Positions 1-64,000 of a DNA stretch of 64,000 nt are shown one piece after another. The notes beneath the pieces are model-generated. The model was not told where the DNA came from. It ran no database searches and saw only the letters and a program-made list of their open reading frames with translations. The DNA is from a virus. The translations under genes were made by a program, and so were the position numbers. The DNA is taken from positions 124,001 to 188,000 of the IMG/VR virus record IMGVR_UViG_3300042453_001086; one strand, given 5' to 3'. The stretch's first letter is position 1, and each line of letters opens with the position of its first letter.

Positions 1-2
1 TA

Positions 3-1103
3 CTATTCTAGTTGAAAGTCAACACTGTCCTCATCTAAGAAGGGGCAAGTGTCTTGTTTGGGATTCTGAAATCTTTGAGCCCACTTAAGACGTTCTGTTC
101 CAACGTCCTGATTATATTTAACAGTCATTGTACCAAAAAAGTTATTAGTTGTTATCGGACTAATATCAACGTTTGTTGTGGTCTGAAAGTAGAAATAGTA
201 TCTCAAACTACCTATCTCAGAAGGTTTATACTGTAAAATACTTGTAGCACCTTTGATAAACTGTTCTATTATAGGAGCATCAATCTTACTCGCTAACCCA
301 ATATTTGGTTGGTAGAATAAATCAGGAGTCCAATTTCTAAATGGAATCCAGTTAAATGGAGTTAACTCTAAAGGAGGAATAGCATATGTTAATGGATTCT
401 GAAAATATGCACCAAAAGCATCAAGCTTGATTCTAAATGGGCCCCATTGAGTAATCCACTCACGATCAAAGAAGTTTCTCTCCGTAAAGTAACCTTGTAC
501 TTTATAAGTAAAACTTTCTCCAGCAGTATCTTCTGGAGTTGAAAAACTAGGTTGACTGATAGATGTATAATCACCCAAAGGATTTGATGCAGTTAATGAT
601 ACTATAGGACTGGCACCATATACATGTGGTTCTTGTAATGCACCAATCCTCCAAATAGGTAATCCCAACGGATTTAACTTCAATCCTTTTAGTTTAGGAT
701 TGCCTGCTTGCCAATCTACTTGCAACTTACCATCTGTAGGTAACGGAGATTCAAACTCACAACATAACAAACGACACCGTACCCCAGTTATAACTGGTAC
801 TCCATTGGGTCCGTATAACTGCGCCGCCGCTAACCAATCCAGCTCATCAACTTCAAATGTAATCGGCACAGTAAATATATCGTAGGTACTGACATACGGT
901 TGAATAGGATTGTCGGAGTACTTCCTGTTTTCAATCAACTTCCTAGGATTCAGAAGGTTCGGACGCATCTGAAACTGCGGAACATTAAAAAATGGCAGAG
1001 GAAAGTCAGGTGGTTGATAACCAGGAGGGATTCTACCTGCTAACGAAAAATCGGCAAATGGATACGCTGTATTGTAGTTAGTTATTGGACTGACTGTTAC
1101 CAT
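3..1103 (-). CDS. Proline/aromatic-rich protein, possible virion protein
   Basis: 366 residues, complete: the stop codon lies at the window edge and an ATG starts it at 1103. The sequence is rich in Pro, Phe, Tyr and Asn with no signal peptide, membrane segment or catalytic motif I recognise. This composition is typical of beta-structured phage structural proteins, so a virion role is an inference only. It overlaps the next gene upstream (1078-1275) by 26 bases, so the two are probably co-translated. The family is not identified. Confidence 0.6.
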   Translation of the reverse strand: MVTVSPITNYNTAYPFADFSLAGRIPPGYQPPDFPLPFFNVPQFQMRPNLLNPRKLIENRKYSDNPIQPYVSTYDIFTVPITFEVDELDWLAAAQLYGPNGVPVITGVRCRLLCCEFESPLPTDGKLQVDWQAGNPKLKGLKLNPLGLPIWRIGALQEPHVYGASPIVSLTASNPLGDYTSISQPSFSTPEDTAGESFTYKVQGYFTERNFFDREWITQWGPFRIKLDAFGAYFQNPLTYAIPPLELTPFNWIPFRNWTPDLFYQPNIGLASKIDAPIIEQFIKGATSILQYKPSEIGSLRYYFYFQTTTNVDISPITTNNFFGTMTVKYNQDVGTERLKWAQRFQNPKQDTCPFLDEDSVDFQLE

Positions 1104-1275
1104 CTTTGAGTTTCTCTACTTCGTGATACAGATTATCCAAAGCCTCGTTAAGCTTAGAATACTCCTCTTTGCCTGGTTCTTTATAGTAAATCACGAAAGG
1201 ATCTGGAATCTTGCTGATTCGATTCTCCAAAACTCTCAAACGAGTTTTGATATCCTCGATATCATTCATTACCAT
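1078..1275 (-). CDS. Small coiled-coil protein
   Basis: About 65 residues from the ATG at 1275 (a second ATG at 1269 is equally possible). The reading frame is open further upstream but would overlap the neighbouring gene heavily, and the ATGs next to that gene's stop at 1262 fit the tight overlaps used throughout this region. The N-terminal half (MNDIEDIKTRLRVLENRIS) has a heptad-like coiled-coil pattern and the C-terminal half is acidic/basic mixed. Function unknown. Confidence 0.55.
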   Translation of the reverse strand: MVMNDIEDIKTRLRVLENRISKIPDPFVIYYKEPGKEEYSKLNEALDNLYHEVEKLKDGNSQSNN

Positions 1276-1558
1276 CTGAATCTTCTGATCCGTCGTCAAC
1301 CAACTCTGTGAGAAGGGTTTCAAGTTCTGTGTTGTCATCTTGCTTAAAACTCGCTTGATCTTGATAAAGAATCTTACCTGTATTATCAAAAGTCGTCATT
1401 TCAACAGTAGTGTCTGGATCGACTAATCCTTGATAATATTTGTCGGCTTGCTCCATCATGAAGTCTGCGAGGGAATCAAAGTCATCAAACATTTTATTGT
1501 CAATGACTTGACCATCTTTACCAATCAAACGGTATCCGAGTACACTATCTTCACTCAT
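1262..1558 (-). CDS. Acidic hypothetical protein
   Basis: 98 residues from the ATG at 1558, which overlaps the stop of the upstream gene as ATGAGTGA. The protein is very acidic, with an Asp/Glu-rich C-terminal tail (DDGSEDSDGNE). No known domain recognised. It sits in a three- to four-gene coupled string running toward position 3. Confidence 0.6.
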   Translation of the reverse strand: MSEDSVLGYRLIGKDGQVIDNKMFDDFDSLADFMMEQADKYYQGLVDPDTTVEMTTFDNTGKILYQDQASFKQDDNTELETLLTELVDDGSEDSDGNE

Positions 1559-1745
1559 TTTCTTCTCCATCAAAAAACTCATCGACACGCTCAAGTAAGA
1601 CCGTGCCATCTTTGTTCATGTGCCATTCTATCACATCACCCTCTTCCCAACCAACATGCCCTAAAAGCTCGTCAGGAATGGTGAGGTAGTATTCACCAAA
1701 ATCTTCGTTATATTCTACGGTAGATTCGTATACGTTTGCAGTCAT
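1551..1745 (-). CDS. AbrB/MazE-like swapped-hairpin protein
   Basis: 64 residues. The central part (YLTIPDELLGHVGWEEGDVIEW followed by a DG turn and a hydrophobic strand) has the layout of the AbrB/SpoVT/MazE swapped-hairpin fold: strand, Pro, helix, 'G.~.~GD.~.w', turn, strand. Members of that fold are DNA-binding transcription factors or antitoxins. Here it is first in a string of small genes, so a regulatory role is plausible but unproven. No toxin partner is adjacent. Confidence 0.55.
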   Translation of the reverse strand: MTANVYESTVEYNEDFGEYYLTIPDELLGHVGWEEGDVIEWHMNKDGTVLLERVDEFFDGEENE

Positions 1746-1843
1746 TGTTATATAATCAGTTTACATTATATATCACTATTGAACCCAGTAAATGTCTTGG
1801 GGCAAAACTCTATTGCTTATGTGATGCATCACTGATGGAAAAA

Positions 1844-1878
1844 CGGTGGAGCTGAACGATATCGTTACAACTCTACCG
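1844..1878. repeat. Imperfect stem-loop with inner palindrome
   Basis: In the 197-base gap 1746-1942 without a gene. CGGTGGAG (1844-1851) pairs with CTCTACCG (1871-1878) with one G-U pair. The interior contains the perfect palindrome AACGATATCGTT (1855-1866). It could be a terminator for the 1943-2380 gene, an operator, or a structured RNA element. No T-run follows on the minus strand. I see no gene in the remainder of the gap. Confidence 0.5.
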
Positions 1879-1942
1879 TGAGTGCTGTGGCATTCTATCT
1901 TTCCTTCGTGTCTGTATATTACCACAGCTCTAAGTCCTTCCA

Positions 1943-2380
1943 TCAACAGTCTTCACTACGAACGTCAAAGAAGATAAACAAACTAACGCTCTTCTTGCGA
2001 CATTCACGAGGAATAGCACCAGGAGTATTAATCACAGTCGGTGGAACGACCACAGGAGCGCCGCTGGCACCCTGAAAGAACGAGGGGGGTTGATATTGTA
2101 CAGTACTCTGATATTGTGCAACTTTCTGTTCTTTTTTGTATACACCAATCGAAGACTGCTCAATCCAACTCAGACTAGTCGCTTTACCTGCAGATACTTC
2201 GGCATTATAAAGATTACGAAGATATCCTTCACCAGGAGAGATTTTGTATGTACCACCGTTCTTATCGGTGACTACACCTCCTCTCGGTCTGGAGGCTACT
2301 TCGTATCCAGGATAGAGACCTGCAGCAAAACTTGCAGATGGCAGAAGCGCCAAACTCAAAAGTACTGGGAGTGTTTTCAT
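1943..2380 (-). CDS. Secreted/periplasmic protein with signal peptide
   Basis: 145 residues. A clear signal peptide covers residues 1-20 (MKTLPVLLSLALLPSASFA, then AGLYPG), so the product is exported. The mature part is Gly/Pro/Tyr/Gln-rich without a recognised domain and ends in a Cys-containing tail. It has its own strong promoter at 2411-2439, so it is a single-gene unit. A phage-encoded exported protein could act in the periplasm during infection, but no specific function can be given. Confidence 0.7.
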   Translation of the reverse strand: MKTLPVLLSLALLPSASFAAGLYPGYEVASRPRGGVVTDKNGGTYKISPGEGYLRNLYNAEVSAGKATSLSWIEQSSIGVYKKEQKVAQYQSTVQYQPPSFFQGASGAPVVVPPTVINTPGAIPRECRKKSVSLFIFFDVRSEDC

Positions 2381-2410
2381 GATTAAATCGGGTTGTCGTT
2401 TTCTGGTTGA

Positions 2411-2439
2411 ATCTTAGCACGGGACGTGCGGGTTGTCAA
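2411..2439 (-). promoter_or_regulatory. Sigma-70-like promoter
   Basis: Minus strand: -35 TTGACA (2434-2439), 17-base spacer, -10 TAAGAT (2411-2416), upstream of the ATG at 2380. Confidence 0.75.
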
Positions 2440-2695
2440 GATCTTAACGAGTTCTTTCAAAGTCATCCAAATGTATGAGAGTTCCTCTGCTTTTGTCGTT
2501 TGAGTCGTTAGAGTCCTGTGAGGTTTTTTGAGCATTTTTGTTGGAGAAAAAATTTTAAAATGAAAGCGTAATCACTCTCGCGTTTTCAAAGTTTTGTAGG
2601 TTTATAGTATCTATGGGTTTTCGCTCGGCCGCGCCCGTCGCACGGGCGTCGCACCGTTGGACTGTCCTCAGGTGCGACTGTGCTAGGATGGTGGG
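2440..2695. other. Non-coding stretch at the edge of the GC-rich island
   Basis: No gene seen on either strand. The left part (2440-2610) is AT-rich. Composition changes sharply to GC-rich at about 2620. The right part holds two stem-loops at 2633-2678, listed separately. Confidence 0.6.
2633..2678. repeat. Two adjacent GC-rich stem-loops
   Basis: GCCCGT-cgc-ACGGGC (2633-2647) is followed directly by GTCGCACC (2648-2655) pairing with GGTGCGAC (2671-2678) over a 15-base loop. They lie just downstream of the HicA-like gene on the minus strand, where they could end or process its transcript. There is no T-run. Confidence 0.6.
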
Positions 2696-2927
2696 TCATG
2701 CAGTCGCCGCGGCCAGTGCCTTGCGAACCACGGCGGACATGCCAGGGCTGATGGTGCTGCGCCCCTTGCTGCCATGGGTCGGCAAGATCACATCAGTCTG
2801 CCAGGCGGGGTGATTCCAGATCTGATGCGATGCTGTCGTGCGCTTGAGCACAGCGCCGCTCGCTCTCAGATCTCGCTCTGCTTGCTTCCACTTGAGGGGT
2901 GATGGCATGGTGCTAGGATGATGGGTC
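2680..2927. repeat. Direct repeat flanking the HicA-like gene
   Basis: GTGCTAGGATGGTGGGTC (2680-2697) and GTGCTAGGATGATGGGTC (2910-2927) match at 17 of 18 positions and are 230 bases apart. One copy lies just upstream of the start codon of 2696-2908 and the other overlaps its stop. It may be a duplicated regulatory module or the trace of a cassette insertion. Confidence 0.65.
2696..2908 (-). CDS. HicA-like mRNA interferase-type protein
   Basis: 70 residues from the ATG at 2908; the frame is open upstream but that part is Pro/His-rich low-complexity sequence. The layout matches the HicA family (small double-stranded-RNA-binding fold): an N-terminal helix, a Gly, then an R..ASHQ.W motif with the expected catalytic-type His, then ILP.H and a helix beginning with PG. 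Family members cleave mRNA and are normally paired with a HicB antitoxin. No HicB-like gene is adjacent, so this copy is an orphan or is used by the phage differently. Function is inferred from motifs only. Confidence 0.5.
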   Translation of the reverse strand: MPSPLKWKQAERDLRASGAVLKRTTASHQIWNHPAWQTDVILPTHGSKGRSTISPGMSAVVRKALAAATA

Positions 2928-2960
2928 GTCTGCAGGGGGTGCCCCCGTAGGGGGGGGGGG

Positions 2961-3158
2961 TCAGTGCTCAAACGTGGGGATCTTGGCGATTGCCTCATCA
3001 TGATGGGTCTCGGCGTACTGGGCGGCGAGCACAGAGGCGGGCAGTCCCCAGTGGATGAACTGAGAGGGGCGGCTGCCGTTCTTCAGTTGATCCGCCCTGC
3101 TGATCCATTTGATCTGGCGGGTCTCAAGGTCAGAGCACTGGGCGAGGGGGAAGCGCAT
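2961..3158 (-). CDS. Hypothetical small protein
   Basis: 65 residues, ATG at 3158, mixed charge, no recognised motif. It is a GC-rich gene in the module-linked cassette array. Its upstream leader carries a copy of the repeated CTGTAGACTAA element (3183-3200). Poly-C and poly-G runs flank it on both sides (for example 2951-2960). Confidence 0.55.
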   Translation of the reverse strand: MRFPLAQCSDLETRQIKWISRADQLKNGSRPSQFIHWGLPASVLAAQYAETHHDEAIAKIPTFEH

Positions 3159-3204
3159 GGTAGGGGGGGGGTGTTGATTGATCTTAGTCTACAGGGTCAG
3201 CGCC

Positions 3205-3357
3205 TCAGCGCCCATCCCAGCAGACAGTCGCCCAACCGTCCCGCTCCATACGGCGGCGGTCGAAGTCGTCGGCATCCCAGCGGTCGTCGAAGTCCATGTC
3301 GAAGATCTCGCCAGGGGCGTCTTGAATCTCGGTGAAGCAGGTGTCGAAGTCGGTCAT
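3205..3357 (-). CDS. Acidic micro-protein
   Basis: 50 residues, MTDFDTCFTEIQDAP...; it contains an Asp-rich stretch (DMDFDDRWDADDFDRRR) and ends in CWDGR. The start at 3357 sits behind the standard leader of this array. No domain recognised. Its strongly acidic N-terminal two thirds resembles many phage inhibitors in composition only. Confidence 0.6.
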   Translation of the reverse strand: MTDFDTCFTEIQDAPGEIFDMDFDDRWDADDFDRRRMERDGWATVCWDGR

Positions 3358-3400
3358 GGGTCGTTTCGTTTGATTGATCTTAGTCTACAGGGTCAGGGGG

Positions 3401-3550
3401 TCAGCGGCAGTCAGTCTCGGACACTTGGCACATTGTCACAGCGAGGCGGTCGGCGTGTGCCTTGGTGATCTGCAGACCAGCAGAGAGGGCGTTGCCACCA
3501 ACCCAGAGGCAGAGGGCGAGAGTGCCGAGGGGGAAGATCAGGCGGGTCAT
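3401..3550 (-). CDS. Micro-protein with N-terminal hydrophobic segment
   Basis: 49 residues. Residues 4-24 are hydrophobic (LIFPLGTLALCLWVGGNALSA) and look like a signal peptide or membrane anchor, followed by a short soluble tail with two cysteines. It has the array module upstream and follows the same leader pattern, which supports it being real despite its size. Confidence 0.6.
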   Translation of the reverse strand: MTRLIFPLGTLALCLWVGGNALSAGLQITKAHADRLAVTMCQVSETDCR

Positions 3551-3627
3551 GGTCGGTTCGTTTCGATGCTGTTAGTCTACAGGGTCAGGGGTGGCGTTGA
3601 CGGTCGCCGCGGCCACCCTGCTGACTG

Positions 3628-3819
3628 TCACATCACATAGAGACCGTGGGCAGCATAGAGAGCGGGATAGTTGGTGCGCCAGTTGGCGAGGCGAGCCACC
3701 AGGGTCTCATCATCGGCACGGTGGTGAAGATCGATCAACCACTGGGGGGTGCTACCATGCTCTGCCTTGAACATGGCGAGCAGGGAAGCGATGGCACGGA
3801 TGCGAGCGGTAGCGGTCAT
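3628..3819 (-). CDS. Hypothetical small protein
   Basis: 63 residues, ATG at 3819, mostly helical in appearance and rich in Ala, Leu, Arg and His. It has an array module upstream (3844-3857). No motif recognised. Confidence 0.55.
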   Translation of the reverse strand: MTATARIRAIASLLAMFKAEHGSTPQWLIDLHHRADDETLVARLANWRTNYPALYAAHGLYVM

Positions 3820-3860
3820 GGGTCGTTTCGTTTGGTTGATGCTGTTAGTCTACAGGGTGC

Positions 3861-4055
3861 TCAGTTGCACCAGGCGGCAAGGTGTGCCACTTCGCCAGCC
3901 GTCTCCTCTAAGGTCGCCTCGGTCAGACCAGCCAGGCAGGCTTCCAGATCATCGGGGTCGATGCGGTCGATGTCACCATTGATCTCCCATGCCTGTGCCT
4001 CAGCGAGGGCGAGGCAGCGATCACGAAGCGAGAGGGTGAAGGTTTTGTTTTTCAT
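3861..4055 (-). CDS. Hypothetical small acidic protein
   Basis: 64 residues, ATG at 4055 only six bases after the TAGACT element, so the transcript may be nearly leaderless if that element is a -10 box. Composition is Ala/Glu/Leu-rich helical with a C-terminal Cys. No recognised family. Confidence 0.55.
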   Translation of the reverse strand: MKNKTFTLSLRDRCLALAEAQAWEINGDIDRIDPDDLEACLAGLTEATLEETAGEVAHLAAWCN

Positions 4056-4064
4056 GCTGTTAGT

Positions 4065-4289
4065 CTACAGGCAGACGGTCTCGTGGCGCTGCAGGCAGTG
4101 ACAGTTCACCCACTGTCCCAGCGAGCGGTCGCTGTTCCACATCAGCGACAGGATGGCACGACGGGACGCCTTGAGGCGATAGCGCACCCCATAGTAGCGT
4201 TGGAAGGTCACCCGAACAGTGCCCGTGATAGGATTGACGCTCATCTCATCGATAGCGGTGCTGCCGAAGGTGTTGATGGGGTAGCGCAT
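4065..4289 (-). CDS. KTSC-like domain protein
   Basis: 74 residues. The pattern 'GSTAI..M..NP.TGTVRVTF..Y.GVRYR...SRRAILSLMWNSDRSLGQWVN' matches the layout of the KTSC domain (S-S-I/A start, strand, aromatic turn, helix, S.G.y.n). KTSC domains occur alone in many phages and at the end of lysyl-tRNA synthetases; their role in phages is not known. The stop codon TAG lies inside the repeated CTGTAGACT module that serves the next gene. Confidence 0.5.
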   Translation of the reverse strand: MRYPINTFGSTAIDEMSVNPITGTVRVTFQRYYGVRYRLKASRRAILSLMWNSDRSLGQWVNCHCLQRHETVCL

Positions 4290-4370
4290 TGCTTGTCTGT
4301 GGTTGATGCTGTTAGTCTACAGGGTCGGGATGGGGGATCGGGGGCAGCGTGTGCCACCCCCTCAACTGTC

Positions 4371-4799
4371 CTAGTAGTCGCTGAAGATGTAGACGTTACG
4401 GTAACCCTTCTCACAGGCAGTGAAATCGTAACGCAGGGAAGAATCGTAAGTTGCCTCCCAATCTACAACCAAAGCAGAGGGCACATCGTACAGTTCATCA
4501 TAATACTGCTCAGCGAAGTCTGCAGTCGAATCGTAGTTGCCACGGTAGCGTTCTTCGCAACCCTCAACATAGCAAACGTCGCCCATCTCTTCGATCAGGG
4601 CATCAACGGCATCGTAACCGATTGCCTCACCAGCGGTGCAATAGTCTTCATAATGTGCAACGAAATCGCTCTCGTTGTGGTTGTCGATGAACTCCAGCAT
4701 GTCATCCAGAGCATAGTTCTCATCGAGCAATTCGTCGATCTTCTCAACAGTAGCAGCAGCGAGAACTTCTTTGTAGTTGGCAGTCAAGGTGACGGACAT
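4371..4799 (-). CDS. ArdA-like antirestriction protein
   Basis: 142 residues, very acidic. The C-terminal half carries the ArdA-type pattern: EERYRGNYDSTADFAEQYYDEL, then P..LVVDWEATYDSSL, ending in a tyrosine-rich strand. ArdA proteins are negatively charged mimics of B-form DNA that block type I restriction enzymes. The N-terminal part is divergent, so this may be a shortened or remote family member. It sits in the GC-rich cassette array and has its own module upstream (4822-4840). Confidence 0.65.
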   Translation of the reverse strand: MSVTLTANYKEVLAAATVEKIDELLDENYALDDMLEFIDNHNESDFVAHYEDYCTAGEAIGYDAVDALIEEMGDVCYVEGCEERYRGNYDSTADFAEQYYDELYDVPSALVVDWEATYDSSLRYDFTACEKGYRNVYIFSDY

Positions 4800-4878
4800 T
4801 TGCTTTGTTTGGTTGATGGAATCAGTCTACAGGGTCAGGGTGGGGTCTGTGGCGACCCCTGTGCCACTTGTCAGAGTG

Positions 4879-5043
4879 TCACATGCCGTTCATGAAATCG
4901 GCAAGGGCTTCGAGATACTGGGCTTTGGTCTCAAAGGTCCGACCGTAGATAGTACGGGGGTACTCTGCCTCAGGGGCGGGAGCGTTGCTGGGCTCCTTGC
5001 CCTGGGAGAGGATCTGTTGCACGTAGGGGTTGTTTTTGTTCAT
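4879..5043 (-). CDS. Hypothetical micro-protein
   Basis: 54 residues, MNKNNPYVQQILSQG..., with a Pro/Ala-rich centre and a C-terminal 'TIYGRTFETKAQYLEALADFM' helix. The ATG at 5043 lies six bases after a TAGACT element. No recognised family. Confidence 0.55.
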   Translation of the reverse strand: MNKNNPYVQQILSQGKEPSNAPAPEAEYPRTIYGRTFETKAQYLEALADFMNGM

Positions 5044-5105
5044 GCTGTTAGTCTACAGGGTCAGGGGTCAGGGTGCGAGGCGGTGTGTGCCACCTTGCCA
5101 ACTGG

Positions 5106-5342
5106 TCAGGGCAGCATCGCCAGACGCTCAGCGAGTCGCGCCTTCGCTTGGATCTCCTCAAGTGCAGGGATCTGTTCAATCCAGCGCATCTCACACTTAG
5201 AGTAATCGTAACCCTGAGATTCCAATTCTTTCATGTATGCCACAGCAGCGGAGTGATAATCGAACAGGCGCAGGGAATCGAAATCCTCACCTTCATAATC
5301 CCATCCGCCGATGACAGCGTAGGCGCGGGGAGTGTCGGTCAT
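5106..5342 (-). CDS. Hypothetical small protein
   Basis: 78 residues: a short beta-like start (AYAVIGGWDYEGEDFDSLRLF) followed by a helix-rich C-terminus. It begins behind the array leader; the upstream element here is the variant CCCTATACTGATC, the best -10 match in the array. No family recognised. Confidence 0.6.
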   Translation of the reverse strand: MTDTPRAYAVIGGWDYEGEDFDSLRLFDYHSAAVAYMKELESQGYDYSKCEMRWIEQIPALEEIQAKARLAERLAMLP

Positions 5343-5409
5343 GTCGTTTCGTTTGAACTGAGATCAGTATAGGGTGGAGAGGGGGCCGCGGCGACCCCCA
5401 GTGGACAGT

Positions 5410-5598
5410 TCAGAGATTGCCCATCAGAGCGGATGCTACGATCTCGCCAGCACCTGCCAGGTCATCCCGAACGATCAGGCGGAGCATCTCAGCACCCTCG
5501 GTGGACTGGTGGAGCATACGGACGTGCCCATCAGCAGCGTTTGGGCAGTTGCCGTGAACGATGGCGATAGCGAGGGCGGTTGCTTCGGTCTTGGTCAT
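5410..5598 (-). CDS. Hypothetical small protein
   Basis: 62 residues, Ala-rich and helical, with no recognised motif. The array module lies upstream at 5617-5630. It is the upstream-most gene of the GC-rich array. Confidence 0.55.
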   Translation of the reverse strand: MTKTEATALAIAIVHGNCPNAADGHVRMLHQSTEGAEMLRLIVRDDLAGAGEIVASALMGNL

Positions 5599-5694
5599 GT
5601 GGTTGTCTGAACTGAGATCAGTCTACAGGCAGGGGGTGGCCGCGGCGGGTGCTAGTGTGCCACCTTGGGTACTGGCCGCGGCCACCTAGACAAA

Positions 5695-5723
5695 CGCCCC
5701 CTAGGCGATTAACCTAGAGGGCG
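5695..5723 (-). terminator. Probable terminator after the endonuclease gene
   Basis: CGCCCCCTAG (5695-5704) pairs with CTAGAGGGCG (5714-5723), with one mismatch and a 9-base loop. On the minus strand it is followed by TTTGTC, a short T-rich tract. Confidence 0.55.
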
Positions 5724-5749
5724 GGAGGGGAGGGAAGCACAGGCAGACA

Positions 5750-5775
5750 GCGAGTAGTATGGGTGAACTACTCGC
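5750..5775. repeat. Perfect 9-bp stem-loop
   Basis: GCGAGTAGT (5750-5758), loop ATGGGTGA, ACTACTCGC (5767-5775). It lies between the stop of the EcoRI-like gene and the terminator at 5695-5723, so it would be in the 3' untranslated RNA of that gene. Possible RNA-stabilising or regulatory hairpin. Confidence 0.6.
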
Positions 5776-5794
5776 GGCCGCCGAGTTTGTGTTA

Positions 5795-6331
5795 CTAACC
5801 CTCGATGATGTTAGTGATAGTTTCGATCATAATGTCGCTCATCTCGTCAACACTGAAACCGTCAACTTTACAATGCAGGTTGTTAACGCCCACCTGAACT
5901 TCACCCATCACACCAAACAGTCCCTGGTGTGCAATGTGCAAGATACGATGAATCGGATTGCCAGCAGTTACACCAGTGCCAGATGCAAACGTAACGTAAG
6001 TTGCAGTGGGATTGATAGCACGAACGATGAAATTGTTTTTGTACCAGCGTTCGATTGCGTTGCCTTTATCGTTTTGTTTCTTACTCTCAAAGCAGGCAAT
6101 CAGTTCACCTTTGTAGAACCAAACCCCACCATCAGGGGCACACGATCCGATGCCACCAGGGATCTGAGATTGATCGAGTTTGGATTGTACAATCAGATCA
6201 GGATAGGTGCTGCTGAGAATGTTTGCCACATGAAACATTGCCGATTTGGCGTTATCATCCATCGCCTTAGACTGCTCATCAAATGCAGTCGTGCCAGGTT
6301 GAATGCCGCCTTTGAATGTAGTGTGGTGCAT
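5795..6331 (-). CDS. EcoRI-family restriction endonuclease homologue
   Basis: 178 residues from the ATG at 6331, which is about 20 bases downstream of a promoter -10 box (6354-6382); the longer open frame would start upstream of the transcript. Residues 66-69 are PDGG and residues 82-84 are ESK, matching the PD...(D/E)xK metal-binding site of EcoRI-type enzymes. GNAIER at 90-95 plus a following K-N matches a characteristic EcoRI segment. From family knowledge, EcoRI (277 residues) cuts GAATTC; this protein is much shorter, so the specificity is not assured. No cognate methyltransferase is adjacent. A role in degrading host or rival DNA is inferred. Confidence 0.7.
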   Translation of the reverse strand: MHHTTFKGGIQPGTTAFDEQSKAMDDNAKSAMFHVANILSSTYPDLIVQSKLDQSQIPGGIGSCAPDGGVWFYKGELIACFESKKQNDKGNAIERWYKNNFIVRAINPTATYVTFASGTGVTAGNPIHRILHIAHQGLFGVMGEVQVGVNNLHCKVDGFSVDEMSDIMIETITNIIEG

Positions 6332-6353
6332 GTGATTTGTTTGATCTGAGAGT

Positions 6354-6382
6354 AATGTATCAGGGGTGGGGGAGCATTGCAA
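6354..6382 (-). promoter_or_regulatory. Promoter of the EcoRI-like gene, -35 in a hairpin loop
   Basis: Minus strand: -35 TTGCAA (6377-6382), 17-base spacer, -10 TACATT (6354-6359). The -35 lies in the loop of a GGGGG (6368-6372) / CCCCC (6383-6387) hairpin. Confidence 0.65.
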
Positions 6383-6400
6383 CCCCCCTTGTGCCACTTC

Positions 6401-6586
6401 CTAAACTGTCACATCCTCCAGCAGTTCAGGATAGTATTGTGCTACCTCTTCATTTAGCTCTTCATCATTATACTTATCGTATCCCTCCATGAGATAATCG
6501 TAGCACAAACATGTCATGGTCTTAAGATCCATGTCATCCAACATTTGCTGGACAAGTTGATCCTGAAGAGTTTTGCGATCCATCAT
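6401..6586 (-). CDS. Acidic hypothetical protein
   Basis: 61 residues (60 if the second ATG is used), strongly acidic, Tyr/Met-rich and helical. The two tandem ATGs overlap the stop of the gene upstream (6583-6708). No domain recognised. It is the last gene of the 7013-6401 string. Confidence 0.6.
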   Translation of the reverse strand: MMDRKTLQDQLVQQMLDDMDLKTMTCLCYDYLMEGYDKYNDEELNEEVAQYYPELLEDVTV

Positions 6587-6708
6587 TTGCGAAGGGGAGA
6601 GTTGTAGTAGGAACGAAACACCGAAATCACAATGATAGCGGTGGAGATGACACCAACCAAACCGAGGTAGGTTACAGCGTCACCAGTGAAAGTGTAGGAA
6701 TCAGGCAT
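6583..6708 (-). CDS. Small membrane peptide
   Basis: 41 residues with one transmembrane segment at about residues 13-32 (TYLGLVGVISTAIIVISVF) and a basic C-terminus. The start ATGCCTGA overlaps the stop of the upstream gene by 8 bases, and its own stop overlaps the ATG of the downstream gene, which supports it being translated. Confidence 0.6.
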   Translation of the reverse strand: MPDSYTFTGDAVTYLGLVGVISTAIIVISVFRSYYNSPLRK

Positions 6709-6844
6709 CATCACGCATCTCAGTTAGGATTTCATGTAGCAGTTCAACATCGGTGCCCATCAGTTCACTCACCTCATCCCAATCATCATGGAACTCGATG
6801 AGAGAAATCAGACAATCAATTTGCTCGAAAGTGAGAGTTTGCAT
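6701..6844 (-). CDS. Acidic hypothetical protein
   Basis: 47 residues from the ATG at 6844 (an ATG eight codons upstream is also possible). Helical and acidic: LTFEQIDCLISLIEFHDDW... No recognised family. Confidence 0.5.
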   Translation of the reverse strand: MQTLTFEQIDCLISLIEFHDDWDEVSELMGTDVELLHEILTEMRDDA

Positions 6845-6851
6845 GTCAGAT

Positions 6852-7013
6852 TCAGGCAGCGACGACATCAGCAGGGGTGAGATCAATGTATGCTTCAACG
6901 CCAGCAATGTGCATAGATTGAACCATAATCCATGCCAGATTCTCGGGCACTTGAATCATACGCTCTTTACCATCTTTGGCGTCAGTGTAATACAAATCGC
7001 GGGTGTCAGTCAT
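6852..7013 (-). CDS. Hypothetical small protein
   Basis: 53 residues from the ATG at 7013, preceded by the leader CAAACAAACAAAGCAA typical of strings in this region. A possible -10 box (AATACT, 7038-7043) lies about 25 bases upstream without a clear -35 box. No domain recognised. Confidence 0.55.
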   Translation of the reverse strand: MTDTRDLYYTDAKDGKERMIQVPENLAWIMVQSMHIAGVEAYIDLTPADVVAA

Positions 7014-7115
7014 TTGCTTTGTTTGTTTGACTCTGTTAGTATTGCACCAAATCAGGGGCAATGGGAGAACACTGTGCCAGTTCTCAAAGTGGCACAGGGT
7101 CACTTGACATCGATA

Positions 7116-7280
7116 TCAGAATGCGATAGCTTCAAGGGTAGGTACATTCTGATCAAGAATCGGCATGTAGTTAGTGTCACTTTCGACCACAACATCGTCG
7201 GTCAAAGTGTCAAGAACTGCCAGCAGTTCGCTACCATTAGCGGCACGATTGAGCAGGGAAAGCATCACAGTTTTGGTCAT
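7116..7280 (-). CDS. Hypothetical small protein
   Basis: 54 residues, MTKTVMLSLLNRAANG..., helical N-terminus followed by an acidic stretch (LDTLTDDVVVESD). The clean frame, ATG and AT-rich leader (TATACCCTACCACACTC) support it. No domain recognised. Confidence 0.55.
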   Translation of the reverse strand: MTKTVMLSLLNRAANGSELLAVLDTLTDDVVVESDTNYMPILDQNVPTLEAIAF

Positions 7281-7326
7281 GATTAGAGTGTGGTAGGGTA
7301 TACTTAGGAGTTAGTATTGAATATGA

Positions 7327-7455
7327 TTAGATATCATATTCAATATTCATTACATCTTCGATAACATAATCATCGATGATATAAGCATCTTCATCTAGGA
7401 AGATATCAGCCATTTCTTGTTCAACGATTTCAGTATACATTTCAGAAACAGTCAT
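7327..7455 (-). CDS. Very acidic micro-protein
   Basis: 42 residues of which about a third are Asp or Glu; ATG at 7455 with a strong ribosome-binding site (AGGAGTTAACTAATG). Unrecognised. Highly acidic phage micro-proteins are sometimes DNA mimics or inhibitors of host enzymes, but that is only a compositional analogy. Confidence 0.6.
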   Translation of the reverse strand: MTVSEMYTEIVEQEMADIFLDEDAYIIDDYVIEDVMNIEYDI

Positions 7456-7481
7456 TAGTTAACTCCTTTGATTGTTAGTAG

Positions 7482-7513
7482 TTATAACTTTAATTTATAT
7501 CTTAAAGTTATAA
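7482..7513. repeat. AT-rich 11-bp stem-loop
   Basis: TTATAACTTTA (7482-7492) and TAAAGTTATAA (7503-7513) are perfect inverse complements around a 10-base loop. It sits in the 167-base gap between 7455 and 7623. Confidence 0.55.
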
Positions 7514-7534
7514 ATGTTAAACTTTTTAAACTTT

Positions 7535-7615
7535 TGAGGTTTCTAAGTTTTTCAAGTTTTCAAAGTTTTCATGTTTTCTGAAACTCTACAAAACTTGAAA
7601 AACTTAGAAACCTCA
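7535..7615. repeat. Long perfect inverted repeat (26 bp arms)
   Basis: The left arm 7535-7560 begins TGAGGTTTCTAAG and the right arm 7590-7615 ends CTTAGAAACCTCA. The arms are perfect inverse complements of 26 bases around a 29-base loop. On the minus strand it begins eight bases after the stop of the 7623-7937 gene, so it would form a long 3' hairpin. It may be a terminator, an RNA stability element or a recombination site. Confidence 0.75.
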
Positions 7616-7622
7616 GGAATCT

Positions 7623-7937
7623 TCAGTTCAGGCGCATTCCAGAAAAGAAAGGAATCGCGCCACCTTCCTGATTCACAAACCACTGAAACTTGTGCTGAAA
7701 CACACTCTCACCAGGCACACCATGCTCACGCAGGATAGCATTCAGGCGAGACTTGGTGGTGTTAGTTTGCCAACCACCATCAAAGAGAGTAACAAAGCAC
7801 TCGCCAATCTCAGCGATCTTGTTACCATGCAGGAACACTTCGCTCACACCATCGTTAGTAACAACTTTGGTGTTGTCTTTCTGCCAGTTGGTGCCAGCGG
7901 TGATGGCGGCGTTCATTTGGCGTTCGATGAGGCGCAT
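7623..7937 (-). CDS. Hypothetical protein
   Basis: 104 residues. Contains 'VFLHGNKIA' and 'DGGWQTNTTKSRLNAILREHG' followed by 'VFQHKFQWFV', a pattern I associate with small conserved phage proteins of unknown function. It has its own strong promoter (7962-7990) and a long 3' hairpin, so it looks like a single-gene transcription unit. Confidence 0.65.
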   Translation of the reverse strand: MRLIERQMNAAITAGTNWQKDNTKVVTNDGVSEVFLHGNKIAEIGECFVTLFDGGWQTNTTKSRLNAILREHGVPGESVFQHKFQWFVNQEGGAIPFFSGMRLN

Positions 7938-7961
7938 GGGTCGTTTGCTGTTGACTTAGGT

Positions 7962-7990
7962 AGTATGGACGATATCAGGGGGAATGTCAA
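7962..7990 (-). promoter_or_regulatory. Sigma-70-like promoter, -35 in a hairpin loop
   Basis: Minus strand: TTGACA (7985-7990), 17-base spacer, CATACT (7962-7967). The -35 lies in the loop of a perfect 7-bp hairpin, CAGGGGG (7976-7982) / CCCCCTG (7991-7997). Confidence 0.75.
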
Positions 7991-8015
7991 CCCCCTGAGT
8001 GATTAGTGTTGCTTA

Positions 8016-8186
8016 TCAGACGGTGGCAGGTGCCAAAGAAACTTCAATACGTCTCAGGTTCAGCCCAGCCAGTTGCGAGTTTACACGCTTGCTGATAAAC
8101 TCAGTCGGTTCTTTGAGGCGAGAGACTTCATACCAGATAGTACGGCAACCGTCCCAAGTCTCAACCTGAATCCGAACAGTTTTCAT
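8016..8186 (-). CDS. Hypothetical small basic protein
   Basis: 56 residues from the ATG at 8186 (MKTVRIQVETWDG...). Upstream in-frame ATGs at 8207 and 8231 are rejected because the promoter -10 box is at 8210-8215, so transcription would start near 8203. Strand-rich, Arg-containing, no recognised family. Confidence 0.6.
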   Translation of the reverse strand: MKTVRIQVETWDGCRTIWYEVSRLKEPTEFISKRVNSQLAGLNLRRIEVSLAPATV

Positions 8187-8209
8187 GGGGAATTCCCGAC
8201 GACTCATGT

Positions 8210-8238
8210 AGTATGGATCAGATCGGGGCAAAAGTCAA
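8210..8238 (-). promoter_or_regulatory. Sigma-70-like promoter
   Basis: Minus strand: TTGACT (8233-8238), 17-base spacer, CATACT (8210-8215). GGGG (8225-8228) and CCCC (from 8239) flank the -35 box. The leader contains the palindrome GGGAATTCCC (8188-8197). Confidence 0.7.
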
Positions 8239-8289
8239 CCCCCCTAACCATTACCCTTGCTTATGAGTCTGATTAGGGGGGCTTATGAG

Positions 8290-8357
8290 AGTTTTCCACA
8301 ACCCTGTGGAAAACTATTGAGAGTTTTCCACAGGTTTTAGTATATCTGTGGAAAACT
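8290..8357. repeat. Two tandem AGTTTTCCACA stem-loops
   Basis: First hairpin: AGTTTTCCACA-accc-TGTGGAAAACT (8290-8315), 11 perfect pairs. Second: AGTTTTCCACAG (8322-8333) with CTGTGGAAAACT (8346-8357). They follow the stop of the 8365-8529 gene on the minus strand. A third copy occurs at 9320-9345. Confidence 0.7.
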
Positions 8358-8364
8358 ATTTACT

Positions 8365-8529
8365 TCACCATTCTATAGTATCACCGTCAAACTTAATCTT
8401 TTTCTGTTTCTTCGGCGTTCGACCCTTGTTTTGTACCTTCACACCATATTGCATTTCCAACTCTTGTTCATCGAAGTTATCGTAGTCGTTATAGAACTGA
8501 TCTTTGTAGTTGCTTTTCTGCTTAGCCAT
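8365..8529 (-). CDS. Small Lys/Gln/Asn-rich protein
   Basis: 54 residues: an aromatic and acidic first half (NYKDQFYNDYDNFDEQELEM) and a strongly basic second half (NKGRTPKKQKKIKFDGD). ATG at 8529. Could bind nucleic acid through the basic part, but no family is recognised. Confidence 0.6.
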   Translation of the reverse strand: MAKQKSNYKDQFYNDYDNFDEQELEMQYGVKVQNKGRTPKKQKKIKFDGDTIEW

Positions 8530-8634
8530 TGATTTGAAATGTTCTCTGAGAGGTGTCTAGAATCGTCTGTGAGGGATGTTGATATCAAGTTAGGTATCTT
8601 CACCCCTTGACAAGACTATTTATCTGTGGTAGGG

Positions 8635-8883
8635 TCAGTCAACAAGCAGTTGCAGAGTGCCATTGTTGACACTTTGATTGATGAATCGACCAACAGAAGC
8701 TTCTTCGTTGTTCTCATCAAACTCTGCCATAAACTGCTGTTGGAATACAGCAGCATCTTCAGTAGAATAAGTATAGTTCTTCTCAGAAGACTTATACTGA
8801 ATCACTACTTTATTCTCCTGAGAATCAATAGTAATAGATTCTACAGCAGAACTAGGAAGATTTTGGAAGGTTTCTACAGCCAT
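8635..8883 (-). CDS. KTSC-domain protein
   Basis: 82 residues. Matches the KTSC layout: SSAVESITIDSQENKVVIQY, an aromatic YTY turn, then helices and 'S.G.~in' (SVGRFINQSV). The domain is common in phages with unknown role. It is single-copy under its own promoter (8912-8940) and is the second KTSC-type protein in this window after 4065-4289. Confidence 0.65.
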   Translation of the reverse strand: MAVETFQNLPSSAVESITIDSQENKVVIQYKSSEKNYTYSTEDAAVFQQQFMAEFDENNEEASVGRFINQSVNNGTLQLLVD

Positions 8884-8911
8884 TTCAGTTGTTTTGGTTG
8901 TTTACTTAGTA

Positions 8912-8940
8912 ATAATACCAGTGTTTTCCTGGTTTGTCAA
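8912..8940 (-). promoter_or_regulatory. Sigma-70-like promoter
   Basis: Minus strand: TTGACA (8935-8940), 17-base spacer, TATTAT (8912-8917), 29 bases before the ATG at 8883. Confidence 0.8.
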
Positions 8941-9319
8941 GGGTTTTGAGATAAGAGATCCTTATAATAGATAAGTTATAAGATAAGTTATAATCATAAA
9001 TCTCAAAAAACATCAGAAATCTCAAAAAGTACAAGTTTTAAGATTTCAAAAAACTCAAAAACCTCGAAAACCCTTGGAATCACAGGATTCTCGGATTTGG
9101 CGTTTTTGAGATTTTTGAGATTTCTGAGATTTTTGGGTTTCGTGACAAAGGCTTGACAAACGGTACGTCGCGGGCTAAGACTACAACAACCTCACACATT
9201 CTCACACATTCTCAAGCGTTCGCAACCCTTACAGGGTATTCTGTGAACTATTTGTGTGACCCTTATAAATCACCCAAACCTATTTTTTTACACATTTAAA
9301 TCTGTGGAAAAACTATACA
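8941..9319. other. Gene-free stretch with repeats
   Basis: No gene seen on either strand. It is AT-rich and full of short repeats of the type AAAAACTCAAAAA / TTTTTGAGATTT (about 9000-9140), which can pair with each other, and it contains the direct repeat CACACATTCT (about 9193-9212). A plus-strand promoter-like sequence lies at 9153-9181. Confidence 0.6.
9153..9181 (+). promoter_or_regulatory. Plus-strand promoter-like sequence in a gene-free gap
   Basis: TTGACA (9153-9158), 17-base spacer, TAAGAC (9176-9181) on the plus strand, opposite to all neighbouring genes. No open reading frame follows before 9350; a T7 tract lies at about 9283-9289. It could start a short non-coding RNA or an antisense transcript into 9347-10012. 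Confidence 0.4.
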
Positions 9320-9345
9320 AGTTTTCCGCAACCCTGTGGAAAACT
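9320..9345. repeat. Third AGTTTTCC stem-loop
   Basis: AGTTTTCCGCA-accc-TGTGGAAAACT, identical to 8290-8315 except for one base that still allows a G-U pair. It lies directly after the stop of 9347-10012 on the minus strand, so it is probably a shared transcript-end element. Confidence 0.65.
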
Positions 9346-9346
9346 C

Positions 9347-10012
9347 TTATTTCCATCTTGGACCCATTACCCAACCTACTAATGATTTACGTTTACCAGA
9401 CTTAACCTTTCTTACTCTATGTGCTATTCTACTATCAAATACAGTCAGTAATCCTAGTTCTTTTGGTACAGTAAACATAGAAGAACATTTGCCTGCTTGT
9501 AATGATGATCCTTGTCTTAGTAGTTGTAGTTCTCCACCTTCATAATCATCTGGTGATGACAGTTGTAATGTAAATGATAGTTTCCTTACTACCTCTCCAT
9601 TGATTATTGCTTTTTCGTGAGCGAGATTAGTATTCCTATTGTGTTTTACATTGAAACCTAACATACAGTTGATGTCATGATCCATGTGCCAAGTGTAGAA
9701 GTTTCCTTGTGTATATTCAATATAGGATACTGCTTCATTCTCAATGCATGTAATATCATACAGAAAGCTTTCTCTATTGGCTCTTGCGATATAATGCCAC
9801 AAGAAACCAGAGAACCAATGAAATGTAGGAAAGGTAGTCAGTTGACAGTTTCTCACTCTAGTATCTTCCCTACCATCAGATAGCACAGCCTTTTCGAGAT
9901 CGTGGTATGGGAAAGATTGTGTATCAACCTCTTCCACGAACTGCTGTACGATATTTTCTGGTAAATGTGTCCTATAGTGAATAGCTGGACTAAGGGTTCC
10001 CAGGTCTTGCAT
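9347..10012 (-). CDS. 2-oxoglutarate/Fe(II)-dependent oxygenase
   Basis: 221 residues from the ATG at 10012. The core of a prolyl-4-hydroxylase/PKHD-type oxygenase is visible: the metal-binding pair in YTWHMDHD (HxD), a 'SSPDDYEGGELQLL' strand-turn, then a distal His in DSRIAHRV and a 2-oxoglutarate-binding Arg/Lys region (SGKRKSLVGW). Such enzymes hydroxylate proteins or small molecules using O2 and 2-oxoglutarate. The substrate cannot be told. Two more oxygenases of this superfamily are in the tail-fibre region (26590-27276 and 28213-28878). Confidence 0.8.
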   Translation of the reverse strand: MQDLGTLSPAIHYRTHLPENIVQQFVEEVDTQSFPYHDLEKAVLSDGREDTRVRNCQLTTFPTFHWFSGFLWHYIARANRESFLYDITCIENEAVSYIEYTQGNFYTWHMDHDINCMLGFNVKHNRNTNLAHEKAIINGEVVRKLSFTLQLSSPDDYEGGELQLLRQGSSLQAGKCSSMFTVPKELGLLTVFDSRIAHRVRKVKSGKRKSLVGWVMGPRWK

Positions 10013-10223
10013 CTTTATGATATGGAATGAATAATACGTTGGAGAGTGTGTGTGAATGTCTGGCATGAAACCAGTCAAAGTATTCTTCTTCTAGTGCTTG
10101 TGCGTTACGTCTATGCCTTGCTTTTAATGCTTTGTTTTTACATGCACGAGAACGACTGAGCAGGTAATCAATACGAGTACCCGCCCAATCGATTAATGTG
10201 TTATACTGTTCTTCATTTGACAT
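9990..10223 (-). CDS. Basic hypothetical protein
   Basis: 77 residues, Arg/Lys/His-rich helix in the middle (RSRACKNKALKARHRRNAQ) and a tail overlapping the start of the oxygenase gene by 23 bases. Possibly nucleic-acid binding by charge; no family recognised. Confidence 0.6.
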   Translation of the reverse strand: MSNEEQYNTLIDWAGTRIDYLLSRSRACKNKALKARHRRNAQALEEEYFDWFHARHSHTLSNVLFIPYHKDARPGNP

Positions 10224-10416
10224 ATAGGGTCATGTTATAGTGATCGTAGGTGTCAAATGATTGATCAGGAGGAAGAAGATCAATGAGCATGTGAACAAAC
10301 TCAGCAGGGAATAGATCACGCTTTCTGAGAAGCTTTGTGCGCTCTTCATCAGTCAGATCTTCGGTTTGAAGAATGACTTTATAGGTGGTGGGAGTGATGG
10401 GATTAAGTGTAATCAT
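10213..10416 (-). CDS. Hypothetical small protein
   Basis: 67 residues from the ATG at 10416; the frame is open to 10485, but the upstream gene (10403-10573) occupies that stretch in a better-looking frame, leaving a 14-base overlap. Contains 'LTDEERTKLLRKRDLFPAEF'. No family recognised. Confidence 0.55.
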   Translation of the reverse strand: MITLNPITPTTYKVILQTEDLTDEERTKLLRKRDLFPAEFVHMLIDLLPPDQSFDTYDHYNMTLYVK

Positions 10417-10573
10417 CTTTGGTAAAGAAGCGAACGCAGGAGAGAAACTTTTGATATTCTGCATCAGTGAAGTTATCCGATGCATAGGGTATATTATTTA
10501 CCTCAGCACAGAAACGATTGATTTGTTCTGTTGGTGTGACGCTGAGAGCAGTAGCGAGGAGAATACTAATCAT
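10403..10573 (-). CDS. Small protein with hydrophobic N-terminus
   Basis: 56 residues. The short hydrophobic start (MISILLATALSV) is followed by 'TPTEQINRFCAEVNN' and 'DAEYQKFLSCVRFF'; the two cysteines and export-like start suggest a small periplasmic protein. It overlaps both neighbours in the coupled string. Confidence 0.55.
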   Translation of the reverse strand: MISILLATALSVTPTEQINRFCAEVNNIPYASDNFTDAEYQKFLSCVRFFTKDDYT

Positions 10574-10694
10574 CTTTGTTGCATTCGTTCAGACCTTGCA
10601 CAAACTCTTCAATACGTTTGTTTGCACGATAGTTTTGAATGATGTCAACAACACAATAACCAAAGGCGAAGCCCGCCATAATCGTAGTAATCAT
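10566..10694 (-). CDS. Small membrane-associated peptide
   Basis: 42 residues with a hydrophobic N-terminus (ITTIMAGFAFGYCVVDII) and a basic/acidic tail. ATG at 10694 overlaps the stop of 10691-10891. No family recognised. Confidence 0.55.
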   Translation of the reverse strand: MITTIMAGFAFGYCVVDIIQNYRANKRIEEFVQGLNECNKDD

Positions 10695-10891
10695 TTGAGT
10701 GTACCGTCGAGATTAAAGATTGCACCACAGTCAGGGCAGTGGTAAGAATGAGTTTTGTCCGCCTCCCAGGATTGTAGAGCGATGACTCTAGAATAGAAAT
10801 AGGGAGGAGAATACTGATCGTGAAGATGCTCAGGAATAGGAATGGTGTGCCACAGAGCGTTGCAAGCAGGGCAGTGAGATACTTTTTCCAT
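10691..10891 (-). CDS. Zinc-ribbon-like protein
   Basis: 66 residues with two CxxC pairs, CPAC near residue 8 and CPDC near residue 52, plus nearby histidines, the layout of a zinc ribbon. Such small proteins often bind nucleic acid or protein partners. It starts at 10891, overlapping the upstream stop as TAATG. Confidence 0.65.
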   Translation of the reverse strand: MEKVSHCPACNALWHTIPIPEHLHDQYSPPYFYSRVIALQSWEADKTHSYHCPDCGAIFNLDGTLK

Positions 10892-11049
10892 TAGGATTGC
10901 ATTACCTTGTCATACAGATCATTATAGATCTCACGCTCGGTTTCGTCAAGATTGTCTGCAAAGTGTGACTTATCGAGCATCAACATGATGTCCTGTAGCA
11001 TGATTAGCTCTTCATACAGAAGATGCGGAATGGTGAGTGTAGGTGTCAT
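10891..11049 (-). CDS. Hypothetical helical protein
   Basis: 52 residues, MTPTLTIPHLLYEELIMLQDIMLML..., amphipathic helices, acidic C-terminal half. Coupled to both neighbours by overlaps of 1-4 bases. No family recognised. Confidence 0.55.
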   Translation of the reverse strand: MTPTLTIPHLLYEELIMLQDIMLMLDKSHFADNLDETEREIYNDLYDKVMQS

Positions 11050-11192
11050 GTAAACTCCGCAATGTAATAATCAACCGTGACTTCATTCTCTGCAGCAAGA
11101 CGCTCAAGGTCTTCTACATAATAGTCAATCAGTTCCTTTTCACGATACTCATCAATGTCGAGCAGAATGTCATCCATGTTATCGTTTTGCAT
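11046..11192 (-). CDS. Acidic helical protein
   Basis: 48 residues from the ATG at 11192, overlapping the upstream stop by 14 bases. Acidic and helical (DDILLDIDEYREKELIDYYVEDLERLAAEN). No family recognised. Confidence 0.55.
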   Translation of the reverse strand: MQNDNMDDILLDIDEYREKELIDYYVEDLERLAAENEVTVDYYIAEFT

Positions 11193-11331
11193 AGCGGCAA
11201 TCGGGGTGAGGTTGAGGAAGTTCAGCACATGCTTTATCATATGCTTTAAAGAGTTCATGATCACGTTGAATCAGAAAGACATTATACATCAAAATGCCAA
11301 TAAAGGCAAGAAAGACGTAGGTAGTTTTCAT
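11179..11331 (-). CDS. Single-pass membrane micro-protein
   Basis: 50 residues: transmembrane segment at residues 5-20 (YVFLAFIGILMYNVFL), then a soluble tail with two cysteines ending CRYAKR. Coupled on both sides. Confidence 0.6.
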   Translation of the reverse strand: MKTTYVFLAFIGILMYNVFLIQRDHELFKAYDKACAELPQPHPDCRYAKR

Positions 11332-11465
11332 CTCGTAGACTCCAGCACATTAGATACAAAAGAAACTGCTTGCGTTGCTCCTTGATGTGCAGTATTATAG
11401 GTTAAATCCCTGAACGAGGGATTGATAAAGCAACCAAACAGAATAATGAAAAGTACCAACTTCAT
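11328..11465 (-). CDS. Membrane or exported micro-protein
   Basis: 45 residues starting MKLVLFIILFGCFINPS, a signal-peptide or membrane-anchor profile. An LFGC motif could act as a lipobox, making a small lipoprotein possible. It overlaps its downstream neighbour by ATGA. Confidence 0.55.
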   Translation of the reverse strand: MKLVLFIILFGCFINPSFRDLTYNTAHQGATQAVSFVSNVLESTR

Positions 11466-11734
11466 CAGCAAGCACCATGAAAAGGATTACCAATCTGAGG
11501 CAGGTTAGAGTTATCACGAGTCTCGGTGTATCCGTAAGCAATACGCTCACGAATATCAAGCATCATCTCCACACGATTCAGAAACTTTTTAGACACTTGA
11601 CCATGAGGAGCAAAGGTAACAGCACGAAGATACCACTCTTTAGAAATATCACCGTAAGGAGTCTTCACAGGATAGAAGTCAACAATCATGTTGCCATCCT
11701 TGCTGGTCAGTTGAGGAGTCTGCAGGGTCTGCAT
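11465..11734 (-). CDS. Hypothetical protein
   Basis: 89 residues, mixed alpha/beta: MQTLQTPQLTSKDG..., 'FLNRVEMMLDIRERIAYGY'. First gene of the 11734-9347 coupled string, under the promoter at 11758-11786. No family recognised. Confidence 0.6.
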   Translation of the reverse strand: MQTLQTPQLTSKDGNMIVDFYPVKTPYGDISKEWYLRAVTFAPHGQVSKKFLNRVEMMLDIRERIAYGYTETRDNSNLPQIGNPFHGAC

Positions 11735-11757
11735 CGGTGTGTCTCGATTACCTTAGT

Positions 11758-11786
11758 AGTATAGGGGTTTATGGGGCATCCGTCAA
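11758..11786 (-). promoter_or_regulatory. Sigma-70-like promoter
   Basis: Minus strand: TTGACG (11781-11786), 17-base spacer, TATACT (11758-11763), 24 bases before the ATG at 11734. It overlaps the end of the gene 11769-11984. Confidence 0.75.
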
Positions 11787-11984
11787 GGGGAGCTTTGATT
11801 TGCTTTGCTTATGGGTCCGTGGGGTGGTCGATTTGATCTGCTTTTGTTTTGCGATTTTTTGCTGTTTTCGGATGTATTCTACCGCCTTGGCGGCGGTCGC
11901 AACGTCCGTAATCTGCTCTCCATTGTAAAGTATAACATATCTGGTGCCCCATGGCACTGCTGCGTATCCATCTTTAGTGATCAT
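11769..11984 (-). CDS. Small basic protein
   Basis: 71 residues: 'DGYAAVPWGTRYVILYNGEQITDVATAAKAVEYIRKQQK' followed by a Lys/Thr/Ser-rich disordered tail. The start has a good ribosome-binding site (TAGGAGACC). A possible -10 box TATAAC lies about 20 bases upstream. Function unknown. Confidence 0.6.
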   Translation of the reverse strand: MITKDGYAAVPWGTRYVILYNGEQITDVATAAKAVEYIRKQQKIAKQKQIKSTTPRTHKQSKSKLPLTDAP

Positions 11985-12070
11985 TTGGTCTCCTATGTTA
12001 TACTTTGGTATTTTTCGGTGATTTGGCTGCGAGGAGAGGGCAACAGGTCATGCTGCTGCCCCCTTGACAC

Positions 12071-13321
12071 TCATGCAATAATGCTCGTGGGGGGCACACC
12101 CTTCACAAAGATAGCATCAACAACGTTCTGCAGGCGTTTCTGAATCTGTGCGCCATAGTTACCGTAGATAGGCACAGTCACGAAACCAAACGGTTTGCGA
12201 TAGTTACCGATGTCACCAGCAGTGAGTTTGCCTTCCGCAATGTCACGCGCATCATCCACATTCATGCGGATTACACGACCAATGGTTTGTGCCATCTCCA
12301 CAATGTTGAGGTTACGAAGCAGGACACAATGCGTCAGACCAGGAACATTGATACCCTCAGACAGAATGCTGTAGTGAAACACCACAAACTTACGCGCAGG
12401 ATCTTTACCCCATGCGGTGAGAGTATCAAAGAATACCTCACGGTTGACCTTCTGTTTGTTGACATAGGCACCGTGCTTAGCAGTAATGTGCAGCACATCA
12501 TATCCACGCTCAGACAGTTCCTGAAGCATGGAAGTAGCAGCAACCATATTCCAAATGATTTTGCTGCTGGGTGCTGCTACCAGCACTTTCTGACCAGACT
12601 CAGCATCAAGATTGTCTACAATCTCCAGCACAGTGTTAGCGTCACAGTCAGCAGCGTTAGACTTGGTGCGAGCAACTGCGGGCTGTTCGTGAATCTGAAT
12701 CGAAGGAGGAATGATACTACCAGACTCAATCAGTTCCTGTGCAGGAGTGATCTCAATCACATCACCAAACACCAGTTTGTTATTCATGCCACGCCCCTTG
12801 GGATTCTTGGAGTGACGAGGAGTTGCAGTAAAGAAATAGCAGTTGTTTGCCATCTCAGATACCATAGCAGTCTTAGGAAAGAACTGCTTGCTGGTAGCAT
12901 TATGTGCCTCATCGAAGTAAGCTACATCGATGTCAATACCAGCATCAACAATACGATGCAGAGAATGATAGGTGGTGAAGATAAAGCAGGACTCACCAGC
13001 AGCACGAGCGGTGTTGTTGAACAGCGCAATCGTATCAGATTTGGTGGTGCTGAAGTGATGAGTTTCACCACTGTGAACGTGCATGATGTGAACGTTCTTG
13101 GTATCAATAATCTGCAGATATTCGTCACTCAGTTGGTTGCACAAAAGCAACCTAGGTGCTACCACAACAGCAGTCAAACCACGCTCAGAGGCATTCAGAA
13201 GACCCAGCAGGTGCAGGATTTGCTCAAGAGTCTTGCCAGCACCCGTAGGTTGAATCACAATGCCCTTACAGGCGTTCTGCATGGCAGCGATGGTACGCGG
13301 TTGGTGGGAGCGAAGTTTCAT
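12071..13321 (-). CDS. SF2 DNA/RNA helicase, type III restriction/UvsW-like
   Basis: 416 residues from the ATG at 13321, chosen because the promoter -10 box is at 13344-13349. Helicase superfamily 2 motifs in order: Q-like 'RSHQPRTI', Walker A PTGAGKT, Walker B DEAH, motif III TATPR, and motif VI QTIGRVIRM in the second RecA-like domain. It hydrolyses ATP to move on or remodel nucleic acid. The domain set resembles ResIII-type helicases, as does T4 UvsW, but assignment as UvsW is not safe from sequence reading alone. No nuclease domain is seen. Confidence 0.85.
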   Translation of the reverse strand: MKLRSHQPRTIAAMQNACKGIVIQPTGAGKTLEQILHLLGLLNASERGLTAVVVAPRLLLCNQLSDEYLQIIDTKNVHIMHVHSGETHHFSTTKSDTIALFNNTARAAGESCFIFTTYHSLHRIVDAGIDIDVAYFDEAHNATSKQFFPKTAMVSEMANNCYFFTATPRHSKNPKGRGMNNKLVFGDVIEITPAQELIESGSIIPPSIQIHEQPAVARTKSNAADCDANTVLEIVDNLDAESGQKVLVAAPSSKIIWNMVAATSMLQELSERGYDVLHITAKHGAYVNKQKVNREVFFDTLTAWGKDPARKFVVFHYSILSEGINVPGLTHCVLLRNLNIVEMAQTIGRVIRMNVDDARDIAEGKLTAGDIGNYRKPFGFVTVPIYGNYGAQIQKRLQNVVDAIFVKGVPPTSIIA

Positions 13322-13343
13322 GTCGTGTCGTTTCAACAAATAT

Positions 13344-13372
13344 AATATACAGCAAAAGGCGGGAGCCGTCAA
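13344..13372 (-). promoter_or_regulatory. Promoter of the helicase gene, -35 in a hairpin loop
   Basis: Minus strand: TTGACG (13367-13372), 17-base spacer, TATATT (13344-13349). The -35 sits in the loop between GGCGGG (13358-13363) and CCCGCC (13377-13382). Confidence 0.75.
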
Positions 13373-13402
13373 GACCCCCGCCCATTAGCGTTGCTTATGG
13401 AA

Positions 13403-14458
13403 TCATTTCATAAGAATAAACTCACCTTCTTGCACACCTTCTTGGTGATGATCTTGTGCAAGGAAAGCATGTTGACACTTAGGATTTTTCCAAGGATAGC
13501 AACCATTAGTAACCTTGTAGATAAACACTTTATCAAGTGCAGCCTCAAGATTAGCAAGTGCTACGGTGTGAACTTTCTCGCGTTTGACATCAAGAGATTC
13601 AATACGAGAGGGGAGAGCAACAGATGCTTGAATGTTCATGTAAGAATCGAGAGGAGTTTTTGCTGCCTCAGTAATCAACGGATTAGTACGAGAACCCCAG
13701 TTATCCATGTTGATGTAGTAGTTACGCACATCAGGATTGTTGAGTACGTTCTTCACATACTTATCAGTAGAGCGATTTACAAACTCTTCATACGTTTTCT
13801 CATTATGTGCAGTAAAGCGTTCCAGTTTCACAGTGGTATTACCACTAGTGTGAATGAAACTAATCATTTCTTTCACTAAACGACCCTGAACAGTCTTGCT
13901 GAGAGAGTTGTTAGCAATCAGACGAATCTCGTCTTCGATTTGCTGCTGGCAGGTGATTTCACCAGCGGAAACACCAAACTTGATGTGCTCAATCACTTCA
14001 TCTTCGTTGTTAAGAGTAGCGTGAAACACACGCTCATTATTCAATGCTTTAGCAAAACGTTTGCGAGCCCATTCGTTTTCACAACGAACAAAAACAAACA
14101 TATAACCAGAGATGCCAAGATAAGAACAAGCATCGTGGCGGTGTCCACCAGTAATGATGTCACCAGTATCAATATCAATATAAACAGGCGGTTGAGTGCA
14201 GTCAATACCGTTTTGTTCGATATCTTCTTTAATCAAACGCACTTTCTCGTGGTCGGTGCCAAGATAACGACCAATGTTGTTTTGTTTTACAACATCCTTC
14301 CAGAGACCAAACTTTTTCTCGATAATCTCAATACCAGGAATACCCTTGTCAGTTACAGGGAATGTCCAGTTTGCAGGATCCATCAACTTTTCATCAAAGT
14401 ATTGACAAACATATTGCAGTGCATCATGAATGTCTTGAATGTCAAAGATTGTTGCCAT
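13403..14458 (-). CDS. ParB/sulfiredoxin-like domain protein
   Basis: 351 residues. Residues about 70-125 hold the ParB N-terminal-type pattern: 'VRLIKEDIEQNGI', 'PPVYIDIDTGDIITGGHRHDACSYLGI', where GGHRHDA corresponds to the G.HR..A nucleotide-binding motif. The rest is helical and unassigned. ParB-like domains bind CTP or act as nucleases in mobile elements and phages. It lies between two hairpin-type promoters, so it forms its own transcription unit. Confidence 0.75.
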   Translation of the reverse strand: MATIFDIQDIHDALQYVCQYFDEKLMDPANWTFPVTDKGIPGIEIIEKKFGLWKDVVKQNNIGRYLGTDHEKVRLIKEDIEQNGIDCTQPPVYIDIDTGDIITGGHRHDACSYLGISGYMFVFVRCENEWARKRFAKALNNERVFHATLNNEDEVIEHIKFGVSAGEITCQQQIEDEIRLIANNSLSKTVQGRLVKEMISFIHTSGNTTVKLERFTAHNEKTYEEFVNRSTDKYVKNVLNNPDVRNYYINMDNWGSRTNPLITEAAKTPLDSYMNIQASVALPSRIESLDVKREKVHTVALANLEAALDKVFIYKVTNGCYPWKNPKCQHAFLAQDHHQEGVQEGEFILMK

Positions 14459-14482
14459 GTGTCAAATAGATTGAATGAAGTT

Positions 14483-14511
14483 ATTGTGCCAGTTTTGAGG
14501 GGATCTGGCAA
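14483..14511 (-). promoter_or_regulatory. Promoter of the ParB-like gene, -35 in a hairpin loop
   Basis: Minus strand: TTGCCA (14506-14511), 17-base spacer, CACAAT (14483-14488). GGGG (14499-14502) and CCCC (14512-14515) flank the -35 box. Confidence 0.55.
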
Positions 14512-14536
14512 CCCCATGTTAACAATCAGTAATATA

Positions 14537-14941
14537 TTACTTATTCATCTGAAGTGTAGGAACAGGCATTCCACCTTCAGTGGGCACATAGATGGTTACG
14601 TTACCATTCTTGCTGCCATCTTCAAGACCAGTGATATACAGATACTGAAGATACTCACGGTTATCTTTGAGACTATTACCGATGATTTGGTTTGCTTTAG
14701 CAACACCAGTAGCACGAATCACTTCAGCATCAGCCAGTTGCTGTGCAGAATCTTTCTTTGCTTGTGCTTCCAGAACTGCTACCTGACGAGTATATTCTGC
14801 CTTCTGCAGTTCTGCTTTACCTTGCAGCGATTGTGCCCACACATTGTAGAGCGGACCAACCACAGCATTGATAATCATCAGCGACAAAAGAAAAGAGACG
14901 CCAATGATACTAGCATTGCGAATAGTGTGATCAGGTTTCAT
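14537..14941 (-). CDS. Membrane protein with SPFH/prohibitin-like C-terminus
   Basis: 134 residues from the ATG at 14941. A transmembrane segment at about residues 12-34 (ASIIGVSFLLSLMIINAVVG) is followed by a charged helix (QGKAELQKAEYTRQVAVLEAQ...DAEVIRATGVAKANQII) and then 'YLQYLYITGLED...VTIYVPTEGGMP'. This order reproduces the C-terminal half of SPFH proteins (prohibitin, stomatin), while the N-terminal SPFH beta-domain is missing. SPFH proteins assemble into membrane rings and modulate proteases. Function here is unknown. Confidence 0.65.
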   Translation of the reverse strand: MKPDHTIRNASIIGVSFLLSLMIINAVVGPLYNVWAQSLQGKAELQKAEYTRQVAVLEAQAKKDSAQQLADAEVIRATGVAKANQIIGNSLKDNREYLQYLYITGLEDGSKNGNVTIYVPTEGGMPVPTLQMNK

Positions 14942-15149
14942 AGGTAATCTCCTTGTGGGTGTAACCAAAACCACGTTGGGCTTTGATATTGTTTTGAACT
15001 TGATCTTTCAGTTTCTTCAGTTTATATTTCGTTTGTTTGTATTGCTTGTATGCATCAATATATGTCTCAGCAAATACAGGTTGTTCATCGACAACCTCTT
15101 CAACAACCTCTTCAGAGGTTACATCGATTACTTGTTCTTCATTCAACAT
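14931..15149 (-). CDS. Hypothetical protein, acidic start and basic coiled region
   Basis: 72 residues: an acidic first third (EEQVIDVTSEEVVEEVVDEQ) and a Lys/Tyr-rich helical remainder (YKQYKQTKYKLKKLKDQVQNNIK). It overlaps the SPFH-like gene downstream by 11 bases. No family recognised. Confidence 0.6.
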   Translation of the reverse strand: MLNEEQVIDVTSEEVVEEVVDEQPVFAETYIDAYKQYKQTKYKLKKLKDQVQNNIKAQRGFGYTHKEITYET

Positions 15150-15532
15150 GCGAGTGCTCCAGAGGGGATTTCAACAACTTCAGGCATAGTATTTTCTTCA
15201 TACTTGTGAAGATTATAGCACACCCATTTGCCATAACGGGTGTAAAAATATGCAAACTCTTCGTTATTTTCATTAAGAAGATAATCAAAGAGATGATCAT
15301 CAAGGCGAGGAGGGCAATCTTCACCGCGAGCAGAATAATACTCGGGTTCGTTATTATCATTCCAGCAGGTGCTCATATCACCGCCATCAATCAGTTCAAT
15401 AGCTTTTTCTTTGGTGTTGTAATGAGTATTCAGAATGCGACCGAGCCACTCAGGATAACCATCCCAGTGGTGATATACAGAGAGCACAGATTCATCAGAG
15501 AGTTCAATGCCGATGCGAGCGCGAGTTGCCAT
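15143..15532 (-). CDS. Conserved phage protein of unknown function
   Basis: 129 residues. Starts MATRARIGIEL, then 'SVYHHWDGYPEWLG', a pattern I recognise from many phage hypothetical proteins, with acidic patches and a 'YSARGEDCPPRLD' segment. Coupled to its downstream neighbour by a 7-base overlap. Function unknown. Confidence 0.7.
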   Translation of the reverse strand: MATRARIGIELSDESVLSVYHHWDGYPEWLGRILNTHYNTKEKAIELIDGGDMSTCWNDNNEPEYYSARGEDCPPRLDDHLFDYLLNENNEEFAYFYTRYGKWVCYNLHKYEENTMPEVVEIPSGALAC

Positions 15533-15537
15533 GATTT

Positions 15538-15624
15538 TCAGCGGTAGATTGCTTTGAAAAAGAATACGATGCCACCAGTCAAAAGAATGAAGGTGGCGAG
15601 GAGAGAAAGGTCAACGATGTTCAT
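15538..15624 (-). CDS. 28-residue transmembrane peptide
   Basis: MNIVDLSLLATFILLTGGIV... with one transmembrane segment covering most of the peptide and a short FKAIYR tail. The ATG overlaps the upstream stop as TAATG, and the clean fit between neighbours supports it being real despite its small size. Confidence 0.5.
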   Translation of the reverse strand: MNIVDLSLLATFILLTGGIVFFFKAIYR

Positions 15625-15764
15625 TAGAATCTTACATTCACCCCAACAACCTTTGCCTTAGGATTACGAGCGAGAGCAGTTTCTCTAGCGTCTTGGGGAT
15701 TCACTGCTTGAACTTCTTCTTCAAACACTTTACCACCAACGTAGAGTTTAACAACGTAAGTCAT
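15624..15764 (-). CDS. Hypothetical small protein
   Basis: 46 residues from the ATG at 15764, one base before the stop of 15766-15975. Pattern: strand (TYVVKLYVGGKVFEEEVQAV), then 'NPQDARETALARNP' helix, then 'KVVGVNVRF' strand. It resembles small alpha/beta proteins of unknown function. Confidence 0.55.
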   Translation of the reverse strand: MTYVVKLYVGGKVFEEEVQAVNPQDARETALARNPKAKVVGVNVRF

Positions 15765-15765
15765 T

Positions 15766-15975
15766 TCAGTTACCTTCAGCGATTTGGTTGAGAATGTTGC
15801 GAGCAAACTTCATGAAATCATAGGCAGTCACACCGCCCTTGTGATTGTCAACAGCATAACCATCAAGCATATCAGACTGATTGTAAGTATTCACAATCAG
15901 CAGACAAGCATCATACAATGCTGCGCGATGTGCTGCTTCAGCGTTAAACTGCATGGCGCTGTAAGAAGGAAGCAT
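15766..15975 (-). CDS. Hypothetical helical protein
   Basis: 69 residues from the ATG at 15975, downstream of a TATAAT box (15998-16003). Helical, Ala/Asn-rich. It is the first gene of the string running down to 14537. No family recognised. Confidence 0.6.
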   Translation of the reverse strand: MLPSYSAMQFNAEAAHRAALYDACLLIVNTYNQSDMLDGYAVDNHKGGVTAYDFMKFARNILNQIAEGN

Positions 15976-15997
15976 CGGGTTGGTTGCGTATGAAAGT

Positions 15998-16027
15998 ATT
16001 ATAGGGCATTCAGAGGGGTCTGTGCGA
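15998..16027 (-). promoter_or_regulatory. Promoter with perfect -10 and weak -35
   Basis: Minus strand: -10 TATAAT (15998-16003), 18-base spacer, weak -35 TCGCAC (16022-16027). The -35 overlaps a hairpin GGGGTC / GACCCC (about 16015-16031). Confidence 0.6.
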
Positions 16028-16052
16028 CCCCCTGTGCCACTTTGCAAACTGG

Positions 16053-16442
16053 TCAGCGAGCGTACAGATAAGAACCAGCCCAGTCTGCATTAGCAAACAA
16101 CCATTCACGATCTTTGATCAGACGCAGATCATAACGCACACCTTTAGCGGGTGCTTTGAGACTAGCAGGCTTGTAGACTTCACCAGTCTTCTTGTCAATG
16201 AAAGCATGAATGCTATCACGCTTGCCATTGATGCACATGAAGATTTTGTGATACTTACGACCAGAACTATCAAGTTCGTAAGAATAGTTAGAGTGAGGAA
16301 GACCAGCACGGTAAGCATAGTTACGCTTCTGGAAATCCTGCTGGAGAGCATCACACAGCATCATACCATACTTTACAACATTCAAATACAGAGTGTTGCG
16401 AGCATCTTGCTCTGCTTGAAAGTCAGCGAAGGTGGCAGTCAC
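16053..16442 (-). CDS. Conserved hypothetical protein
   Basis: 129 residues: helical N-terminal half (QDARNTLYLNVVKYGMMLCDALQ) and a strand-rich C-terminal half with 'KYHKIFMCINGKRDSIHAFIDKKTGEVYKPAS', a KTGEVYKPA motif I associate with small phage proteins. It is a single gene under the promoter 16468-16496. Function unknown. Confidence 0.65.
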   Translation of the reverse strand: MTATFADFQAEQDARNTLYLNVVKYGMMLCDALQQDFQKRNYAYRAGLPHSNYSYELDSSGRKYHKIFMCINGKRDSIHAFIDKKTGEVYKPASLKAPAKGVRYDLRLIKDREWLFANADWAGSYLYAR

Positions 16443-16467
16443 TTGGCGTTCCGTCGATTACCTATGT

Positions 16468-16496
16468 AATATACACGGGATCTGGTGCCGCGTCAA
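16468..16496 (-). promoter_or_regulatory. Sigma-70-like promoter
   Basis: Minus strand: TTGACG (16491-16496), 17-base spacer, TATATT (16468-16473), 26 bases before the ATG at 16442. Confidence 0.8.
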
Positions 16497-16500
16497 CCCC

Positions 16501-16791
16501 TCAACGATAAGTGTCTCTAATACGTGCCTCAAGCACTGATATGCGAGCCTTAACTTCCTCCATATCATTCTTCAGATAGTTATGTTGCAGTGATTCATCA
16601 ACAAACTTATCCCTGTAATAGTTGAGTTCATCATCTGTCTCTACAAATATATTCTGTAGTTCTTCGTATTTGATTTTGAGTTCTTCAAAGTTATGACGCC
16701 ATGAATCACGTTCGATACGATATGTGTCACGCTCTTTCTTCATGGCGTCATATTCCATTTTCATCAGAACTTCATCACTGTACTGATCCAT
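16501..16791 (-). CDS. Coiled-coil protein
   Basis: 96 residues from the ATG at 16791 (or two codons earlier). Almost all is charged coiled coil (MKMEYDAMKKERDTYRIERD..., VKARISVLEARIRDTYR). Last of a four-gene string that contains another coiled-coil protein (16953-17165), so they could interact. Function unknown. Confidence 0.6.
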   Translation of the reverse strand: MDQYSDEVLMKMEYDAMKKERDTYRIERDSWRHNFEELKIKYEELQNIFVETDDELNYYRDKFVDESLQHNYLKNDMEEVKARISVLEARIRDTYR

Positions 16792-16966
16792 TTTTCTCAT
16801 GCTGTTTAATGAACTCTTCCAATGCTTTAGTGAGATAATCTTGCAACTCATCTTGACTCATTTCATTGAAAATGGCATAACGAGGATCATTTGGATCCCA
16901 TTCAATCTCAAGTGTGCCATCAGCATTTTCAGATACTTTTAGCGAATCTTCATTAGTATACGTCAT
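16775..16966 (-). CDS. Hypothetical acidic protein
   Basis: 63 residues: 'DGTLEIEWDPNDPRYAIFNEMSQDELQDYLTKALEEFI'. It overlaps the upstream gene by 14 bases. No family recognised; the EW-DP-NDP pattern suggests a small conserved phage family. Confidence 0.6.
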   Translation of the reverse strand: MTYTNEDSLKVSENADGTLEIEWDPNDPRYAIFNEMSQDELQDYLTKALEEFIKQHEKNGSVQ

Positions 16967-17165
16967 TTGGTTCTGCCCAGTTTCTTAAGGTGTCCTCGTA
17001 TTGTTTTATTTTATCACTTTGTTGCATTGTGTAGTTGATTAGAGAATCAATCTGAGATTGCAGACGATTCTCTATCTCATACAATGCATTTGTTGTCTCT
17101 ATGTTTTCTTCCTCAAGTATCTTAACACGATCCTCAAGATATGTCAACAGATCATCCATTTTCAT
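16953..17165 (-). CDS. Coiled-coil protein
   Basis: 70 residues, coiled coil through residues 5-60 (LTYLEDRVKILEEENIETTNALYEIENRL). It overlaps both neighbours by 14 bases. Function unknown. Confidence 0.6.
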   Translation of the reverse strand: MKMDDLLTYLEDRVKILEEENIETTNALYEIENRLQSQIDSLINYTMQQSDKIKQYEDTLRNWAEPNDVY

Positions 17166-17316
17166 CGAAAACTACTCCATTACCTTTACCCTGTAGAGAT
17201 TTAGCCAACAACTGAGCATAAGAATCCATGTATTCAGAATCAAATGCTAGCATACCACTACTTGTTCTGAGACATTCTCTCATTTCTACTAGTTGTTTCC
17301 ATTCTTGGTCGGTCAT
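17152..17316 (-). CDS. Hypothetical small protein
   Basis: 54 residues from the ATG at 17316 (MTDQEWKQLVEMREC...). The frame is open upstream to 17358 but without a supporting start context. Helical, no family recognised. Confidence 0.5.
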   Translation of the reverse strand: MTDQEWKQLVEMRECLRTSSGMLAFDSEYMDSYAQLLAKSLQGKGNGVVFDENG

Positions 17317-17413
17317 GGGGTTTTGGCGAATACCACAGTAATTTATCAGCAAATCCACACAAATGGGGATTTCTTAATATTCTCTTTTTCTTTGAGAAAC
17401 AAAACTTTACAGT

Positions 17414-17581
17414 TTAGATGATTCCCATATATTTTAGATACCTACGATATGCGTGATATCTACCAACTGAAGGTTGCCCAGGAACATCCAACTGATGACA
17501 GATTTCACAATACATCAAAAACTCATACCATGGCGTAGTTTCATCTAGCACATGGTATGGGTATTCTTTAGAGTTTTCCAC
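17414..17581 (-). CDS. Small Cys/Tyr-rich protein with GTG start
   Basis: 55 residues, start GTG at 17581 overlapping the stop of 17568-17804. Contains CEIC followed by 'VPGQPSVGRYHAYRRYLKYMG', a basic aromatic C-terminus. No better start fits the frame. The 97-base gap downstream (17317-17413) has no gene. Confidence 0.55.
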   Translation of the reverse strand: MENSKEYPYHVLDETTPWYEFLMYCEICHQLDVPGQPSVGRYHAYRRYLKYMGII

Positions 17582-17804
17582 CTACTGTTCCCTCGTATGT
17601 TGTGGTAGCAGTCCAGCCTTCTTGGCATCCTTTAAGGTAAAATCTGGTTGCATTAATACAAGTGTCTCGCTGTAATGAGGTGATGAGTTCTTTACCCTCT
17701 TTGGAAAAACTTCTGAAAGTTTTCCAACGAGTTTCTTCCACACGGAATGCATCATCAATCCATTCATGCTCAGCTATTTCGGGGTGCTCGTTTGGGTGGT
17801 TCAT
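17568..17804 (-). CDS. Hypothetical small protein
   Basis: 78 residues, His/Glu-rich start (MNHPNEHPEIAEHEWID), then 'RDTCINATRFYLKGCQEGWTATTTY'. No family recognised. It overlaps both neighbours by a few bases. Confidence 0.6.
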   Translation of the reverse strand: MNHPNEHPEIAEHEWIDDAFRVEETRWKTFRSFSKEGKELITSLQRDTCINATRFYLKGCQEGWTATTTYEGTVGGKL

Positions 17805-18130
17805 TCAAACTCTCCAGTGCGGTTTTTGATTGTGCCTGAGTAATATACTCCCGTAAGGTTGGTGTCTCCAACCATTCCCAGATTGTGCCGTCTTTCTGGG
17901 TATAGGATTTCGGAACTGTTTGGATTTTCATAGATTTCTACCTCAACGTTAATGTCTCTGTCATTCCAGTGTCTCACCACACCCGCTACAATAAAAGCAT
18001 TGGTGATGAGATATGTAGCGAAGATAAAGGTGCGAATGACTGCAACTTTATCTGCTTCGTTATCGCAGTCGCTTGCCTTTTGCCCCAGTGACTTCGCCCA
18101 CCAGCGCCACATCATTCGTAGTTGCTTCAT
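17801..18130 (-). CDS. Single-pass membrane protein
   Basis: 109 residues. One transmembrane helix at about residues 34-52 (TFIFATYLITNAFIVAGVV) after a basic, Trp-rich start, then a soluble strand-rich part (DINVEVEIYENPNSSEIL). The start overlaps the upstream gene by 71 bases; no later in-frame start leaves the membrane helix intact. Function unknown. Confidence 0.55.
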   Translation of the reverse strand: MKQLRMMWRWWAKSLGQKASDCDNEADKVAVIRTFIFATYLITNAFIVAGVVRHWNDRDINVEVEIYENPNSSEILYPERRHNLGMVGDTNLTGVYYSGTIKNRTGEFE

Positions 18131-18428
18131 ACTGTGTTACTTTGTATCGTGTGATATGTTTGTGAAAGTGGTCGTAGCATTGAAACCAACAAGTTTTCTT
18201 GTCGTTACCGTCTTTGTATTCTAGGCGAATAGGGAATCCAGTGTGAGGAAACTTATCAGGGTCATTGCTAAGTTTAAGACTACATCCCTGTTGGGTAACG
18301 GTAGGGGTCTTTGTATCCTTCTTCTGTTTTGTTAGTTTCCCCCAGTTTTGATCCGTTTCCGCTTTGACGGTAGAGCGGGTACTCTTGGCAGGCTTCGTAG
18401 CAGGCGTCATAGAAACTTTTTTCGGCAT
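18060..18428 (-). CDS. Basic hypothetical protein
   Basis: 122 residues from the ATG at 18428, with AGGA eight bases upstream. The first 40 residues are Lys/Ser/Thr-rich and probably disordered; the remainder (GCSLKLSNDPDKF...IRLEYKDGNDKKTCWFQCYDHFHKH) looks folded. It overlaps the upstream frame (18280-18582) by 149 bases, so part of its N-terminus may be a read-through of non-coding frame. Confidence 0.5.
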   Translation of the reverse strand: MPKKVSMTPATKPAKSTRSTVKAETDQNWGKLTKQKKDTKTPTVTQQGCSLKLSNDPDKFPHTGFPIRLEYKDGNDKKTCWFQCYDHFHKHITRYKVTQYEATTNDVALVGEVTGAKGKRLR

Positions 18429-18582
18429 AACCACATCCTAACATGAAAGATTTAAAAATGTCAAGCAACTCGTGTGCATCAAGGTCTGAGCAATCAGTTT
18501 TGATTGTCAGTGTCTTGGATGGGTAGCGTTCACCCATGCACACCAGTTCATCGCTTTTGTAAGTGAAAGTCGTTGTGCTCAT
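18280..18582 (-). CDS. Hypothetical protein
   Basis: 100 residues: strand-rich start (TTFTYKSDELVC, SKTLTIKTDCSDLD), then a helix 'AHELLDIFKSFMLGCGYAEKSFYDACYEACQEY' and a polar tail. Starts as ATGA overlapping the upstream stop. The last 49 codons overlap the 18060-18428 gene in another frame. Confidence 0.6.
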   Translation of the reverse strand: MSTTTFTYKSDELVCMGERYPSKTLTIKTDCSDLDAHELLDIFKSFMLGCGYAEKSFYDACYEACQEYPLYRQSGNGSKLGETNKTEEGYKDPYRYPTGM

Positions 18583-18974
18583 CGCCCTGTCACATCCTCA
18601 TAATCTTGTAGTTTACCATACTTGAAGTGCAAACGCAAGCGCGGCCAGTCTTCCCACGCTCCCTTCCATCCTTCGGGATGGATTTCAATATACTTTGTCA
18701 GATAGTGTGGTTGATACCTACCATGCTCACCAGTTGGCATCCATTCGTGGTTTCCCCATTTAATGTTAGGGTCATATCGTGGGTCATCCTCTTCAAATAC
18801 TTCAAATGTATGTGTGCCAACGTAACTTGGATACCACAAAAGACCATTGGGGTCTAACCAATAGTCAGTCATTGTGCCACCAATACCATCTTCAATATCT
18901 TTGGTTTGGCACACCACATTTGTAAACTGCTCACCCAAATCATACGATGAGCGAAAGTAATCAAACATTCCCAT
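18579..18974 (-). CDS. Conserved phage protein of unknown function
   Basis: 131 residues starting MGMFDYF, a start shared by a recognisable set of small phage proteins. Trp/Tyr/Asp/Pro-rich (KGAWEDWPRLRLHFKYGKLQDYEDVTGR). Probably a compact beta protein; function unknown. Confidence 0.65.
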   Translation of the reverse strand: MGMFDYFRSSYDLGEQFTNVVCQTKDIEDGIGGTMTDYWLDPNGLLWYPSYVGTHTFEVFEEDDPRYDPNIKWGNHEWMPTGEHGRYQPHYLTKYIEIHPEGWKGAWEDWPRLRLHFKYGKLQDYEDVTGR

Positions 18975-19236
18975 GTTTCTCTACCGTAGCCCTCCAGAAA
19001 TCAGATGTCATGTTATTCGACCCAGTTACTTTAGCAACGATGATGCCATCAATCAACGCCACAAGCGTTGGTGTAGCTTCAACACCACAATCAGTAGCAA
19101 ATTGTGTCCACTGTTTGCCCTCTTTAGCATTGGTGATGGTGACAACATTCTCCCATCCTTCTACCTTATTCAGTTGTGTTTCGGCATACATGCAAGGTCT
19201 ACAACCTTCCTGCACGAATAAATGAATCTCGGTCAT
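18961..19236 (-). CDS. Thioredoxin-like protein
   Basis: 91 residues. Residues 11-16 give the active site GCRPC (CxxC) at the start of the first helix, and 'VEATPTLVALIDG' supplies the cis-proline loop and central strand of the thioredoxin/glutaredoxin fold. It would reduce disulfides, for example in phage ribonucleotide reductase or host enzymes; the partner is not known. It overlaps both neighbours in the coupled string. Confidence 0.75.
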   Translation of the reverse strand: MTEIHLFVQEGCRPCMYAETQLNKVEGWENVVTITNAKEGKQWTQFATDCGVEATPTLVALIDGIIVAKVTGSNNMTSDFWRATVEKHGNV

Positions 19237-19403
19237 GTCGTTGTCATCCTAAGTTTGTTGAAACTATCTATAAAGGTTTCCCAACCTTCATCCAGTTGTT
19301 TCTCCGCCCAACCCCATGCACCGTGCTCCATACCATCAATCTGAGCACAATCAATCTCACTTTTGATTAGATCGCGCAACATTTCTACTTGCTCTTTAGT
19401 CAT
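19233..19403 (-). CDS. Hypothetical helical protein
   Basis: 56 residues from the ATG at 19403 (MTKEQVEMLRDLIKSEIDCAQ...GAWGWAEKQLDEGWETFIDSF). Helical, amphipathic. No family recognised. Confidence 0.55.
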   Translation of the reverse strand: MTKEQVEMLRDLIKSEIDCAQIDGMEHGAWGWAEKQLDEGWETFIDSFNKLRMTTT

Positions 19404-19711
19404 TCTGTTTGCTCCCAAAGTTTTTCACGCATCATTCTAACACATTTATCCCACTGCATCGTAGAATATGAAGGTCGTGGGTCTTCCTTCGGCAACCATC
19501 GCTCCACTGCCTCTACAATCTCATCACACATATCAATAGAGAATCCTAGCTCATGTCGCATGACATTCCACAGCGATGGTGGGCGCTTGAAATGTTTATC
19601 AAGTAGTTTATCAAGGTCAAATACACCATCTTCCTTTGCTTGTTTCATAGCATTACGCAGACCTTCATCTACTTGCTCTGGTGTTTGTGGTGTTGGTTGA
19701 TATTCAGTCAT
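19400..19711 (-). CDS. Hypothetical helical protein
   Basis: 103 residues, Pro/Gln/Thr start then charged helices ('NVMRHELGFSIDMCDEIVEAVERWLPKED'). Four-base overlaps at both ends. No family recognised. Confidence 0.6.
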   Translation of the reverse strand: MTEYQPTPQTPEQVDEGLRNAMKQAKEDGVFDLDKLLDKHFKRPPSLWNVMRHELGFSIDMCDEIVEAVERWLPKEDPRPSYSTMQWDKCVRMMREKLWEQTE

Positions 19712-19875
19712 CGGATTCCAGTGTCAAAGAGTTTTTTAAGTTCGTGGTAGACAAGCACTAAATCTCGGTCGGTAGATAGGTGACCGCAATCCTTTGCTCC
19801 TCGTAAAAACTCATAGAGCTCTTTTGCTTGTTGCTCTGTGAGTGTGAGTTTGTAGTTTTTTTGGATTTCAATCAT
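19708..19875 (-). CDS. Hypothetical small protein
   Basis: 55 residues, MIEIQKNYKLTLTEQQAKELYEFLRGAKD..., a beta strand followed by a helix and a second helix (VLVYHELKKLFDTGIR). It joins its neighbours with 4-base overlaps. The pattern is common in small phage proteins; function unknown. Confidence 0.6.
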   Translation of the reverse strand: MIEIQKNYKLTLTEQQAKELYEFLRGAKDCGHLSTDRDLVLVYHELKKLFDTGIR

Positions 19876-20099
19876 TTTCTATCACCCCATAGTTGTTCAA
19901 AATACTTACCATCTCTACCACAATACATCTCAAAATGTCTGGCATCTTTACAACTTTCACTTTTTTTGTCTCCCGTCACCAAATCACCAGTTATGATTGG
20001 ATTATAACATCTATCAAGTGAGTTGTTCCCAAAAAGATGACCCAACCAACTTTTCTTATAATAGAGACAATCTTTACATAGTTTGCGTTTTTCAGTCAT
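19872..20099 (-). CDS. Cysteine-rich, probably metal-binding protein
   Basis: 75 residues with CxxC (CKDCLYY), then 'RCYNP', 'SCKDAR' and 'CGRDGKYFEQLW'. Five or six cysteines in this order suggest a zinc-binding site. I recognise the CKDC..YY...CGxxGKYFE pattern as a recurrent phage and bacterial small protein of unknown function. Confidence 0.65.
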   Translation of the reverse strand: MTEKRKLCKDCLYYKKSWLGHLFGNNSLDRCYNPIITGDLVTGDKKSESCKDARHFEMYCGRDGKYFEQLWGDRK

Positions 20100-20278
20100 A
20101 AAATGTAAGGTTGCTGGGGGTCTTCATACCATGTTTCATTATAGCACAACCACGGCTCTTCTTTGTGCGTCATTTGTGCCATCCAATGCTGCCCGTTTTC
20201 ATCAATCGCATCCAAGTAATGAATGCGCGTCTTAGGGTCAATCGTGCGAGTGATTGAAACAAACTTTACTTTACTCAT
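20096..20278 (-). CDS. Hypothetical small protein
   Basis: 60 residues, strand-rich (KFVSITRTIDPKTRIHYLDAIDENGQHWMAQM), Trp/Tyr-rich C-terminus. No family recognised. Confidence 0.6.
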   Translation of the reverse strand: MSKVKFVSITRTIDPKTRIHYLDAIDENGQHWMAQMTHKEEPWLCYNETWYEDPQQPYIL

Positions 20279-20498
20279 GTCTCACAAACTCCTTGTATTC
20301 AGGGATTTTACCACAAATGTTGTCGGCATAGCTGGGAGAGTCGCCTTTCATCATCATCCGACACTCCATGTTTTTAGCATATGCTTCTTGGAATACTTGG
20401 TTTTGTTTGAGACCAAACAATCCAATCCCACCAAAGAAAAGCAGTGGGAAAACAACAATGGCAATCAGAAAAATCAAACCTTCTTCACTAAAACGCAT
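20271..20498 (-). CDS. Small membrane protein
   Basis: 75 residues with one strong transmembrane helix at residues 8-29 (LIFLIAIVVFPLLFFGGIGLFG), then a soluble tail with two cysteines. No holin or other family can be assigned. Confidence 0.6.
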   Translation of the reverse strand: MRFSEEGLIFLIAIVVFPLLFFGGIGLFGLKQNQVFQEAYAKNMECRMMMKGDSPSYADNICGKIPEYKEFVRHE

Positions 20499-20787
20499 AC
20501 TTAGCCTCCGTTTCTTTCATACGCAGCAGGAATCCATCATCACCAATGTCACCACTGTAGAGATAGTCAATGTGCTTCATAATCTCTGCCATCTTACGCA
20601 GTTTGGGAATCTGCTCCTGTAAAACATCAATCACATCAGGGTCATGGTTGGGATACCATTCATAACCATATGTGCGGTCTTCATCCCTAGCCTTACCATT
20701 ATTCTCAATCTCTACTTCCAACTCATCAGCAAACTGTGATACCTTGTAGTAATCGTAACCACAATCTCCAAAGTGTCCACCGCTCAT
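20488..20787 (-). CDS. Conserved phage protein of unknown function
   Basis: 99 residues beginning MSGGHFG, then 'YDYYKVSQFADELEVEIENN' and 'IPKLRKMAEIMKHIDYLYSGDIGDDGFLLRM'. The MSGGHF...Y start and D-G-D ending form a pattern I recognise from widespread phage hypotheticals. Function unknown. Confidence 0.65.
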   Translation of the reverse strand: MSGGHFGDCGYDYYKVSQFADELEVEIENNGKARDEDRTYGYEWYPNHDPDVIDVLQEQIPKLRKMAEIMKHIDYLYSGDIGDDGFLLRMKETEAKYAF

Positions 20788-20996
20788 TTTACTGCCTCCA
20801 GTTCATCAAGTTTTTCATTTACAAAACCAGTCATATCAATCGTGCGAGGATCTACACCTTCATCAAGGCAATCAAGGTGAAACTCCATCACAGCACCAAG
20901 GATCAGACAAGCACGGCGTTTGTCATGCTCAGTGATAGTTGTGTGTGGCATCGCAACATAGTTGACAATGTGCTCGTAGAGTTGGTCGTAAGTCAT
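20784..20996 (-). CDS. Hypothetical helical protein
   Basis: 70 residues, three helices (DQLYEHIVNYVAM, DKRRACLILGAVMEFHLDCLDEG, GFVNEKLDELEAVK). No family recognised. Four-base overlap with 20488-20787. Confidence 0.6.
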   Translation of the reverse strand: MTYDQLYEHIVNYVAMPHTTITEHDKRRACLILGAVMEFHLDCLDEGVDPRTIDMTGFVNEKLDELEAVK

Positions 20997-21274
20997 TATT
21001 CTTGGGGAGTTTGATTAGGAACTGGAGGTGGTGGTGCTACAGGTGGTAGTGTAACAGGTTGCGGTTGGGGAGCGGGGATTGTTACAGGAGTTGTAGCCTT
21101 CTGCTCCAACTCAGAAATCTTTTTCTGTAAATCAGTGATATGCTGCTCGTATGTATTATTAACTTCTTCTGCTGGTTTTGTTTGGTTTTCATTTGCCAGT
21201 TTCCAACCAGCAGCACCAGCAGCAAAGATACTTGCGAGAGCAGCAAATACAGAAACAGTCTTAGAAAAACTCAT
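20996..21274 (-). CDS. Membrane-anchored coiled-coil, proline-rich protein
   Basis: 92 residues from the ATG at 21274. N-terminal membrane anchor (residues 5-24, TVSVFAALASIFAAGAAGW), then a coiled coil (EQHITDLQKKISELEQKA), then a Pro/Gln/Val-rich tail. The order anchor, periplasmic coiled coil, Pro-rich tail is spanin-like, but no partner or lysis cassette is adjacent, so this remains a suggestion. Confidence 0.6.
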   Translation of the reverse strand: MSFSKTVSVFAALASIFAAGAAGWKLANENQTKPAEEVNNTYEQHITDLQKKISELEQKATTPVTIPAPQPQPVTLPPVAPPPPVPNQTPQE

Positions 21275-21453
21275 CAATAATCTTCCTCGTCAAAGGTAAA
21301 GTATTCGTAGATTTGAGACATTACGGCGTCTTCAATCCGCTCTATAATAGCACCTTCACAAGGATTCTCAACGTGTTTGTGTGCTAATGCATACCCACGA
21401 CGCACACCTTCTTCGATTGCCATTTCAAGAATCACACGGGTTTTAGGTTTCAT
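21274..21453 (-). CDS. Conserved hypothetical protein
   Basis: 59 residues: MKPKTRVILEMAIEEGVRRG..., a helix with a 'RRGYALAHKHVENP' basic segment, then 'AIIERIEDAVMSQIYEYFTF' and an acidic DEEDY end. The ATG/TGA overlaps at both ends support it. Function unknown. Confidence 0.6.
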   Translation of the reverse strand: MKPKTRVILEMAIEEGVRRGYALAHKHVENPCEGAIIERIEDAVMSQIYEYFTFDEEDY

Positions 21454-21635
21454 TCTTCATCCTCCACAGGAAACATTGTAGCATACTCTTCATCAGTGAC
21501 AGTGAGAATCTCTAAGGTGCCATTCTCAGTTGCCTCCGTGATTTCTTCATCATACATCACAAAGTAGCGAGCAAACTCGTGTAAACTGGTGCTGCCAAAC
21601 TCAACAACACCATCAATCAGACAAAGGTAGTTCAT
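21450..21635 (-). CDS. Acidic hypothetical protein
   Basis: 61 residues from the ATG at 21635, two bases from the upstream stop. 'CLIDGVVEFGSTSLHEFARYFVMYDEEITEA', then an acidic end. No family recognised. Confidence 0.55.
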   Translation of the reverse strand: MNYLCLIDGVVEFGSTSLHEFARYFVMYDEEITEATENGTLEILTVTDEEYATMFPVEDEE

Positions 21636-21636
21636 T

Positions 21637-21810
21637 TCAGTTCTGGTGTTGTTTAAGGTGAAGTTGGATACATTCCATAACATCATCAAGTGTAGAAGCA
21701 CTACCATCATAGTAGTAATCCATATTGATTACATCTGTGACTTTGAGTTTGTAATAAAAATCTCCATCAGATGAATACTGATGAATGATGATGTCAGTTT
21801 CGTAGCTCAC
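21637..21810 (-). CDS. Hypothetical protein with GTG start
   Basis: 57 residues; GTG at 21810 overlaps the upstream stop as GTGA, and no ATG exists before residue 30. Tyr/Asp-rich (QYSSDGDFYYKLKVTDVINMDYYYDGSAS), then a helix. No family recognised. Confidence 0.55.
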   Translation of the reverse strand: MSYETDIIIHQYSSDGDFYYKLKVTDVINMDYYYDGSASTLDDVMECIQLHLKQHQN

Positions 21811-22043
21811 AAGATTACATCCTTGATTTCAGTGATAACTTCCCAGTGTGCGTCAGCTTTGTCACCGAAGCGATTGCTACCAGTGCGAGTGCTGACCCAG
21901 AAGAAGTATTTGCGGTTTTCGGCAGCAAGGAATAACTCACCGCCAGTATCCTGCTCTACAACACAAACAGGATTGCCTTCCATTGTGTTAGCAAGACGAT
22001 TCTTTGCCTTGCTACTTTTAGGTTTTACAATAACCTTCCTCAT
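21807..22043 (-). CDS. Basic hypothetical protein
   Basis: 78 residues: Lys-rich start (KVIVKPKSSKAKNRLAN), then a strand-rich domain 'ELFLAAENRKYFFWVSTRTGSNRFGD'. No family recognised. Confidence 0.6.
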   Translation of the reverse strand: MRKVIVKPKSSKAKNRLANTMEGNPVCVVEQDTGGELFLAAENRKYFFWVSTRTGSNRFGDKADAHWEVITEIKDVIL

Positions 22044-22234
22044 TTACCAGCGATGAGAGCGAGAATGACAAAGATAACAAGGAAAGCGAGAGCAATCAGG
22101 GCACTAATCCACAGCGGCGACAGCACCCACACCCACGTCCAAGTAATATGACCCGTGAGTTTCAGACCGACAAACAGGACGGTCAGAAGACCAGGAAAAC
22201 CGATACCGCTGGAGGAAGAAGAGGAGCTAGACAT
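22040..22234 (-). CDS. Poly-serine membrane protein
   Basis: 64 residues from the ATG at 22234, after a strong promoter. An eight-serine run is followed by 'GIGFPGLLTVLFVGLKLTG' and a second hydrophobic helix (WISALIALAFLVIFVILALIAG): two transmembrane segments. I recognise this S-run, 'LLTVLF.GLKLTG' pattern from small membrane proteins found in many phages. Function unknown. Confidence 0.7.
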   Translation of the reverse strand: MSSSSSSSSGIGFPGLLTVLFVGLKLTGHITWTWVWVLSPLWISALIALAFLVIFVILALIAGK

Positions 22235-22258
22235 GGCGTGTCTTTCGTTGATGTATGT

Positions 22259-22287
22259 AATATAACACCCCTCAACGGCGCTGTCAA
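22259..22287 (-). promoter_or_regulatory. Sigma-70-like promoter, -35 in a hairpin loop
   Basis: Minus strand: TTGACA (22282-22287), 17-base spacer, TATATT (22259-22264). A perfect 7-bp stem CACCCCT (22266-22272) / AGGGGTG (22287-22293) brackets the -35. It serves the string from 22234 downward. Confidence 0.8.
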
Positions 22288-22304
22288 GGGGTGATTGATA
22301 AGTG

Positions 22305-22853
22305 TTACGGATACTTGCCGACGATACCAATAGTATATCTTATCTGTCCACCAAATCCCGTGAATGATGTGTCAACGTCTGCTCGAATGTCAGATACTAC
22401 TGCTCTTCCATTAGCAATATCTTCCAATACTTTGAGGAAATGTTTCTCCATTTCTGTTGTTGGTTTAGGAAAAGCAAAACATGTTGATACTGAAGTTTTG
22501 TTGATTACTTTATCTGCACTGATGTAGTCGCCATTGATAATCATTTTACCATTCTCTACCTTGCCAGTAGGAATGACAACATCATCTATACCATTAGAAA
22601 TAGAAAGCTCATTGGTAGCAGCATTGAATGTTAGTTGCCCTTGAGGTTGAGCAGCAATAGATGTATAACTAGGTGATAATGTAATCCCATTGTGGGGATT
22701 CATTGTGATAATATCATCTGCCATACCTCCACGCAGACCAGATAAAAAACTATCTCTAAACTCATCAATGGTTGGTTTTTTTTCTTCTACGACTTCCTCT
22801 TCTTTCTTCTCACCGTAGATTTCTTCGTATTTGTCAAGTAATGGATTACTCAT
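22305..22853 (-). CDS. Hypothetical protein with acidic leader and beta-rich body
   Basis: 182 residues. Residues 1-30 are charged (EEIYGEKKEEEVVEEKKPT); the body is strand-rich (GQLTFNAATNELSISNGIDDVVIPTGK, KMIINGDYISADKV), then a helix with 'EMEKHFLKVLEDIANGRAVVSDI'. Possibly a virion-associated or assembly protein; no family recognised. Confidence 0.6.
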   Translation of the reverse strand: MSNPLLDKYEEIYGEKKEEEVVEEKKPTIDEFRDSFLSGLRGGMADDIITMNPHNGITLSPSYTSIAAQPQGQLTFNAATNELSISNGIDDVVIPTGKVENGKMIINGDYISADKVINKTSVSTCFAFPKPTTEMEKHFLKVLEDIANGRAVVSDIRADVDTSFTGFGGQIRYTIGIVGKYP

Positions 22854-23056
22854 TTCTTTTTCTTCCTGTCAATAACTTCTACATGGGTAACATATCCTGC
22901 TGGAACTTGCATCCAACGTGCTGTAACTTCATCATACCATTCGTATGTTTCTACTTTACCACTGGCATAGAATAGTTTGTATTTGTGTCTGTCGTATGGT
23001 TTATAACAGCTCTGTGAAAAGTATTCTGGTGATGATTTAGGAATCAGTTGTGTCAT
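22850..23056 (-). CDS. Hypothetical small basic protein
   Basis: 68 residues, Tyr/Lys-rich with a KKKK end; 'YKLFYASGKVETYEWYDEVTARWMQVP' looks like a small beta domain. No family recognised. Confidence 0.6.
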   Translation of the reverse strand: MTQLIPKSSPEYFSQSCYKPYDRHKYKLFYASGKVETYEWYDEVTARWMQVPAGYVTHVEVIDRKKKK

Positions 23057-23328
23057 AGATATGAATCTCCACGATGGTATCTATCAAAGTTGCGTGGCGA
23101 GAATGTTAGAAAATCACAGCGAATCTCAAACCACTTCCAGCGGAATGAGAATCCTGTGAGTGAGCGACTACCGAAGCTAATCAGTAGCATTGGGAATATT
23201 TCTGTGGCAGGGTATTCATCCCACTGAATAGTCATATCCAACAGTGCAAAGTGTGGATATGCTGAGAGCAGTTGGAAATACCATTCATGCCCGTAATCTT
23301 CGTAGTGTGCTGCGTCAAATAGTTTCAT
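23053..23328 (-). CDS. Hypothetical aromatic-rich protein
   Basis: 91 residues, rich in Trp, Phe and Tyr with strands ('HFALLDMTIQWDEYPATEIFPMLLISFG'). No signal peptide. It overlaps both neighbours by 4 bases. No family recognised. Confidence 0.6.
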   Translation of the reverse strand: MKLFDAAHYEDYGHEWYFQLLSAYPHFALLDMTIQWDEYPATEIFPMLLISFGSRSLTGFSFRWKWFEIRCDFLTFSPRNFDRYHRGDSYL

Positions 23329-23540
23329 TCTGCTAACCTCAGTTTACGCTCTGGTGAAGGAATGTGTATACGATATGCGTCATCGTATGGGTAGACGTAT
23401 TCATAATACCAACCAACATTAATGGTTTCCCAAAACTCTCCATAACCCCATTCATCGCCAGCATTGTAGGCATCAACGGCAGAGCAGATATAGTGGAATC
23501 CTTCGAGGAAGTCATCCCACTTAGATTCTTTAAACCTCAT
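23325..23540 (-). CDS. Hypothetical aromatic-rich protein
   Basis: 71 residues from the ATG at 23540, overlapping the upstream stop by 11 bases. 'KWDDFLEGFHYICSAVDAYNAGDEWGYGEFWETINVGWYYEY', very rich in Tyr/Trp and acidic residues. No family recognised. Confidence 0.55.
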   Translation of the reverse strand: MRFKESKWDDFLEGFHYICSAVDAYNAGDEWGYGEFWETINVGWYYEYVYPYDDAYRIHIPSPERKLRLAE

Positions 23541-23724
23541 CCCATTCCTCGTATCTGGTATTGATTTTACCACAGTTGTTGAAGATATTCAAGTGCCCTG
23601 TGCGACCATCCTCAAAATAGAATGCCATCCACACATGCTCGCCTTCATCCATCACCTCATAGTGGTAGGATTTGATATTATCAAGCAGAAACTCGTCTGG
23701 GTTGAATAGTGTTTTGTCGTCCAT
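23530..23724 (-). CDS. Hypothetical small protein
   Basis: 64 residues from the ATG at 23724 (TAATG overlap with the upstream stop). Strand-rich: 'SYHYEVMDEGEHVWMAFYFEDGRTGHLNIF'. No family recognised. Confidence 0.6.
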   Translation of the reverse strand: MDDKTLFNPDEFLLDNIKSYHYEVMDEGEHVWMAFYFEDGRTGHLNIFNNCGKINTRYEEWDEV

Positions 23725-24134
23725 TATGAATAGTTGAAGTAAAAGTGTGTTTCCCAATCAAGTGCTGGTTGGTCTCTACGCTCAATCATCTTTACAATAT
23801 ATGATGGAATCAGATTAGCATACTGAGTCATAAATTCTTCTTGTGTAGGCTGTGTTAGACCATAAATGTAATGGTCGGCACCCTCACCAATAAACTTAAC
23901 AAACCTCTCAAGGTCGTAATCTTTACCATTATGTAAATCGTAGTTACGACATACTTTCAACCAGAAAGACATACCCTCTCCAGTGGCAAAGTATTCAATC
24001 GCAAAGAAACGATAGAATGGTCGCTCAGTTTTAGCGAGCTTTTCTAGTGCTGGTTTATACTCTTCGATTGCTTCTTTAGCAATGTTGATTGCTTCGCGTT
24101 TTGCTGCTTCTTCAAGCATTTCTTCGTGTGTCAT
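23724..24134 (-). CDS. Hypothetical helical protein
   Basis: 136 residues: a charged helical start (EEMLEEAAKREAINIAKEAIEEYKPALEKLAKTE), then 'PFYRFFAIEYFATGEGMSFWLKVCRNYDLHNG'. No catalytic motif recognised. It overlaps the upstream gene by 23 bases. Confidence 0.6.
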   Translation of the reverse strand: MTHEEMLEEAAKREAINIAKEAIEEYKPALEKLAKTERPFYRFFAIEYFATGEGMSFWLKVCRNYDLHNGKDYDLERFVKFIGEGADHYIYGLTQPTQEEFMTQYANLIPSYIVKMIERRDQPALDWETHFYFNYS

Positions 24135-24411
24135 GTGTCACCTCAAAACATACTGAGTTAAACTTACCTTTGACTCCTCTGAGTTCTATTTTAGTGTGTT
24201 GAGAATGAACGTAAACATGCTCAACGTAGTATTTGTCGCCTACTATTAGGATACCAGTGGGGTCATCGTTAGACCCCCATCTTACCTGCTCTATAGTGCA
24301 TCCGAGATACTTTACTGTATTTCCTACTTTGATTCTATCCATTGCTGCCCACCCTAGATTAGGCCAAGTATCTCTATATATTTGATTGAGACGCTCGTTG
24401 TCATAATACAT
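24112..24411 (-). CDS. Hypothetical protein, small beta-barrel-like
   Basis: 99 residues. 'RIKVGNTVKYLGCTIEQVRWGSNDDPTGILIVGDKYYVEHVYVHSQHTKIELRG' looks like an SH3-type barrel. ATG at 24411, directly after the methyltransferase stop; an internal start at 24342 is possible. Function unknown. Confidence 0.55.
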   Translation of the reverse strand: MYYDNERLNQIYRDTWPNLGWAAMDRIKVGNTVKYLGCTIEQVRWGSNDDPTGILIVGDKYYVEHVYVHSQHTKIELRGVKGKFNSVCFEVTHDTRRNA

Positions 24412-24412
24412 G

Positions 24413-25252
24413 TTAGGAATACAACAAAATCTCGGTAGCGGGTTTAGCAGCGTATCCAGTACTGGTTTTCTTACGACGACCAGCAGTATATGTCACAGGA
24501 AATCTAGTAATGTTTAGGTCACCTTTCCTATCATCAAAAAATGTAGATCCATCACAACGGTTGCATAGAAGAACATGACCATCAATGCTTTTGGCATGTT
24601 CTATCAGTTCTTCAGTCTCTGTATCACCCCAGCTCGTACCATACTTAGTAAAACTATCACGATATGGTGGGTCAAAATAGTTTAAATCTCCAGTGGGGCA
24701 GTCTTTGTAATCACCACAATAGATCTCTACATTTTGCAACAACTCATGCCAAGCATATACCATTGCTTTATCATAGACTACATCTTTTTGATTCAATAGT
24801 CCTGCAGGAGTACCATATCTACCGTTAGTATTTTTATTGATCTGCCAGATGCCATTGAAACCTGTTTTCATCAGGAAATACAGTACTCCCGCTTCAAACT
24901 CTTTAGACCAAAACTTGTAATCATATGCATGAGTTTGACGAACTTCAAAAAAGTATTTCTTTCTATCTTCTTTAGACATAGGAATATACTTGCTCTGAAA
25001 AACATCTACAACATTGCAAAACTCATCTGGAGATTGTTTTACCGTTCGGTAAATATTTACAACACTTTCGTTGATATCATTGATATATGCCCGTTCGGGA
25101 TTATACTTCTGCATAACGTGCAGAAACATAGCACCACCACCAAAGAACGGTTCAGAATAACTGTTGACCGTTGATGGTAAATGTGGTGCATGGTATTTGA
25201 GCATTTTGGTTTTGCCACCTGCCCATATGAAAAGTGGTTTTAGTTTAGGCAT
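24413..25252 (-). CDS. dam: Dam-type (D12 class) adenine-N6 DNA methyltransferase
   Basis: 279 residues from the ATG at 25252 (ATGCCTAA overlap with the upstream stop; an ATG five codons earlier is also possible). The D12-class order is clear: 'FIWAGGKTKML' near the start, SAM-binding FFGGGAMF, 'INDINESVVNIYR', the 'TGFNGIWQIN' segment and catalytic DPPY. Enzymes with this set methylate adenine, usually in GATC. It would protect phage DNA from restriction or mark it; T4 has a homologous Dam. Confidence 0.9.
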   Translation of the reverse strand: MPKLKPLFIWAGGKTKMLKYHAPHLPSTVNSYSEPFFGGGAMFLHVMQKYNPERAYINDINESVVNIYRTVKQSPDEFCNVVDVFQSKYIPMSKEDRKKYFFEVRQTHAYDYKFWSKEFEAGVLYFLMKTGFNGIWQINKNTNGRYGTPAGLLNQKDVVYDKAMVYAWHELLQNVEIYCGDYKDCPTGDLNYFDPPYRDSFTKYGTSWGDTETEELIEHAKSIDGHVLLCNRCDGSTFFDDRKGDLNITRFPVTYTAGRRKKTSTGYAAKPATEILLYS

Positions 25253-25463
25253 CTTGACTGTCGCCATAAGTAGGTGGATGATACTTCAAATACTCAAAGA
25301 ATGTCAACTTCATTTCTTTTTGTGTCATACCGCAATGTTTAGCAGCTGCAGGAAGTGTCATTTTAGACTGAAACAGTCCTTCGTTTGCTTCTTTTACATT
25401 CTCTGGTGTAGTCTTTACAGGGATTTCGTATAAATCTACTTTATTGATTTTTAGAAGACTCAT
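25245..25463 (-). CDS. Small protein with helix-turn-helix-like segment
   Basis: 72 residues from the ATG at 25463. The segment 'MTLPAAAKHCGMTQKEMKLTFFEYLKYHPP' has the spacing of a helix-turn-helix (A..CGMTQ..M). It overlaps the methyltransferase start, so it may regulate or accompany it. DNA binding is an inference. Confidence 0.55.
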   Translation of the reverse strand: MSLLKINKVDLYEIPVKTTPENVKEANEGLFQSKMTLPAAAKHCGMTQKEMKLTFFEYLKYHPPTYGDSQDA

Positions 25464-25647
25464 CTTTCCACTTATCAAGGGTATCAAAGAGTTGGTCAAC
25501 AGATTTGAGTTTGTCAATACTACACATTAAATCTGCAATACCTTGGTTTACCATAGGGCGTTCATTTCGCGCTGCATATGCAAGTGCATTACGCAACGCT
25601 GCTTGAGCTTCATCAAGCGATTCTTCTACTTGTTTAGATAATGTCAT
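25441..25647 (-). CDS. Helical hypothetical protein
   Basis: 68 residues, helical throughout (LSKQVEESLDEAQAALRNALAYAARNE..., DKLKSVDQLFDTLDKW). No family recognised. Confidence 0.6.
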   Translation of the reverse strand: MTLSKQVEESLDEAQAALRNALAYAARNERPMVNQGIADLMCSIDKLKSVDQLFDTLDKWKDESSKNQ

Positions 25648-25832
25648 TAGTCAGTTGCTCTCCATTGTGATACTTTGGTGCGAACAGTTTGAAACTCTTC
25701 TACATGCTGCAGAATACGATGTGCCGCTTCCTTTGCAGTCTCTTGGTCGTCTTCATTCCAACTGGAAACTTCAGTCCACACATAGTAGATTTCATCAACG
25801 ATAGAATCAATCAGTTTGTCATAGTGGGTCAT
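25647..25832 (-). CDS. Helical hypothetical protein
   Basis: 61 residues, acidic helices with several Trp (IYYVWTEVSSWNEDDQETAKEAAHRILQ). One-base overlap with its downstream neighbour. No family recognised. Confidence 0.6.
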   Translation of the reverse strand: MTHYDKLIDSIVDEIYYVWTEVSSWNEDDQETAKEAAHRILQHVEEFQTVRTKVSQWRATD

Positions 25833-25954
25833 TTGATTACCTCCAGTTGACGCTTGAGCGCCTGCTTACGAGCTTTTGCCTGACGCAACATCTGAGGTTT
25901 CAGAGTGCGTTTGGCATCCTTCTTAGAGTGGTGCTGCCAGTTGGGCGTGGTCAT
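25829..25954 (-). CDS. Small very basic protein
   Basis: 41 residues from the ATG at 25954, MTTPNWQHHSKKDAKRTLK..., about a third Lys/Arg/His. The frame is open far upstream but overlaps the 25959-26192 gene there, so the short form is preferred. Likely nucleic-acid binding by charge. Confidence 0.5.
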   Translation of the reverse strand: MTTPNWQHHSKKDAKRTLKPQMLRQAKARKQALKRQLEVIK

Positions 25955-25958
25955 TGTT

Positions 25959-26192
25959 CTACTCGAAAGTGGGGCAAGTGAAATAAGAAAGATCATCGCC
26001 TTGCTCTGCAGTTCCCCATTCTTGGAACTCTTGAACCAGGGCAAAAATATCAGCATCACGACCTCCTTCTTTGTCAAGGATTTCGAAGCGATTCTCAATA
26101 TATTCAAGAATGTTTTCGACAACAGTTTCAACGTCATCCGATTCAATCATCGGAACAACGCCGTCGTCGCCGTAGTCTTGGATGCCGAGCAT
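25959..26192 (-). CDS. Acidic hypothetical protein
   Basis: 77 residues from the ATG at 26192, located 26 bases after the promoter -10 box. Acidic (DYGDDGVVPMIESDDVETVVENILEYIENRF). No family recognised. First gene of the string that leads to the Dam gene. Confidence 0.6.
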   Translation of the reverse strand: MLGIQDYGDDGVVPMIESDDVETVVENILEYIENRFEILDKEGGRDADIFALVQEFQEWGTAEQGDDLSYFTCPTFE

Positions 26193-26217
26193 GGGGGGTC
26201 TTTTCGAGTACAGAGTC

Positions 26218-26246
26218 ACTGTAGCATCCCCAGCACCCGTTGTCAA
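26218..26246 (-). promoter_or_regulatory. Sigma-70-like promoter
   Basis: Minus strand: TTGACA (26241-26246), 17-base spacer, TACAGT (26218-26223). It drives 26192 and the coupled genes including the Dam methyltransferase, and marks the end of the tail-fibre block. Confidence 0.75.
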
Positions 26247-26255
26247 GCCCCTATG

Positions 26256-26600
26256 TCAAAGTTCGTTTGTCCAGGCAAGTTTTCCTTCTTCATCATAAAT
26301 CATGCAATCAATAATAAATTTTGGATTTATTTCTTTTATTTGCGAATAATAAGGAAAATACATTTCTGCGTGTGCCAGGGCAAGATCAAAGTTAGGAAAC
26401 TTCAAAAATCCCCAATCCGAATTTTTTATTAGAGTAAATATTTCTAATGGCATTTTATCTTTATAAAAATCCCAAGCAGCATTTATAGTATTTACATCGT
26501 TACTATACTTCCAAGTAGGAGTAAACACTAAAATGCATTGTTTAATAGAAGATGCATACTCTTCTAAAACTTCTGCTAAAGTGAAACAATCATTTTCCAT
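26256..26600 (-). CDS. Hypothetical protein downstream of the oxygenase
   Basis: 114 residues from the ATG at 26600, which has GGGAG seven bases upstream and overlaps the oxygenase gene by 11 bases. Aromatic-rich: 'VFTPTWKYSNDVNTINAAWDFYKDKMP', 'LAHAEMYFPYYSQIKEINP'. The AT-rich codon use matches the neighbouring fibre genes rather than the small genes to its left. Function unknown. Confidence 0.6.
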   Translation of the reverse strand: MENDCFTLAEVLEEYASSIKQCILVFTPTWKYSNDVNTINAAWDFYKDKMPLEIFTLIKNSDWGFLKFPNFDLALAHAEMYFPYYSQIKEINPKFIIDCMIYDEEGKLAWTNEL

Positions 26601-27276
26601 AATCGACTCCCGTAAAATTTCCAAACTTTCTCATTAATCGCATTTTAATATTCAAAATATCATTATAAGCATCCGAACCAATCTTTTCTAAGATATCTAA
26701 AGAATATTTAGACCACATAAAATAATAATCAGCCATCATATTTCGAATATCAATATCAGAAATACAAGATTCCACCCACAAAACACAAACTTTTCTAATA
26801 CCAGATTTAACTGGATTAATTTTGTGCTTGACACCAGTTGGATATATTAAACATTGTCCAGATTTTAACTTGTACGAATATTCTTGATTTCCTATAGTAA
26901 GTTGAAGTTCTCCACCTTCATATTCTTCTGGATCATTTAAAAATATAGTTACACTACAATCGGTTCTACCTCCGTTTTCCATACTATAGTCATCAACATG
27001 AGAGTTATAGTACATTCCAGATTCATATTTTGCAAATAAAACACCAGAATATTGTTTTGCTGTTGTAATATTTAAAAATGTTTCTGATTTATTTAACTTT
27101 TTTACTACATACTGCTGAAGTTTAGACCATTCATATCCTTTGGATATTTCTAGATTATTTTTTAGGTCTTTTACAATACCACCAGATGTTTTTCCTTCAC
27201 GAAAATCAGCAGAATCAAATAAATCATTTACATATTTCAAATCTTCACCATCCAAAAGATCAATAACATAAATCAT
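26590..27276 (-). CDS. PKHD-type 2-oxoglutarate/Fe(II) oxygenase
   Basis: 228 residues. PiuC/prolyl-4-hydroxylase-type core: metal ligands in 'YNSHVDDYS' (HxD), then 'VTIFLNDPEEYEGGELQL', then the distal His in 'YPTGVKHKINPV' followed by the 2-oxoglutarate-binding Arg (SGIRKVCVLW). Spaced eight bases from the tail-fibre chaperone gene. Family enzymes hydroxylate prolines or other side chains, so modification of fibre proteins is an attractive inference from position. Confidence 0.85.
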   Translation of the reverse strand: MIYVIDLLDGEDLKYVNDLFDSADFREGKTSGGIVKDLKNNLEISKGYEWSKLQQYVVKKLNKSETFLNITTAKQYSGVLFAKYESGMYYNSHVDDYSMENGGRTDCSVTIFLNDPEEYEGGELQLTIGNQEYSYKLKSGQCLIYPTGVKHKINPVKSGIRKVCVLWVESCISDIDIRNMMADYYFMWSKYSLDILEKIGSDAYNDILNIKMRLMRKFGNFTGVDYGK

Positions 27277-27284
27277 AATATTTT

Positions 27285-28208
27285 CTATCCCATTTCTGCT
27301 TTTTGTATCATTTCGTCCAAACTAGACACTGGTTCTTTATTGACAACGTTTATTTCTATAGATAATGAAGGATCTATTCTTTCTAATCTACTATTAATAT
27401 CATCCAATATTGTTTGATATTGATCAAAAGTCATTTGAGTTACATCAATATCTTTAAGTATTTCAGAATCAATACTGATTGATGGCATCTTTAAAGTAGA
27501 TATTAACGCATTTACTCGGGTATTTATCTCAAGGGTAACATAATAGATAAAGTGTGATGAATCAGTTAAATATTCATCGATTGTTATTTGTGGTGATTTT
27601 TCCAAAACTATTTTTGGATCTGCAGGAAAAAATACTTTAGAAAAGTTAGATTCTTGCCATTCTTTAGTTTCTGGCATATCTCTCAAATATTGTCTATATT
27701 TGATCCACATCATCCTCTCTCTTTCATCCATATTCAAAGAAACATCAGATAGCTGCGTCCAATCTGAATCTATTAAAGCAACTCTTCTCTTAGAAAGAAA
27801 ATCTACAGTTATGTAATCGAACTGATTTTTTATTTGTTGTCTTAAAATATCTTTTTGCTGCCTTAGTTGTTGTATTCTAACTTCTTCAAAATATTTGGCA
27901 ATAATTTCATATAGTTCTTTTGCCTGAAGTTTACTTAAAACATTAAACTCATAAACATATTTCATATTTTGTTTATGAGTATAACTATAAATATCTTTTT
28001 CGCGCTCACAAAAATACGATCCATCCTCAAAGAAGGTAAAGTACACCAATCTATCCTTTTCATTCCACCACACAGAAGGTAGTGTGGTTGTCAAGTTATT
28101 AATGTCTTCTTCAGTTAAGGTTACTATTTGTGTTCTATAGTAAATTTGCGACGAAGACAAAATAAACTGAAGTATTGGTTCTGGAGCAATGATTTCTGAT
28201 ATTGTCAT
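27285..28208 (-). CDS. Tail-fibre assembly chaperone-like protein
   Basis: 307 residues. Residues about 142-176 (LIDSDWTQLSDVSLNMDERERMMWIKYRQYLRDMPE) match the phage tail assembly chaperone motif (SDWTQL.D..L.....W..YRQ.LRD.P) seen in gp38-type fibre chaperones. A coiled region precedes it (LRQQKDILRQQIKNQ). It lies between two oxygenases and next to the collar-fibre genes, which fits assisting fibre folding. The C-terminal third is unassigned. Confidence 0.75.
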   Translation of the reverse strand: MTISEIIAPEPILQFILSSSQIYYRTQIVTLTEEDINNLTTTLPSVWWNEKDRLVYFTFFEDGSYFCEREKDIYSYTHKQNMKYVYEFNVLSKLQAKELYEIIAKYFEEVRIQQLRQQKDILRQQIKNQFDYITVDFLSKRRVALIDSDWTQLSDVSLNMDERERMMWIKYRQYLRDMPETKEWQESNFSKVFFPADPKIVLEKSPQITIDEYLTDSSHFIYYVTLEINTRVNALISTLKMPSISIDSEILKDIDVTQMTFDQYQTILDDINSRLERIDPSLSIEINVVNKEPVSSLDEMIQKAEMG

Positions 28209-28212
28209 TGTA

Positions 28213-28878
28213 TTAAAAGATATTTGAATGAATATACCAACCTGTTAAAATATATTTATTTTGACTATATACTGTCAATCCTCTATGGACATGGGTAAAT
28301 GACGCTGGCCAGATTATACAAGTACCTACACTAGGTTTGATCCTTAACTTTTGGTGAAAAAACTCTGTTTCTCCTTCGCCATCTGGCATATCATTTAGAT
28401 ATATCATCCACGTTAAAACTCTCGAACAATGCATCCACCCAGAATCTTCACTATGCCAAATATGATATCCACCCAAGGGTTCTGTTTTTTGCATTTTAAC
28501 ATCAGTAGAAATCATTTTATATTGAGTCTTTAACTGCCCATAATGATTTATATAATCTAAAAAACAAGATTGTAAATATTGATTACATGTATATGTAAGT
28601 TGTCTATCGGAATAGTTTAATAAAATACTGGTATCACTCCTACCCAGGTTACCAAGTGTATTGAACTGCTCGTCCCCTTTCATTATAGATGGTTGATCTG
28701 TATCAGAAGATTCTCCTTTTATAGAAAAACTATTAGTAGAAGTTTCTAAAATATTTTCAAAATAATCAATGTATTTTTTACACAAAGATTTTGGCATATG
28801 GTTTTTCCAAACACCAATAAAATCGGTAAACTCACCATTCATTAATTCTAATGGTTTTATGGGTACGATTCCACTCAT
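28213..28878 (-). CDS. 2-oxoglutarate/Fe(II) oxygenase
   Basis: 221 residues. 'GGYHIWHSEDSGW' gives the first metal-binding motif (H.x.D/E type), 'RVLTWMIYLNDMPDGEGETEFF' the following strand, and 'ASFTHVHRGLTVYSQNKYILTGW' the distal His and substrate-binding region. This is a P4Hc-like oxygenase distinct from 26590-27276. It is next to the collar-fibre genes; substrate unknown. Confidence 0.8.
   Translation of the reverse strand: MSGIVPIKPLELMNGEFTDFIGVWKNHMPKSLCKKYIDYFENILETSTNSFSIKGESSDTDQPSIMKGDEQFNTLGNLGRSDTSILLNYSDRQLTYTCNQYLQSCFLDYINHYGQLKTQYKMISTDVKMQKTEPLGGYHIWHSEDSGWMHCSRVLTWMIYLNDMPDGEGETEFFHQKLRIKPSVGTCIIWPASFTHVHRGLTVYSQNKYILTGWYIHSNIF
28253..28260 (-). promoter_or_regulatory. 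T4-type late promoter candidate
   Basis: AATAAATA on the minus strand about 45 bases upstream of the ATG at 28208, inside the end of the oxygenase gene. Fits the (T/C/A)ATAAATA late -10 element that T4-like phages read with gp55/gp33. Confidence 0.45.
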
Positions 28879-28884
28879 AATGTT

Positions 28885-30765
28885 TCAAAATGCTTTAATA
28901 AGGTATTTAGCTCTAAAATATGGAGTAAGTAATGTTATAGGTTCAGCAGCTTGCAATCTAACATCAATGGAGTTATCAAAAACTGTTCTGGAAGAATCTG
29001 ATAAAGTTACAATAGAAGGATTCACATTATTTCCTATGTCAGTAACAACATTTATAGTCTTTGATATTGAGTCACCCACACTATTATTTGTAGTAACAGA
29101 TTCTGTGGCAGCTGCCCCTCTACGCAATCCGTCACCTGTTGCTTGAGTTATGGTTAACGGATTTGTTGTCCAGTTTACATTTAATCTATTATTTGATCCA
29201 TTTCCTGTTCCATAAGTAGATAATCCTTCTGGAACAACTTCTCCTATGTTAGGCGTATTCCAGTATACCATATGAGAATGCCTTTGTAAAGGTACTGCTG
29301 AAGTTGCACTGGTATAATCAAAACTATCACCACCACTACCCAATAGACCAACTTTGGCGATTCCAAAACTATCATATACGTTTTGTGGTGGATTTTGATC
29401 ACCATCTGTGCCAGCGCCAGAAAGTTCCTGTGCTGGACTTCCATCCCAAAACCCTGTTCCAGTAGAAGGATTCACATTTTGTGTTAAAGTAACCTGCAAG
29501 TTATTTACTCTATTCGCAGCAGGAATCGTAAATGTAAACTCTTTCCATGCAGCAATATATGCATCATAAGATTCAAATCCATCATTATTATTAGAAGTTC
29601 CAGATTCAGATTTAGTTGGATTATAAAAAACCCAAGAAGATTCTAAAAGAATGGAACTAGCACCACCACCAAATGATATTTTTAAACTATCGAACTGACT
29701 ATTTACTCTTTCCCCACCATTTGCATCATTACCTCCTATAGCCAATATAACAAAAGTATCTGCATTTGCAGCATTTAATCTAAAAGTTGCCGATCTGTTC
29801 TGAACAAAAGGTCCAGTATCTCCACCAAATGCCAAATAACTACTTCCAGCATTTCCACCTGGATTCGAAAATCCATTTGTTTCGCTTGTTCCTGGTCCGT
29901 AAGATCTCACAACAGTTCCTGGTCCTAAAGTGAGTGTATTTCCACCCGAAGGCAAAGCATCAACTGGTTGGTAAAAGAAGAAATCGCCAAACCCATCTGC
30001 ATTTCCTGGCCATGGCCTCCTAGTTCTATTGAAACTCAAAACCGATCCTTGCGCTTCTTGCACAAATGGATCTTTAGGATCTTGAGGAGCTCCGTGAGCT
30101 GTGCGATTTCCAACGTCAACGGTTGTAGTATCATGTGTATGTAAAGGAACACCAGATACAGAAGCATCTCTAACAGGACCAACACCAAAGCTAACAGTTC
30201 CTGTTAATACTGGTTCCGCTACCACAACAACACTAGAAAATCCCTGAGATCTGAATGTACCCAAACTAAATGTATCAACTGCATTACCACCAATACTCAC
30301 TGGACTACTAGGAGTTCCTGAAGTTATTTCACTTCCTTCAGGCAGTTGTCTTACTGTCGAAAGAGTATATAATCCACCAGTAGATCCAGCTTCATCTGAA
30401 GTTCCATTCCCAGTAAGACCTAAAGCATTTCTAGTTGGAGTTAGAGTTAAACTTCCTCCTCTATTTCCATCTAACGCACCAGTTCCACATACTTTTTTAG
30501 ATCTATAATCAGGAAGCCTAAACGTAGTAACACCATCCCCACCATAGGTAGTTCCTATAACAGAATATAAAGCTCTATACTCAGAAATATTTAAAGTTCT
30601 TCCGTCACATTCCAACCACCCAGGATAATCTCTAGAGATTTGCCAATTTGATGCTTCTATTGATTCGGTATTGGATGAAGTATAATCATCTGGACGAACA
30701 ACCGTCATTACAGATCCAATGGCGGCTCCATTTTTTGATAGCTGTTTGTTATATTTTACTGGCAT
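28885..30765 (-). CDS. Collar-domain tail-fibre protein 1
   Basis: 626 residues, the longest of three tandem collar proteins. An N-terminal phage collar domain (residues about 15-100): 'GWLECDGRTLNISEYRALYSVIGTTYGG...FRLPDYRSKKV'. The middle is Gly/Ser/Thr/Asn-rich and beta-structured; the end is 'FRAKYLIKAF', similar to the ends of the other two. Such proteins form short tail fibres (T4 gp12-type) that contact the host surface. The receptor is not predictable. Confidence 0.8.
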   Translation of the reverse strand: MPVKYNKQLSKNGAAIGSVMTVVRPDDYTSSNTESIEASNWQISRDYPGWLECDGRTLNISEYRALYSVIGTTYGGDGVTTFRLPDYRSKKVCGTGALDGNRGGSLTLTPTRNALGLTGNGTSDEAGSTGGLYTLSTVRQLPEGSEITSGTPSSPVSIGGNAVDTFSLGTFRSQGFSSVVVVAEPVLTGTVSFGVGPVRDASVSGVPLHTHDTTTVDVGNRTAHGAPQDPKDPFVQEAQGSVLSFNRTRRPWPGNADGFGDFFFYQPVDALPSGGNTLTLGPGTVVRSYGPGTSETNGFSNPGGNAGSSYLAFGGDTGPFVQNRSATFRLNAANADTFVILAIGGNDANGGERVNSQFDSLKISFGGGASSILLESSWVFYNPTKSESGTSNNNDGFESYDAYIAAWKEFTFTIPAANRVNNLQVTLTQNVNPSTGTGFWDGSPAQELSGAGTDGDQNPPQNVYDSFGIAKVGLLGSGGDSFDYTSATSAVPLQRHSHMVYWNTPNIGEVVPEGLSTYGTGNGSNNRLNVNWTTNPLTITQATGDGLRRGAAATESVTTNNSVGDSISKTINVVTDIGNNVNPSIVTLSDSSRTVFDNSIDVRLQAAEPITLLTPYFRAKYLIKAF

Positions 30766-30767
30766 GA

Positions 30768-31673
30768 TTAATACTTTATTAAATATTCTACTAAAATAAA
30801 GGCATGATTTATATCATTAAATGCCGTAGTATTTTCAGAAGCTAAATTTACTGTTGTTGTTATTGGTTCTATCGAAATATTATTTACTACAGGAATATTC
30901 ACAGAAATGTCTTTAGTTGGGTTTGTTCTAGACAACGAATGAAAATGTTGAGTACTGGAGACACTGCCCGCAACACCAACATTTACAGTCTCAAACTCAA
31001 CAACATTAACCCATTCTTCTTGTGGTTCAATATCTCCACCTCTCCTACGATTTCCAACTGCTAGATTTTCAAATCTTGGTGTTTCTTCTTTCAATCTAGC
31101 TGCATTCACATAATGTCCGTGAGCTAATATTTGTTCATCAGTAAAAGTTCCTGGAGCACTTATAGACTCCATAGACATTGCATAGTTACCAGAAATAGGA
31201 ATATTTGTCAGTGGTAAAGTAAAATTTCCACTATATGCAACAGAAATAGAGTTACCCTGATTTAAGTTTAAAGATACTCCAATACCTACTTTTTCGGTTT
31301 CTGTGCCAGGACTATTTGGATTTGCGGATGTTGCGTCTAAAAATAATCCAGTATTCGAAGAAAATGCTGTTATATATTTACTACCCAAATCAGGAAGTTG
31401 TATTTCTCCACCATTTCCTTGTTCATCTGCTTCATCTAATGTAGTATTAGGTTTTCTGTAAATACAATCACTGCCAACACCAATAACTTCCGCTAATCTT
31501 CTATATCTATCAGCAGGAAGAATTGAACCATCGCATCTGAGGTATCCAGCTGGAACGAATGTAGTCCAATCTGTTCCCGAAGGATCTTTCCCAGATAAAG
31601 TTCGAGGAAAAGGAAAAATAGTTCCCGTTGCCCCACCATATTTTCCTTTTTCAAAACTGTAATATTTTGGCAT
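30768..31673 (-). CDS. Collar-domain tail-fibre protein 2
   Basis: 301 residues. Collar domain at residues about 12-105 with an insertion: 'AGYLRCDGSILPADRYRRLAEVIGVG' and 'GGEIQLPDLGSKYI'. Body beta-rich with 'HGHYVNAARL' and 'STQHFHSLSR' (histidine pairs as in metal-bound collar fibres). Ends 'FILVEYLIKY'. Two bases separate it from protein 1, so they are co-transcribed. Confidence 0.8.
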   Translation of the reverse strand: MPKYYSFEKGKYGGATGTIFPFPRTLSGKDPSGTDWTTFVPAGYLRCDGSILPADRYRRLAEVIGVGSDCIYRKPNTTLDEADEQGNGGEIQLPDLGSKYITAFSSNTGLFLDATSANPNSPGTETEKVGIGVSLNLNQGNSISVAYSGNFTLPLTNIPISGNYAMSMESISAPGTFTDEQILAHGHYVNAARLKEETPRFENLAVGNRRRGGDIEPQEEWVNVVEFETVNVGVAGSVSSTQHFHSLSRTNPTKDISVNIPVVNNISIEPITTTVNLASENTTAFNDINHAFILVEYLIKY

Positions 31674-31681
31674 TTTTAGTA

Positions 31682-32794
31682 TTAATATGCTTTTATAATG
31701 TACATCATTTGAATAGAAGGAGTAGAAACATTTGCTTCTATTGTCATAACTTCAGTGGTATCAGTATTTATAGGTGTTATAGTAGTCGAAATATTATTTA
31801 TTGTGACAACCTGTTTTGTAGCTACATTTCCAGTATTTATAGAATATTGCACATCTATATGACCATGACCAGACATAGATCCGTTGGCAAAATTAGCAAT
31901 ATTTGTAGAGAGAGTAGTGCCATATATTCCCTGAAAACTATTGCCGCATTCATTGGTATTTCTGCAACCAGTACCATTAACATTATACAAAACAGTATCA
32001 TCACTTTCCAACAAGTAGTTTCTGGTTGGAGTATCTACTCTACGCATATTATAACCATTAGTTCCATATGGAACTCTACCAGCTCCAACATGCGCTCCGC
32101 CATCATAACTAGGCACACAAAAATCATCTTCACTATTATCTGCGTTACTTGTACGCCAATATTCAAAATCGGCACATTCATCACTACAAAATCCAGGACA
32201 TTGAAAAAGAGGAGTTCCATTAGTAAGTTCATTCCCCTGGCAATCTTCTTGCCTCATATTTCTAGGTTTAACACTAGTAAGCACCGCAGAGTGAGTATGC
32301 GATGCTAAATGAGCATCCCCCAATCTTCTTTCAACAAACCCAAAGCTATCGGCATAAGAAGATTGATTAATATTATGTCCAGTTGCAGTAGCTCTCAATG
32401 TAGTAGCATTTGCATTGTTAAATGTAACAAACAAATCAATATTTGATGATTGAGTTACAATATTTTGGTTTGCGATGTCATTATTAGTGCCCAAAAAAGA
32501 GGAAAAATTACCAGTATATCCCAGTTCTGTAGAATGCGAGGGGTGATAATCTGTTAATGATCTTCCCGTTATAGAAGGCAGAGTAAAATTTCCATCTGCT
32601 TGACTACCACCATATCTATTTCCTATCACATCATATAAATCTGGATATTCTGATATTCTATAAGTTCTTCCTCCCACACAAGGCAACCATCCCTTTGGTA
32701 TACCTCCAGAACCACTTATCTGTCCTGACCATGGGATGATAGTTCCCACAGCCATACCTTTCATAGTTCGTAAGGCGTTATAGTTAACTGTCAT
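31682..32794 (-). CDS. Collar-domain tail-fibre protein 3
   Basis: 370 residues. Collar domain at residues about 14-90: 'KGWLPCVGGRTYRISEYPDLYDVIGNRYGG...FTLPSITGRSL'. Further 'DAHLASHTHSAVLT' and 'SGHGHIDVQY' give the HxH-type pairs that bind metal in gp12-like fibres. Cys-rich loop (CQGNELTNGTPLFQCPGFCSDECADF). Ends 'MMYIIKAY'. Confidence 0.8.
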   Translation of the reverse strand: MTVNYNALRTMKGMAVGTIIPWSGQISGSGGIPKGWLPCVGGRTYRISEYPDLYDVIGNRYGGSQADGNFTLPSITGRSLTDYHPSHSTELGYTGNFSSFLGTNNDIANQNIVTQSSNIDLFVTFNNANATTLRATATGHNINQSSYADSFGFVERRLGDAHLASHTHSAVLTSVKPRNMRQEDCQGNELTNGTPLFQCPGFCSDECADFEYWRTSNADNSEDDFCVPSYDGGAHVGAGRVPYGTNGYNMRRVDTPTRNYLLESDDTVLYNVNGTGCRNTNECGNSFQGIYGTTLSTNIANFANGSMSGHGHIDVQYSINTGNVATKQVVTINNISTTITPINTDTTEVMTIEANVSTPSIQMMYIIKAY

Positions 32795-32795
32795 T

Positions 32796-35700
32796 TTAGA
32801 TCTCCATTAACCACCATCCTTGGAATGTGGTGCTAGCACCAGAATCTGGTCCACAATATATTAACCCAAACCCAGCATTTGGAGTATTAATGATAAGTTC
32901 TCCTCCAGATGAATATACCTGGCCAGAAGGCATACCTATATTTGATCCAGTAGAATCACCCATTATTTTAATACTATTTCTAGCTCTTATAACCAGTTGA
33001 CAAGTATTACTTATTTTTCCACCTGTATCGACTATTCTAATCATATCACCACTCTTAGCTGCTGGGATACTACCAACCGCAGAAGTTCCAGGAAGCATCA
33101 AAATAAGTTGAGTATTTGGAGAACCAGACGTTTGTACAAAATAATTGCAGTTTGATCTGAGATTTTCCTCTGAAGTGTTATTAATAGCATTTTGTGTGTT
33201 ACTATCATTTTGTATAAAGATCCATTTTCTACCACCAGTAGAAGTAAAGTATTCATCAATTCCACCAAGATCAATAGATCCCGAATCATTTACAGCAAAT
33301 CGTTTTGTTCCATTAAAATTAACAACAAAATCACCACCATTAACAGTTAAATCACCAGTTACAGTTAAGTTATCAGCAAAAGTAGCATCATTATTATTTA
33401 ATGTAAGAACTGTCGTTCCTCCACTTGATTTAATATCATTACCAGTAACTGTTAAATCTCCCTTAACTTCTACATTCGCTCCACTTAACTCTAACGCATC
33501 TGCAGAACTAGACTTAATAGTATTACCATTAACAGTTAAATCTCCAAAAATATATGTATCACCTGTCGATGCCTTGACATCGAATCTAGTAGTTCCACCT
33601 ACTTGCAGATCAATCAGATCAGAAGAAGCGTTGGAAGAAGTATTAGTTACATTTAACTTAATGCCAGTGAAAGTAGTTGCAGAACTATTCCAAGTAGCAG
33701 TAGCACTTAAAGCGGAAACATTAGTTGTTAGGGTTCCTTGTGTAATAGTGGTAGCACCATTACACATATCTACACTGAATGTTTCTCCAGTGGTGTTGCT
33801 TAACTTAAACTTCCTAGCATCTCCAGTGGAAACACATGATCCAACAAAGTTTAATGGACCATAAACTGTCAATCCACCAAGAGATGTAGCATCGCTAACT
33901 ACCGTAGCACCAGTCGTGGAATCAACCTCAAACTTGGTAGAACCAGCACCATTGGTAATGATAAGTTTTTGTGCGGTGGCACCCGTTGATGTTCCGATCT
34001 TAACAGCCTCACCAGAAGTTCCAGTACTGTTTCTATCAACAAAGATATAATCGCCAGATGCTAATGATCCACCAAACTCAGCGAGACTGAATACATCAGT
34101 GGTTCCAGCGCCGTCTGTATTTGCTGTCAACCAAGTTGCATCTAGAGCTACGTTAACTTTTCTGGTAGTTGTATTATCAGGATGATTTGTTTTCTGTGGT
34201 AAGAAAGTACCATATGGTTGTCTCTCAACAATAATATAATATGGAGCAGTCGTTGTTCTTCTTAATCCACCAACAGCAACCTTAACGATTTCTGGGTGTA
34301 CACCAGAAGCAACTGTACTATCAATAAGAATATCATCTCCTTCAGCATATGTTGGAGCAGATACAAGTGGTAAATAATACTCATTTCCAGTTAATGCGAC
34401 CAGGGCACTTCCATCATTTGCGGTGTATGTACCAATGGCATTTTGAAAGAACGTGCCTCCCCATGGACCAGCACCTGCCGTATCGACAGTATTATTAAAT
34501 CCACTTAGAACAGTGACTAGATCAATATTTTTATCTAAAGGAGCGCCAGTTGGGAATCCAGTGTGAGAAGCGATAGTAGAACCAAGAGATGCTCTGGTTC
34601 CATTGAATGAGAATGCAGCGGTTCCACCGTCTAATGTAATATTGCCTTTACTTAAAATGGACGCATCAACTGTTAAACTATTTCTAATAGTTGTAGTTCC
34701 GCCCTGTCCGCCGATATTAAGTTCAGAAGCATTTAATCCGAAAGAAATAGTGGAAGCGGATCCAGAGGTCGAGAAGAAGTTTACAGATCCAGCATTGGTT
34801 CCAAGAGTTACGGTATCAGTGATAAGTTTATTAACACCAATCTGCATATCACCCCAGAACTTAGCAGACTTAGTTTTAACTTCTAAGAAACTGTTGGATT
34901 CATTGGCATTGTAAGCACCACCAAGAGTAATCTTGGACGATGTTGCAGAAGCAGATGGATTACCAACGTCAAATGTTAGATTTGCAGCACCAGCAGCGAT
35001 GTTAATATCGTGAGTGCCAGTTCCAACATTTCCGATATTGATAGTTTGTGTTACTGCAGCATTACCAATATTGATTGTCTGAGTAGATGTTGTTGTATTT
35101 GCAATATTGAGAGTAGTTGCTCTCGCTGCAAAGTTTACAGTTGAAGCATAACTACCAATATTAAGAGTACCTGTGAAAGTAGTATCCTCAACAAAGTTGA
35201 AAGATCCAGTAGTTACAGTAGTAGTAATATCACCACCATTAACCTCAATATCTGCTTGGAATCTGAAGTTTCCAGTAACTCTACCATCACCATCAATAAC
35301 GAGGGATCTATCAAGTTCTGCATTGGTTACATTGATACCAACTCTATTTGTAGCAGTCGATAATCTAAATGTTGCTTCATTACTTGGATTAGCACTATCG
35401 CCACCGATTAAGAATGCATTAGAAACACCATTAAATGTTCTGTTTGTTGGATTAGAGTTTGCAAGGAAGTTATTTGGTGTTACAGATAAAGTTTTACCAC
35501 TGAAGAATGCAGTACCAACAAGATCTAGGTTTGCTCTTGGTGTTGTTTCATCAGAAATAAACGCATTATCATATGCAGAATGATTAGCTCTTGCAATCGT
35601 GTTTACACCTAACTTGTAATCACCTATATTTGAAGTTTCTGTTCTGATTGCTTCAGTTCCAATAATACCCCATTCTTTCCATAATGTATTACTTCTAGAA

Positions 35701-38700
35701 ACTTTAATATTTGGTTGAGTTGTAGTGTTGATAGAGTATGTTTGACTCTCTACGGTGATCTGCTGCCCTTCAGATGGGGTTACATCAAGATAAGTAGCAG
35801 AAGAACTAAATGGATTTCCAACCGTATTCGCAACTCTCCAAATGCCATTAAGTGCTGCGATTGGAGCTTGAGCACCAGTAATCTTGACCTGAGTAGATTC
35901 ATTAATATTGAGTAAAGTATTTGTCCAAGCTGGAGATCCAGTTGTATTCCAGTTCAATCGAATAACATTGCCTGTGCCAAATCCTTGAATACTTGCAATC
36001 TGTGGATTAGTAATACCACTATCGCCAGATTTACTTAATACTGTATAAGTATTAGCAAAAATCCAACCAGCACTACCTGTTACATCTGTTTGCGAACCCT
36101 TGAGTAAAACATCTCCAGAAATAGGGTTGCTAGAACCAAACTTAATAATCTGTGTGGATGGTTGAAGAATATCACCACCAAAAGGTGACGCTTGATCAGG
36201 AGTTTTATTTGTAATATGTGCTCTAAATGTATATCCTTGTTCACCACGAGCATATAGTCTAATCTTAGCTAAATCAATCGTATTCTTTTGAATCTTGATA
36301 TCACCCGTTTTTTGACCCAGAGACGTGACATTTAAATACCCGTCATCATTATTTGGATCAATATTAGTTTTAACTGTGATAGCAGGATCAACAGGACCAC
36401 CAAAATCATCAAGAACTCTTACATTAAAGTAAACAGGCGATGTGAATACACTTGGTTTAGTTCCATCAAAACCTTCTACAGTAATAATATCCTTGAAAGT
36501 AACTGGTACTTCGAAGGTAGTTACCAATGTTCCGATATCTTCATCGCTATCCTCAGATTCAACTAGTTCAGCCGACTCTAAGAAAGTCTCTTCGCCAGTA
36601 ATAGCGTTGATCTTTCTATTACCAATATAGAGGTCACCATTAGAGTTCAAACCAGTGTAGAAGACGATACCAGCGTCTTCGCGCTTAGCTTGAGCATAGA
36701 AGTCCTGAACGTCAGTTAAAACGATCTCCTGACGCGCAGGGAAACCAGTTGAGTAGTTACCAGGACCGAAACCTAGATATTCGAATGTGTGGTTACCAGA
36801 ACGTGCGATAGATGGTCTACGAAGTTCAATGTAAACTTTTCTTTCTGTAGGATACTGAGAATCTCCCGAAATAGAAATCTTTCTAGTCTCAGAACCAGCA
36901 GAAGCAGGTCCAGACTGTGCTTGAATGGTATTATCTCCAGTGAATGAATAGACTCCAGAACCAGAATCTTGCACGAAATCAAGAACCGTTTCTTTTGTTA
37001 AGGAGTTTTTAGAATCGTTTACTGTTACCAATCCATGAATATAGTTATCAGCTGCAGAAATAGTTGCAGGGGGGTCTTTCAAGGTATCGTCAAGTGCTCT
37101 ATACCATTCAGGATCGTTCTTGTAAAACTCAGGATACAGTTTAGAGATAGGTTGCGAGAATCTAAAGTTTCTAAAGTTCTCACCTACACCAGATCCAACT
37201 GGGAATGGTCTAATATCACCACGAACACAAGTTAGGTAGTAAACACCATCTTGCTGATTTGGGATTCTTCTGCGAATCGTATCAACCGAGAAGATGTAAT
37301 AAGTTCCTTCCAGATCTTCAATGTCGGTTACTTCTGCAATAGTATAACTTACGTTGGTAGAATCTTTTACAATATCTCCAGGTGTTAATGTATATACATT
37401 AGCACCTTCAACTGCATACAGATTTCTATTTTTATCTGTTCTACCACCATCAGGTTCGTCCATCATGATTGCAGATACTGAACCTTGCTTAAACGTAGTA
37501 GTAACAAAAGGATCAAAATCTAGAGTTGAGTTTCCAGTTACACCCTTAAGAATGAGATGATATTCGTTTTCATACTTTAAATATGCATGTACATAAGCAG
37601 ATCCAGAGCAAGCACCTTCCCACTCAATAAAGTTATCTTCGTCCAAATCTGTTAAACTTGCTTCAAAAGTACCATCTCCACCTTGAGGAGAAGTAATCTT
37701 CACCGTAGTAAAGATAGTTGTCTTATAAGCAGGATCTACATCATGATCAAATACAGTCAACTCAAGATAGTTAACTCCATTGATAGTTCTTTGTCTTGCT
37801 GACTGAATATTTGCACTAATCTTTGAGTTAGTTTGAATCTTTACAGGATTTAGATATGGATCATAAACTGTATCATCAAATCCAGCAGCATTTAGTTGAG
37901 AATACGTCCACCCAAGTTTTTCGTTGACTTGCTGACCAGCAGAGTTTAAAGCATAGAATGTTGCAAATGGACTTGCGTTACCAGTTGGCTTTAAAAGAAT
38001 CTTTTGGGGTAATAGTTTTCTCTTGGAGTCGGTTCTAATCTTAAACACAAATCCATTCAGAGGATCTCTAACTGTAGTACCTCTATATGCAGGAATGACA
38101 AATCTAAATCTATAAACTCTATCTTGCTTAGATCTTAGATCATTTACTCGTTCATAATAAGAATCCGAAGTTTTAGCATTTGGTCCAACTGCATCGTCAC
38201 TATAATCAGATTGCTTCAATCTAGTGATAAGATTACCAGTTCCAGCATCAGAAACAGTATTCAAATACCATCTTCCTTTTGGAGTATCCGCAGTATCAAC
38301 AGTAGGATTAAACTTCATTGGCGAACGTTTTTTGCTCGCAAACGTATAGAAAGTTGTTCCACTATTTTCAAAGAACTCTACTGGGTTTTCATTTGCAATA
38401 GCATTTTGAGCTGTTAGATAAATCTTGAACTTTTTAGCAGTAGAAGATCCATTAGCGTCATCCAAATATCTAACGTAATACTCAGTAGTATCATTAAATA
38501 AACCAATGTAAGTATTAGCTGGGTTTGGAAGTGTGGAGTTTGCTCCTAAATCACTACCTGTCCTAAAGAACACTTTTTGTAACGTTACTCCAGCATCATT
38601 AACTGGTATATCAAAAATATGTGGAGATTCTGTCAAGAACGTTGTAGAATCAAACAGTGTTGTTTTATATTGATGTAGATCATAGTTAACATCCAGAACA

Positions 38701-41700
38701 TATTGATAAACATCAATGATTACATTTTCATTGATATTTTCAGTTTCTGGTGAATAGATGTAAATACCAGCAGCAGCATTTTCTTCACTGGTTGCAAGAA
38801 GAATCTTTTGTTGATCAGATGCAGCAAAATCACCAGTTGCATAGTTAAATGGTTGTGTTCTTCTTCCAGGAGCGATTACATAATACTTGGTATTTGTGCT
38901 AAATCCTTTTGGTAAACGAACTAAACGCTTATCTACATTAGATCCTGGTTTTGCTCTAGGAACAAGTCTTACTGGAGTTCCAGTTTCTAGATCATGTGGA
39001 TTAGCAAGTAGATTGCTTCCTTGAATCTCTTGAAGAGTGAAAGCAGTAGCTCTCTGAGAAAGAAGAGTAGTATCTACTTCAGGTGCAGTTGCTGTAACTG
39101 CATTGATACCATTCTGAAGAATGGTCGAAATAATACCAAAATATGTGTTGAGCGCCTGGTAAATAGATGCACACTCACCGTCACCACTGTAAACATAATC
39201 CTGTATAACCGTATTATCTACAGAAGGACCGATAGATGATGTCCATATTCCTTCTTCTAGTTGGAAGAAGACCTTAATCGCTGTACCAGCAACAGCAGTT
39301 TTTGTAGTTCCATAGTTTAATTTACTTCCCTTCACACCAAGTTCAATCTGTGTTGAGTTGACAATTTTCTTAATGTATGTTCCTTCAGGAATATAAGTTG
39401 TACTAATATTTGTTGATTTTGGAACTACTTTTCCGTCAACTAGTTCTTCATACTGATCATTATAGTTGGTGAGTTCATTTCCAGTATTGTTTCCTGTTGT
39501 AGATGGAATAGTATTGACTCCAACTACCTTCATACCCACAGCAAGTCCTCTAGTGGAAGGAACGGTAACGATAGATGAGTTTGCTGTATTAACAGTCATG
39601 TAGGTATTGTGATTTCTCATTGCAGAAATACACAAATCTCTTACATAGTTGTATGCATCTAAAGTTTCACTTAACTCACTTTCAATATAATCTAAAGTGT
39701 ATCCATCATTCACACCATCATTATCTTGCGTAACACCAGTATAATATGCTTTAGCAGCATTTACGGTATTAACATTTCCACCCAGTCTTAAGTCAGCAAC
39801 GATTGCTTCTACAATATAACCGATATCTCTCTTACACTTACTGTTGTCAGAAACTCTGGACCACAATCCTGGATTTGGAGTTGGAACAGATGCAAGACTT
39901 GCGGAAGAAATAGCAGTTGTTAAAATAGCACTTAATGTATCAATAGTAGTTCTAACGTTAGCACAATCATATAAACCGTTGTTTACTGTTGCGAGACCAT
40001 CTAGATTTCCAGCTTGAAGAGTTGTGGTAACTAATCCAAATAGGTTATCGATTGTGCTCTTAACATCAGCACAAGAGTTTACACTGGTGTTAGAACCTGT
40101 TGCTGGGTCTGGTTTGATAGTTAAATCTTTTATATTTAACTGGTTATTGATTGCAAGTTTGCACTGCTCTCTAGCATTGTTAAACGCTGCAATAGTTTGA
40201 GTTACTTCACCTTGTACACCATTTGATAGTAGACTGTTGCCATTAAAATACTCTTTAATAGCAGCAATGGTGTATTCATTACCACCAAAGTTTAGATCGT
40301 TTGCGACCGCAGAAACAACATAACCAATGTCACGCTTGCATTTAGTACCATTCGTATCTGAAGGAATAGAACTTACATAAGCAGCATCTACGATTTGTTG
40401 CTTGTTTGCAAAGATTAAATCACTTCCATTCTTTAACTTACCTGCAAGTGTTGTTCTGTTTGCTTGATCAATCGTTACCGTAGAAACATATGCAACACCA
40501 GTAGCAGGAGAAGCAGAAGGGGCAGACAGAGCAGTATATTGGAACTGAGTTGCACTGAATCCACTGGAAAGAACAGTAAAGTTACCATTATATGCGGATT
40601 GATTTAATCCAATAACACTGATCTTACCACCAACCGAAAGATTATGAGGAGAAGAACATGTCACAGTTACAGTAGTTCCACTAGAAGTAATCGTAGAAAC
40701 TTGTAAAGAACTTGTAGATGAGAGCATGTTAGCGATAGCTAACTTACAAAGATCTCTAACACGATTAAAAGCAAATACCGATTGTCTTTCTTCTCCAGAC
40801 AAACCATTGCTTAATGGTAGACCAGCGCCATCAAAGTATGACTTAGTAGCTTCAACAATGTTAGCATTACCACCATCATATAAGTCATCAGCAATAGCGT
40901 CAACAACATATCCAAGATCTCTTCTGCACTTGGTTTCATTTGGATTCACAAAACCTGGGAATGCACTAACCATCTCACTGTAAGCAGTGTCGATGATTTC
41001 TTGTCTGTTTGCTTTGATTAAGTTAGATGCATCTCTGTATCTACCAGTATCAGCAGTGATATTTGGGTTTACATAAGAGATGTTTTGAAGGTATGGATAC
41101 TTCTCAAGAATATATCCAAATGCTTCAGATTGAATAAATGTCTGGTTTGCTTCAATAAGATTAGCGGCATCCTGACGAAGATTGTATTCTGTAGTGAAAG
41201 AAGCACCAGCAGGATTTAGAGTTGCTAAAGACGCAGCCCATCTCTTAAATCCAGATGGATTTAACACTGCATTCTTTTCTGTGGGACCAGATTCACCAGT
41301 CCCAGCATTAAGTTTTACTTTAATCTGTTCGTTTACTCTAGCACCGATTCTAAAACCGCCAACGCTTGCTGCTGGACGATTTTCTGGATCTTTGACGCTA
41401 TCCCCACCAAGATAGATCTTTGTGGTATTTGTAGCATCATTTGTGAGATTAATATTGATAGGATAATATTGCAGTTTATCCTTATCAGATGTCTTCAACT
41501 GCTGTGGTGGAATAATATCAGTGATATATCCACCTTTGTCTTGGTTGAAGGAGAATCCTTTGTAACCAACCGAGTGCATCGATGTGTTACCGAAGTTTGA
41601 GTTGGAGTTGGTGATAGACATATCACCGCCAGACTCAAGTAGGAAGTGGTCAGCAAAACCTACAGCGAAGATCGAAACGTTCTGAATGAAGGAGTCATCC

Positions 41701-43283
41701 GAAGCACGAACGTGGAAGTTTCTCCAATCATCCTTCCAGTATGCATCACCCTTAATGTGATAAGGAGTTGTAGCAAATGCATCCGTTAGAGGTGCCTGGT
41801 TCCATGTGTTACTGAACTCATCGTAGCGAATGAACGCACGGTCGTCTCTCTGAAGCGAAACACCAGTGTACTGAGCGATAACCATCGACTTGAAACCAGT
41901 CGCCTTACGACCATCAGCCCAGATACCACAAATACCCCAAGTCGAACGAATCGAACAGTTGAAGACGTATGGCGAAGCAGATTCTACCGAGTCAACTTCT
42001 GCTTGAACGGTAGCAGTTTGGTTGAGGGGAAGAGCAGATGTTGAAGTATATGTTTCACCAGAAGTTAGGTTGAGACCTTGTGCTGTGAATGGAACACGAT
42101 AGTAGAATATTTTAGGATCGTTGGTGCTGATATTGTATACAGCAAAAACACCATTTAATGCATCATTAAGATTGTTGTTGGTTACAGCAACGTACTGACC
42201 TGGGAAGAATCCATGATTAATCTTAGTTCTAACTTCAAGAGTAAGAATACCCGTGTCAGTCCCGCCTCCATCAATCAACTTAATGCTGTCAATGAACACA
42301 GCATCAGATAGAGGTCCAACAATTCTGTTTTCTTGTACTCTGTAGTCAAACTCTCTACCACGGATTACAAGTCTAGTCCACTTGGTATCATCAGATTCTG
42401 GATCAATACCAGTGACAACTGCATTAGCAACAAATGCGTTACCGTTATAGATTACTCTGTCACCAGAGTTGTATGTTGTAGTATTGCTCCATTGGATAGC
42501 GACAGGAACTTCAGATCCTTCTACATATACATCATCAATAGAATCTTGATAGTCACCAAAAGCTTTTGCAATCTTTCTGTATAGTAGTCCTAGATCTTCT
42601 CTGTCAGCAAAAACAAAGTTGGTAATCTTGTGGTGTGAAAACTCAGGTACTGGACGGTTTGTTGTATCGTTTGGTTGTGTGTAAACGCGACCTACCGTAC
42701 CGTCGTATAAAGGAGAGTTTGAAGAAAGATCACCGTCAAGAATAGTGAACTGCCAGAAATAGCAACCACCAGTTACGTTGAACAGAGCACAACGAGGAAC
42801 ATCTTTATCAGCAGGATCGGGAACATATAGAGCACGTAGCTGAGTTCTACGAAGGTCTGTACCTACTAGTGAAGTACCTCTAGGAATAGTCGCACCACCG
42901 TCACGACCATTAAACTTGTAAAGAACGTTATCTGGATCTGAAAGATCAAAACTTACATCTTCATTTGTCTCCCACTGCTGTAGCGTTTCATTATATTGAA
43001 ATGTAGGAATATCTTCTACGTCTGGAACACCAGGACGGTTATCAATATAGTGATTGCCAGGTGCCAGCATGATTGTAAACTGGTCAAACCTATCATTATC
43101 TACATTAGGTAGATACGAGAATCTAGCTACTTCTAAGAAAGCACGTTGAATGCTTACAAATGGTCTTAAGGGGGTGTTGCCTCTGTTATCTAGAGCATCT
43201 GATGCATTATAATCATCGGGAGAAACATAAAGATATTTACCAGTCTTACTTGAAAGTAGATTATCTAATCTCGTTAATGGCAT
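32796..43283 (-). CDS. Giant virion structural/tail-fibre protein
   Basis: 3495 residues, one uninterrupted frame. The start (PLTRLDNLLSSKTGKYLYVSPDDYNASD...PFVSIQRAFLEVARFSY) and beta-rich N-terminal 600 residues look like a beta-helix. Three related segments with 'C(K/R)RD(I/L)GY.V.A....L..GGN' lie at residues about 791, 986 and 1154, with shorter 'CA.v...i..L' echoes between. The last 1000 residues are fibre-like repeats (TINIGN, DLTVTGN). A late promoter precedes it. Proteins of this kind are tail-fibre or baseplate-attached fibres of cyanomyoviruses; the exact T4 equivalent is not clear. Confidence 0.8.
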   Translation of the reverse strand: MPLTRLDNLLSSKTGKYLYVSPDDYNASDALDNRGNTPLRPFVSIQRAFLEVARFSYLPNVDNDRFDQFTIMLAPGNHYIDNRPGVPDVEDIPTFQYNETLQQWETNEDVSFDLSDPDNVLYKFNGRDGGATIPRGTSLVGTDLRRTQLRALYVPDPADKDVPRCALFNVTGGCYFWQFTILDGDLSSNSPLYDGTVGRVYTQPNDTTNRPVPEFSHHKITNFVFADREDLGLLYRKIAKAFGDYQDSIDDVYVEGSEVPVAIQWSNTTTYNSGDRVIYNGNAFVANAVVTGIDPESDDTKWTRLVIRGREFDYRVQENRIVGPLSDAVFIDSIKLIDGGGTDTGILTLEVRTKINHGFFPGQYVAVTNNNLNDALNGVFAVYNISTNDPKIFYYRVPFTAQGLNLTSGETYTSTSALPLNQTATVQAEVDSVESASPYVFNCSIRSTWGICGIWADGRKATGFKSMVIAQYTGVSLQRDDRAFIRYDEFSNTWNQAPLTDAFATTPYHIKGDAYWKDDWRNFHVRASDDSFIQNVSIFAVGFADHFLLESGGDMSITNSNSNFGNTSMHSVGYKGFSFNQDKGGYITDIIPPQQLKTSDKDKLQYYPININLTNDATNTTKIYLGGDSVKDPENRPAASVGGFRIGARVNEQIKVKLNAGTGESGPTEKNAVLNPSGFKRWAASLATLNPAGASFTTEYNLRQDAANLIEANQTFIQSEAFGYILEKYPYLQNISYVNPNITADTGRYRDASNLIKANRQEIIDTAYSEMVSAFPGFVNPNETKCRRDLGYVVDAIADDLYDGGNANIVEATKSYFDGAGLPLSNGLSGEERQSVFAFNRVRDLCKLAIANMLSSTSSLQVSTITSSGTTVTVTCSSPHNLSVGGKISVIGLNQSAYNGNFTVLSSGFSATQFQYTALSAPSASPATGVAYVSTVTIDQANRTTLAGKLKNGSDLIFANKQQIVDAAYVSSIPSDTNGTKCKRDIGYVVSAVANDLNFGGNEYTIAAIKEYFNGNSLLSNGVQGEVTQTIAAFNNAREQCKLAINNQLNIKDLTIKPDPATGSNTSVNSCADVKSTIDNLFGLVTTTLQAGNLDGLATVNNGLYDCANVRTTIDTLSAILTTAISSASLASVPTPNPGLWSRVSDNSKCKRDIGYIVEAIVADLRLGGNVNTVNAAKAYYTGVTQDNDGVNDGYTLDYIESELSETLDAYNYVRDLCISAMRNHNTYMTVNTANSSIVTVPSTRGLAVGMKVVGVNTIPSTTGNNTGNELTNYNDQYEELVDGKVVPKSTNISTTYIPEGTYIKKIVNSTQIELGVKGSKLNYGTTKTAVAGTAIKVFFQLEEGIWTSSIGPSVDNTVIQDYVYSGDGECASIYQALNTYFGIISTILQNGINAVTATAPEVDTTLLSQRATAFTLQEIQGSNLLANPHDLETGTPVRLVPRAKPGSNVDKRLVRLPKGFSTNTKYYVIAPGRRTQPFNYATGDFAASDQQKILLATSEENAAAGIYIYSPETENINENVIIDVYQYVLDVNYDLHQYKTTLFDSTTFLTESPHIFDIPVNDAGVTLQKVFFRTGSDLGANSTLPNPANTYIGLFNDTTEYYVRYLDDANGSSTAKKFKIYLTAQNAIANENPVEFFENSGTTFYTFASKKRSPMKFNPTVDTADTPKGRWYLNTVSDAGTGNLITRLKQSDYSDDAVGPNAKTSDSYYERVNDLRSKQDRVYRFRFVIPAYRGTTVRDPLNGFVFKIRTDSKRKLLPQKILLKPTGNASPFATFYALNSAGQQVNEKLGWTYSQLNAAGFDDTVYDPYLNPVKIQTNSKISANIQSARQRTINGVNYLELTVFDHDVDPAYKTTIFTTVKITSPQGGDGTFEASLTDLDEDNFIEWEGACSGSAYVHAYLKYENEYHLILKGVTGNSTLDFDPFVTTTFKQGSVSAIMMDEPDGGRTDKNRNLYAVEGANVYTLTPGDIVKDSTNVSYTIAEVTDIEDLEGTYYIFSVDTIRRRIPNQQDGVYYLTCVRGDIRPFPVGSGVGENFRNFRFSQPISKLYPEFYKNDPEWYRALDDTLKDPPATISAADNYIHGLVTVNDSKNSLTKETVLDFVQDSGSGVYSFTGDNTIQAQSGPASAGSETRKISISGDSQYPTERKVYIELRRPSIARSGNHTFEYLGFGPGNYSTGFPARQEIVLTDVQDFYAQAKREDAGIVFYTGLNSNGDLYIGNRKINAITGEETFLESAELVESEDSDEDIGTLVTTFEVPVTFKDIITVEGFDGTKPSVFTSPVYFNVRVLDDFGGPVDPAITVKTNIDPNNDDGYLNVTSLGQKTGDIKIQKNTIDLAKIRLYARGEQGYTFRAHITNKTPDQASPFGGDILQPSTQIIKFGSSNPISGDVLLKGSQTDVTGSAGWIFANTYTVLSKSGDSGITNPQIASIQGFGTGNVIRLNWNTTGSPAWTNTLLNINESTQVKITGAQAPIAALNGIWRVANTVGNPFSSSATYLDVTPSEGQQITVESQTYSINTTTQPNIKVSRSNTLWKEWGIIGTEAIRTETSNIGDYKLGVNTIARANHSAYDNAFISDETTPRANLDLVGTAFFSGKTLSVTPNNFLANSNPTNRTFNGVSNAFLIGGDSANPSNEATFRLSTATNRVGINVTNAELDRSLVIDGDGRVTGNFRFQADIEVNGGDITTTVTTGSFNFVEDTTFTGTLNIGSYASTVNFAARATTLNIANTTTSTQTINIGNAAVTQTINIGNVGTGTHDINIAAGAANLTFDVGNPSASATSSKITLGGAYNANESNSFLEVKTKSAKFWGDMQIGVNKLITDTVTLGTNAGSVNFFSTSGSASTISFGLNASELNIGGQGGTTTIRNSLTVDASILSKGNITLDGGTAAFSFNGTRASLGSTIASHTGFPTGAPLDKNIDLVTVLSGFNNTVDTAGAGPWGGTFFQNAIGTYTANDGSALVALTGNEYYLPLVSAPTYAEGDDILIDSTVASGVHPEIVKVAVGGLRRTTTAPYYIIVERQPYGTFLPQKTNHPDNTTTRKVNVALDATWLTANTDGAGTTDVFSLAEFGGSLASGDYIFVDRNSTGTSGEAVKIGTSTGATAQKLIITNGAGSTKFEVDSTTGATVVSDATSLGGLTVYGPLNFVGSCVSTGDARKFKLSNTTGETFSVDMCNGATTITQGTLTTNVSALSATATWNSSATTFTGIKLNVTNTSSNASSDLIDLQVGGTTRFDVKASTGDTYIFGDLTVNGNTIKSSSADALELSGANVEVKGDLTVTGNDIKSSGGTTVLTLNNNDATFADNLTVTGDLTVNGGDFVVNFNGTKRFAVNDSGSIDLGGIDEYFTSTGGRKWIFIQNDSNTQNAINNTSEENLRSNCNYFVQTSGSPNTQLILMLPGTSAVGSIPAAKSGDMIRIVDTGGKISNTCQLVIRARNSIKIMGDSTGSNIGMPSGQVYSSGGELIINTPNAGFGLIYCGPDSGASTTFQGWWLMEI

Positions 43284-43321
43284 TACTCAGTTACCTGTAA
43301 CTATAGTGATTTCTTCTGAGT

Positions 43322-43329
43322 TATTTATA
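43322..43329 (-). promoter_or_regulatory. T4-type late promoter of the giant gene
   Basis: TATAAATA on the minus strand, a perfect match to the T4 late -10 element, about 40 bases upstream of the ATG at 43283 and directly after the tRNA-operon terminator. Confidence 0.75.
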
Positions 43330-43330
43330 A

Positions 43331-43359
43331 GAAAAAACCTCAAGGGGCACTTGAGGTTT
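43331..43359 (-). terminator. Rho-independent terminator after the tRNA genes
   Basis: Minus strand: AACCTCAAG-tgcc-CCTTGAGGTT followed by TTTT. It separates the tRNA transcription unit from the late giant gene. Confidence 0.85.
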
Positions 43360-43380
43360 GTTGCTCTTCCTTCACACGGA

Positions 43381-43454
43381 AGCCCAAGGTCGGACTTGAA
43401 CCGACGACCTACGGTTTACAAAACCGTTGCTCTATCCAGCTGAGCTACTCAGGC
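43381..43454 (-). tRNA. tRNA-Thr (UGU)
   Basis: 74 nt. Acceptor GCCTGAG / CTTGGGC with two G-T pairs; anticodon stem ACGGT/ACCGT with loop TTTGTAA (anticodon TGT); T-arm GTCGG TTCAAGT CCGAC. CCA is not encoded. Confidence 0.92.
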
Positions 43455-43455
43455 A

Positions 43456-43722
43456 TTATTCGTCTTTAGGAAGTAGTTCTGGATTGTCTACTTCTATGTT
43501 AAACATTAAAGGGTGCATTTCTTCCATAACAAGATAGTTGCACCAGTTAAACATATCTTCGTCATCGTAATCACGATGAGAAAGAGCTTCTGATTGAACT
43601 GAAGGGTGGTCTTGTACTATTTGAGGAAGTTCATCAAATGTATATGGAAGACCTTGAACGAAATACATACGCACAACTTCGCCCATATAAAAGACGTATG
43701 CTTGCGATAATGTGTATTTCAT
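43456..43722 (-). CDS. Hypothetical protein within the tRNA cluster
   Basis: 88 residues: aromatic-rich N-terminus (YTLSQAYVFYMGEVVRMYFVQGLPYTFDELPQ), then acidic segments. It ends one base before the 5' end of tRNA-Thr, and a late-type promoter lies 18 bases upstream. Function unknown. Confidence 0.6.
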   Translation of the reverse strand: MKYTLSQAYVFYMGEVVRMYFVQGLPYTFDELPQIVQDHPSVQSEALSHRDYDDEDMFNWCNYLVMEEMHPLMFNIEVDNPELLPKDE

Positions 43723-43739
43723 AACATTCCCACTACAAT

Positions 43740-43747
43740 ATATTTAG
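43740..43747 (-). promoter_or_regulatory. Late promoter candidate
   Basis: CTAAATAT on the minus strand, between tRNA-Leu and the ATG at 43722. The same CTAAATAT form occurs at 55335-55342. Confidence 0.5.
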
Positions 43748-43753
43748 TGAGAA

Positions 43754-43837
43754 TAGGGCGAGGGAGACTTGAACTCCCACGGGCATAAGCCCAGCAGATT
43801 TTAAGTCTGATGTGTCTACCGATTCCACCACCGCCCC
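43754..43837 (-). tRNA. tRNA-Leu (UAA)
   Basis: 84 nt with the long variable arm of a class II tRNA (TGGGCTTATGCCCG). Acceptor GGGGCGG / TCGCCCT; anticodon loop CTTAAAA (TAA); T-arm GGGAG TTCAAGT CTCCC; the D-region TGGTGGAATCGGTAGACAC is typical of tRNA-Leu. CCA not encoded. Confidence 0.92.
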
Positions 43838-43851
43838 GTGGTGATGACAGT

Positions 43852-43880
43852 ATTATAGCAGATGCTCAAGTGACTGTCAA
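43852..43880 (-). promoter_or_regulatory. Consensus promoter inside the tRNA cluster
   Basis: Minus strand: TTGACA (43875-43880), 17-base spacer, TATAAT (43852-43857): both boxes perfect. It begins directly after the CAU tRNA and drives tRNA-Leu and possibly tRNA-Thr. Confidence 0.85.
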
Positions 43881-43881
43881 G

Positions 43882-43954
43882 TGCTGGTTGCGAGGATCGA
43901 ACTCGCCTGTATCCGATTATGAGTCGGGTGCTTTCACCAGATAGCTAAACCAGC
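43882..43954 (-). tRNA. tRNA with CAU anticodon (Met or lysidine-type Ile)
   Basis: 73 nt. Acceptor GCTGGTT / AACCAGC, discriminator A; anticodon loop CTCATAA (CAT); T-arm GCGAG TTCGATC CTCGC. Elongator Met and Ile2 (CAU modified to lysidine) cannot be separated by eye. The acceptor excludes a typical initiator. Confidence 0.88.
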
Positions 43955-43955
43955 A

Positions 43956-44144
43956 TTAACGAACTAAAAAGTGTTTCGTTTTGAGAAGTTTAGCACATTG
44001 CTCTTTTAACTCAACCAACTCATTGATTGTAGCACACTTAAATGTGAGAGAGGTTCCTTCTGACCCAGTGATGAAGACCTTCTTATTATACAGGTCTATC
44101 GAGATGGTGTCAAGAGCTGTTTCTAAAGGATTTTGGAGATTCAT
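43956..44144 (-). CDS. Hypothetical small protein upstream of the tRNAs
   Basis: 62 residues from the ATG at 44144, with GAGGT upstream. Small alpha/beta: 'TALDTISIDLYNKKVFITGSEGTSLTFKCATINELVELKEQCAKLLKT'. Co-transcribed with the CAU tRNA, which begins one base after its stop. Function unknown. Confidence 0.65.
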   Translation of the reverse strand: MNLQNPLETALDTISIDLYNKKVFITGSEGTSLTFKCATINELVELKEQCAKLLKTKHFLVR

Positions 44145-44173
44145 AAGACCAGACCTCAAAGCGCCACATTGCT

Positions 44174-44202
44174 AGTATAGCGGTATTTAGGGGGTCTGTC
44201 AA
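44174..44202 (-). promoter_or_regulatory. Sigma-70-like promoter of the tRNA cluster
   Basis: Minus strand: TTGACA (44197-44202), 17-base spacer, TATACT (44174-44179). Confidence 0.85.
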
Positions 44203-44207
44203 GAGGG

Positions 44208-45752
44208 TCAGTTCAAGAAAATACCAGTTATATTTTTGATTGTTGTCTTATCTAAACCTATCTTGATATATTTGTCGATTGGTGGTACAGTAGGTGTTGG
44301 AGTAATAGACATTGTTACACCAGTTGCACTGAATACTGTAGTATCACCTTTTATAGAACCCACATATGTTCCAGGAAGTGTTAATCCTTTTATCAAAGCT
44401 GGTGTTGTTAAATCTGCTTTAATCGAAGCAGTATCTATAACAGATGCCAACATTGATTCATTGGTTGCCATTACAATGTTTCCAAGATTGGTAGTTAAGT
44501 CGATGTTTCCAGATGTTGCTCTAACTTTTAAACCTCCACCAACTGCGGTTGCTGGACTATGAATGTATACAACAGGTGGTGTTGCTTCAACGCTTTTAGC
44601 ACCTAAAGCAGGTTTTACCAGATTTTTGTTTACAATGTAATATCCAGCACTCACGCCATTGATAATAGGTGCTGGACCGAGTGGTGGTGGCAATGGAACT
44701 AAGGATCTCATAACTTCGGTCATCTTTCTGCCACCAATCTCCTCAAGCATGTCCCCTTCAACTTTGATAGTCATGCTTCCCGCAGATTCTATGGCAAAGT
44801 TACCTTGTGGGTCATTCATAGCAATAATCTGTTCACCATCTACTCTTGCGTAGTTGGCTGCTTCTATTCCTTGTTTACTGACATATGTTTGTTTAAATGT
44901 GCCAGATTTCATTTCAATACTTCCACCCTGTTCATCTGGTGGTGCTTGTCCTTCTTTCGCTGCTTCTCCAGTTCCAGAACCAGCAAGAATCTTAATGTCA
45001 GAACCTTTCATTTCTAAAGAATCAGAAGCATCAATCAATATATTTTTTCCGCCCAGTCTCAAATCACCATTAGCACACTTGATGTCCGCATTACCATTAA
45101 TATACAGAGAGAATGCTGGACCAGCAGTTCCAGAAGTCCCACCCTTTCCATCTAATACTTTATTGTTATTACCAACTTCAATAACCATGTACTCGCCAAC
45201 TTTTATCTGACTTCCTCCATCGGCAAGTACATGAAACCCACCTGTCTGTGGATCATCTGATGGATTTTTTGTTCCTCTGATATAAAAGCTTCCATCAGTA
45301 TCAATCGTGAAACCAGCGCCAGAACTTGTCAAAACTTGATAAAAACTATCGCCCGTTTGACTATCATGCCCTTCTGTCTTTACTATATTTCCGCCTTGAC
45401 TTACTTCTGATTGAACTTTATCGACCGCAGCAAATGCTTTTCCCGCTTGAAAGTTTGCCTGTGCGGCGCTTTCTTCTGAAGATGAACCACTACCCTGTAG
45501 TTCTGGTGGTATCCATGCCCCAATATCTTGAAGCACCCCCATAACTTCAGAACCAAAAGCATCAATACTAGATTGAATGTCTGATAAAGTTTCGCTTATT
45601 CCAGCAGTGAGATCTGCTGGATCGCCCAAATCAATAATATTAGAAGATGAGGAAGAAGTAGTACTACCACATCCATCATCTTGTACTGGAACCGCCAGAC
45701 TAGACGCACCTGATTTTAGTTCTTCCTGTAACTCTAACCAACTTTTTGCCAT
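44208..45752 (-). CDS. Spike-like/baseplate hub-associated protein
   Basis: 514 residues. After a low-complexity Ser-rich start (STTSSSSSN) and a helical part come repeated short strands of the 'GNADIKCANGDLRLGGKNILIDASDSLEMKGSDIKILAGSG' type, a triple-stranded beta-helix pattern like the C-terminal spike of T4 gp5. The gene directly follows the OB-fold hub gene, which supports a split gp5-type spike. The hub-spike assignment is inferred from pattern and position. Confidence 0.6.
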   Translation of the reverse strand: MAKSWLELQEELKSGASSLAVPVQDDGCGSTTSSSSSNIIDLGDPADLTAGISETLSDIQSSIDAFGSEVMGVLQDIGAWIPPELQGSGSSSEESAAQANFQAGKAFAAVDKVQSEVSQGGNIVKTEGHDSQTGDSFYQVLTSSGAGFTIDTDGSFYIRGTKNPSDDPQTGGFHVLADGGSQIKVGEYMVIEVGNNNKVLDGKGGTSGTAGPAFSLYINGNADIKCANGDLRLGGKNILIDASDSLEMKGSDIKILAGSGTGEAAKEGQAPPDEQGGSIEMKSGTFKQTYVSKQGIEAANYARVDGEQIIAMNDPQGNFAIESAGSMTIKVEGDMLEEIGGRKMTEVMRSLVPLPPPLGPAPIINGVSAGYYIVNKNLVKPALGAKSVEATPPVVYIHSPATAVGGGLKVRATSGNIDLTTNLGNIVMATNESMLASVIDTASIKADLTTPALIKGLTLPGTYVGSIKGDTTVFSATGVTMSITPTPTVPPIDKYIKIGLDKTTIKNITGIFLN

Positions 45753-45763
45753 TATAGTTTACC

Positions 45764-48424
45764 TTATGGACAATCAACAACTTCAGCAACCCCAGAAGGA
45801 GCAACTTCATTAACAAGTGAAACAAAGTTTTTATTATCTAGGCAAGATAGCGATGGGATTACTTTTGCACCCATCCCAGAACCTTCGATAACAACAGTTG
45901 GGAAAGTATCAAATGTTTTTGTTTTGTTAATAACTTGAACATCTACCAAATAACCGTTGCTATCAACAATAGCCTTTGCGATAGTGGCATCACCATTTAC
46001 ATATATGGTAGGTTCTTTTGTATATCCGATTCCAGGTCTAATGATAACAAATCCATCTATAACACATTGCTTGTTAGAACTTCTGTTTGGAACGTATCCT
46101 CTGCCAGGTCTTTGAACTAAAATCTTTGTTAACTTTCCACTATCATCAAGAACAGCCTTGGCGGAAGCTCCTACACCTTCGCCATATATTTTAATAAATG
46201 GTGGAAAAATATATGGATCTCCAGGATCTTCAATCGGAATGTCAATAATCTTACCATCATCATCAACTTCTGGTTCGCCAATAACAGGTGGTCTAAATGT
46301 TGGTGGTTGTGGCGTAGATGGTTGATCGACCAAATTTTGAATAGTGAATAACTTTGTTCTAGAAGCAACATTATAAGTTACTGATCTAGACCCAGTAAAA
46401 CTAACTGTATCAGAAATTTGAATAGTTTTAACTGCTACACCCTTATTCATAGTGACTTTACCAATAATAGTACCACCAACAAAATCACCCGATTGAACCA
46501 ATCCAAATAAAACATAATCAAAAACAGTACCGTCTTCCACAGTACCAGACAAATCTTTCAACGTAAATGTTATTTTTTCTCCAGGTGTAACCACTGTTTT
46601 ATCTGATGATAATGAATATGAAACAAAAGGTGATGTAGTAGGAACGTCTGAAGATGGAGTATACGTTACTGTATTTCCAGACCCAGCGACAATCGACAGC
46701 AATCCTAAGGTTTCGGTTTCAACTTCAATAACATCTATATTTGCTACTGTAGCACGGAATGCAGAAAACGAGAATATTCCTGATCCATTTACAGACGCCA
46801 CCATAGGTAGCGATGTTGGTGTATCTCCATCTCCGTCATCATCACCATCACCAGGCAAATCATCGTCATCTGGATTGAAAGGATCTGGGAAATCATCAAA
46901 GAAATCATCTCCAAATGGATCATCTGGCGGATCCAATGAATCTTCTGGATCTCCTGTAAACTCATCTGGGTTTGGTTCACCTCCAGATACATCAGCCTCA
47001 GTCAAAGATGGGCAAGGAATAGCAGTTGATTCTTCACATGATGTTTGTAATGGAGCGGGTGAAACATCATCTTGTATATCAGCAATAAGTTTATCTAATG
47101 CTGCAAAATCATCCTCTCCTGGTTTTTTCTTCGGTCCTGTACAGTTTTGTTGCTGTTCTGCATCTCTACATTTATTTCCATTTCCTGTACAAGTTATCCC
47201 CAAAAGTTCAAAGATGTATGCAAGAGCTTCACCCAAAATGTTCAAAGGACTTGCAATAATACCCAGCAGTGCTTGCAATGGACCCAATATCGCATCTACT
47301 AATCCTGTTAAAAAAGACTCTATCTCAGATAAAACTTCTGATACAATAGATTCTATTACGCAAGTAGCACCATTAACAACACTCGTTAAAAGATCTGTGA
47401 TTAGATTAGTAAGAAAATCTAGAAGTTTTTGTTCTAAGTCTGCTATAGAACAGTTGATTAAACCCAGTTGCTCATTCAACCATTTAATAATAGAACCAAG
47501 CACACCAGTCTTTTTGGTTTTTATTGCTTCCCCTGTTTTTGGATCTATAGTTGGTGCTGGTATCCCCATGCAGAACTTTATGACTGCGCTAACTCCTTGC
47601 TTGATCAGTGCCAACAACTGACCTTTTGCTCTTTCTATATAAGATCTAACAACCCCAAAAGCTCTATTGATATATCCTTTTGCAGCATTTGCATAATCAA
47701 CTAAAGTGCCCGTTGCACTACTCAACAACTGCGTTCCAACTTGCCCACCACTACTGGAAATAGCACCAAATAACTCAGTCAATACGTTTTGTAATCCAGT
47801 CTTAGATTGTTCTGTATCTTTACATGCTACATCAGCAACCGTAGCACACGAAAATCTAGTTGACGTTGCAGTAGGACTATATGGTACTCCAGATTGAGCT
47901 ACTGCTGGCGGTGGACCTGGATTATTAGTTCCCTTTCCTTCCACATCTCCAGTATTTCCTGGTCTAGCAGCCGCATTTTTAGGATCACCGACAGGTTGTG
48001 CAAGATATGGATTGGTTGGTGGAATATATCTAGAGAATGCTAGACATTCTGTAGCAGCATTACTAGAACTCAAATCATTTTTATCTGTTGAGTTGGTAAC
48101 TTTCTGCAAACTGCCCATAATGATTGGTTGTTGCCCAACTGCTCCATCCATAAAAAATCCAACAACCCAATCTCCTTTTTGTAACTTAGCAGGAGAATAG
48201 TTGCTGTTTCCTTCGCTAGAAGGTGCTGTAACGGGCAGCATTACTACAGCCCAAGGCAAATCTTCAACAGGAACAGCAGTGCAACTTTTTACATGCTGCC
48301 CGACAATGCGAACTTTATACCTGTTAGAATTTTTTACACCATCTTCCGTCTCTACTTGCCCTATCCACCAGTAGAAACCATCTTTTCCAGCAAAGTTAAC
48401 AGGTAAGTTAAGTTCGGGTAACAT
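45764..48424 (-). CDS. 5: Baseplate hub protein with gp5-type OB fold
   Basis: 886 residues. Residues about 12-105 form the gp5/VgrG OB fold ('FYWWIGQVETED...NRYKVRIVGQH', 'LPWAVVMLPV', 'GDWVVGFFMDGAVGQQPIIMGSL'), closely resembling the N-terminal domain of T4 gp5. A long hydrophobic helical part with cysteines follows, then a stretch of Asp/Pro/Phe repeats (about 46,830-46,990), an Ig-like beta domain and C-terminal 'G.GY...P' repeats. No lysozyme domain is seen, unlike T4 gp5; wall cleavage seems moved to the two neighbouring tail proteins. Confidence 0.8.
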   Translation of the reverse strand: MLPELNLPVNFAGKDGFYWWIGQVETEDGVKNSNRYKVRIVGQHVKSCTAVPVEDLPWAVVMLPVTAPSSEGNSNYSPAKLQKGDWVVGFFMDGAVGQQPIIMGSLQKVTNSTDKNDLSSSNAATECLAFSRYIPPTNPYLAQPVGDPKNAAARPGNTGDVEGKGTNNPGPPPAVAQSGVPYSPTATSTRFSCATVADVACKDTEQSKTGLQNVLTELFGAISSSGGQVGTQLLSSATGTLVDYANAAKGYINRAFGVVRSYIERAKGQLLALIKQGVSAVIKFCMGIPAPTIDPKTGEAIKTKKTGVLGSIIKWLNEQLGLINCSIADLEQKLLDFLTNLITDLLTSVVNGATCVIESIVSEVLSEIESFLTGLVDAILGPLQALLGIIASPLNILGEALAYIFELLGITCTGNGNKCRDAEQQQNCTGPKKKPGEDDFAALDKLIADIQDDVSPAPLQTSCEESTAIPCPSLTEADVSGGEPNPDEFTGDPEDSLDPPDDPFGDDFFDDFPDPFNPDDDDLPGDGDDDGDGDTPTSLPMVASVNGSGIFSFSAFRATVANIDVIEVETETLGLLSIVAGSGNTVTYTPSSDVPTTSPFVSYSLSSDKTVVTPGEKITFTLKDLSGTVEDGTVFDYVLFGLVQSGDFVGGTIIGKVTMNKGVAVKTIQISDTVSFTGSRSVTYNVASRTKLFTIQNLVDQPSTPQPPTFRPPVIGEPEVDDDGKIIDIPIEDPGDPYIFPPFIKIYGEGVGASAKAVLDDSGKLTKILVQRPGRGYVPNRSSNKQCVIDGFVIIRPGIGYTKEPTIYVNGDATIAKAIVDSNGYLVDVQVINKTKTFDTFPTVVIEGSGMGAKVIPSLSCLDNKNFVSLVNEVAPSGVAEVVDCP

Positions 48425-48642
48425 CAGACCTCATATACTCTACATTCTAATGCTTCTGGATTATCATTACAATATAAATCCAGTGCGGTTGGATCTGCAT
48501 CTTTATCAGGATGCTTTTGGTGGTATCTTTCTAGTTGCTCAAGTTCTTCTTCGGCATGTCTTCTGGATTGAGAAGATGCCATAGGATCTCCAACAATCTT
48601 ACGATCACGCTCAATGTGATCATGTATAGTTTTGTCTGTCAT
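48424..48642 (-). CDS. cp12: CP12-like Calvin-cycle regulator
   Basis: 72 residues. The C-terminus 'DPTALDLYCNDNPEALECRVYE' carries the conserved CP12 tail, with the Cys pair spaced as in CP12 (C, eight residues, C) and the following R.YE end. The central 'AEEELEQLERYHQKHPDK' also matches the cyanobacterial CP12 layout. The N-terminal Cys pair is absent, as in several cyanobacterial forms. CP12 binds GAPDH and phosphoribulokinase and slows the Calvin cycle; phage copies are thought to favour NADPH production for nucleotide synthesis. It is co-translated between two baseplate genes. Confidence 0.88.
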   Translation of the reverse strand: MTDKTIHDHIERDRKIVGDPMASSQSRRHAEEELEQLERYHQKHPDKDADPTALDLYCNDNPEALECRVYEV

Positions 48643-48647
48643 ATAGT

Positions 48648-50051
48648 TTAACTCCCTAAGTTATCTCGGATTAGTTCTAGATTACAAACCGCAATCAACC
48701 CTTTATCATTATCTCTCAACACTTCATATGATATTTTTTTGATTAGATATAATCCACTGTTAGCTTTGTCGAATCTTTCTTCTTCTCGCTTGGACTGTAC
48801 CGATTGATTGGGTAGTTTTACGTTTAGTTTATCCCCTGCCCTCAGATTAAAATTGATGGGTATAGTAATATTTAGCACCTGATTGTTCAGTATCATACCT
48901 CTACTGATCGATTGTGCTAACCACTGTTTCTTGAAATCAGGGAACTCTGCTTTCCCTCCTAAATCTGGATTAGCAATATCAGAAGTATCATGGAAAGTTT
49001 CATGATCAAAACACTGCAACATAATACGTGTTGGGTATTCTGATAATGTTTTGATCGTATCAGGAATCTTTTCGTCTGTTCCTAAATGCACCATTTGTGG
49101 ATATTCTTTACTTAAATCAAAGAAATACTCTTCGTATTCGCAACTTGATGGATTGAAGAAAGTTATCATTGAGGAATACACGCCATAACGCATTTTCCTG
49201 AGAATATTTTCCTGACTTGAGAAAGAATAGTTTAATATCTTGTATGAGTTTTCTTCTGCTGTGTCTTGATCTCCTTGAGCAAAAGCATAAGTATAATCTC
49301 TGTGCTTTACTCCTGCTTGAATCATTGCGTCTATAGATTTGAATACATAACCATCATATCTCTCGAAAAACATATAACCAGCACTACCAGAAACTACAGC
49401 AGCAGATTTAGCAGTAGCTGAGTTAGTGACTCCATTTTCTCCAGATGTTGATCCACTGCCAGAAGTAGATGATTTTGCATTTGTTACAGTAGGATTTGCT
49501 GAACTAGAAACACATTCTGGAAGAATAGATGTGATTACGTCAAAAGGTCTTTTTAAAGATGGGATTAACTTTATCTTATACTTACACGTCTCTGTGTCAA
49601 CTATTTTTTTGTCAGATTTAACAAAATTATTGATTAAATCAGATGCTATTGCATCTCCAGTTCCTTTCAATACTTTACCCACTCTAAGAGTTTCATTACG
49701 CAACGCTTCCTCTGAAAACAAATCAAGTATGTAAAGTTGTTTACTGGTCGATACTATGCGGTTTCGGATACCATAAACAACAAACTTCCACTTATAAGTC
49801 TCTTCTGATATATTTGGTGCCTGTAGTTCAATATTAACGGTTTCTGTGCCAACAATAGGAACAGAACCAACCAAGTTAATAGCAGTATCAAATATCATTA
49901 ACTCTGCCATCATAGTGTAACTTTCAACATTTTCGTATATTTTAATACCAACTATCTGTGCTTCTGGATTTTTTCCAGTAAGCATATGTTCCTTCCCTTT
50001 AGTATCAGTTATGCTAACTTTTTTAACTACTGCGTTTAAATCTAATCCCAT
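48648..50051 (-). CDS. Baseplate hub protein, gp27-like
   Basis: 467 residues from the ATG at 50051, which overlaps the upstream stop as TAATG; the longer frame is rejected. Strand-rich throughout: 'KNPEAQIVGIKIYENVESYTMMAELMIFDTAINLVGSVPIVG', and near the end 'NFNLRAGDKLNVKLPNQS' and 'GLYLIKKISYEVL', the layout of gp27/gpD-type hub proteins that make the pseudo-sixfold ring above the gp5 trimer. The position next to the OB-fold gene supports this. Confidence 0.65.
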   Translation of the reverse strand: MGLDLNAVVKKVSITDTKGKEHMLTGKNPEAQIVGIKIYENVESYTMMAELMIFDTAINLVGSVPIVGTETVNIELQAPNISEETYKWKFVVYGIRNRIVSTSKQLYILDLFSEEALRNETLRVGKVLKGTGDAIASDLINNFVKSDKKIVDTETCKYKIKLIPSLKRPFDVITSILPECVSSSANPTVTNAKSSTSGSGSTSGENGVTNSATAKSAAVVSGSAGYMFFERYDGYVFKSIDAMIQAGVKHRDYTYAFAQGDQDTAEENSYKILNYSFSSQENILRKMRYGVYSSMITFFNPSSCEYEEYFFDLSKEYPQMVHLGTDEKIPDTIKTLSEYPTRIMLQCFDHETFHDTSDIANPDLGGKAEFPDFKKQWLAQSISRGMILNNQVLNITIPINFNLRAGDKLNVKLPNQSVQSKREEERFDKANSGLYLIKKISYEVLRDNDKGLIAVCNLELIRDNLGS

Positions 50052-52873
50052 TACATTGACCCCCAAGGTGATGATAAGCAAAGAACTGATGCGAGACCAT
50101 TACATGTAGGGTCACTAGCATATTCTGCAGTATTTTGTGTAGATCCTTGTGGTTTTTGGATAGTTGGAGAAGACCCACCAGATTGAATGACATTAATAAC
50201 AGCCATCTCTGACATACCATCAGCAACTTGATTTGTTGCCGTTGGAGCTGGAGATGACGGCACAGATTTTGGCGGGGATGCTGATTTAGTTGGAGATCCT
50301 ACAGAACCAGAAGTACTAACACCAACAACAGAAGCTAACATTTTTGTCATCTTCTCTATTTCATCAACTCTCTGCTCAATAGTGATCTTATTTACTTGAG
50401 TCATTCCAAACATAGATCCGCCTTTTTCGTGACCAAGCATTTCTTTAATAGCAGCATCAGTTGCCGCTCTCCTATTACTGAGACCTTGTGCAGTGCTTCC
50501 CATATTTCCAGCACTAGCAGATCTTTGTAGTGAAGAAACTGCCTTATCAGAAGCACCTTGACCCATAGGTGTTGTCATCCATCTAGTAAGACGTTGGAAC
50601 CATCCACCGTCTTCAAATGATGTCAAAGAACTTTGTTTTGGTATTGCTATTTCTGGTCCGTGCAATCCACCCAAATCTTGTTTCTCAGTTTGTCTGGACC
50701 ACACTGGAGTTGCATTCCTATTATCAACCAACTTATCATTTGCTCTATAACTGTATTCACCATTTTTGATGACATTTGCATTATTAAATGGATTCCAGTC
50801 TTTTTGAGTACTTACTCTCCTCACCACACCACTACTCATATCTCGGACTAAATCAAAACTATCTGCTTTTCCTTGCTTTTGTATCTCATCCAAATACATT
50901 TGAACAACTTGTTCTCCTGGTCTCCACTTGTATATTTGACCTTTGTTATCATACCAGTATTTTCCATTGCTTCCAACAACAGGGTTTAAATCTGCACTAG
51001 GCACCGTAAGTTTATCACCTGTGCCTAAAGCAACTTGTGTTCCCTTGACCTTTTCCGTGGTCATCATTGCCTGTTCACCCTCTGCCTTATTGATTCCTTT
51101 TGGATCTGGTCTTTCCATTGCCGCGCCAGCACCAGGAATATTTTCGAGGGTTTGTTTTGTATCTTCCTGTCTTTCTTGAGATCTTCCCGCATTAGCATCT
51201 CCAGTTGGAGCAGGTGTGTCAGTTTGAGCACCAGCACCAGTGTCTTTTTTCTTTGCTCCCAGTGCTTCTAAAGACCCAGAAATAAGAGTTTCCAAAAACT
51301 TATTCTTTTCTCTCTTTGATTTACCATCATCTTTAAACTTGGCACCACCAATCTTTAAGTTTGGTAAGACTTGCGACATTCCAAACTGCCTGGCAAGATT
51401 TTGAACATCTGGACCTAATGCTTGTGCTACTGGCGCTCCCAGTGGACCCATACCTTTCACAAACTGATCGACAACTGCAAGCATCGAACCACCAGAGGCT
51501 TTTATTCCAGGATCTTCAGATTCTTTTGAAATAGCAGCATCTGCAGTAGAACTGTTCAAATCAACTACACTTTCTTTTCCCGCCTCTCCTATCATCACAC
51601 CACCTGATGACATCTTAGACATTGGATTAAACGCATTAATAATATCCCAACCAAGTAATCCTAAGTCAGCAACCATTGAAGTTCCTTCTGCAGCAGCAGG
51701 AACAACAGCACCAGCTCCAGTTAAAGCAGCAGCAGAAGTAACCGTCGCTGTGCCACCAGCCGCGCCTCCGAGACCCGCCAACCATGCTCCCACTGCATCG
51801 CCCTTCTTCGCTCTATCCACAGCTTCTGCTGCACTAAAACCAGTTCCTGCAACAGGAAGCATTCTTCCACCGAACTTAGCGCCAGCAGCACCAAGTCTGC
51901 GAGTTATTGGATTATTTACAAGACCTTCACCGACTCCCTTTGCTTTTCCTAGTAATCCAGATCCAAAATCAGCGATACCTTGAACTTTTCCTTTCCCCCA
52001 TCCAATAGCATCACTAGTTTTTCCTTTGATACTATCGCCAATATTTCTTAGTTGACCACCCAACCCCTGCTGGGCATTTATATTTCTAGCATTTGCTCTG
52101 GAAGTTTTTGCTGCATCGTCATAATATCCTTTAGGACCAGATGGACCTTTGGGAACATCTGTCTTTGGTTTGAATGGATTTAATCTGGATAATCTAGAAG
52201 TAATAAATCTACCAATACCCTTCTCGATTGCTGCATTGATCATTGCTTCGGTAAGTGTTTTACCGCCTGTTTTCACTGATCCAGACATCCCAAACATACC
52301 AGAAGATCCAGATGCTCCAGATCCACCAGAAGGTCTCTCTCCACCCATCAACTCAATCATCTCACCTTGAGCTTCAAGTTGATCTGCTAAAATCGCTTGG
52401 ATACCAGATATACCATTAGAAGTAAAACTACTTGACTGCAACTGTGAGTTTAACAGTTGAGTGATAGCAGTTAATCCACCTTGAATAGCAGTTGTGTCTG
52501 CAACTAAAGATCCAAATCCTCCTGTAAGGATTTTTGCCAGTCCCGCTCCAGTTCCACCAGAAGACCTCGTTCCACCACCCCCAGAACCACTAGATTTGCT
52601 AGAAGGATTTGGTTTTGGTGGCATTTTATAGTTGAAATGTTCACTAAAAGATTTTTTTCCGCTAAAAAATCCCCCACCCAAGTTATGCGCTAACGCTTTT
52701 CTATATAATCCTTTTTTATCCTTTTCGTCTACCTGTCCACCTTTTTCTTCTACTTTTTTTTGTCTTTCTTTCTCTTTCCTGGCATCATCCCTGGATTTCA
52801 TAGCTTTTTCCGCTATGAATCCACCTAACGTTCGACCGCCAGCAGCCTGAGATTGTTCTACGCCAAAAGACAT
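50051..52873 (-). CDS. Large tail protein, possible tape-measure/hub component
   Basis: 940 residues. It opens with 'GRTLGGFIAEKAMKSRDDARKEKERQKK', a motif shared with the 804-residue neighbour. It then has long Gly/Ser/Ala-rich parts with helices (residues about 290-420: 'GAAGGTATVTSAAALTGAGAVVPAAAEG'), 'GLLGWDIINAFNPMSKMSSGGVMIGEAG', and a C-terminal 'ITIEQRVDEIEKMTKMLASVVG' helix. Tail or baseplate membership is clear from position; a tape-measure role is a guess. Confidence 0.65.
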   Translation of the reverse strand: MSFGVEQSQAAGGRTLGGFIAEKAMKSRDDARKEKERQKKVEEKGGQVDEKDKKGLYRKALAHNLGGGFFSGKKSFSEHFNYKMPPKPNPSSKSSGSGGGGTRSSGGTGAGLAKILTGGFGSLVADTTAIQGGLTAITQLLNSQLQSSSFTSNGISGIQAILADQLEAQGEMIELMGGERPSGGSGASGSSGMFGMSGSVKTGGKTLTEAMINAAIEKGIGRFITSRLSRLNPFKPKTDVPKGPSGPKGYYDDAAKTSRANARNINAQQGLGGQLRNIGDSIKGKTSDAIGWGKGKVQGIADFGSGLLGKAKGVGEGLVNNPITRRLGAAGAKFGGRMLPVAGTGFSAAEAVDRAKKGDAVGAWLAGLGGAAGGTATVTSAAALTGAGAVVPAAAEGTSMVADLGLLGWDIINAFNPMSKMSSGGVMIGEAGKESVVDLNSSTADAAISKESEDPGIKASGGSMLAVVDQFVKGMGPLGAPVAQALGPDVQNLARQFGMSQVLPNLKIGGAKFKDDGKSKREKNKFLETLISGSLEALGAKKKDTGAGAQTDTPAPTGDANAGRSQERQEDTKQTLENIPGAGAAMERPDPKGINKAEGEQAMMTTEKVKGTQVALGTGDKLTVPSADLNPVVGSNGKYWYDNKGQIYKWRPGEQVVQMYLDEIQKQGKADSFDLVRDMSSGVVRRVSTQKDWNPFNNANVIKNGEYSYRANDKLVDNRNATPVWSRQTEKQDLGGLHGPEIAIPKQSSLTSFEDGGWFQRLTRWMTTPMGQGASDKAVSSLQRSASAGNMGSTAQGLSNRRAATDAAIKEMLGHEKGGSMFGMTQVNKITIEQRVDEIEKMTKMLASVVGVSTSGSVGSPTKSASPPKSVPSSPAPTATNQVADGMSEMAVINVIQSGGSSPTIQKPQGSTQNTAEYASDPTCNGLASVLCLSSPWGSM

Positions 52874-52896
52874 GTATCGACCCTATTTTATATTAA

Positions 52897-52904
52897 TATT
52901 TATC
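52897..52904 (-). promoter_or_regulatory. Late promoter candidate
   Basis: GATAAATA on the minus strand upstream of the ATG at 52873. It contains the TAA stop codon of the 804-residue gene. Confidence 0.6.
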
Positions 52905-55314
52905 GAGTGCGTTGCATAGTCAACTCTCTCAAGAATCTAAGAGGATTGAACGAATATGAAGTAGATTGCGTAGGTTTGCTAGAAGATCTAGTCACTGACG
53001 GGGAAGATCCTCCTCCACCCACATTATTCACAACTACTTTTTTATCTGGTTTTGATGCCGTTGCTGTATTTAGATTTCGTGGACCAGAAAGAACCAACGC
53101 CTTTTCATTTTTTTCTCTTGCTGGCAATCCTCTATCAATATTAGCAGCAACAGCATTCATATCCCCTCTACTCAGAGCAGCATACATCTTAGGAGCTCCA
53201 GTTCCTAACAAATGCGCTGGTTGATTATACCCATAAGCAAGTAATCCTGCTTGCTGCTTTGATGACATTTTATTCCAATATTTCTGATACCATTTTTGAC
53301 CGCTCAATGTTTTGACATAGTTATTGACCAATCCCGTCAGCAACGAATCTGCTTTTGCTTTAGTTATAGTATCTCCTGGTTTAACTGCTTTTCTACCCGC
53401 AGTAATAGAATCATAATACGTCATACCCCACCCAATCGTAGTTCTATCTCCAGAAACTCCAGTTTCATAAGCGTGTAAAGGGGTGGATGTAGATATTTTA
53501 GACCAAGGAGTAGATGAAACTATACTTTTTCCATTCTTCACGATATAATCATTCTTTCCTCTAGATAAAGAAGACAATGCCTCATCATGTTGTATCGCTT
53601 TTACTCCTTCAGAGACTCCACCTGATGCAAAAAGTGACGCAACTTTTGCTTCTAATCCAGATGCGATTTCTGACCACCTTTCCATCACACCCATAGGATC
53701 TTCTTTTATGCTATATTCTTTATTTTCCAAGGGATAAACTTCAAATCCACCGTCAAACACGCGAACGATTTCTTTACCGTGTAGAGTAACTGGTAATCCT
53801 TGAATATTTGAATCAAAACCACTTTCAGGACCATCCACAATATAAGTATTCAATATTTTTTTTGAGTTTCCGACAGAAGTACCTCTTGCTGCTGATATTT
53901 TAGCAAGAACTGCTTTTGAATCTGCGATTCTTTCTGCCTGTTCTCTCGGACCTTGATCTGCTGGTCTTTCATATTGCATCAACACCCAGTTACTCGCTTG
54001 TTCTATTGTAGTTGATGCTTTAAATCTTCCACCAGAATCATATTTTGGAAATTCTTGTTTTAACATAGCGTAGTTCACAGCATCAGTTAAAGGTTGTTTT
54101 TCGGGATCAACTCCCATGCTTTTAGCAAGATTATACAACTCTTGCTGCCTTCCTGGATCTGTCCATTGTGCCCATCCATATCCAATACCTTTTTTCATTG
54201 CTGTGGGTAGCAATCCTTTTTTAGATCCTTCTAATAAATCTGGTATCAAATTTGTATTTTCTTGTGTTAAGTTACCTACAATAGCTGCTGCTTGGAAATC
54301 TTTGTATCCTAAATCTTTCATTAGCATTTTAGCTATTTTTGCTGCCTTTTCGGTGGCATTTCCAGTAAAATCTCCTGGATCAACTACTTCACCATCAGTA
54401 CCACCAGTAAGTGTTCTATCAATAAACTTTAAAATAAAGTTTTCATCACCCAAGAAAGAACGCCACGTCTTAGCAAAATCTTTCTGCGATGCATTCATTT
54501 CTAAAGTTGCTGCCCTAGCAGATCCACCAAGCAAACTACTTATTACACTTTCTCCAACACCCATTGCTACAGCAAATGGAGTAACCAAAGATTTAATATA
54601 AGGAACAAAAAATCCACCTAAAGGACCAGATTTTCTCAATAACTCAGAAACAAGATTTACCGATGCAATACCAGCTGCTTGCATAGGTAGTTGCATTACA
54701 TCTGCGTAAGGTGCTAAAGATTGAACTTTAGTCTTTTTGGATTTTCCTGGTGCTACCCCTCCCTCTGCTTTTTTGTCTGGGGATTGGGGAGTATTTAATA
54801 AAGGTGGGGGAGTAATATTGTTGTCAGGCGATTCTTCAACAGATGTATTAGTATCTTCAGTTGGATTAATCGATGGTTCTTTATATTCTGGTATTTCTTT
54901 TGGGAAGTCAGAATACTTATGGGCAACCGAAAGAAAAACTTGCTTTTCTAGCTCTGCTCTCTGAGTAAAAAGATCAGAAAGAATAGAAATATTTTCAGAA
55001 AATATCGTTTCTTGTTCTGTTTGCTCTTCGAGAAGTTTAACTTGAGTATGCACTAAAGATTTTATCTTTTCTGTTTTTCTCGAAAGAGTCGTAAAAGATT
55101 GATTTAGACTTTCAGCAAAAGAAATCTGCGATTGCTGTTTATTTTTATTTTTCGATTTTTCTTTATCAGATTTTCTTCTATTAAGCAAAAACTCTGTTAA
55201 AGTTCCTGATTTTGCTTTTCTCGTACTTCTTGTTTTTTTGCCATCTGTCTTCTTAGCATCATCTCTCTTTTGTGATGCTTTTTCTATAATATATTCTGTT
55301 AGTGTTTTTGCCAT
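52900..55314 (-). CDS. Tail protein with two lysozyme-type domains
   Basis: 804 residues. Start 'TLTEYIIEKASQKRDDAKK' and coiled coil (80-125). Residues about 207-298 share a domain with the 875-residue neighbour ('MQLPM...GPLGGFF...LLGG...FAKTWRSF'). Residues about 322-475 are a phage tail lysozyme domain ('AAAIVGNLTQENTN', Glu352; 'GYGWAQWTDPGRQQ'). Residues about 608-740 resemble a T4-lysozyme/GH24-type domain ('LHAYETGVSGDRTTIGWGMTYYDS', Glu617; 'QQAGLLAYGYN'). It would cut peptidoglycan during DNA entry. Confidence 0.8.
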   Translation of the reverse strand: MAKTLTEYIIEKASQKRDDAKKTDGKKTRSTRKAKSGTLTEFLLNRRKSDKEKSKNKNKQQSQISFAESLNQSFTTLSRKTEKIKSLVHTQVKLLEEQTEQETIFSENISILSDLFTQRAELEKQVFLSVAHKYSDFPKEIPEYKEPSINPTEDTNTSVEESPDNNITPPPLLNTPQSPDKKAEGGVAPGKSKKTKVQSLAPYADVMQLPMQAAGIASVNLVSELLRKSGPLGGFFVPYIKSLVTPFAVAMGVGESVISSLLGGSARAATLEMNASQKDFAKTWRSFLGDENFILKFIDRTLTGGTDGEVVDPGDFTGNATEKAAKIAKMLMKDLGYKDFQAAAIVGNLTQENTNLIPDLLEGSKKGLLPTAMKKGIGYGWAQWTDPGRQQELYNLAKSMGVDPEKQPLTDAVNYAMLKQEFPKYDSGGRFKASTTIEQASNWVLMQYERPADQGPREQAERIADSKAVLAKISAARGTSVGNSKKILNTYIVDGPESGFDSNIQGLPVTLHGKEIVRVFDGGFEVYPLENKEYSIKEDPMGVMERWSEIASGLEAKVASLFASGGVSEGVKAIQHDEALSSLSRGKNDYIVKNGKSIVSSTPWSKISTSTPLHAYETGVSGDRTTIGWGMTYYDSITAGRKAVKPGDTITKAKADSLLTGLVNNYVKTLSGQKWYQKYWNKMSSKQQAGLLAYGYNQPAHLLGTGAPKMYAALSRGDMNAVAANIDRGLPAREKNEKALVLSGPRNLNTATASKPDKKVVVNNVGGGGSSPSVTRSSSKPTQSTSYSFNPLRFLRELTMQRTR

Positions 55315-55334
55315 AATCGACCTACTTAGCTAAA

Positions 55335-55342
55335 ATATTTAG
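55335..55342 (-). promoter_or_regulatory. Late promoter candidate
   Basis: CTAAATAT on the minus strand, 21 bases upstream of the ATG at 55314. Confidence 0.55.
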
Positions 55343-55415
55343 AAAAACCTTTTTAACCAAAAATTTGCCGCGATTTTTTTTGGACCAATTTGGTATTTGA
55401 GTGTCATTTTTGAAA

Positions 55416-58043
55416 TCACTGTATGCGACGAAGTTTCATCAGTTCCTTTACATAGTTTGTGTCCATGTCAAGTTGAACAAAAGAAACTTGTGATTTTTCT
55501 CCCGATGTAACAACGTTTGGAGTAGAAGGAGCTGATGGCATTTGAATAGTTGTTTCTTTTGGCGGTGCTTTCGATTCTGTCGCAACTGCCGTTGTTGTGG
55601 ATGTTACGGGTGGCATTGATGCACTTTTTGGTATCAAAATCTTTTGTATTTCTTCATATCCAGACTGCCCAGGTTTTACTTTTTTGGCAAGTTCTGGAAA
55701 TAACTTTGCCCAGTTTTGTAGTGGTGTTAAATCTGGATCTATCTTCGGAACTTGTGGTTCTGATTGTTTTACTCTCGTAGAATCTTTAGGTCTACTGATA
55801 CTACCAGACTGTTGAGGTCTGACTCTTTGATTCCCTCTAATATCAGCAAGTCCACTACCACCAGAAGCCTTCGCTGAAAGTATCAACTCCTGCCTCTTGT
55901 AATCTTCTCCAAAGTTTCTTTTTGATTGTTTAGGTTTCATCAAACCCTTCACTAAATCAATAGGTGATGGCAATAAAGTAGGTAAAGAAGGTAGTCGCCA
56001 ACCGCCACCTTTAGCGAAACTTGGTTTGTTTTGGTGTGTCCATTCCACTGGATCAACTTGCCCCCCATTTTTTTCTTTTCTAACTTCCCAGTGTAAATGA
56101 GCACCGAAAGAATGCCCTGTATTACCAACTGTTCCAATAACTTCACCTGCTTTAACTTCAGTCCCAACTTCTAATCGAGAAGCAACATCTTTCAAGTGCC
56201 CATAGAAAGTAAATATTTTTGGTTGCTTGTGTTCAATACCAACTAGATTTCCATATCCACCACCGCCATCAGTAGGCCAGTTTCTGTTGATATCATATAT
56301 CTTTCCAGCAAAAGGAGAAATAATCTTAATCCCAGGATCTCCATCTAAATCAATACCACTGTGTTGTTTCCCCCAGCGAAAACCAAATCCAGAAACATAT
56401 CCAATCTTTTTTGTATCAGATTTAGCAAATGGTATCCATGCAGGTAGTTTACCGACGTTAGTTCCACCAACATATCTAAGATCCGCAGCAGAAGAAATAA
56501 CACCAATATCTTTTGCTATTTCACCTGAGGTAATAGATGGTTCTTCTCCATCAGATCCTTGTGTTCCACCTTCAAATATCAATCTATTATTATCGAAGTA
56601 AATCTTCCACGACTTATAAAACTTTCGTTCTTCTAGTTCATTTGGCATTGTACCAGCATACCCTGGACCGCCAAGCATATCCAAAACTAGATTAACAGGT
56701 ATACCTAAAATATTAGATGCACCTTGGACTATACCAGGCAAAGAAGAGTTGAAAAATCCTGCCAACGGTCCAAGACTAGAAAGTATATCACCATAAACAG
56801 AGAGGACAGAACCTAGCAATCCTCTCATTGGTAGCATCATTGTATCACCAAGAGCATTTAAGTATTCAATCTCATCATAGTTACCAAACATATCTTTACC
56901 ATAGTTTCTATTCAATGGTATGATAGCTGTTCCTGGTGCTAAGTTTCCTACTGTGGGATTATCATATATTCCTGGTTTTAAAATATTTTTATCACCAGTG
57001 CCTAAAGATATGCCACCCTTAGACATTGCTGGCATTGATGTTGACATCAAACCAGCAGAAGCTTTTGTAGGTGATTTATTTGAATCTTGTTTCCAAAACT
57101 CCCACCATTGTTTCTGAGGTTTATTCTCTGCAGTTTGAACTGGAAGTGGAGATGTTTCCTCTGGTTGTTTAACAACTGTAGATGTTACCTTATCATCTTT
57201 ATTCTCAATCTCATCCTCTCTAGATCTAGTTTCGATGTCGTTCAAAAACTCAGAGTAGTTTTCTATCTGTTGCCCAAGTAAAAACTTAACTAAATCTAGA
57301 TTAGCATTACTAGTTTTTAGAATAGAAGTTCTTCTTTTTATTAAAACATTATGCGCTGACAGTTCGGATGCAATATTGTCTAGTGCATTAGAAAACTCTG
57401 ATATATTTTGTGATAACTTGTTTGGAATCTTCGTTGGTATGAGATCAGGTATTATAGGTTTTTTTGGTGTCTCATCCGTAGTTGGAACTTCCGATTCAGT
57501 TTCTGGAGGTGGTGTCTCTACTACAGGTTCTGGTTCAGGTTCTATTACTGGTTCTGGTGTTTTTATTTCGGATGAGTTTACATAACTACCTTCCCATGGA
57601 TCGGGAATAGGTTCCATTGGTTTAACCAATGGTTCTTGTGGTTGAATATTTTCCGAACGTCTTTTATTAACTACTCTTTCTATCTCTGCTTCTTCAATCT
57701 TAGCATCAACTTGTTTTCTGAATGGTTTTTCTAGATACTCTTCTACCAACCACTCTTGATATATCCTTTGTCTTTCTAACCATTGAGAAGGAGTGCCGCT
57801 AGATTGATCCAGTTGAGGATATCCTCGCGGATCTTTCTTCATGTTAGCAATCAGTCTATCCGCATCCGCTTCTGTAATATTTACATACGAAGAGTAGTTT
57901 CCATACTCATTAGGTCTACCAGTTAGACGCGCCTTAAGAGTTCCCCAAAGACCAGGAGACTTTGGCATTGGTAGGTGCCAAGGTCTCTGTGGATCTAATA
58001 TCCCTTCTGGTGGTTGTGGTAAGCCTAAGTCTTCGGGATTCAT
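55416..58043 (-). CDS. Tail protein with M23 peptidase domain
   Basis: 875 residues. Residues 1-200 are charged and Pro/Glu-rich; a helix-rich segment runs 205-275. Residues about 402-490 match the shared tail domain of the 804-residue protein ('MMLPM...GPLAGFF...MLGG...FYKSWKIYF'). Residues about 548-660 are a LytM/M23 peptidase: 'GKQHSGIDLDG' (H561, D565) and 'GAHLHWEV' (H649, H651), the complete zinc set. M23 enzymes cut peptide cross-links of peptidoglycan. The start overlaps the stop of the gp51-like gene as ATGA. Confidence 0.82.
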   Translation of the reverse strand: MNPEDLGLPQPPEGILDPQRPWHLPMPKSPGLWGTLKARLTGRPNEYGNYSSYVNITEADADRLIANMKKDPRGYPQLDQSSGTPSQWLERQRIYQEWLVEEYLEKPFRKQVDAKIEEAEIERVVNKRRSENIQPQEPLVKPMEPIPDPWEGSYVNSSEIKTPEPVIEPEPEPVVETPPPETESEVPTTDETPKKPIIPDLIPTKIPNKLSQNISEFSNALDNIASELSAHNVLIKRRTSILKTSNANLDLVKFLLGQQIENYSEFLNDIETRSREDEIENKDDKVTSTVVKQPEETSPLPVQTAENKPQKQWWEFWKQDSNKSPTKASAGLMSTSMPAMSKGGISLGTGDKNILKPGIYDNPTVGNLAPGTAIIPLNRNYGKDMFGNYDEIEYLNALGDTMMLPMRGLLGSVLSVYGDILSSLGPLAGFFNSSLPGIVQGASNILGIPVNLVLDMLGGPGYAGTMPNELEERKFYKSWKIYFDNNRLIFEGGTQGSDGEEPSITSGEIAKDIGVISSAADLRYVGGTNVGKLPAWIPFAKSDTKKIGYVSGFGFRWGKQHSGIDLDGDPGIKIISPFAGKIYDINRNWPTDGGGGYGNLVGIEHKQPKIFTFYGHLKDVASRLEVGTEVKAGEVIGTVGNTGHSFGAHLHWEVRKEKNGGQVDPVEWTHQNKPSFAKGGGWRLPSLPTLLPSPIDLVKGLMKPKQSKRNFGEDYKRQELILSAKASGGSGLADIRGNQRVRPQQSGSISRPKDSTRVKQSEPQVPKIDPDLTPLQNWAKLFPELAKKVKPGQSGYEEIQKILIPKSASMPPVTSTTTAVATESKAPPKETTIQMPSAPSTPNVVTSGEKSQVSFVQLDMDTNYVKELMKLRRIQ

Positions 58044-58219
58044 CGCATTGATCTTTGTCTTGCTTTGTCGTTCTGCTCTTCGATATATGCATTAAGCATA
58101 CTAACATAAACGATTCTTTCCCAAGGAAGCATGTTCTCTAACTCAGTTAATGAAAACTTGTGATGATACATTAGGTTGAAGTTAGATTGGTAATGATTCA
58201 CCAAAGTTTCGTGGAACAT
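58040..58219 (-). CDS. gp51-like small baseplate hub assembly protein
   Basis: 59 residues, ATG at 58219. 'YHHKFSLTELENMLPWERIVYVSMLNAYIEEQ' matches the short proteins that follow gp26 in T4-like phages and act in hub assembly (T4 gp51 position). It sits two bases from gp26 and overlaps the next gene by 4 bases, like a gp26/gp51 pair. Assignment rests on context plus the LPWER...Y motif. Confidence 0.6.
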   Translation of the reverse strand: MFHETLVNHYQSNFNLMYHHKFSLTELENMLPWERIVYVSMLNAYIEEQNDKARQRSMR

Positions 58220-58221
58220 GC

Positions 58222-58938
58222 TTACCCGAAAAAATTTACCAGACCCTCAATAGTATATTCAGATTCAACGTCTGTGTTTGGGTTTGTTATTTTAAAACTG
58301 TGTGATAGTTTTGGCATTGTAGCGAAGAAATCTTTCACTTTCTCGAACTGTTTAGAAGTCATGCCACCAATCCATTCTTCGATCTCTTTTTTTGAGGTCG
58401 TTTTTGCTTCATACACATCTTCACCAACAAAGATTTGATCTACAGAATCTACAATAATATCAAAAACTTCTTCAGCATTCAAACTCTTCATCATGATTTG
58501 CGTTTGAATAAACTGCTCCATACCAGGATACTTCATGATCAAACCAGAATCATCTGACAACATGATTTTATTATTATGAGATGGATCTTTGATTACTTTC
58601 ACGTTATTGATATCTAAACTATAATCGACCTGAGTTTGTCCATCATCTTCACAAGTAATCTTCATTTGAACCACTTCACCAACTGATTTGGCACGAATAT
58701 TTAAAAACAAATATTCAATGTCAAATGAAGCAAGTTCCGTTACTTTGATTCCTCTAGTAAGAACACAGTCTTTAACAATGTTAACTACCGCATCCGTGAT
58801 TTGTTTTTCCTCTTGCGATTCCATTGCCATAAGAAGAATCTTTTCTTCTTTCACAAGAAATGGTCTGTACTTAATAGTCTTACCTGTTGATGGTAGTTCC
58901 AACTCATAGGTAGGCACTGGGGGTTTTGGTAAAGTCAT
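58222..58938 (-). CDS. 26: Baseplate hub assembly protein gp26
   Basis: 238 residues. Opening 'LPKPPVPTYELELPSTGKTIKYRPFLVKEEKILLMAMES', then 'VVNIVKDCV' and 'SFDIEYLFLNIRAKSVGEVV', is characteristic of the T4-like gp26 hub family. T4 gp26 is needed to assemble the central hub of the baseplate. A late promoter precedes it with GGAG before the ATG. Confidence 0.85.
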   Translation of the reverse strand: MTLPKPPVPTYELELPSTGKTIKYRPFLVKEEKILLMAMESQEEKQITDAVVNIVKDCVLTRGIKVTELASFDIEYLFLNIRAKSVGEVVQMKITCEDDGQTQVDYSLDINNVKVIKDPSHNNKIMLSDDSGLIMKYPGMEQFIQTQIMMKSLNAEEVFDIIVDSVDQIFVGEDVYEAKTTSKKEIEEWIGGMTSKQFEKVKDFFATMPKLSHSFKITNPNTDVESEYTIEGLVNFFG

Positions 58939-58969
58939 GATTACTCCAAAAATTATGATGTCGTGAAGA

Positions 58970-58977
58970 TATTTATT
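58970..58977 (-). promoter_or_regulatory. Late promoter candidate for gp26
   Basis: AATAAATA on the minus strand, overlapping the TAA stop of the tail-tube-like gene, 31 bases before the ATG at 58938. Confidence 0.6.
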
Positions 58978-59620
58978 AGCGTCCTTGTAATGTATCCTTA
59001 CCCAACTTCCATCTTCTATAGTAAAAGTTAGCAGTGACTTTGACTAACTGCGAAGAACCATATGATAATGGAACTGAGTCTACACTATAAGGCCATATGT
59101 CATACAAATAGTAAGAAGATGATATGGCACCACTATCACTTCCTTTCGATCTCTCTGTTTTAAATAATCTCATTTCTGCTTGATATTCGTCTGGGTATCT
59201 TAATCTTCTACCATTTTCTTGACTACTTTTATAATCATCTTCTGCGCCATTATCATCAGAGTCCACGTAAATATATTTCATCCATCTATTTAATAGATGT
59301 AATGGAGTCATTTTAGCATCACACATAAAAGAAAGTTGAATATCATTATAAATCGGTGTAGTAGGATAGTAGAGTGGAGCAGCACCTGCATATCTTGTTA
59401 CGTTACCAGTAGCAACTTGATATCCAGGTAAAGTAGCTTCATCACAAAAGACCATCATTCTTGTGTCGTCTTCCGATCCACTACCTTTGTATGTCCAAGT
59501 TCTTTTGCCAACTACCTCTGGGTTTGGAAATGTTATTTCAACCGCAAAGTTGTTACTAGTGGCCATGCCCTTGCCACTAGAAATCATACTCAATAATGAT
59601 TGAATACCTGTTGATGCCAT
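58976..59620 (-). CDS. Tail-tube-like baseplate protein (gp54/gp19 family)
   Basis: 214 residues. 'FCDEATLPGYQVAT', 'YYPTTPIYNDIQLSFMCDAKMTPLHLLNRWMKYIY', 'YLYDIWPYSVDSVPLSYGSSQLVKVTANFYYRRW' is the tail-tube fold pattern shared by T4 gp19, gp48 and gp54. The position beside gp4/gp48/gp53 fits the tube-initiator gp54 better than the major tube protein. Length equals a tube monomer, so gp19-like duplication is the alternative. Confidence 0.65.
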   Translation of the reverse strand: MASTGIQSLLSMISSGKGMATSNNFAVEITFPNPEVVGKRTWTYKGSGSEDDTRMMVFCDEATLPGYQVATGNVTRYAGAAPLYYPTTPIYNDIQLSFMCDAKMTPLHLLNRWMKYIYVDSDDNGAEDDYKSSQENGRRLRYPDEYQAEMRLFKTERSKGSDSGAISSSYYLYDIWPYSVDSVPLSYGSSQLVKVTANFYYRRWKLGKDTLQGR

Positions 59621-59621
59621 C

Positions 59622-59629
59622 TATAAATA
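59622..59629 (+). promoter_or_regulatory. Plus-strand late promoter
   Basis: TATAAATA, 25 bases upstream of the gp4 ATG at 59654; the start of the only plus-strand operon in the window. Confidence 0.75.
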
Positions 59630-59642
59630 TTTGGGGAAGATG

Positions 59643-59650
59643 TATTTATA
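59643..59650 (-). promoter_or_regulatory. Minus-strand late promoter
   Basis: TATAAATA on the minus strand, 23 bases upstream of the ATG at 59620. It is interleaved with the plus-strand promoter at 59622-59629. Confidence 0.75.
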
Positions 59651-59653
59651 TTT

Positions 59654-60088
59654 ATGGCATACTCTGGATTCTTTAAACCAACCAATCCTAAAAAATACAG
59701 AGGTAACCCGACAAATATCATCTACCGCTCGTTATGGGAAAGAAAGTTTATGATGTTCTGTGACAGAAATCAGAATGTTATTGAGTGGGGAAGTGAAGAA
59801 GTTGTGATACCTTATCGTTCTCCATTAGACGGTAGAGTTCATCGCTATTATGTTGACTTCTATATTAAAGTTCGTACTAAATCAAATGAAATCAAAAAGT
59901 ATCTCATTGAAATCAAACCAAAGAATCAAACAACTCCTCCACCCCCAGCAAAGAAACAAACTAAACTATACAAAGATAAAGTCCTGACGTTTCTAAAGAA
60001 CCAAGCGAAATGGGAAGCCGCAAGTGACTGGTGTGAGGATAGACAGATGCAGTTCCTTATTCTCACCGAAGATCACTTGGGGATATAA
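59654..60088 (+). CDS. 4: Head completion protein gp4
   Basis: 144 residues. 'MAYSGFFKPTNPKKYRGNPTNIIYRSLWERKFM', 'VIEWGSEEVVIPYRSPLDGRVHRYYVDFYIKV', 'KYLIEIKPKNQT' follow T4 gp4 closely, including the nuclease-like E..W.SE...D....EIKP pattern. In T4, gp4 (also called gp50) is added to filled heads before tail joining. First gene of the plus-strand operon under a late promoter. Confidence 0.88.
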   Translation: MAYSGFFKPTNPKKYRGNPTNIIYRSLWERKFMMFCDRNQNVIEWGSEEVVIPYRSPLDGRVHRYYVDFYIKVRTKSNEIKKYLIEIKPKNQTTPPPPAKKQTKLYKDKVLTFLKNQAKWEAASDWCEDRQMQFLILTEDHLGI

Positions 60089-60091
60089 GAC

Positions 60092-60772
60092 ATGGCAAAA
60101 GGATTTAAAAAAGAAACGAAGAAAGAAGTAAAAGGTTACAATACTTTATTTGAACGTGTAAAAGAAAAAACGGATGGTGAAGAACAACCATGGAGTTGGT
60201 ATAGAAAAACTGTTCGCTCTATGGCGCTGGAATACAAACAAAATCCAGAAAAAACTATACGTGATGAGCGAAGAGACAGAGTAGATGATTCCGACAATCA
60301 AGACTCAAATCAACTAAGAAGATATGCAAAACAAGGTAGATTATTTCTCTTTGAATACAAAGCAAAGATGAAGTACCTACCATACTACGATACATTTCCT
60401 CTTGTATATGTGATCAAAGGAAACACAGATCATTTTTTTGGATTCAATCTACACTATCTAGAACCAAGAAAAAGAATGCTTGCCATAGAAAAGTTGAAAG
60501 ACAATCGCATTGACTTACCTCGCTCATGTCTTCATAAATATATTTTAGACCATGTAGATGGATTCTTATTGGACCTTGCCATTGCTGAATGGGACACTGC
60601 TATTGCTTTGCCCGTAGAACATTTTGTTAGAGAAAGAGGCAACACTTTAGTTCCGTACAAGTCATCTGATGTATGGAAAGAGACTAACGAAAAATATAAT
60701 GATCGCATTAAAGCAAAGAGAATCATTAAAGGTTATGGTAAACCAGAAGACATCGAGGTAGTAAGAAACTAA
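60092..60772 (+). CDS. Possible DNA end protector (gp2-like)
   Basis: 226 residues. A charged N-terminus, then 'GRLFLFEYKAKMKYLPYYDTFPLVYVIKGNTDHFFGFNLHYLEPRKRM', a motif I associate with the DNA end protector family of T4-like phages. In T4 gene 2 is next to gene 4, and here the gene follows gp4 by three bases. T4 gp2 protects packaged DNA ends from RecBCD. Moderate confidence because the rest is not diagnostic. Confidence 0.5.
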   Translation: MAKGFKKETKKEVKGYNTLFERVKEKTDGEEQPWSWYRKTVRSMALEYKQNPEKTIRDERRDRVDDSDNQDSNQLRRYAKQGRLFLFEYKAKMKYLPYYDTFPLVYVIKGNTDHFFGFNLHYLEPRKRMLAIEKLKDNRIDLPRSCLHKYILDHVDGFLLDLAIAEWDTAIALPVEHFVRERGNTLVPYKSSDVWKETNEKYNDRIKAKRIIKGYGKPEDIEVVRN

Positions 60773-61656
60773 TGACACTCAGATATCCAGAGCAAATAGC
60801 TAGTTCAAAAGATTATATTAAATTTGAGTTTGGGGAATATAAATCTCCTTTCAGATCTCCTCCATCTGGCACAAATCCGTTAGCATATGGATCAACCCTC
60901 TCATTTACTAGTTCTGGAAGTAGTATCTATTTACCAATGCCTAATGATATACAATCTTCATTTGGTGGCAACTGGGGAGGAAAAGATGTTACTGGATTAG
61001 CTCAAGCTGCCCTAGGAACTGCTGGCGTTACGGTTGGAAATTTTATAACAAATAATATAGGTCAAAAGATCACTGGATTTGGCAATCTATTGTCTCCCGA
61101 TGGGTTTAAAAACGCTGGTGGTGCTTTGGCAGCTGATGTAGTCAATTCATTAAGTACTGCATTTGCAAATCTTCCAGGTTTGGGAGCAAATCTAACTGCC
61201 ACAGATGTTTTACAGCTAACAACAGAATCTATCGTAAATCCCAATACAGAACTATTATACTCTGGGACTGGATTAAGAACGCATGGATATACATTCAAAC
61301 TGATTCCACAATCAAAAAAAGAAGCAAATGATGTAATGGAGATTGTTGAAAGATTTAAAATCGCATGTGCTCCCAAACAAAAATCAGCTGCATTTGGAAA
61401 CACTTTCAAAAACTTCATTGGCATTCCAGATCTCTGTCAAGTAAGTTTCATTGGTAGTGGGGGTGGAGAAAATCCATACCTACCAAAGTACAAGGTGTCT
61501 GGTATAACATCAGTCAATGTAAACTATGTAACTGACGGTCAATTTGTAGCATACGAAGAAGGGCATCCATTGGGAGTAGTCCTAACAGTTGCATTAACCG
61601 AAACAAAACTCATATTCAGCGAAGAAATCGGATCAGGAGCAGGGAAGTATAGATAA
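60772..61656 (+). CDS. 48: Baseplate tail-tube cap gp48
   Basis: 294 residues. N-terminal Ser/Gly-rich segment, then a hydrophobic 'GLAQAALGTAGVTVGNFITNNIG' part. The C-terminal tube-like domain reads 'TELLYSGTGLRTHGYTFKLIPQSKKEANDVMEIVERFK...IPDLCQVSFIG...YKVSGITSVNVNYVTDGQFVAYEEGHPLGVVLTVALTETKLI', the pattern of T4-like gp48. It caps the baseplate and starts the tail tube. The ATG overlaps the upstream stop (TAATG). Confidence 0.78.
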   Translation: MTLRYPEQIASSKDYIKFEFGEYKSPFRSPPSGTNPLAYGSTLSFTSSGSSIYLPMPNDIQSSFGGNWGGKDVTGLAQAALGTAGVTVGNFITNNIGQKITGFGNLLSPDGFKNAGGALAADVVNSLSTAFANLPGLGANLTATDVLQLTTESIVNPNTELLYSGTGLRTHGYTFKLIPQSKKEANDVMEIVERFKIACAPKQKSAAFGNTFKNFIGIPDLCQVSFIGSGGGENPYLPKYKVSGITSVNVNYVTDGQFVAYEEGHPLGVVLTVALTETKLIFSEEIGSGAGKYR

Positions 61657-61658
61657 CC

Positions 61659-62348
61659 ATGGCATTCTTTAATCGCTTACCAAACGTAGAATACGATCAA
61701 AAACCATTAACCTTTCCATACTCGGAAAAGGAATATGTTTTAGTCAAAAACTTTTTCCGTCGCCACAAGTTAACTGAGCAGTCATACAACTATATCAATC
61801 TATTCAATGAGTATGTGCTGACAGATGAAGACCGTATCGACTACCTAGCATACAAAACATATGGTCAATCAGAACTAGATTGGGTGATTTTGATAACAAA
61901 CAATGTAATCAATACATACTTTGATCTACCAGTAAAAGAATCTGATCTATATGAAATGGTTGATAATGCATATCGTTACGAACCATTTGAAACTGGAGAA
62001 GAGAACACGCTACCAGCTGACAGAACACATCATTACGAAACATACGAAATAAAAAACTCTTCTGGTAACGTTGTATTGAAAGGTGGGTTGAAAGTAGAAC
62101 GTTCTTTCTACACGACGCCATTCAAATACAACAATGGTAACGGAACTATTGTAACTAAATCTGGCAATCAAGTTTGCAAAATAGTTACTAACTATGAATA
62201 CGAAAAAACTCTGAACGATGAGAAGAGAAAAATCTATCTCTTACGTCCAGAGTTTGTACAAGATTTTATTGATCAGTATGAAAAAGAAATGGAATACTCC
62301 AAGTCTTCCTCATACATTGACAGATTCACTAAGAAATCAGGAATCTAA
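61659..62348 (+). CDS. 53: Baseplate wedge protein gp53
   Basis: 229 residues. 'DRIDYLAYKTYGQSELDWVILITNNVINTYFDLPVKESDLYEMV' is the LysM-like core of gp53 (T4: ..ANAIYG.P.LYWVLLM.ND..DPY). T4 gp53 joins wedges into the hexagonal baseplate. Its stop (62346-62348) is immediately adjacent to the stop of gp32 on the other strand. Confidence 0.85.
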   Translation: MAFFNRLPNVEYDQKPLTFPYSEKEYVLVKNFFRRHKLTEQSYNYINLFNEYVLTDEDRIDYLAYKTYGQSELDWVILITNNVINTYFDLPVKESDLYEMVDNAYRYEPFETGEENTLPADRTHHYETYEIKNSSGNVVLKGGLKVERSFYTTPFKYNNGNGTIVTKSGNQVCKIVTNYEYEKTLNDEKRKIYLLRPEFVQDFIDQYEKEMEYSKSSSYIDRFTKKSGI

Positions 62349-63269
62349 TCAGTCTTCCTCAGCAAGGCGAGCGAAGTAACTGAGAGCATCATCTTCATCC
62401 TCATCTACACCAGCAGCGACTGCAACCTTAGGCAGGGCAGGTTCACGGCGAGCAACGGGAGCGGGAGCAGAGAACTCTTCATCCTCTTCCTCATCCATCA
62501 CACGGGTTGCCTGAGCAGCGCGAGCAGAGGCAGGGGTCTGAGTGATACCCAGCACCAGATTCAGACGGTCTTCAAGTTCTTCATAGCTCTTGAAGTTATC
62601 AGGAGACACGAATGCTTGGAGAGAGTGTGCCTGACGCCAGATGTTTTCCAGTTTGGAATCATCAGCAGCGAGTGCAGAAGGAGCAGCGAACTCAGACTTG
62701 TCGTAGTTCCAGTAACCAGCAACGTTGGTGATTTTCAGTTTGAAGTTAGCACCTTCCCACAGATCGAAAGGATTCACGGGAGTCTCGTCTTCAAACTCAG
62801 GTTGCATAGCGGCAGTAATCTTGTCAAAGATTTTCTTACCGAACTTATACAGGAACACTTTGCCTTCATTCTCAGGGTTTGCTTTGTCGCTCACCACATA
62901 GATGTTGGCGTAGTAAGTCAGTTTACGCTTCTGCTTACGGGCAGTTTCTTTATCAGCATCACGACCACTATTCCACAGGCGGCGATTCACCTCACCCACA
63001 GGATCTTTCTGACCCAGAGTGGTGAGAGAGTTCTCGATATACCAACCACCATCACCTTGGAAGGCATGGGAATAGAGTTTCACAAAAGGGATTTCCTCAC
63101 CATCAGGCGCAGGGAGGAAACGGATCACGGCAAATCCATTACCAGCGGCGTCAACGCTGGGCTTCCAGAAGCGGTCATCGCTATTGGAAGTAGAGTTTGC
63201 TTTCTCCAGTTCCTTAGTCAAGGAAGAGAAAGAGTTTTGGGATTTGCGCTTGAGATCAGCAAAAGACAT
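62349..63269 (-). CDS. 32: Single-stranded DNA-binding protein gp32
   Basis: 306 residues. 'MSFADLKRKSQNSFSSLTKELEKAN' is the basic gp32 N-terminus (self-interaction); the OB core follows ('AVIRFLPAPDGEEIPFVKLYSHAF...GWYIENSLTTLGQKDPV', 'LTYYANIYVVSDKANPENEGKVFLYKFGKKIFDKI'). The C-terminal tail is acidic (EDEDDALSYFARLAEED), binding other replication proteins. The Cys/His zinc site of T4 gp32 is missing (no Cys cluster). It coats ssDNA in replication and recombination. Own promoter at 63325-63353. Confidence 0.93.
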   Translation of the reverse strand: MSFADLKRKSQNSFSSLTKELEKANSTSNSDDRFWKPSVDAAGNGFAVIRFLPAPDGEEIPFVKLYSHAFQGDGGWYIENSLTTLGQKDPVGEVNRRLWNSGRDADKETARKQKRKLTYYANIYVVSDKANPENEGKVFLYKFGKKIFDKITAAMQPEFEDETPVNPFDLWEGANFKLKITNVAGYWNYDKSEFAAPSALAADDSKLENIWRQAHSLQAFVSPDNFKSYEELEDRLNLVLGITQTPASARAAQATRVMDEEEDEEFSAPAPVARREPALPKVAVAAGVDEDEDDALSYFARLAEED

Positions 63270-63324
63270 AGGATTACCTCGGATTGTTTTAGATTTGGTT
63301 TGTGTGACGCCTCATCACCTGTTC

Positions 63325-63353
63325 ATCATACCACGGGCAGGGGGCGGCGTCAA
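63325..63353 (-). promoter_or_regulatory. Sigma-70-like promoter of gp32
   Basis: Minus strand: TTGACG (63348-63353), 17-base spacer, TATGAT (63325-63330). It overlaps the last codons of the DUF1825 gene. Confidence 0.75.
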
Positions 63354-63694
63354 CCCTCTGCCTCGATTTCCTTTTCAAACTCGTCGAGCTTGTCAAGCAT
63401 GTTACGCATAAGGGTCTGAACGTTTTCAGTTTCCCACCATCCGTAAAGCATCTTAGCACCTTCTTCAATCTGCTCACACATTTCTACTGCGCGAGGGTCA
63501 TCAGAAAGCTTCAAACGCATGTAAAACACTTGCTGCTTTTCAACGAGGGCACGAACAGTATTAATATATTCAAGTTGATCTTCCTTGGTGCCCCTCATAG
63601 GAGCAGCAAGAGTAAGTTCCATCGCTTTCATTTGCAGGAACTCCATTTCTTTCGCCTCGTTACGGACGATTTCAGAATCAAAGAAGTCGCTCAT
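63350..63694 (-). CDS. DUF1825 family protein
   Basis: 114 residues. 'FFDSEIVRNEAKEMEFLQMKAMEL...LEYINTVRALVEKQQVFYMRLKLSDDPRA' matches DUF1825, a family found in cyanobacteria and their phages ('FFDSEIVQ.EAK', 'ME.L..RY.IFMKR..LSDD'). Helical throughout; function unknown. It sits between gp33 and gp32 and overlaps gp33 by 4 bases, so an information-processing role is plausible. Confidence 0.8.
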   Translation of the reverse strand: MSDFFDSEIVRNEAKEMEFLQMKAMELTLAAPMRGTKEDQLEYINTVRALVEKQQVFYMRLKLSDDPRAVEMCEQIEEGAKMLYGWWETENVQTLMRNMLDKLDEFEKEIEAEG

Positions 63695-63909
63695 ACTAAC
63701 ATTAGTTTTGCACGGGATGTTTTTTTGATGAAGTTCAGTTGTTGAGCTTCATGTTTTAGTTTTTCTTTTAATGGTTTTGATATTAACTTTGGAACTATTT
63801 CCAGTTCAATCTCATTACTGTCACAGTAATGAATAATAGCATCAATGTAACTCATGTCATCATTATTTACAAGAGTTTCTACTTCTGCAGAAAACTTCGC
63901 AACGGTCAT
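63691..63909 (-). CDS. 33: Late transcription co-activator gp33
   Basis: 72 residues from the ATG at 63909, with GAGGA eight bases upstream; a start at 63945 would overlap the upstream gene. 'SAEVETLVNNDDMSYIDAIIHYCDSNEIE...ISKPLKEKLKHEAQQLNFI' aligns with T4 gp33 ('MSYLEA...E.N.I', 'I.EKI..EA...N'). gp33 bridges RNA polymerase and the sliding clamp in late transcription. It is shorter than T4 gp33 (112 residues), lacking most of its N-terminus. Confidence 0.78.
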   Translation of the reverse strand: MTVAKFSAEVETLVNNDDMSYIDAIIHYCDSNEIELEIVPKLISKPLKEKLKHEAQQLNFIKKTSRAKLMLV

Positions 63910-63934
63910 AAATCTATCCTCAAGTAGTTTGTTT

Positions 63935-64000
63935 TTATCCTCCATACATTTCCTGGTAGAGTGCGCGTAGTTCGATTAATCTGTCGAGATATTCTTTTTT
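63935..64000 (-). CDS. C-terminal end of a gene cut by the window
   Basis: The last 21 codons (ending 'LDRLIELRALYQEMYGG') and a TAA stop, 25 bases from the preferred gp33 start. Helical; not identifiable from this much. It continues beyond the right edge. Confidence 0.6.
   Translation of the reverse strand, partial: KKEYLDRLIELRALYQEMYGG

Follow-up and report, generated by a model that had tools for sequence, protein, structure and literature searches.

A compact EcoRI-family nuclease of Synechococcus phages, its putative D12 methyltransferase partner and the avoidance of AATT in genomes that carry it

The window analysed here, a stretch of 64,000 nucleotides of DNA from a virus of marine cyanobacteria, carries on its minus strand an ATG-initiated open frame of 178 codons plus a stop, encoding a protein of 178 amino acids. 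A GTG at 6397 is a possible earlier start that would add 22 residues; the homologues of this protein begin close to the ATG. The features considered were the following:

5695–5723, minus strand: strong intrinsic-terminator-like stem-loop of 12 pairs with a T-rich TTTGTC tail, found by scan.
5750–5775, minus strand: 9-bp hairpin GCGAGTAGT/ACTACTCGC downstream of the nuclease stop codon, read from the sequence.
5795–6331, minus strand: EcoRI-family nuclease gene, 178 aa, PHROG 2400, defined by the frame, the homologue alignment and profile comparisons.
6047–6064, minus strand: GNAIER, residues 90–95, corresponding by alignment to the AATT-reading segment of EcoRI (G140–R145; PMC4081073).
6080–6088, minus strand: predicted catalytic Glu82-Ser83-Lys84 (ExK), with E82 and K84 invariant, within a predicted strand (76–85).
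6131–6136, minus strand: predicted catalytic Pro66-Asp67, the PD of PD-(D/E)XK, invariant in 33 homologues and aligned with EcoRI P90-D91.
6354–6382, minus strand: promoter-like TTGCAA-17-TACATT with an extended –10 TG, 8/12, seen by eye and missed by a scan at 9/12.
24413–25267, minus strand: D12-class adenine-N6 DNA methyltransferase, 284 aa, the putative partner, recognised by PF02086 (2.7e-29) and by its identity to nuclease-adjacent enzymes.

A first-pass annotation of this DNA had assigned to the nuclease gene a dedicated promoter, a 3′ hairpin and a terminator. Both downstream elements were found, at 5750–5775 and 5723–5695, respectively. As to the promoter, the scan revealed no minus-strand sigma-70 site at 9/12 for this gene, and only the 8/12 candidate read by eye (6382–6354) could plausibly fill that role.

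The protein matched PHROG 2400, a family of unknown function, with an E-value of 4.9e-52. Homologues with 45–50% identity were found in 65 public phage records, all of them from Synechococcus phages, and others occurred at 54 IMG/VR loci, one of which (L001) encodes a protein identical to that of the window. A scan of genome contigs for cellular homologues gave pattern matches, none of which was confirmed. The order of motifs in the window protein, PDGG (66–69), ESK (82–84), GNAIER (90–95) and KN (98–99), is that of EcoRI, as had been noticed at first reading together with a length of about two thirds that of EcoRI (178 against 277 aa), and both observations held. In the alignment of 33 phage homologues, P66, D67, E82, K84, G90, N91, A92, E94 and R95 were unvarying and I93 was nearly invariant, so that the complete PD-(X)n-ExK catalytic motif (P66-D67...E82-x-K84) is preserved and is followed by a GNAxER recognition segment aligning to EcoRI 140–145. 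Such invariance across the alignment excludes a chance motif. The family, with dN/dS values of 0.06–0.16 in six pairs, is by this measure under purifying selection.

Comparisons between profiles placed the protein closer to the EcoRI family than the curated libraries did. When the 33 phage nucleases were aligned by hhalign with a profile of six EcoRI-family proteins, including WP_217847105 of Paracoccus marcusii, the result was 95.4% with an E-value of 1.9e-8, and the corresponding values were 95.6% and 1.1e-8 against the Paracoccus protein alone and 60.8% and 8e-5 against EcoRI alone, all of these E-values being those of single comparisons and not of a database search. The EcoRI sequence used was confirmed against PDB entries. 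The Paracoccus enzyme, which lies above the Pfam EcoRI cut-off (2.5e-16) and adjoins a D12 adenine methyltransferase, was also matched by pairwise BLASTP (7e-6). ExK, GNAIER and PDGG were all in register in the alignments with EcoRI itself; in that with the Paracoccus enzyme, GNAIER and PDGG were in register and the ExK lysine less cleanly so. The window protein gave no match to Pfam EcoRI (PF02963), and 4 of the 33 homologues gave weak matches below its curated cut-off (best E 0.027). Searches with the single window protein returned chance matches only in Pfam and NCBIfam and weak matches only in PADLOC (best REase_II, E 0.013); a sequence search of the PDB returned nothing for this protein and one chance match for the profile. 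The similarity between profiles was strong, with E-values near 1e-8, and the Pfam cut-off was not reached.

Two AlphaFold models of the window nuclease (pLDDT 83.8) placed the ExK strand ahead of the GNAIER helix. In Foldseek searches of the PDB, the top match was the EcoT38I endonuclease for the first model (E 0.04, probability 0.63) and an unspecific one for the second (E 0.097); all best matches fell short of E 0.001, and EcoRI was absent from the top 50 for either model. Among viral models, the matches were the S-RIM2 homologue, an S-CAM1 protein (3.5e-4) and an S-CAM7 'restriction endonuclease' (7.7e-4). The residues of the DNA-embracing arms of EcoRI are located between ExK and GNAIER. 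This segment, of about 26 residues in EcoRI, is cut to 5 in the phage nuclease, where the arms, described for EcoRI in PMC4081073, are absent. Taken together, profiles and motif, as distinct from Pfam membership or fold, support the window protein as a compact EcoRI-family PD-(D/E)XK nuclease, and the original proposal of such an enzyme in a cyanophage was borne out by the profile comparison and by the relatives in Synechococcus myoviruses.

Recognition of AATT was predicted for the phage nuclease because GNAIER reads the central AATT in EcoRI, whose Ala142, Asn141 and Arg145 are described as contacting this core (PMC4081073). AATT was thus expected before any count was made, and the first count, which covered palindromes in general across four genomes, was one in which AATT stood out. 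Relative to expectations from a Markov model, AATT was observed 186 times against 1156 in the genome of the window's phage (ratio 0.16), 190 against 752 in S-BM1 (0.25), 79 against 212 in 50 kb of S-RIM2 (0.37) and 45 against 80 in S-CREM2 (0.56), and it was absent from two further carriers, G012 (340 expected) and G014 (233 expected). Avoidance of the presumed site by carrier genomes, a criterion for type II restriction-modification, was therefore observed; it is reported for about half of the orthodox type II systems (PMC4687349).

Observed-to-expected ratios ranged from 0.00 to 0.82 in nuclease carriers and from 0.78 to 0.98 in nine nuclease-free cyanophages (exact Mann–Whitney U test, 15 versus 9 genomes, p=1.5e-6, a value that overstates independence since the carriers share ancestry, the near-duplicates G014 and G051 having been thinned by hand beforehand). 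Seven of the nine controls gave no match in the profile search, and S-PM2 and S-SM2 were taken as nuclease-free on the ground that their hosts are not among the 65 matching records. Several genomes were sampled partially, over 20–100 kb. Two carriers, G048 (0.82) and G011 (0.75), presented little depletion and overlapped the lowest control (0.78); recent acquisition of the nuclease may explain these cases, by analogy with recently acquired restriction systems, which are reported to show less site avoidance (PMC4687349). Two other genomes, G016 and G017, were depleted in AATT with no visible nuclease, and they were removed from the controls since their contigs stop about 1.5 kb past the methyltransferase, before the expected nuclease region.

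In a comparison of 52 nuclease loci with 76 gp20 control loci, which come from another region of the genome, AATT was the best separator among 136 tetramer classes (AUC 0.010). This comparison left out L001 (identical to the window), the duplicate L052 and the control loci L122–L125, the last four after their values had been seen, and their inclusion would slightly weaken the separation. L122, L124 and L125 (AATT 0.19–0.28) were dropped as likely carriers, their gp20 being 94–99% identical to that of S-BM1, and L123 (AATT 0.76) was dropped for a gp20 in the same identity range; the nuclease was not found on the 26-kb contig of L125. The depletion was also evident when synonymous codons were shuffled with the proteins kept fixed, which gave 147 observed AATT sites against 1105±23 in the window's phage, 141 against 775 in S-BM1 and 0 against 333 in G012, with ratios of 0.81–0.93 in four controls.

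At the residual sites, A was enriched at the flank in the window's phage and in G016, and hardly so in S-BM1. A six-base site such as GAATTC was considered and rejected, as no flank-specific avoidance replaced that of AATT; the GAATTC target named in the first-pass annotation is thus probably too narrow, AATT being avoided whatever its flanks. GATC, considered given that the partner is Dam-like, was slightly rarer than expected in both groups (0.57–0.90 in carriers, 0.74–0.85 in controls) and did not track the nuclease. The specificity of the nuclease is accordingly best predicted, from genome composition and the recognition motif, to be AATT. Other palindromes were missing from particular genomes: CCGG from the window's phage, S-BM1 and S-PM2 (0 of 145, 142 and 23 expected) and CTAG from S-SM2 (0 of 75 expected), both possibly through restriction pressure, and GGTACC and GCATGC from the window's phage and S-BM1 (0 of about 19–33 expected each).

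The nuclease had at first been regarded as a solo enzyme. No methyltransferase adjoins it in the window, in line with that description, but a linked one was found in most relatives and an enzyme of the same clade lies 18 kb away, at 24413–25267. The latter is 57% identical to the nuclease-adjacent enzyme of S-BM1 and 78.5% identical to that of locus L048, which also adjoins a nuclease. The methyltransferases of the window, S-BM1 and S-RIM2 have the segment KTGFNGIWQINKNTNGRYGTPAG in identical form, and the other members of the clade have it nearly unchanged; the position of this segment, by analogy with Dam, suggests that it sets the specificity of the enzyme. In S-BM1, the nuclease gene overlaps the D12 methyltransferase gene by 4 bp, and in S-RIM2 the two are separated by one DUF6551-like gene (phrog_2558, L011:8620-9672), homologues of which occur in 9 other nuclease loci. 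Among the 44 IMG/VR loci retrieved with the S-BM1 protein, a methyltransferase lay downstream of the nuclease in 38, immediately in 23 and about one gene away in 15; one of the six loci without it is truncated. Similarly, 64 public phage records held a methyltransferase at least 90% identical to that of S-BM1 and 65 held the nuclease, these being totals and not records matched one by one. S-CREM2 carries the nuclease with a more distant D12 enzyme three genes away, and a second, core D12 enzyme is present in both the window's phage and S-BM1.

Distances between nucleases and between methyltransferases were weakly correlated (Mantel r 0.30, with 435 of 5000 permutations as high), and locus L010 pairs a nuclease of the window type with a methyltransferase that has 94% identity to the L017 enzyme; judging from these sequences, nuclease and methyltransferase alleles reshuffle. 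No such methyltransferase was detected on the contigs, most of them short, of the other window-type loci (L001–L009). That the two genes were transferred together from bacteria was considered and found no support, the Paracoccus methyltransferase being only 22.8% identical to the phage one. From its clade, the methyltransferase at 24413–25267 would be the cognate partner of the window nuclease, and it presumably methylates AATT.

Other genes occur beside the nuclease in particular loci. Downstream of the pair in L010, a 185-aa protein with an NPPF motif (L010:5526-6083) matched EcoRI_methylase at 6.4e-4, below the cut-off. Where a methyltransferase is missing from the locus, the nuclease has beside it a DUF6267 gene whose product bears a KIDGAP ligase-like motif (L004:4082-4978, L005:3896-4813, L050:2381-3277 and L054:967-1863), as assigned by Pfam for the L004 copy and by sequence similarity for the other three. 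In S-CREM2, the gene beside the nuclease (L341:4296-6905) is annotated as a Cas9/Csn1 endonuclease virion protein.

In the two carriers with no AATT at all, G012 and G014, no D12 methyltransferase was detected on partial contigs of 112 kb and 74 kb, and the gene may lie in the missing part. It can tentatively be proposed that some phages run a restriction enzyme free of any methyltransferase, self being recognised by the total absence of AATT. In phages that lack AATT and have no visible methyltransferase, the nuclease gene overlaps by 14 bp a 2OG-Fe(II) oxygenase gene (L051:5509-6078 and L053:5509-6078; Pfam was run on the L051 copy).

The reading that we favour, with a probability of roughly 0.8, is that of an AATT-cutting EcoRI-type enzyme with two kinds of self-protection, site loss and methylation. 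The compact type II restriction endonuclease, predicted from its conserved residues to be active in cleavage, would be made during infection, as a dimer if EcoRI is a valid guide, and would cut unmethylated AATT. Its partner would be a D12-class adenine methyltransferase, encoded next to it in most relatives and at a distance in the window's phage. Loss of AATT sites would be the main shield of the phage genome, and any remaining sites would probably be methylated where the methyltransferase is present. Unprotected DNA containing AATT, most likely the host chromosome, would be cut about once per 0.8 kb at the AATT density of WH7803, which would release nucleotides and silence the host; co-infecting phages might be cut too. 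Action on RNA/DNA intermediates, suggested at first reading, found no support in the analysis.

The composition data are compatible with both host attack and the exclusion of rivals. An AATT-specific enzyme serving mainly to exclude co-infecting phages, and not to attack the host chromosome, would find ample targets in a potential rival such as S-PM2 (474 AATT in 50 kb) and a parallel in the restriction-modification of marseilleviruses, which is reported to spare host DNA and for which competitor exclusion was proposed (PMC7253447). However, the host too offers about 1.2 AATT per kb at the WH7803 locus tested. The T4 genes denA, denB and ndd are missing from cyanomyoviruses, for which breakdown of host DNA by a route not yet described has been considered (PMC2984593). 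In chloroviruses, host DNA degradation was ascribed to the viral endonucleases, which were found not to bring about exclusion (PMC7019647). Because of this gene content and the chlorovirus precedent, the host chromosome is mildly preferred as the main target, and exclusion as the principal role seems rather unlikely.

That the avoidance is due to a restriction system of the hosts, with the phage nuclease unrelated to it, is improbable. Cyanophages do avoid CCGG and GGCC regardless of the nuclease, as host restriction would produce, but a nuclease-free phage with normal AATT was found for the same host: S-PM2 presented a ratio of 0.98 on WH7803, in contrast to 0.25 and 0.37 for S-BM1 and S-RIM2, and a 21-kb WH7803 locus itself held 26 AATT against 25.9 expected. 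Moreover, the depletion goes with the nuclease in different lineages, among them S-CREM2 with its different host, and the avoided site is the specificity expected from the recognition motif of the enzyme. An inactive or repurposed homologue, for example one that only binds DNA, retained by drift, would agree with the lack of a significant PDB match for the model and with an activity so far read from sequence, but it is very improbable given the invariant catalytic and recognition residues in 33 diverse homologues and the low dN/dS, and it would leave the AATT depletion with no obvious cause.

Among known systems, the EcoRI family (PF02963; EcoRI, RsrI and WP_217847105) shares with the phage nucleases the PD...ExK order, GNAIER and profile-level similarity. 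Beyond its length and its longer ExK–GNAIER segment, EcoRI differs in recognising GAATTC, whereas phage carriers avoid AATT and not GAATTC specifically, and in having a methyltransferase of the EcoRI family as partner, in contrast to the D12 class of the phages, a class also represented by the neighbour of the Paracoccus enzyme. MunI is said to share the GNAxER motif, and library searches with the phage nuclease returned neither MunI nor MluCI. The sites of these two enzymes (CAATTG and AATT, respectively) are palindromes centred on AATT, a likeness of description and not of sequence comparison, and both have been grouped with EcoRI as possible mosaics (PMC4081073). The gp11 of S-CREM2 (WNL50930.1), a homologue from the phage family with 44.9% identity, is named 'restriction endonuclease EcoRI' in GenBank, and the assignment to this family thus predates the present analysis; the searched text of the S-CREM2 paper mentions neither EcoRI, ORF11 or gp11 nor specificity or self-avoidance. 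Chloroviruses and marseilleviruses likewise encode an endonuclease with a neighbouring methyltransferase, the former being described as attacking host DNA (PMC7019647) and the latter as possibly excluding competitors (PMC7253447), but their hosts are eukaryotic, whereas the present carriers are T4-like cyanophages with an EcoRI-type nuclease and are further set apart by the loss of the site across the virus's own genome. In the full-text literature covered, with most subscription journals and preprints outside its scope, no AATT avoidance or EcoRI-type module was described for cyanophages. What is new here is the predicted AATT specificity, the family-wide linkage to a methyltransferase and the self-avoidance.

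These observations suggest a function for PHROG 2400, hitherto unknown. The T4 genes that degrade host DNA are absent from cyanomyoviruses, and a review proposed that degradation is either inefficient in them or achieved by a method not yet described (PMC2984593); a phage-borne AATT endonuclease would be a concrete candidate for this activity in some lineages, testable in the isolated phages S-RIM2, S-BM1 and S-CREM2. The carriers also provide a natural gradient, in which a four-base site is lost in part or altogether and along which the self-protection of a virus from its own nuclease may be followed.
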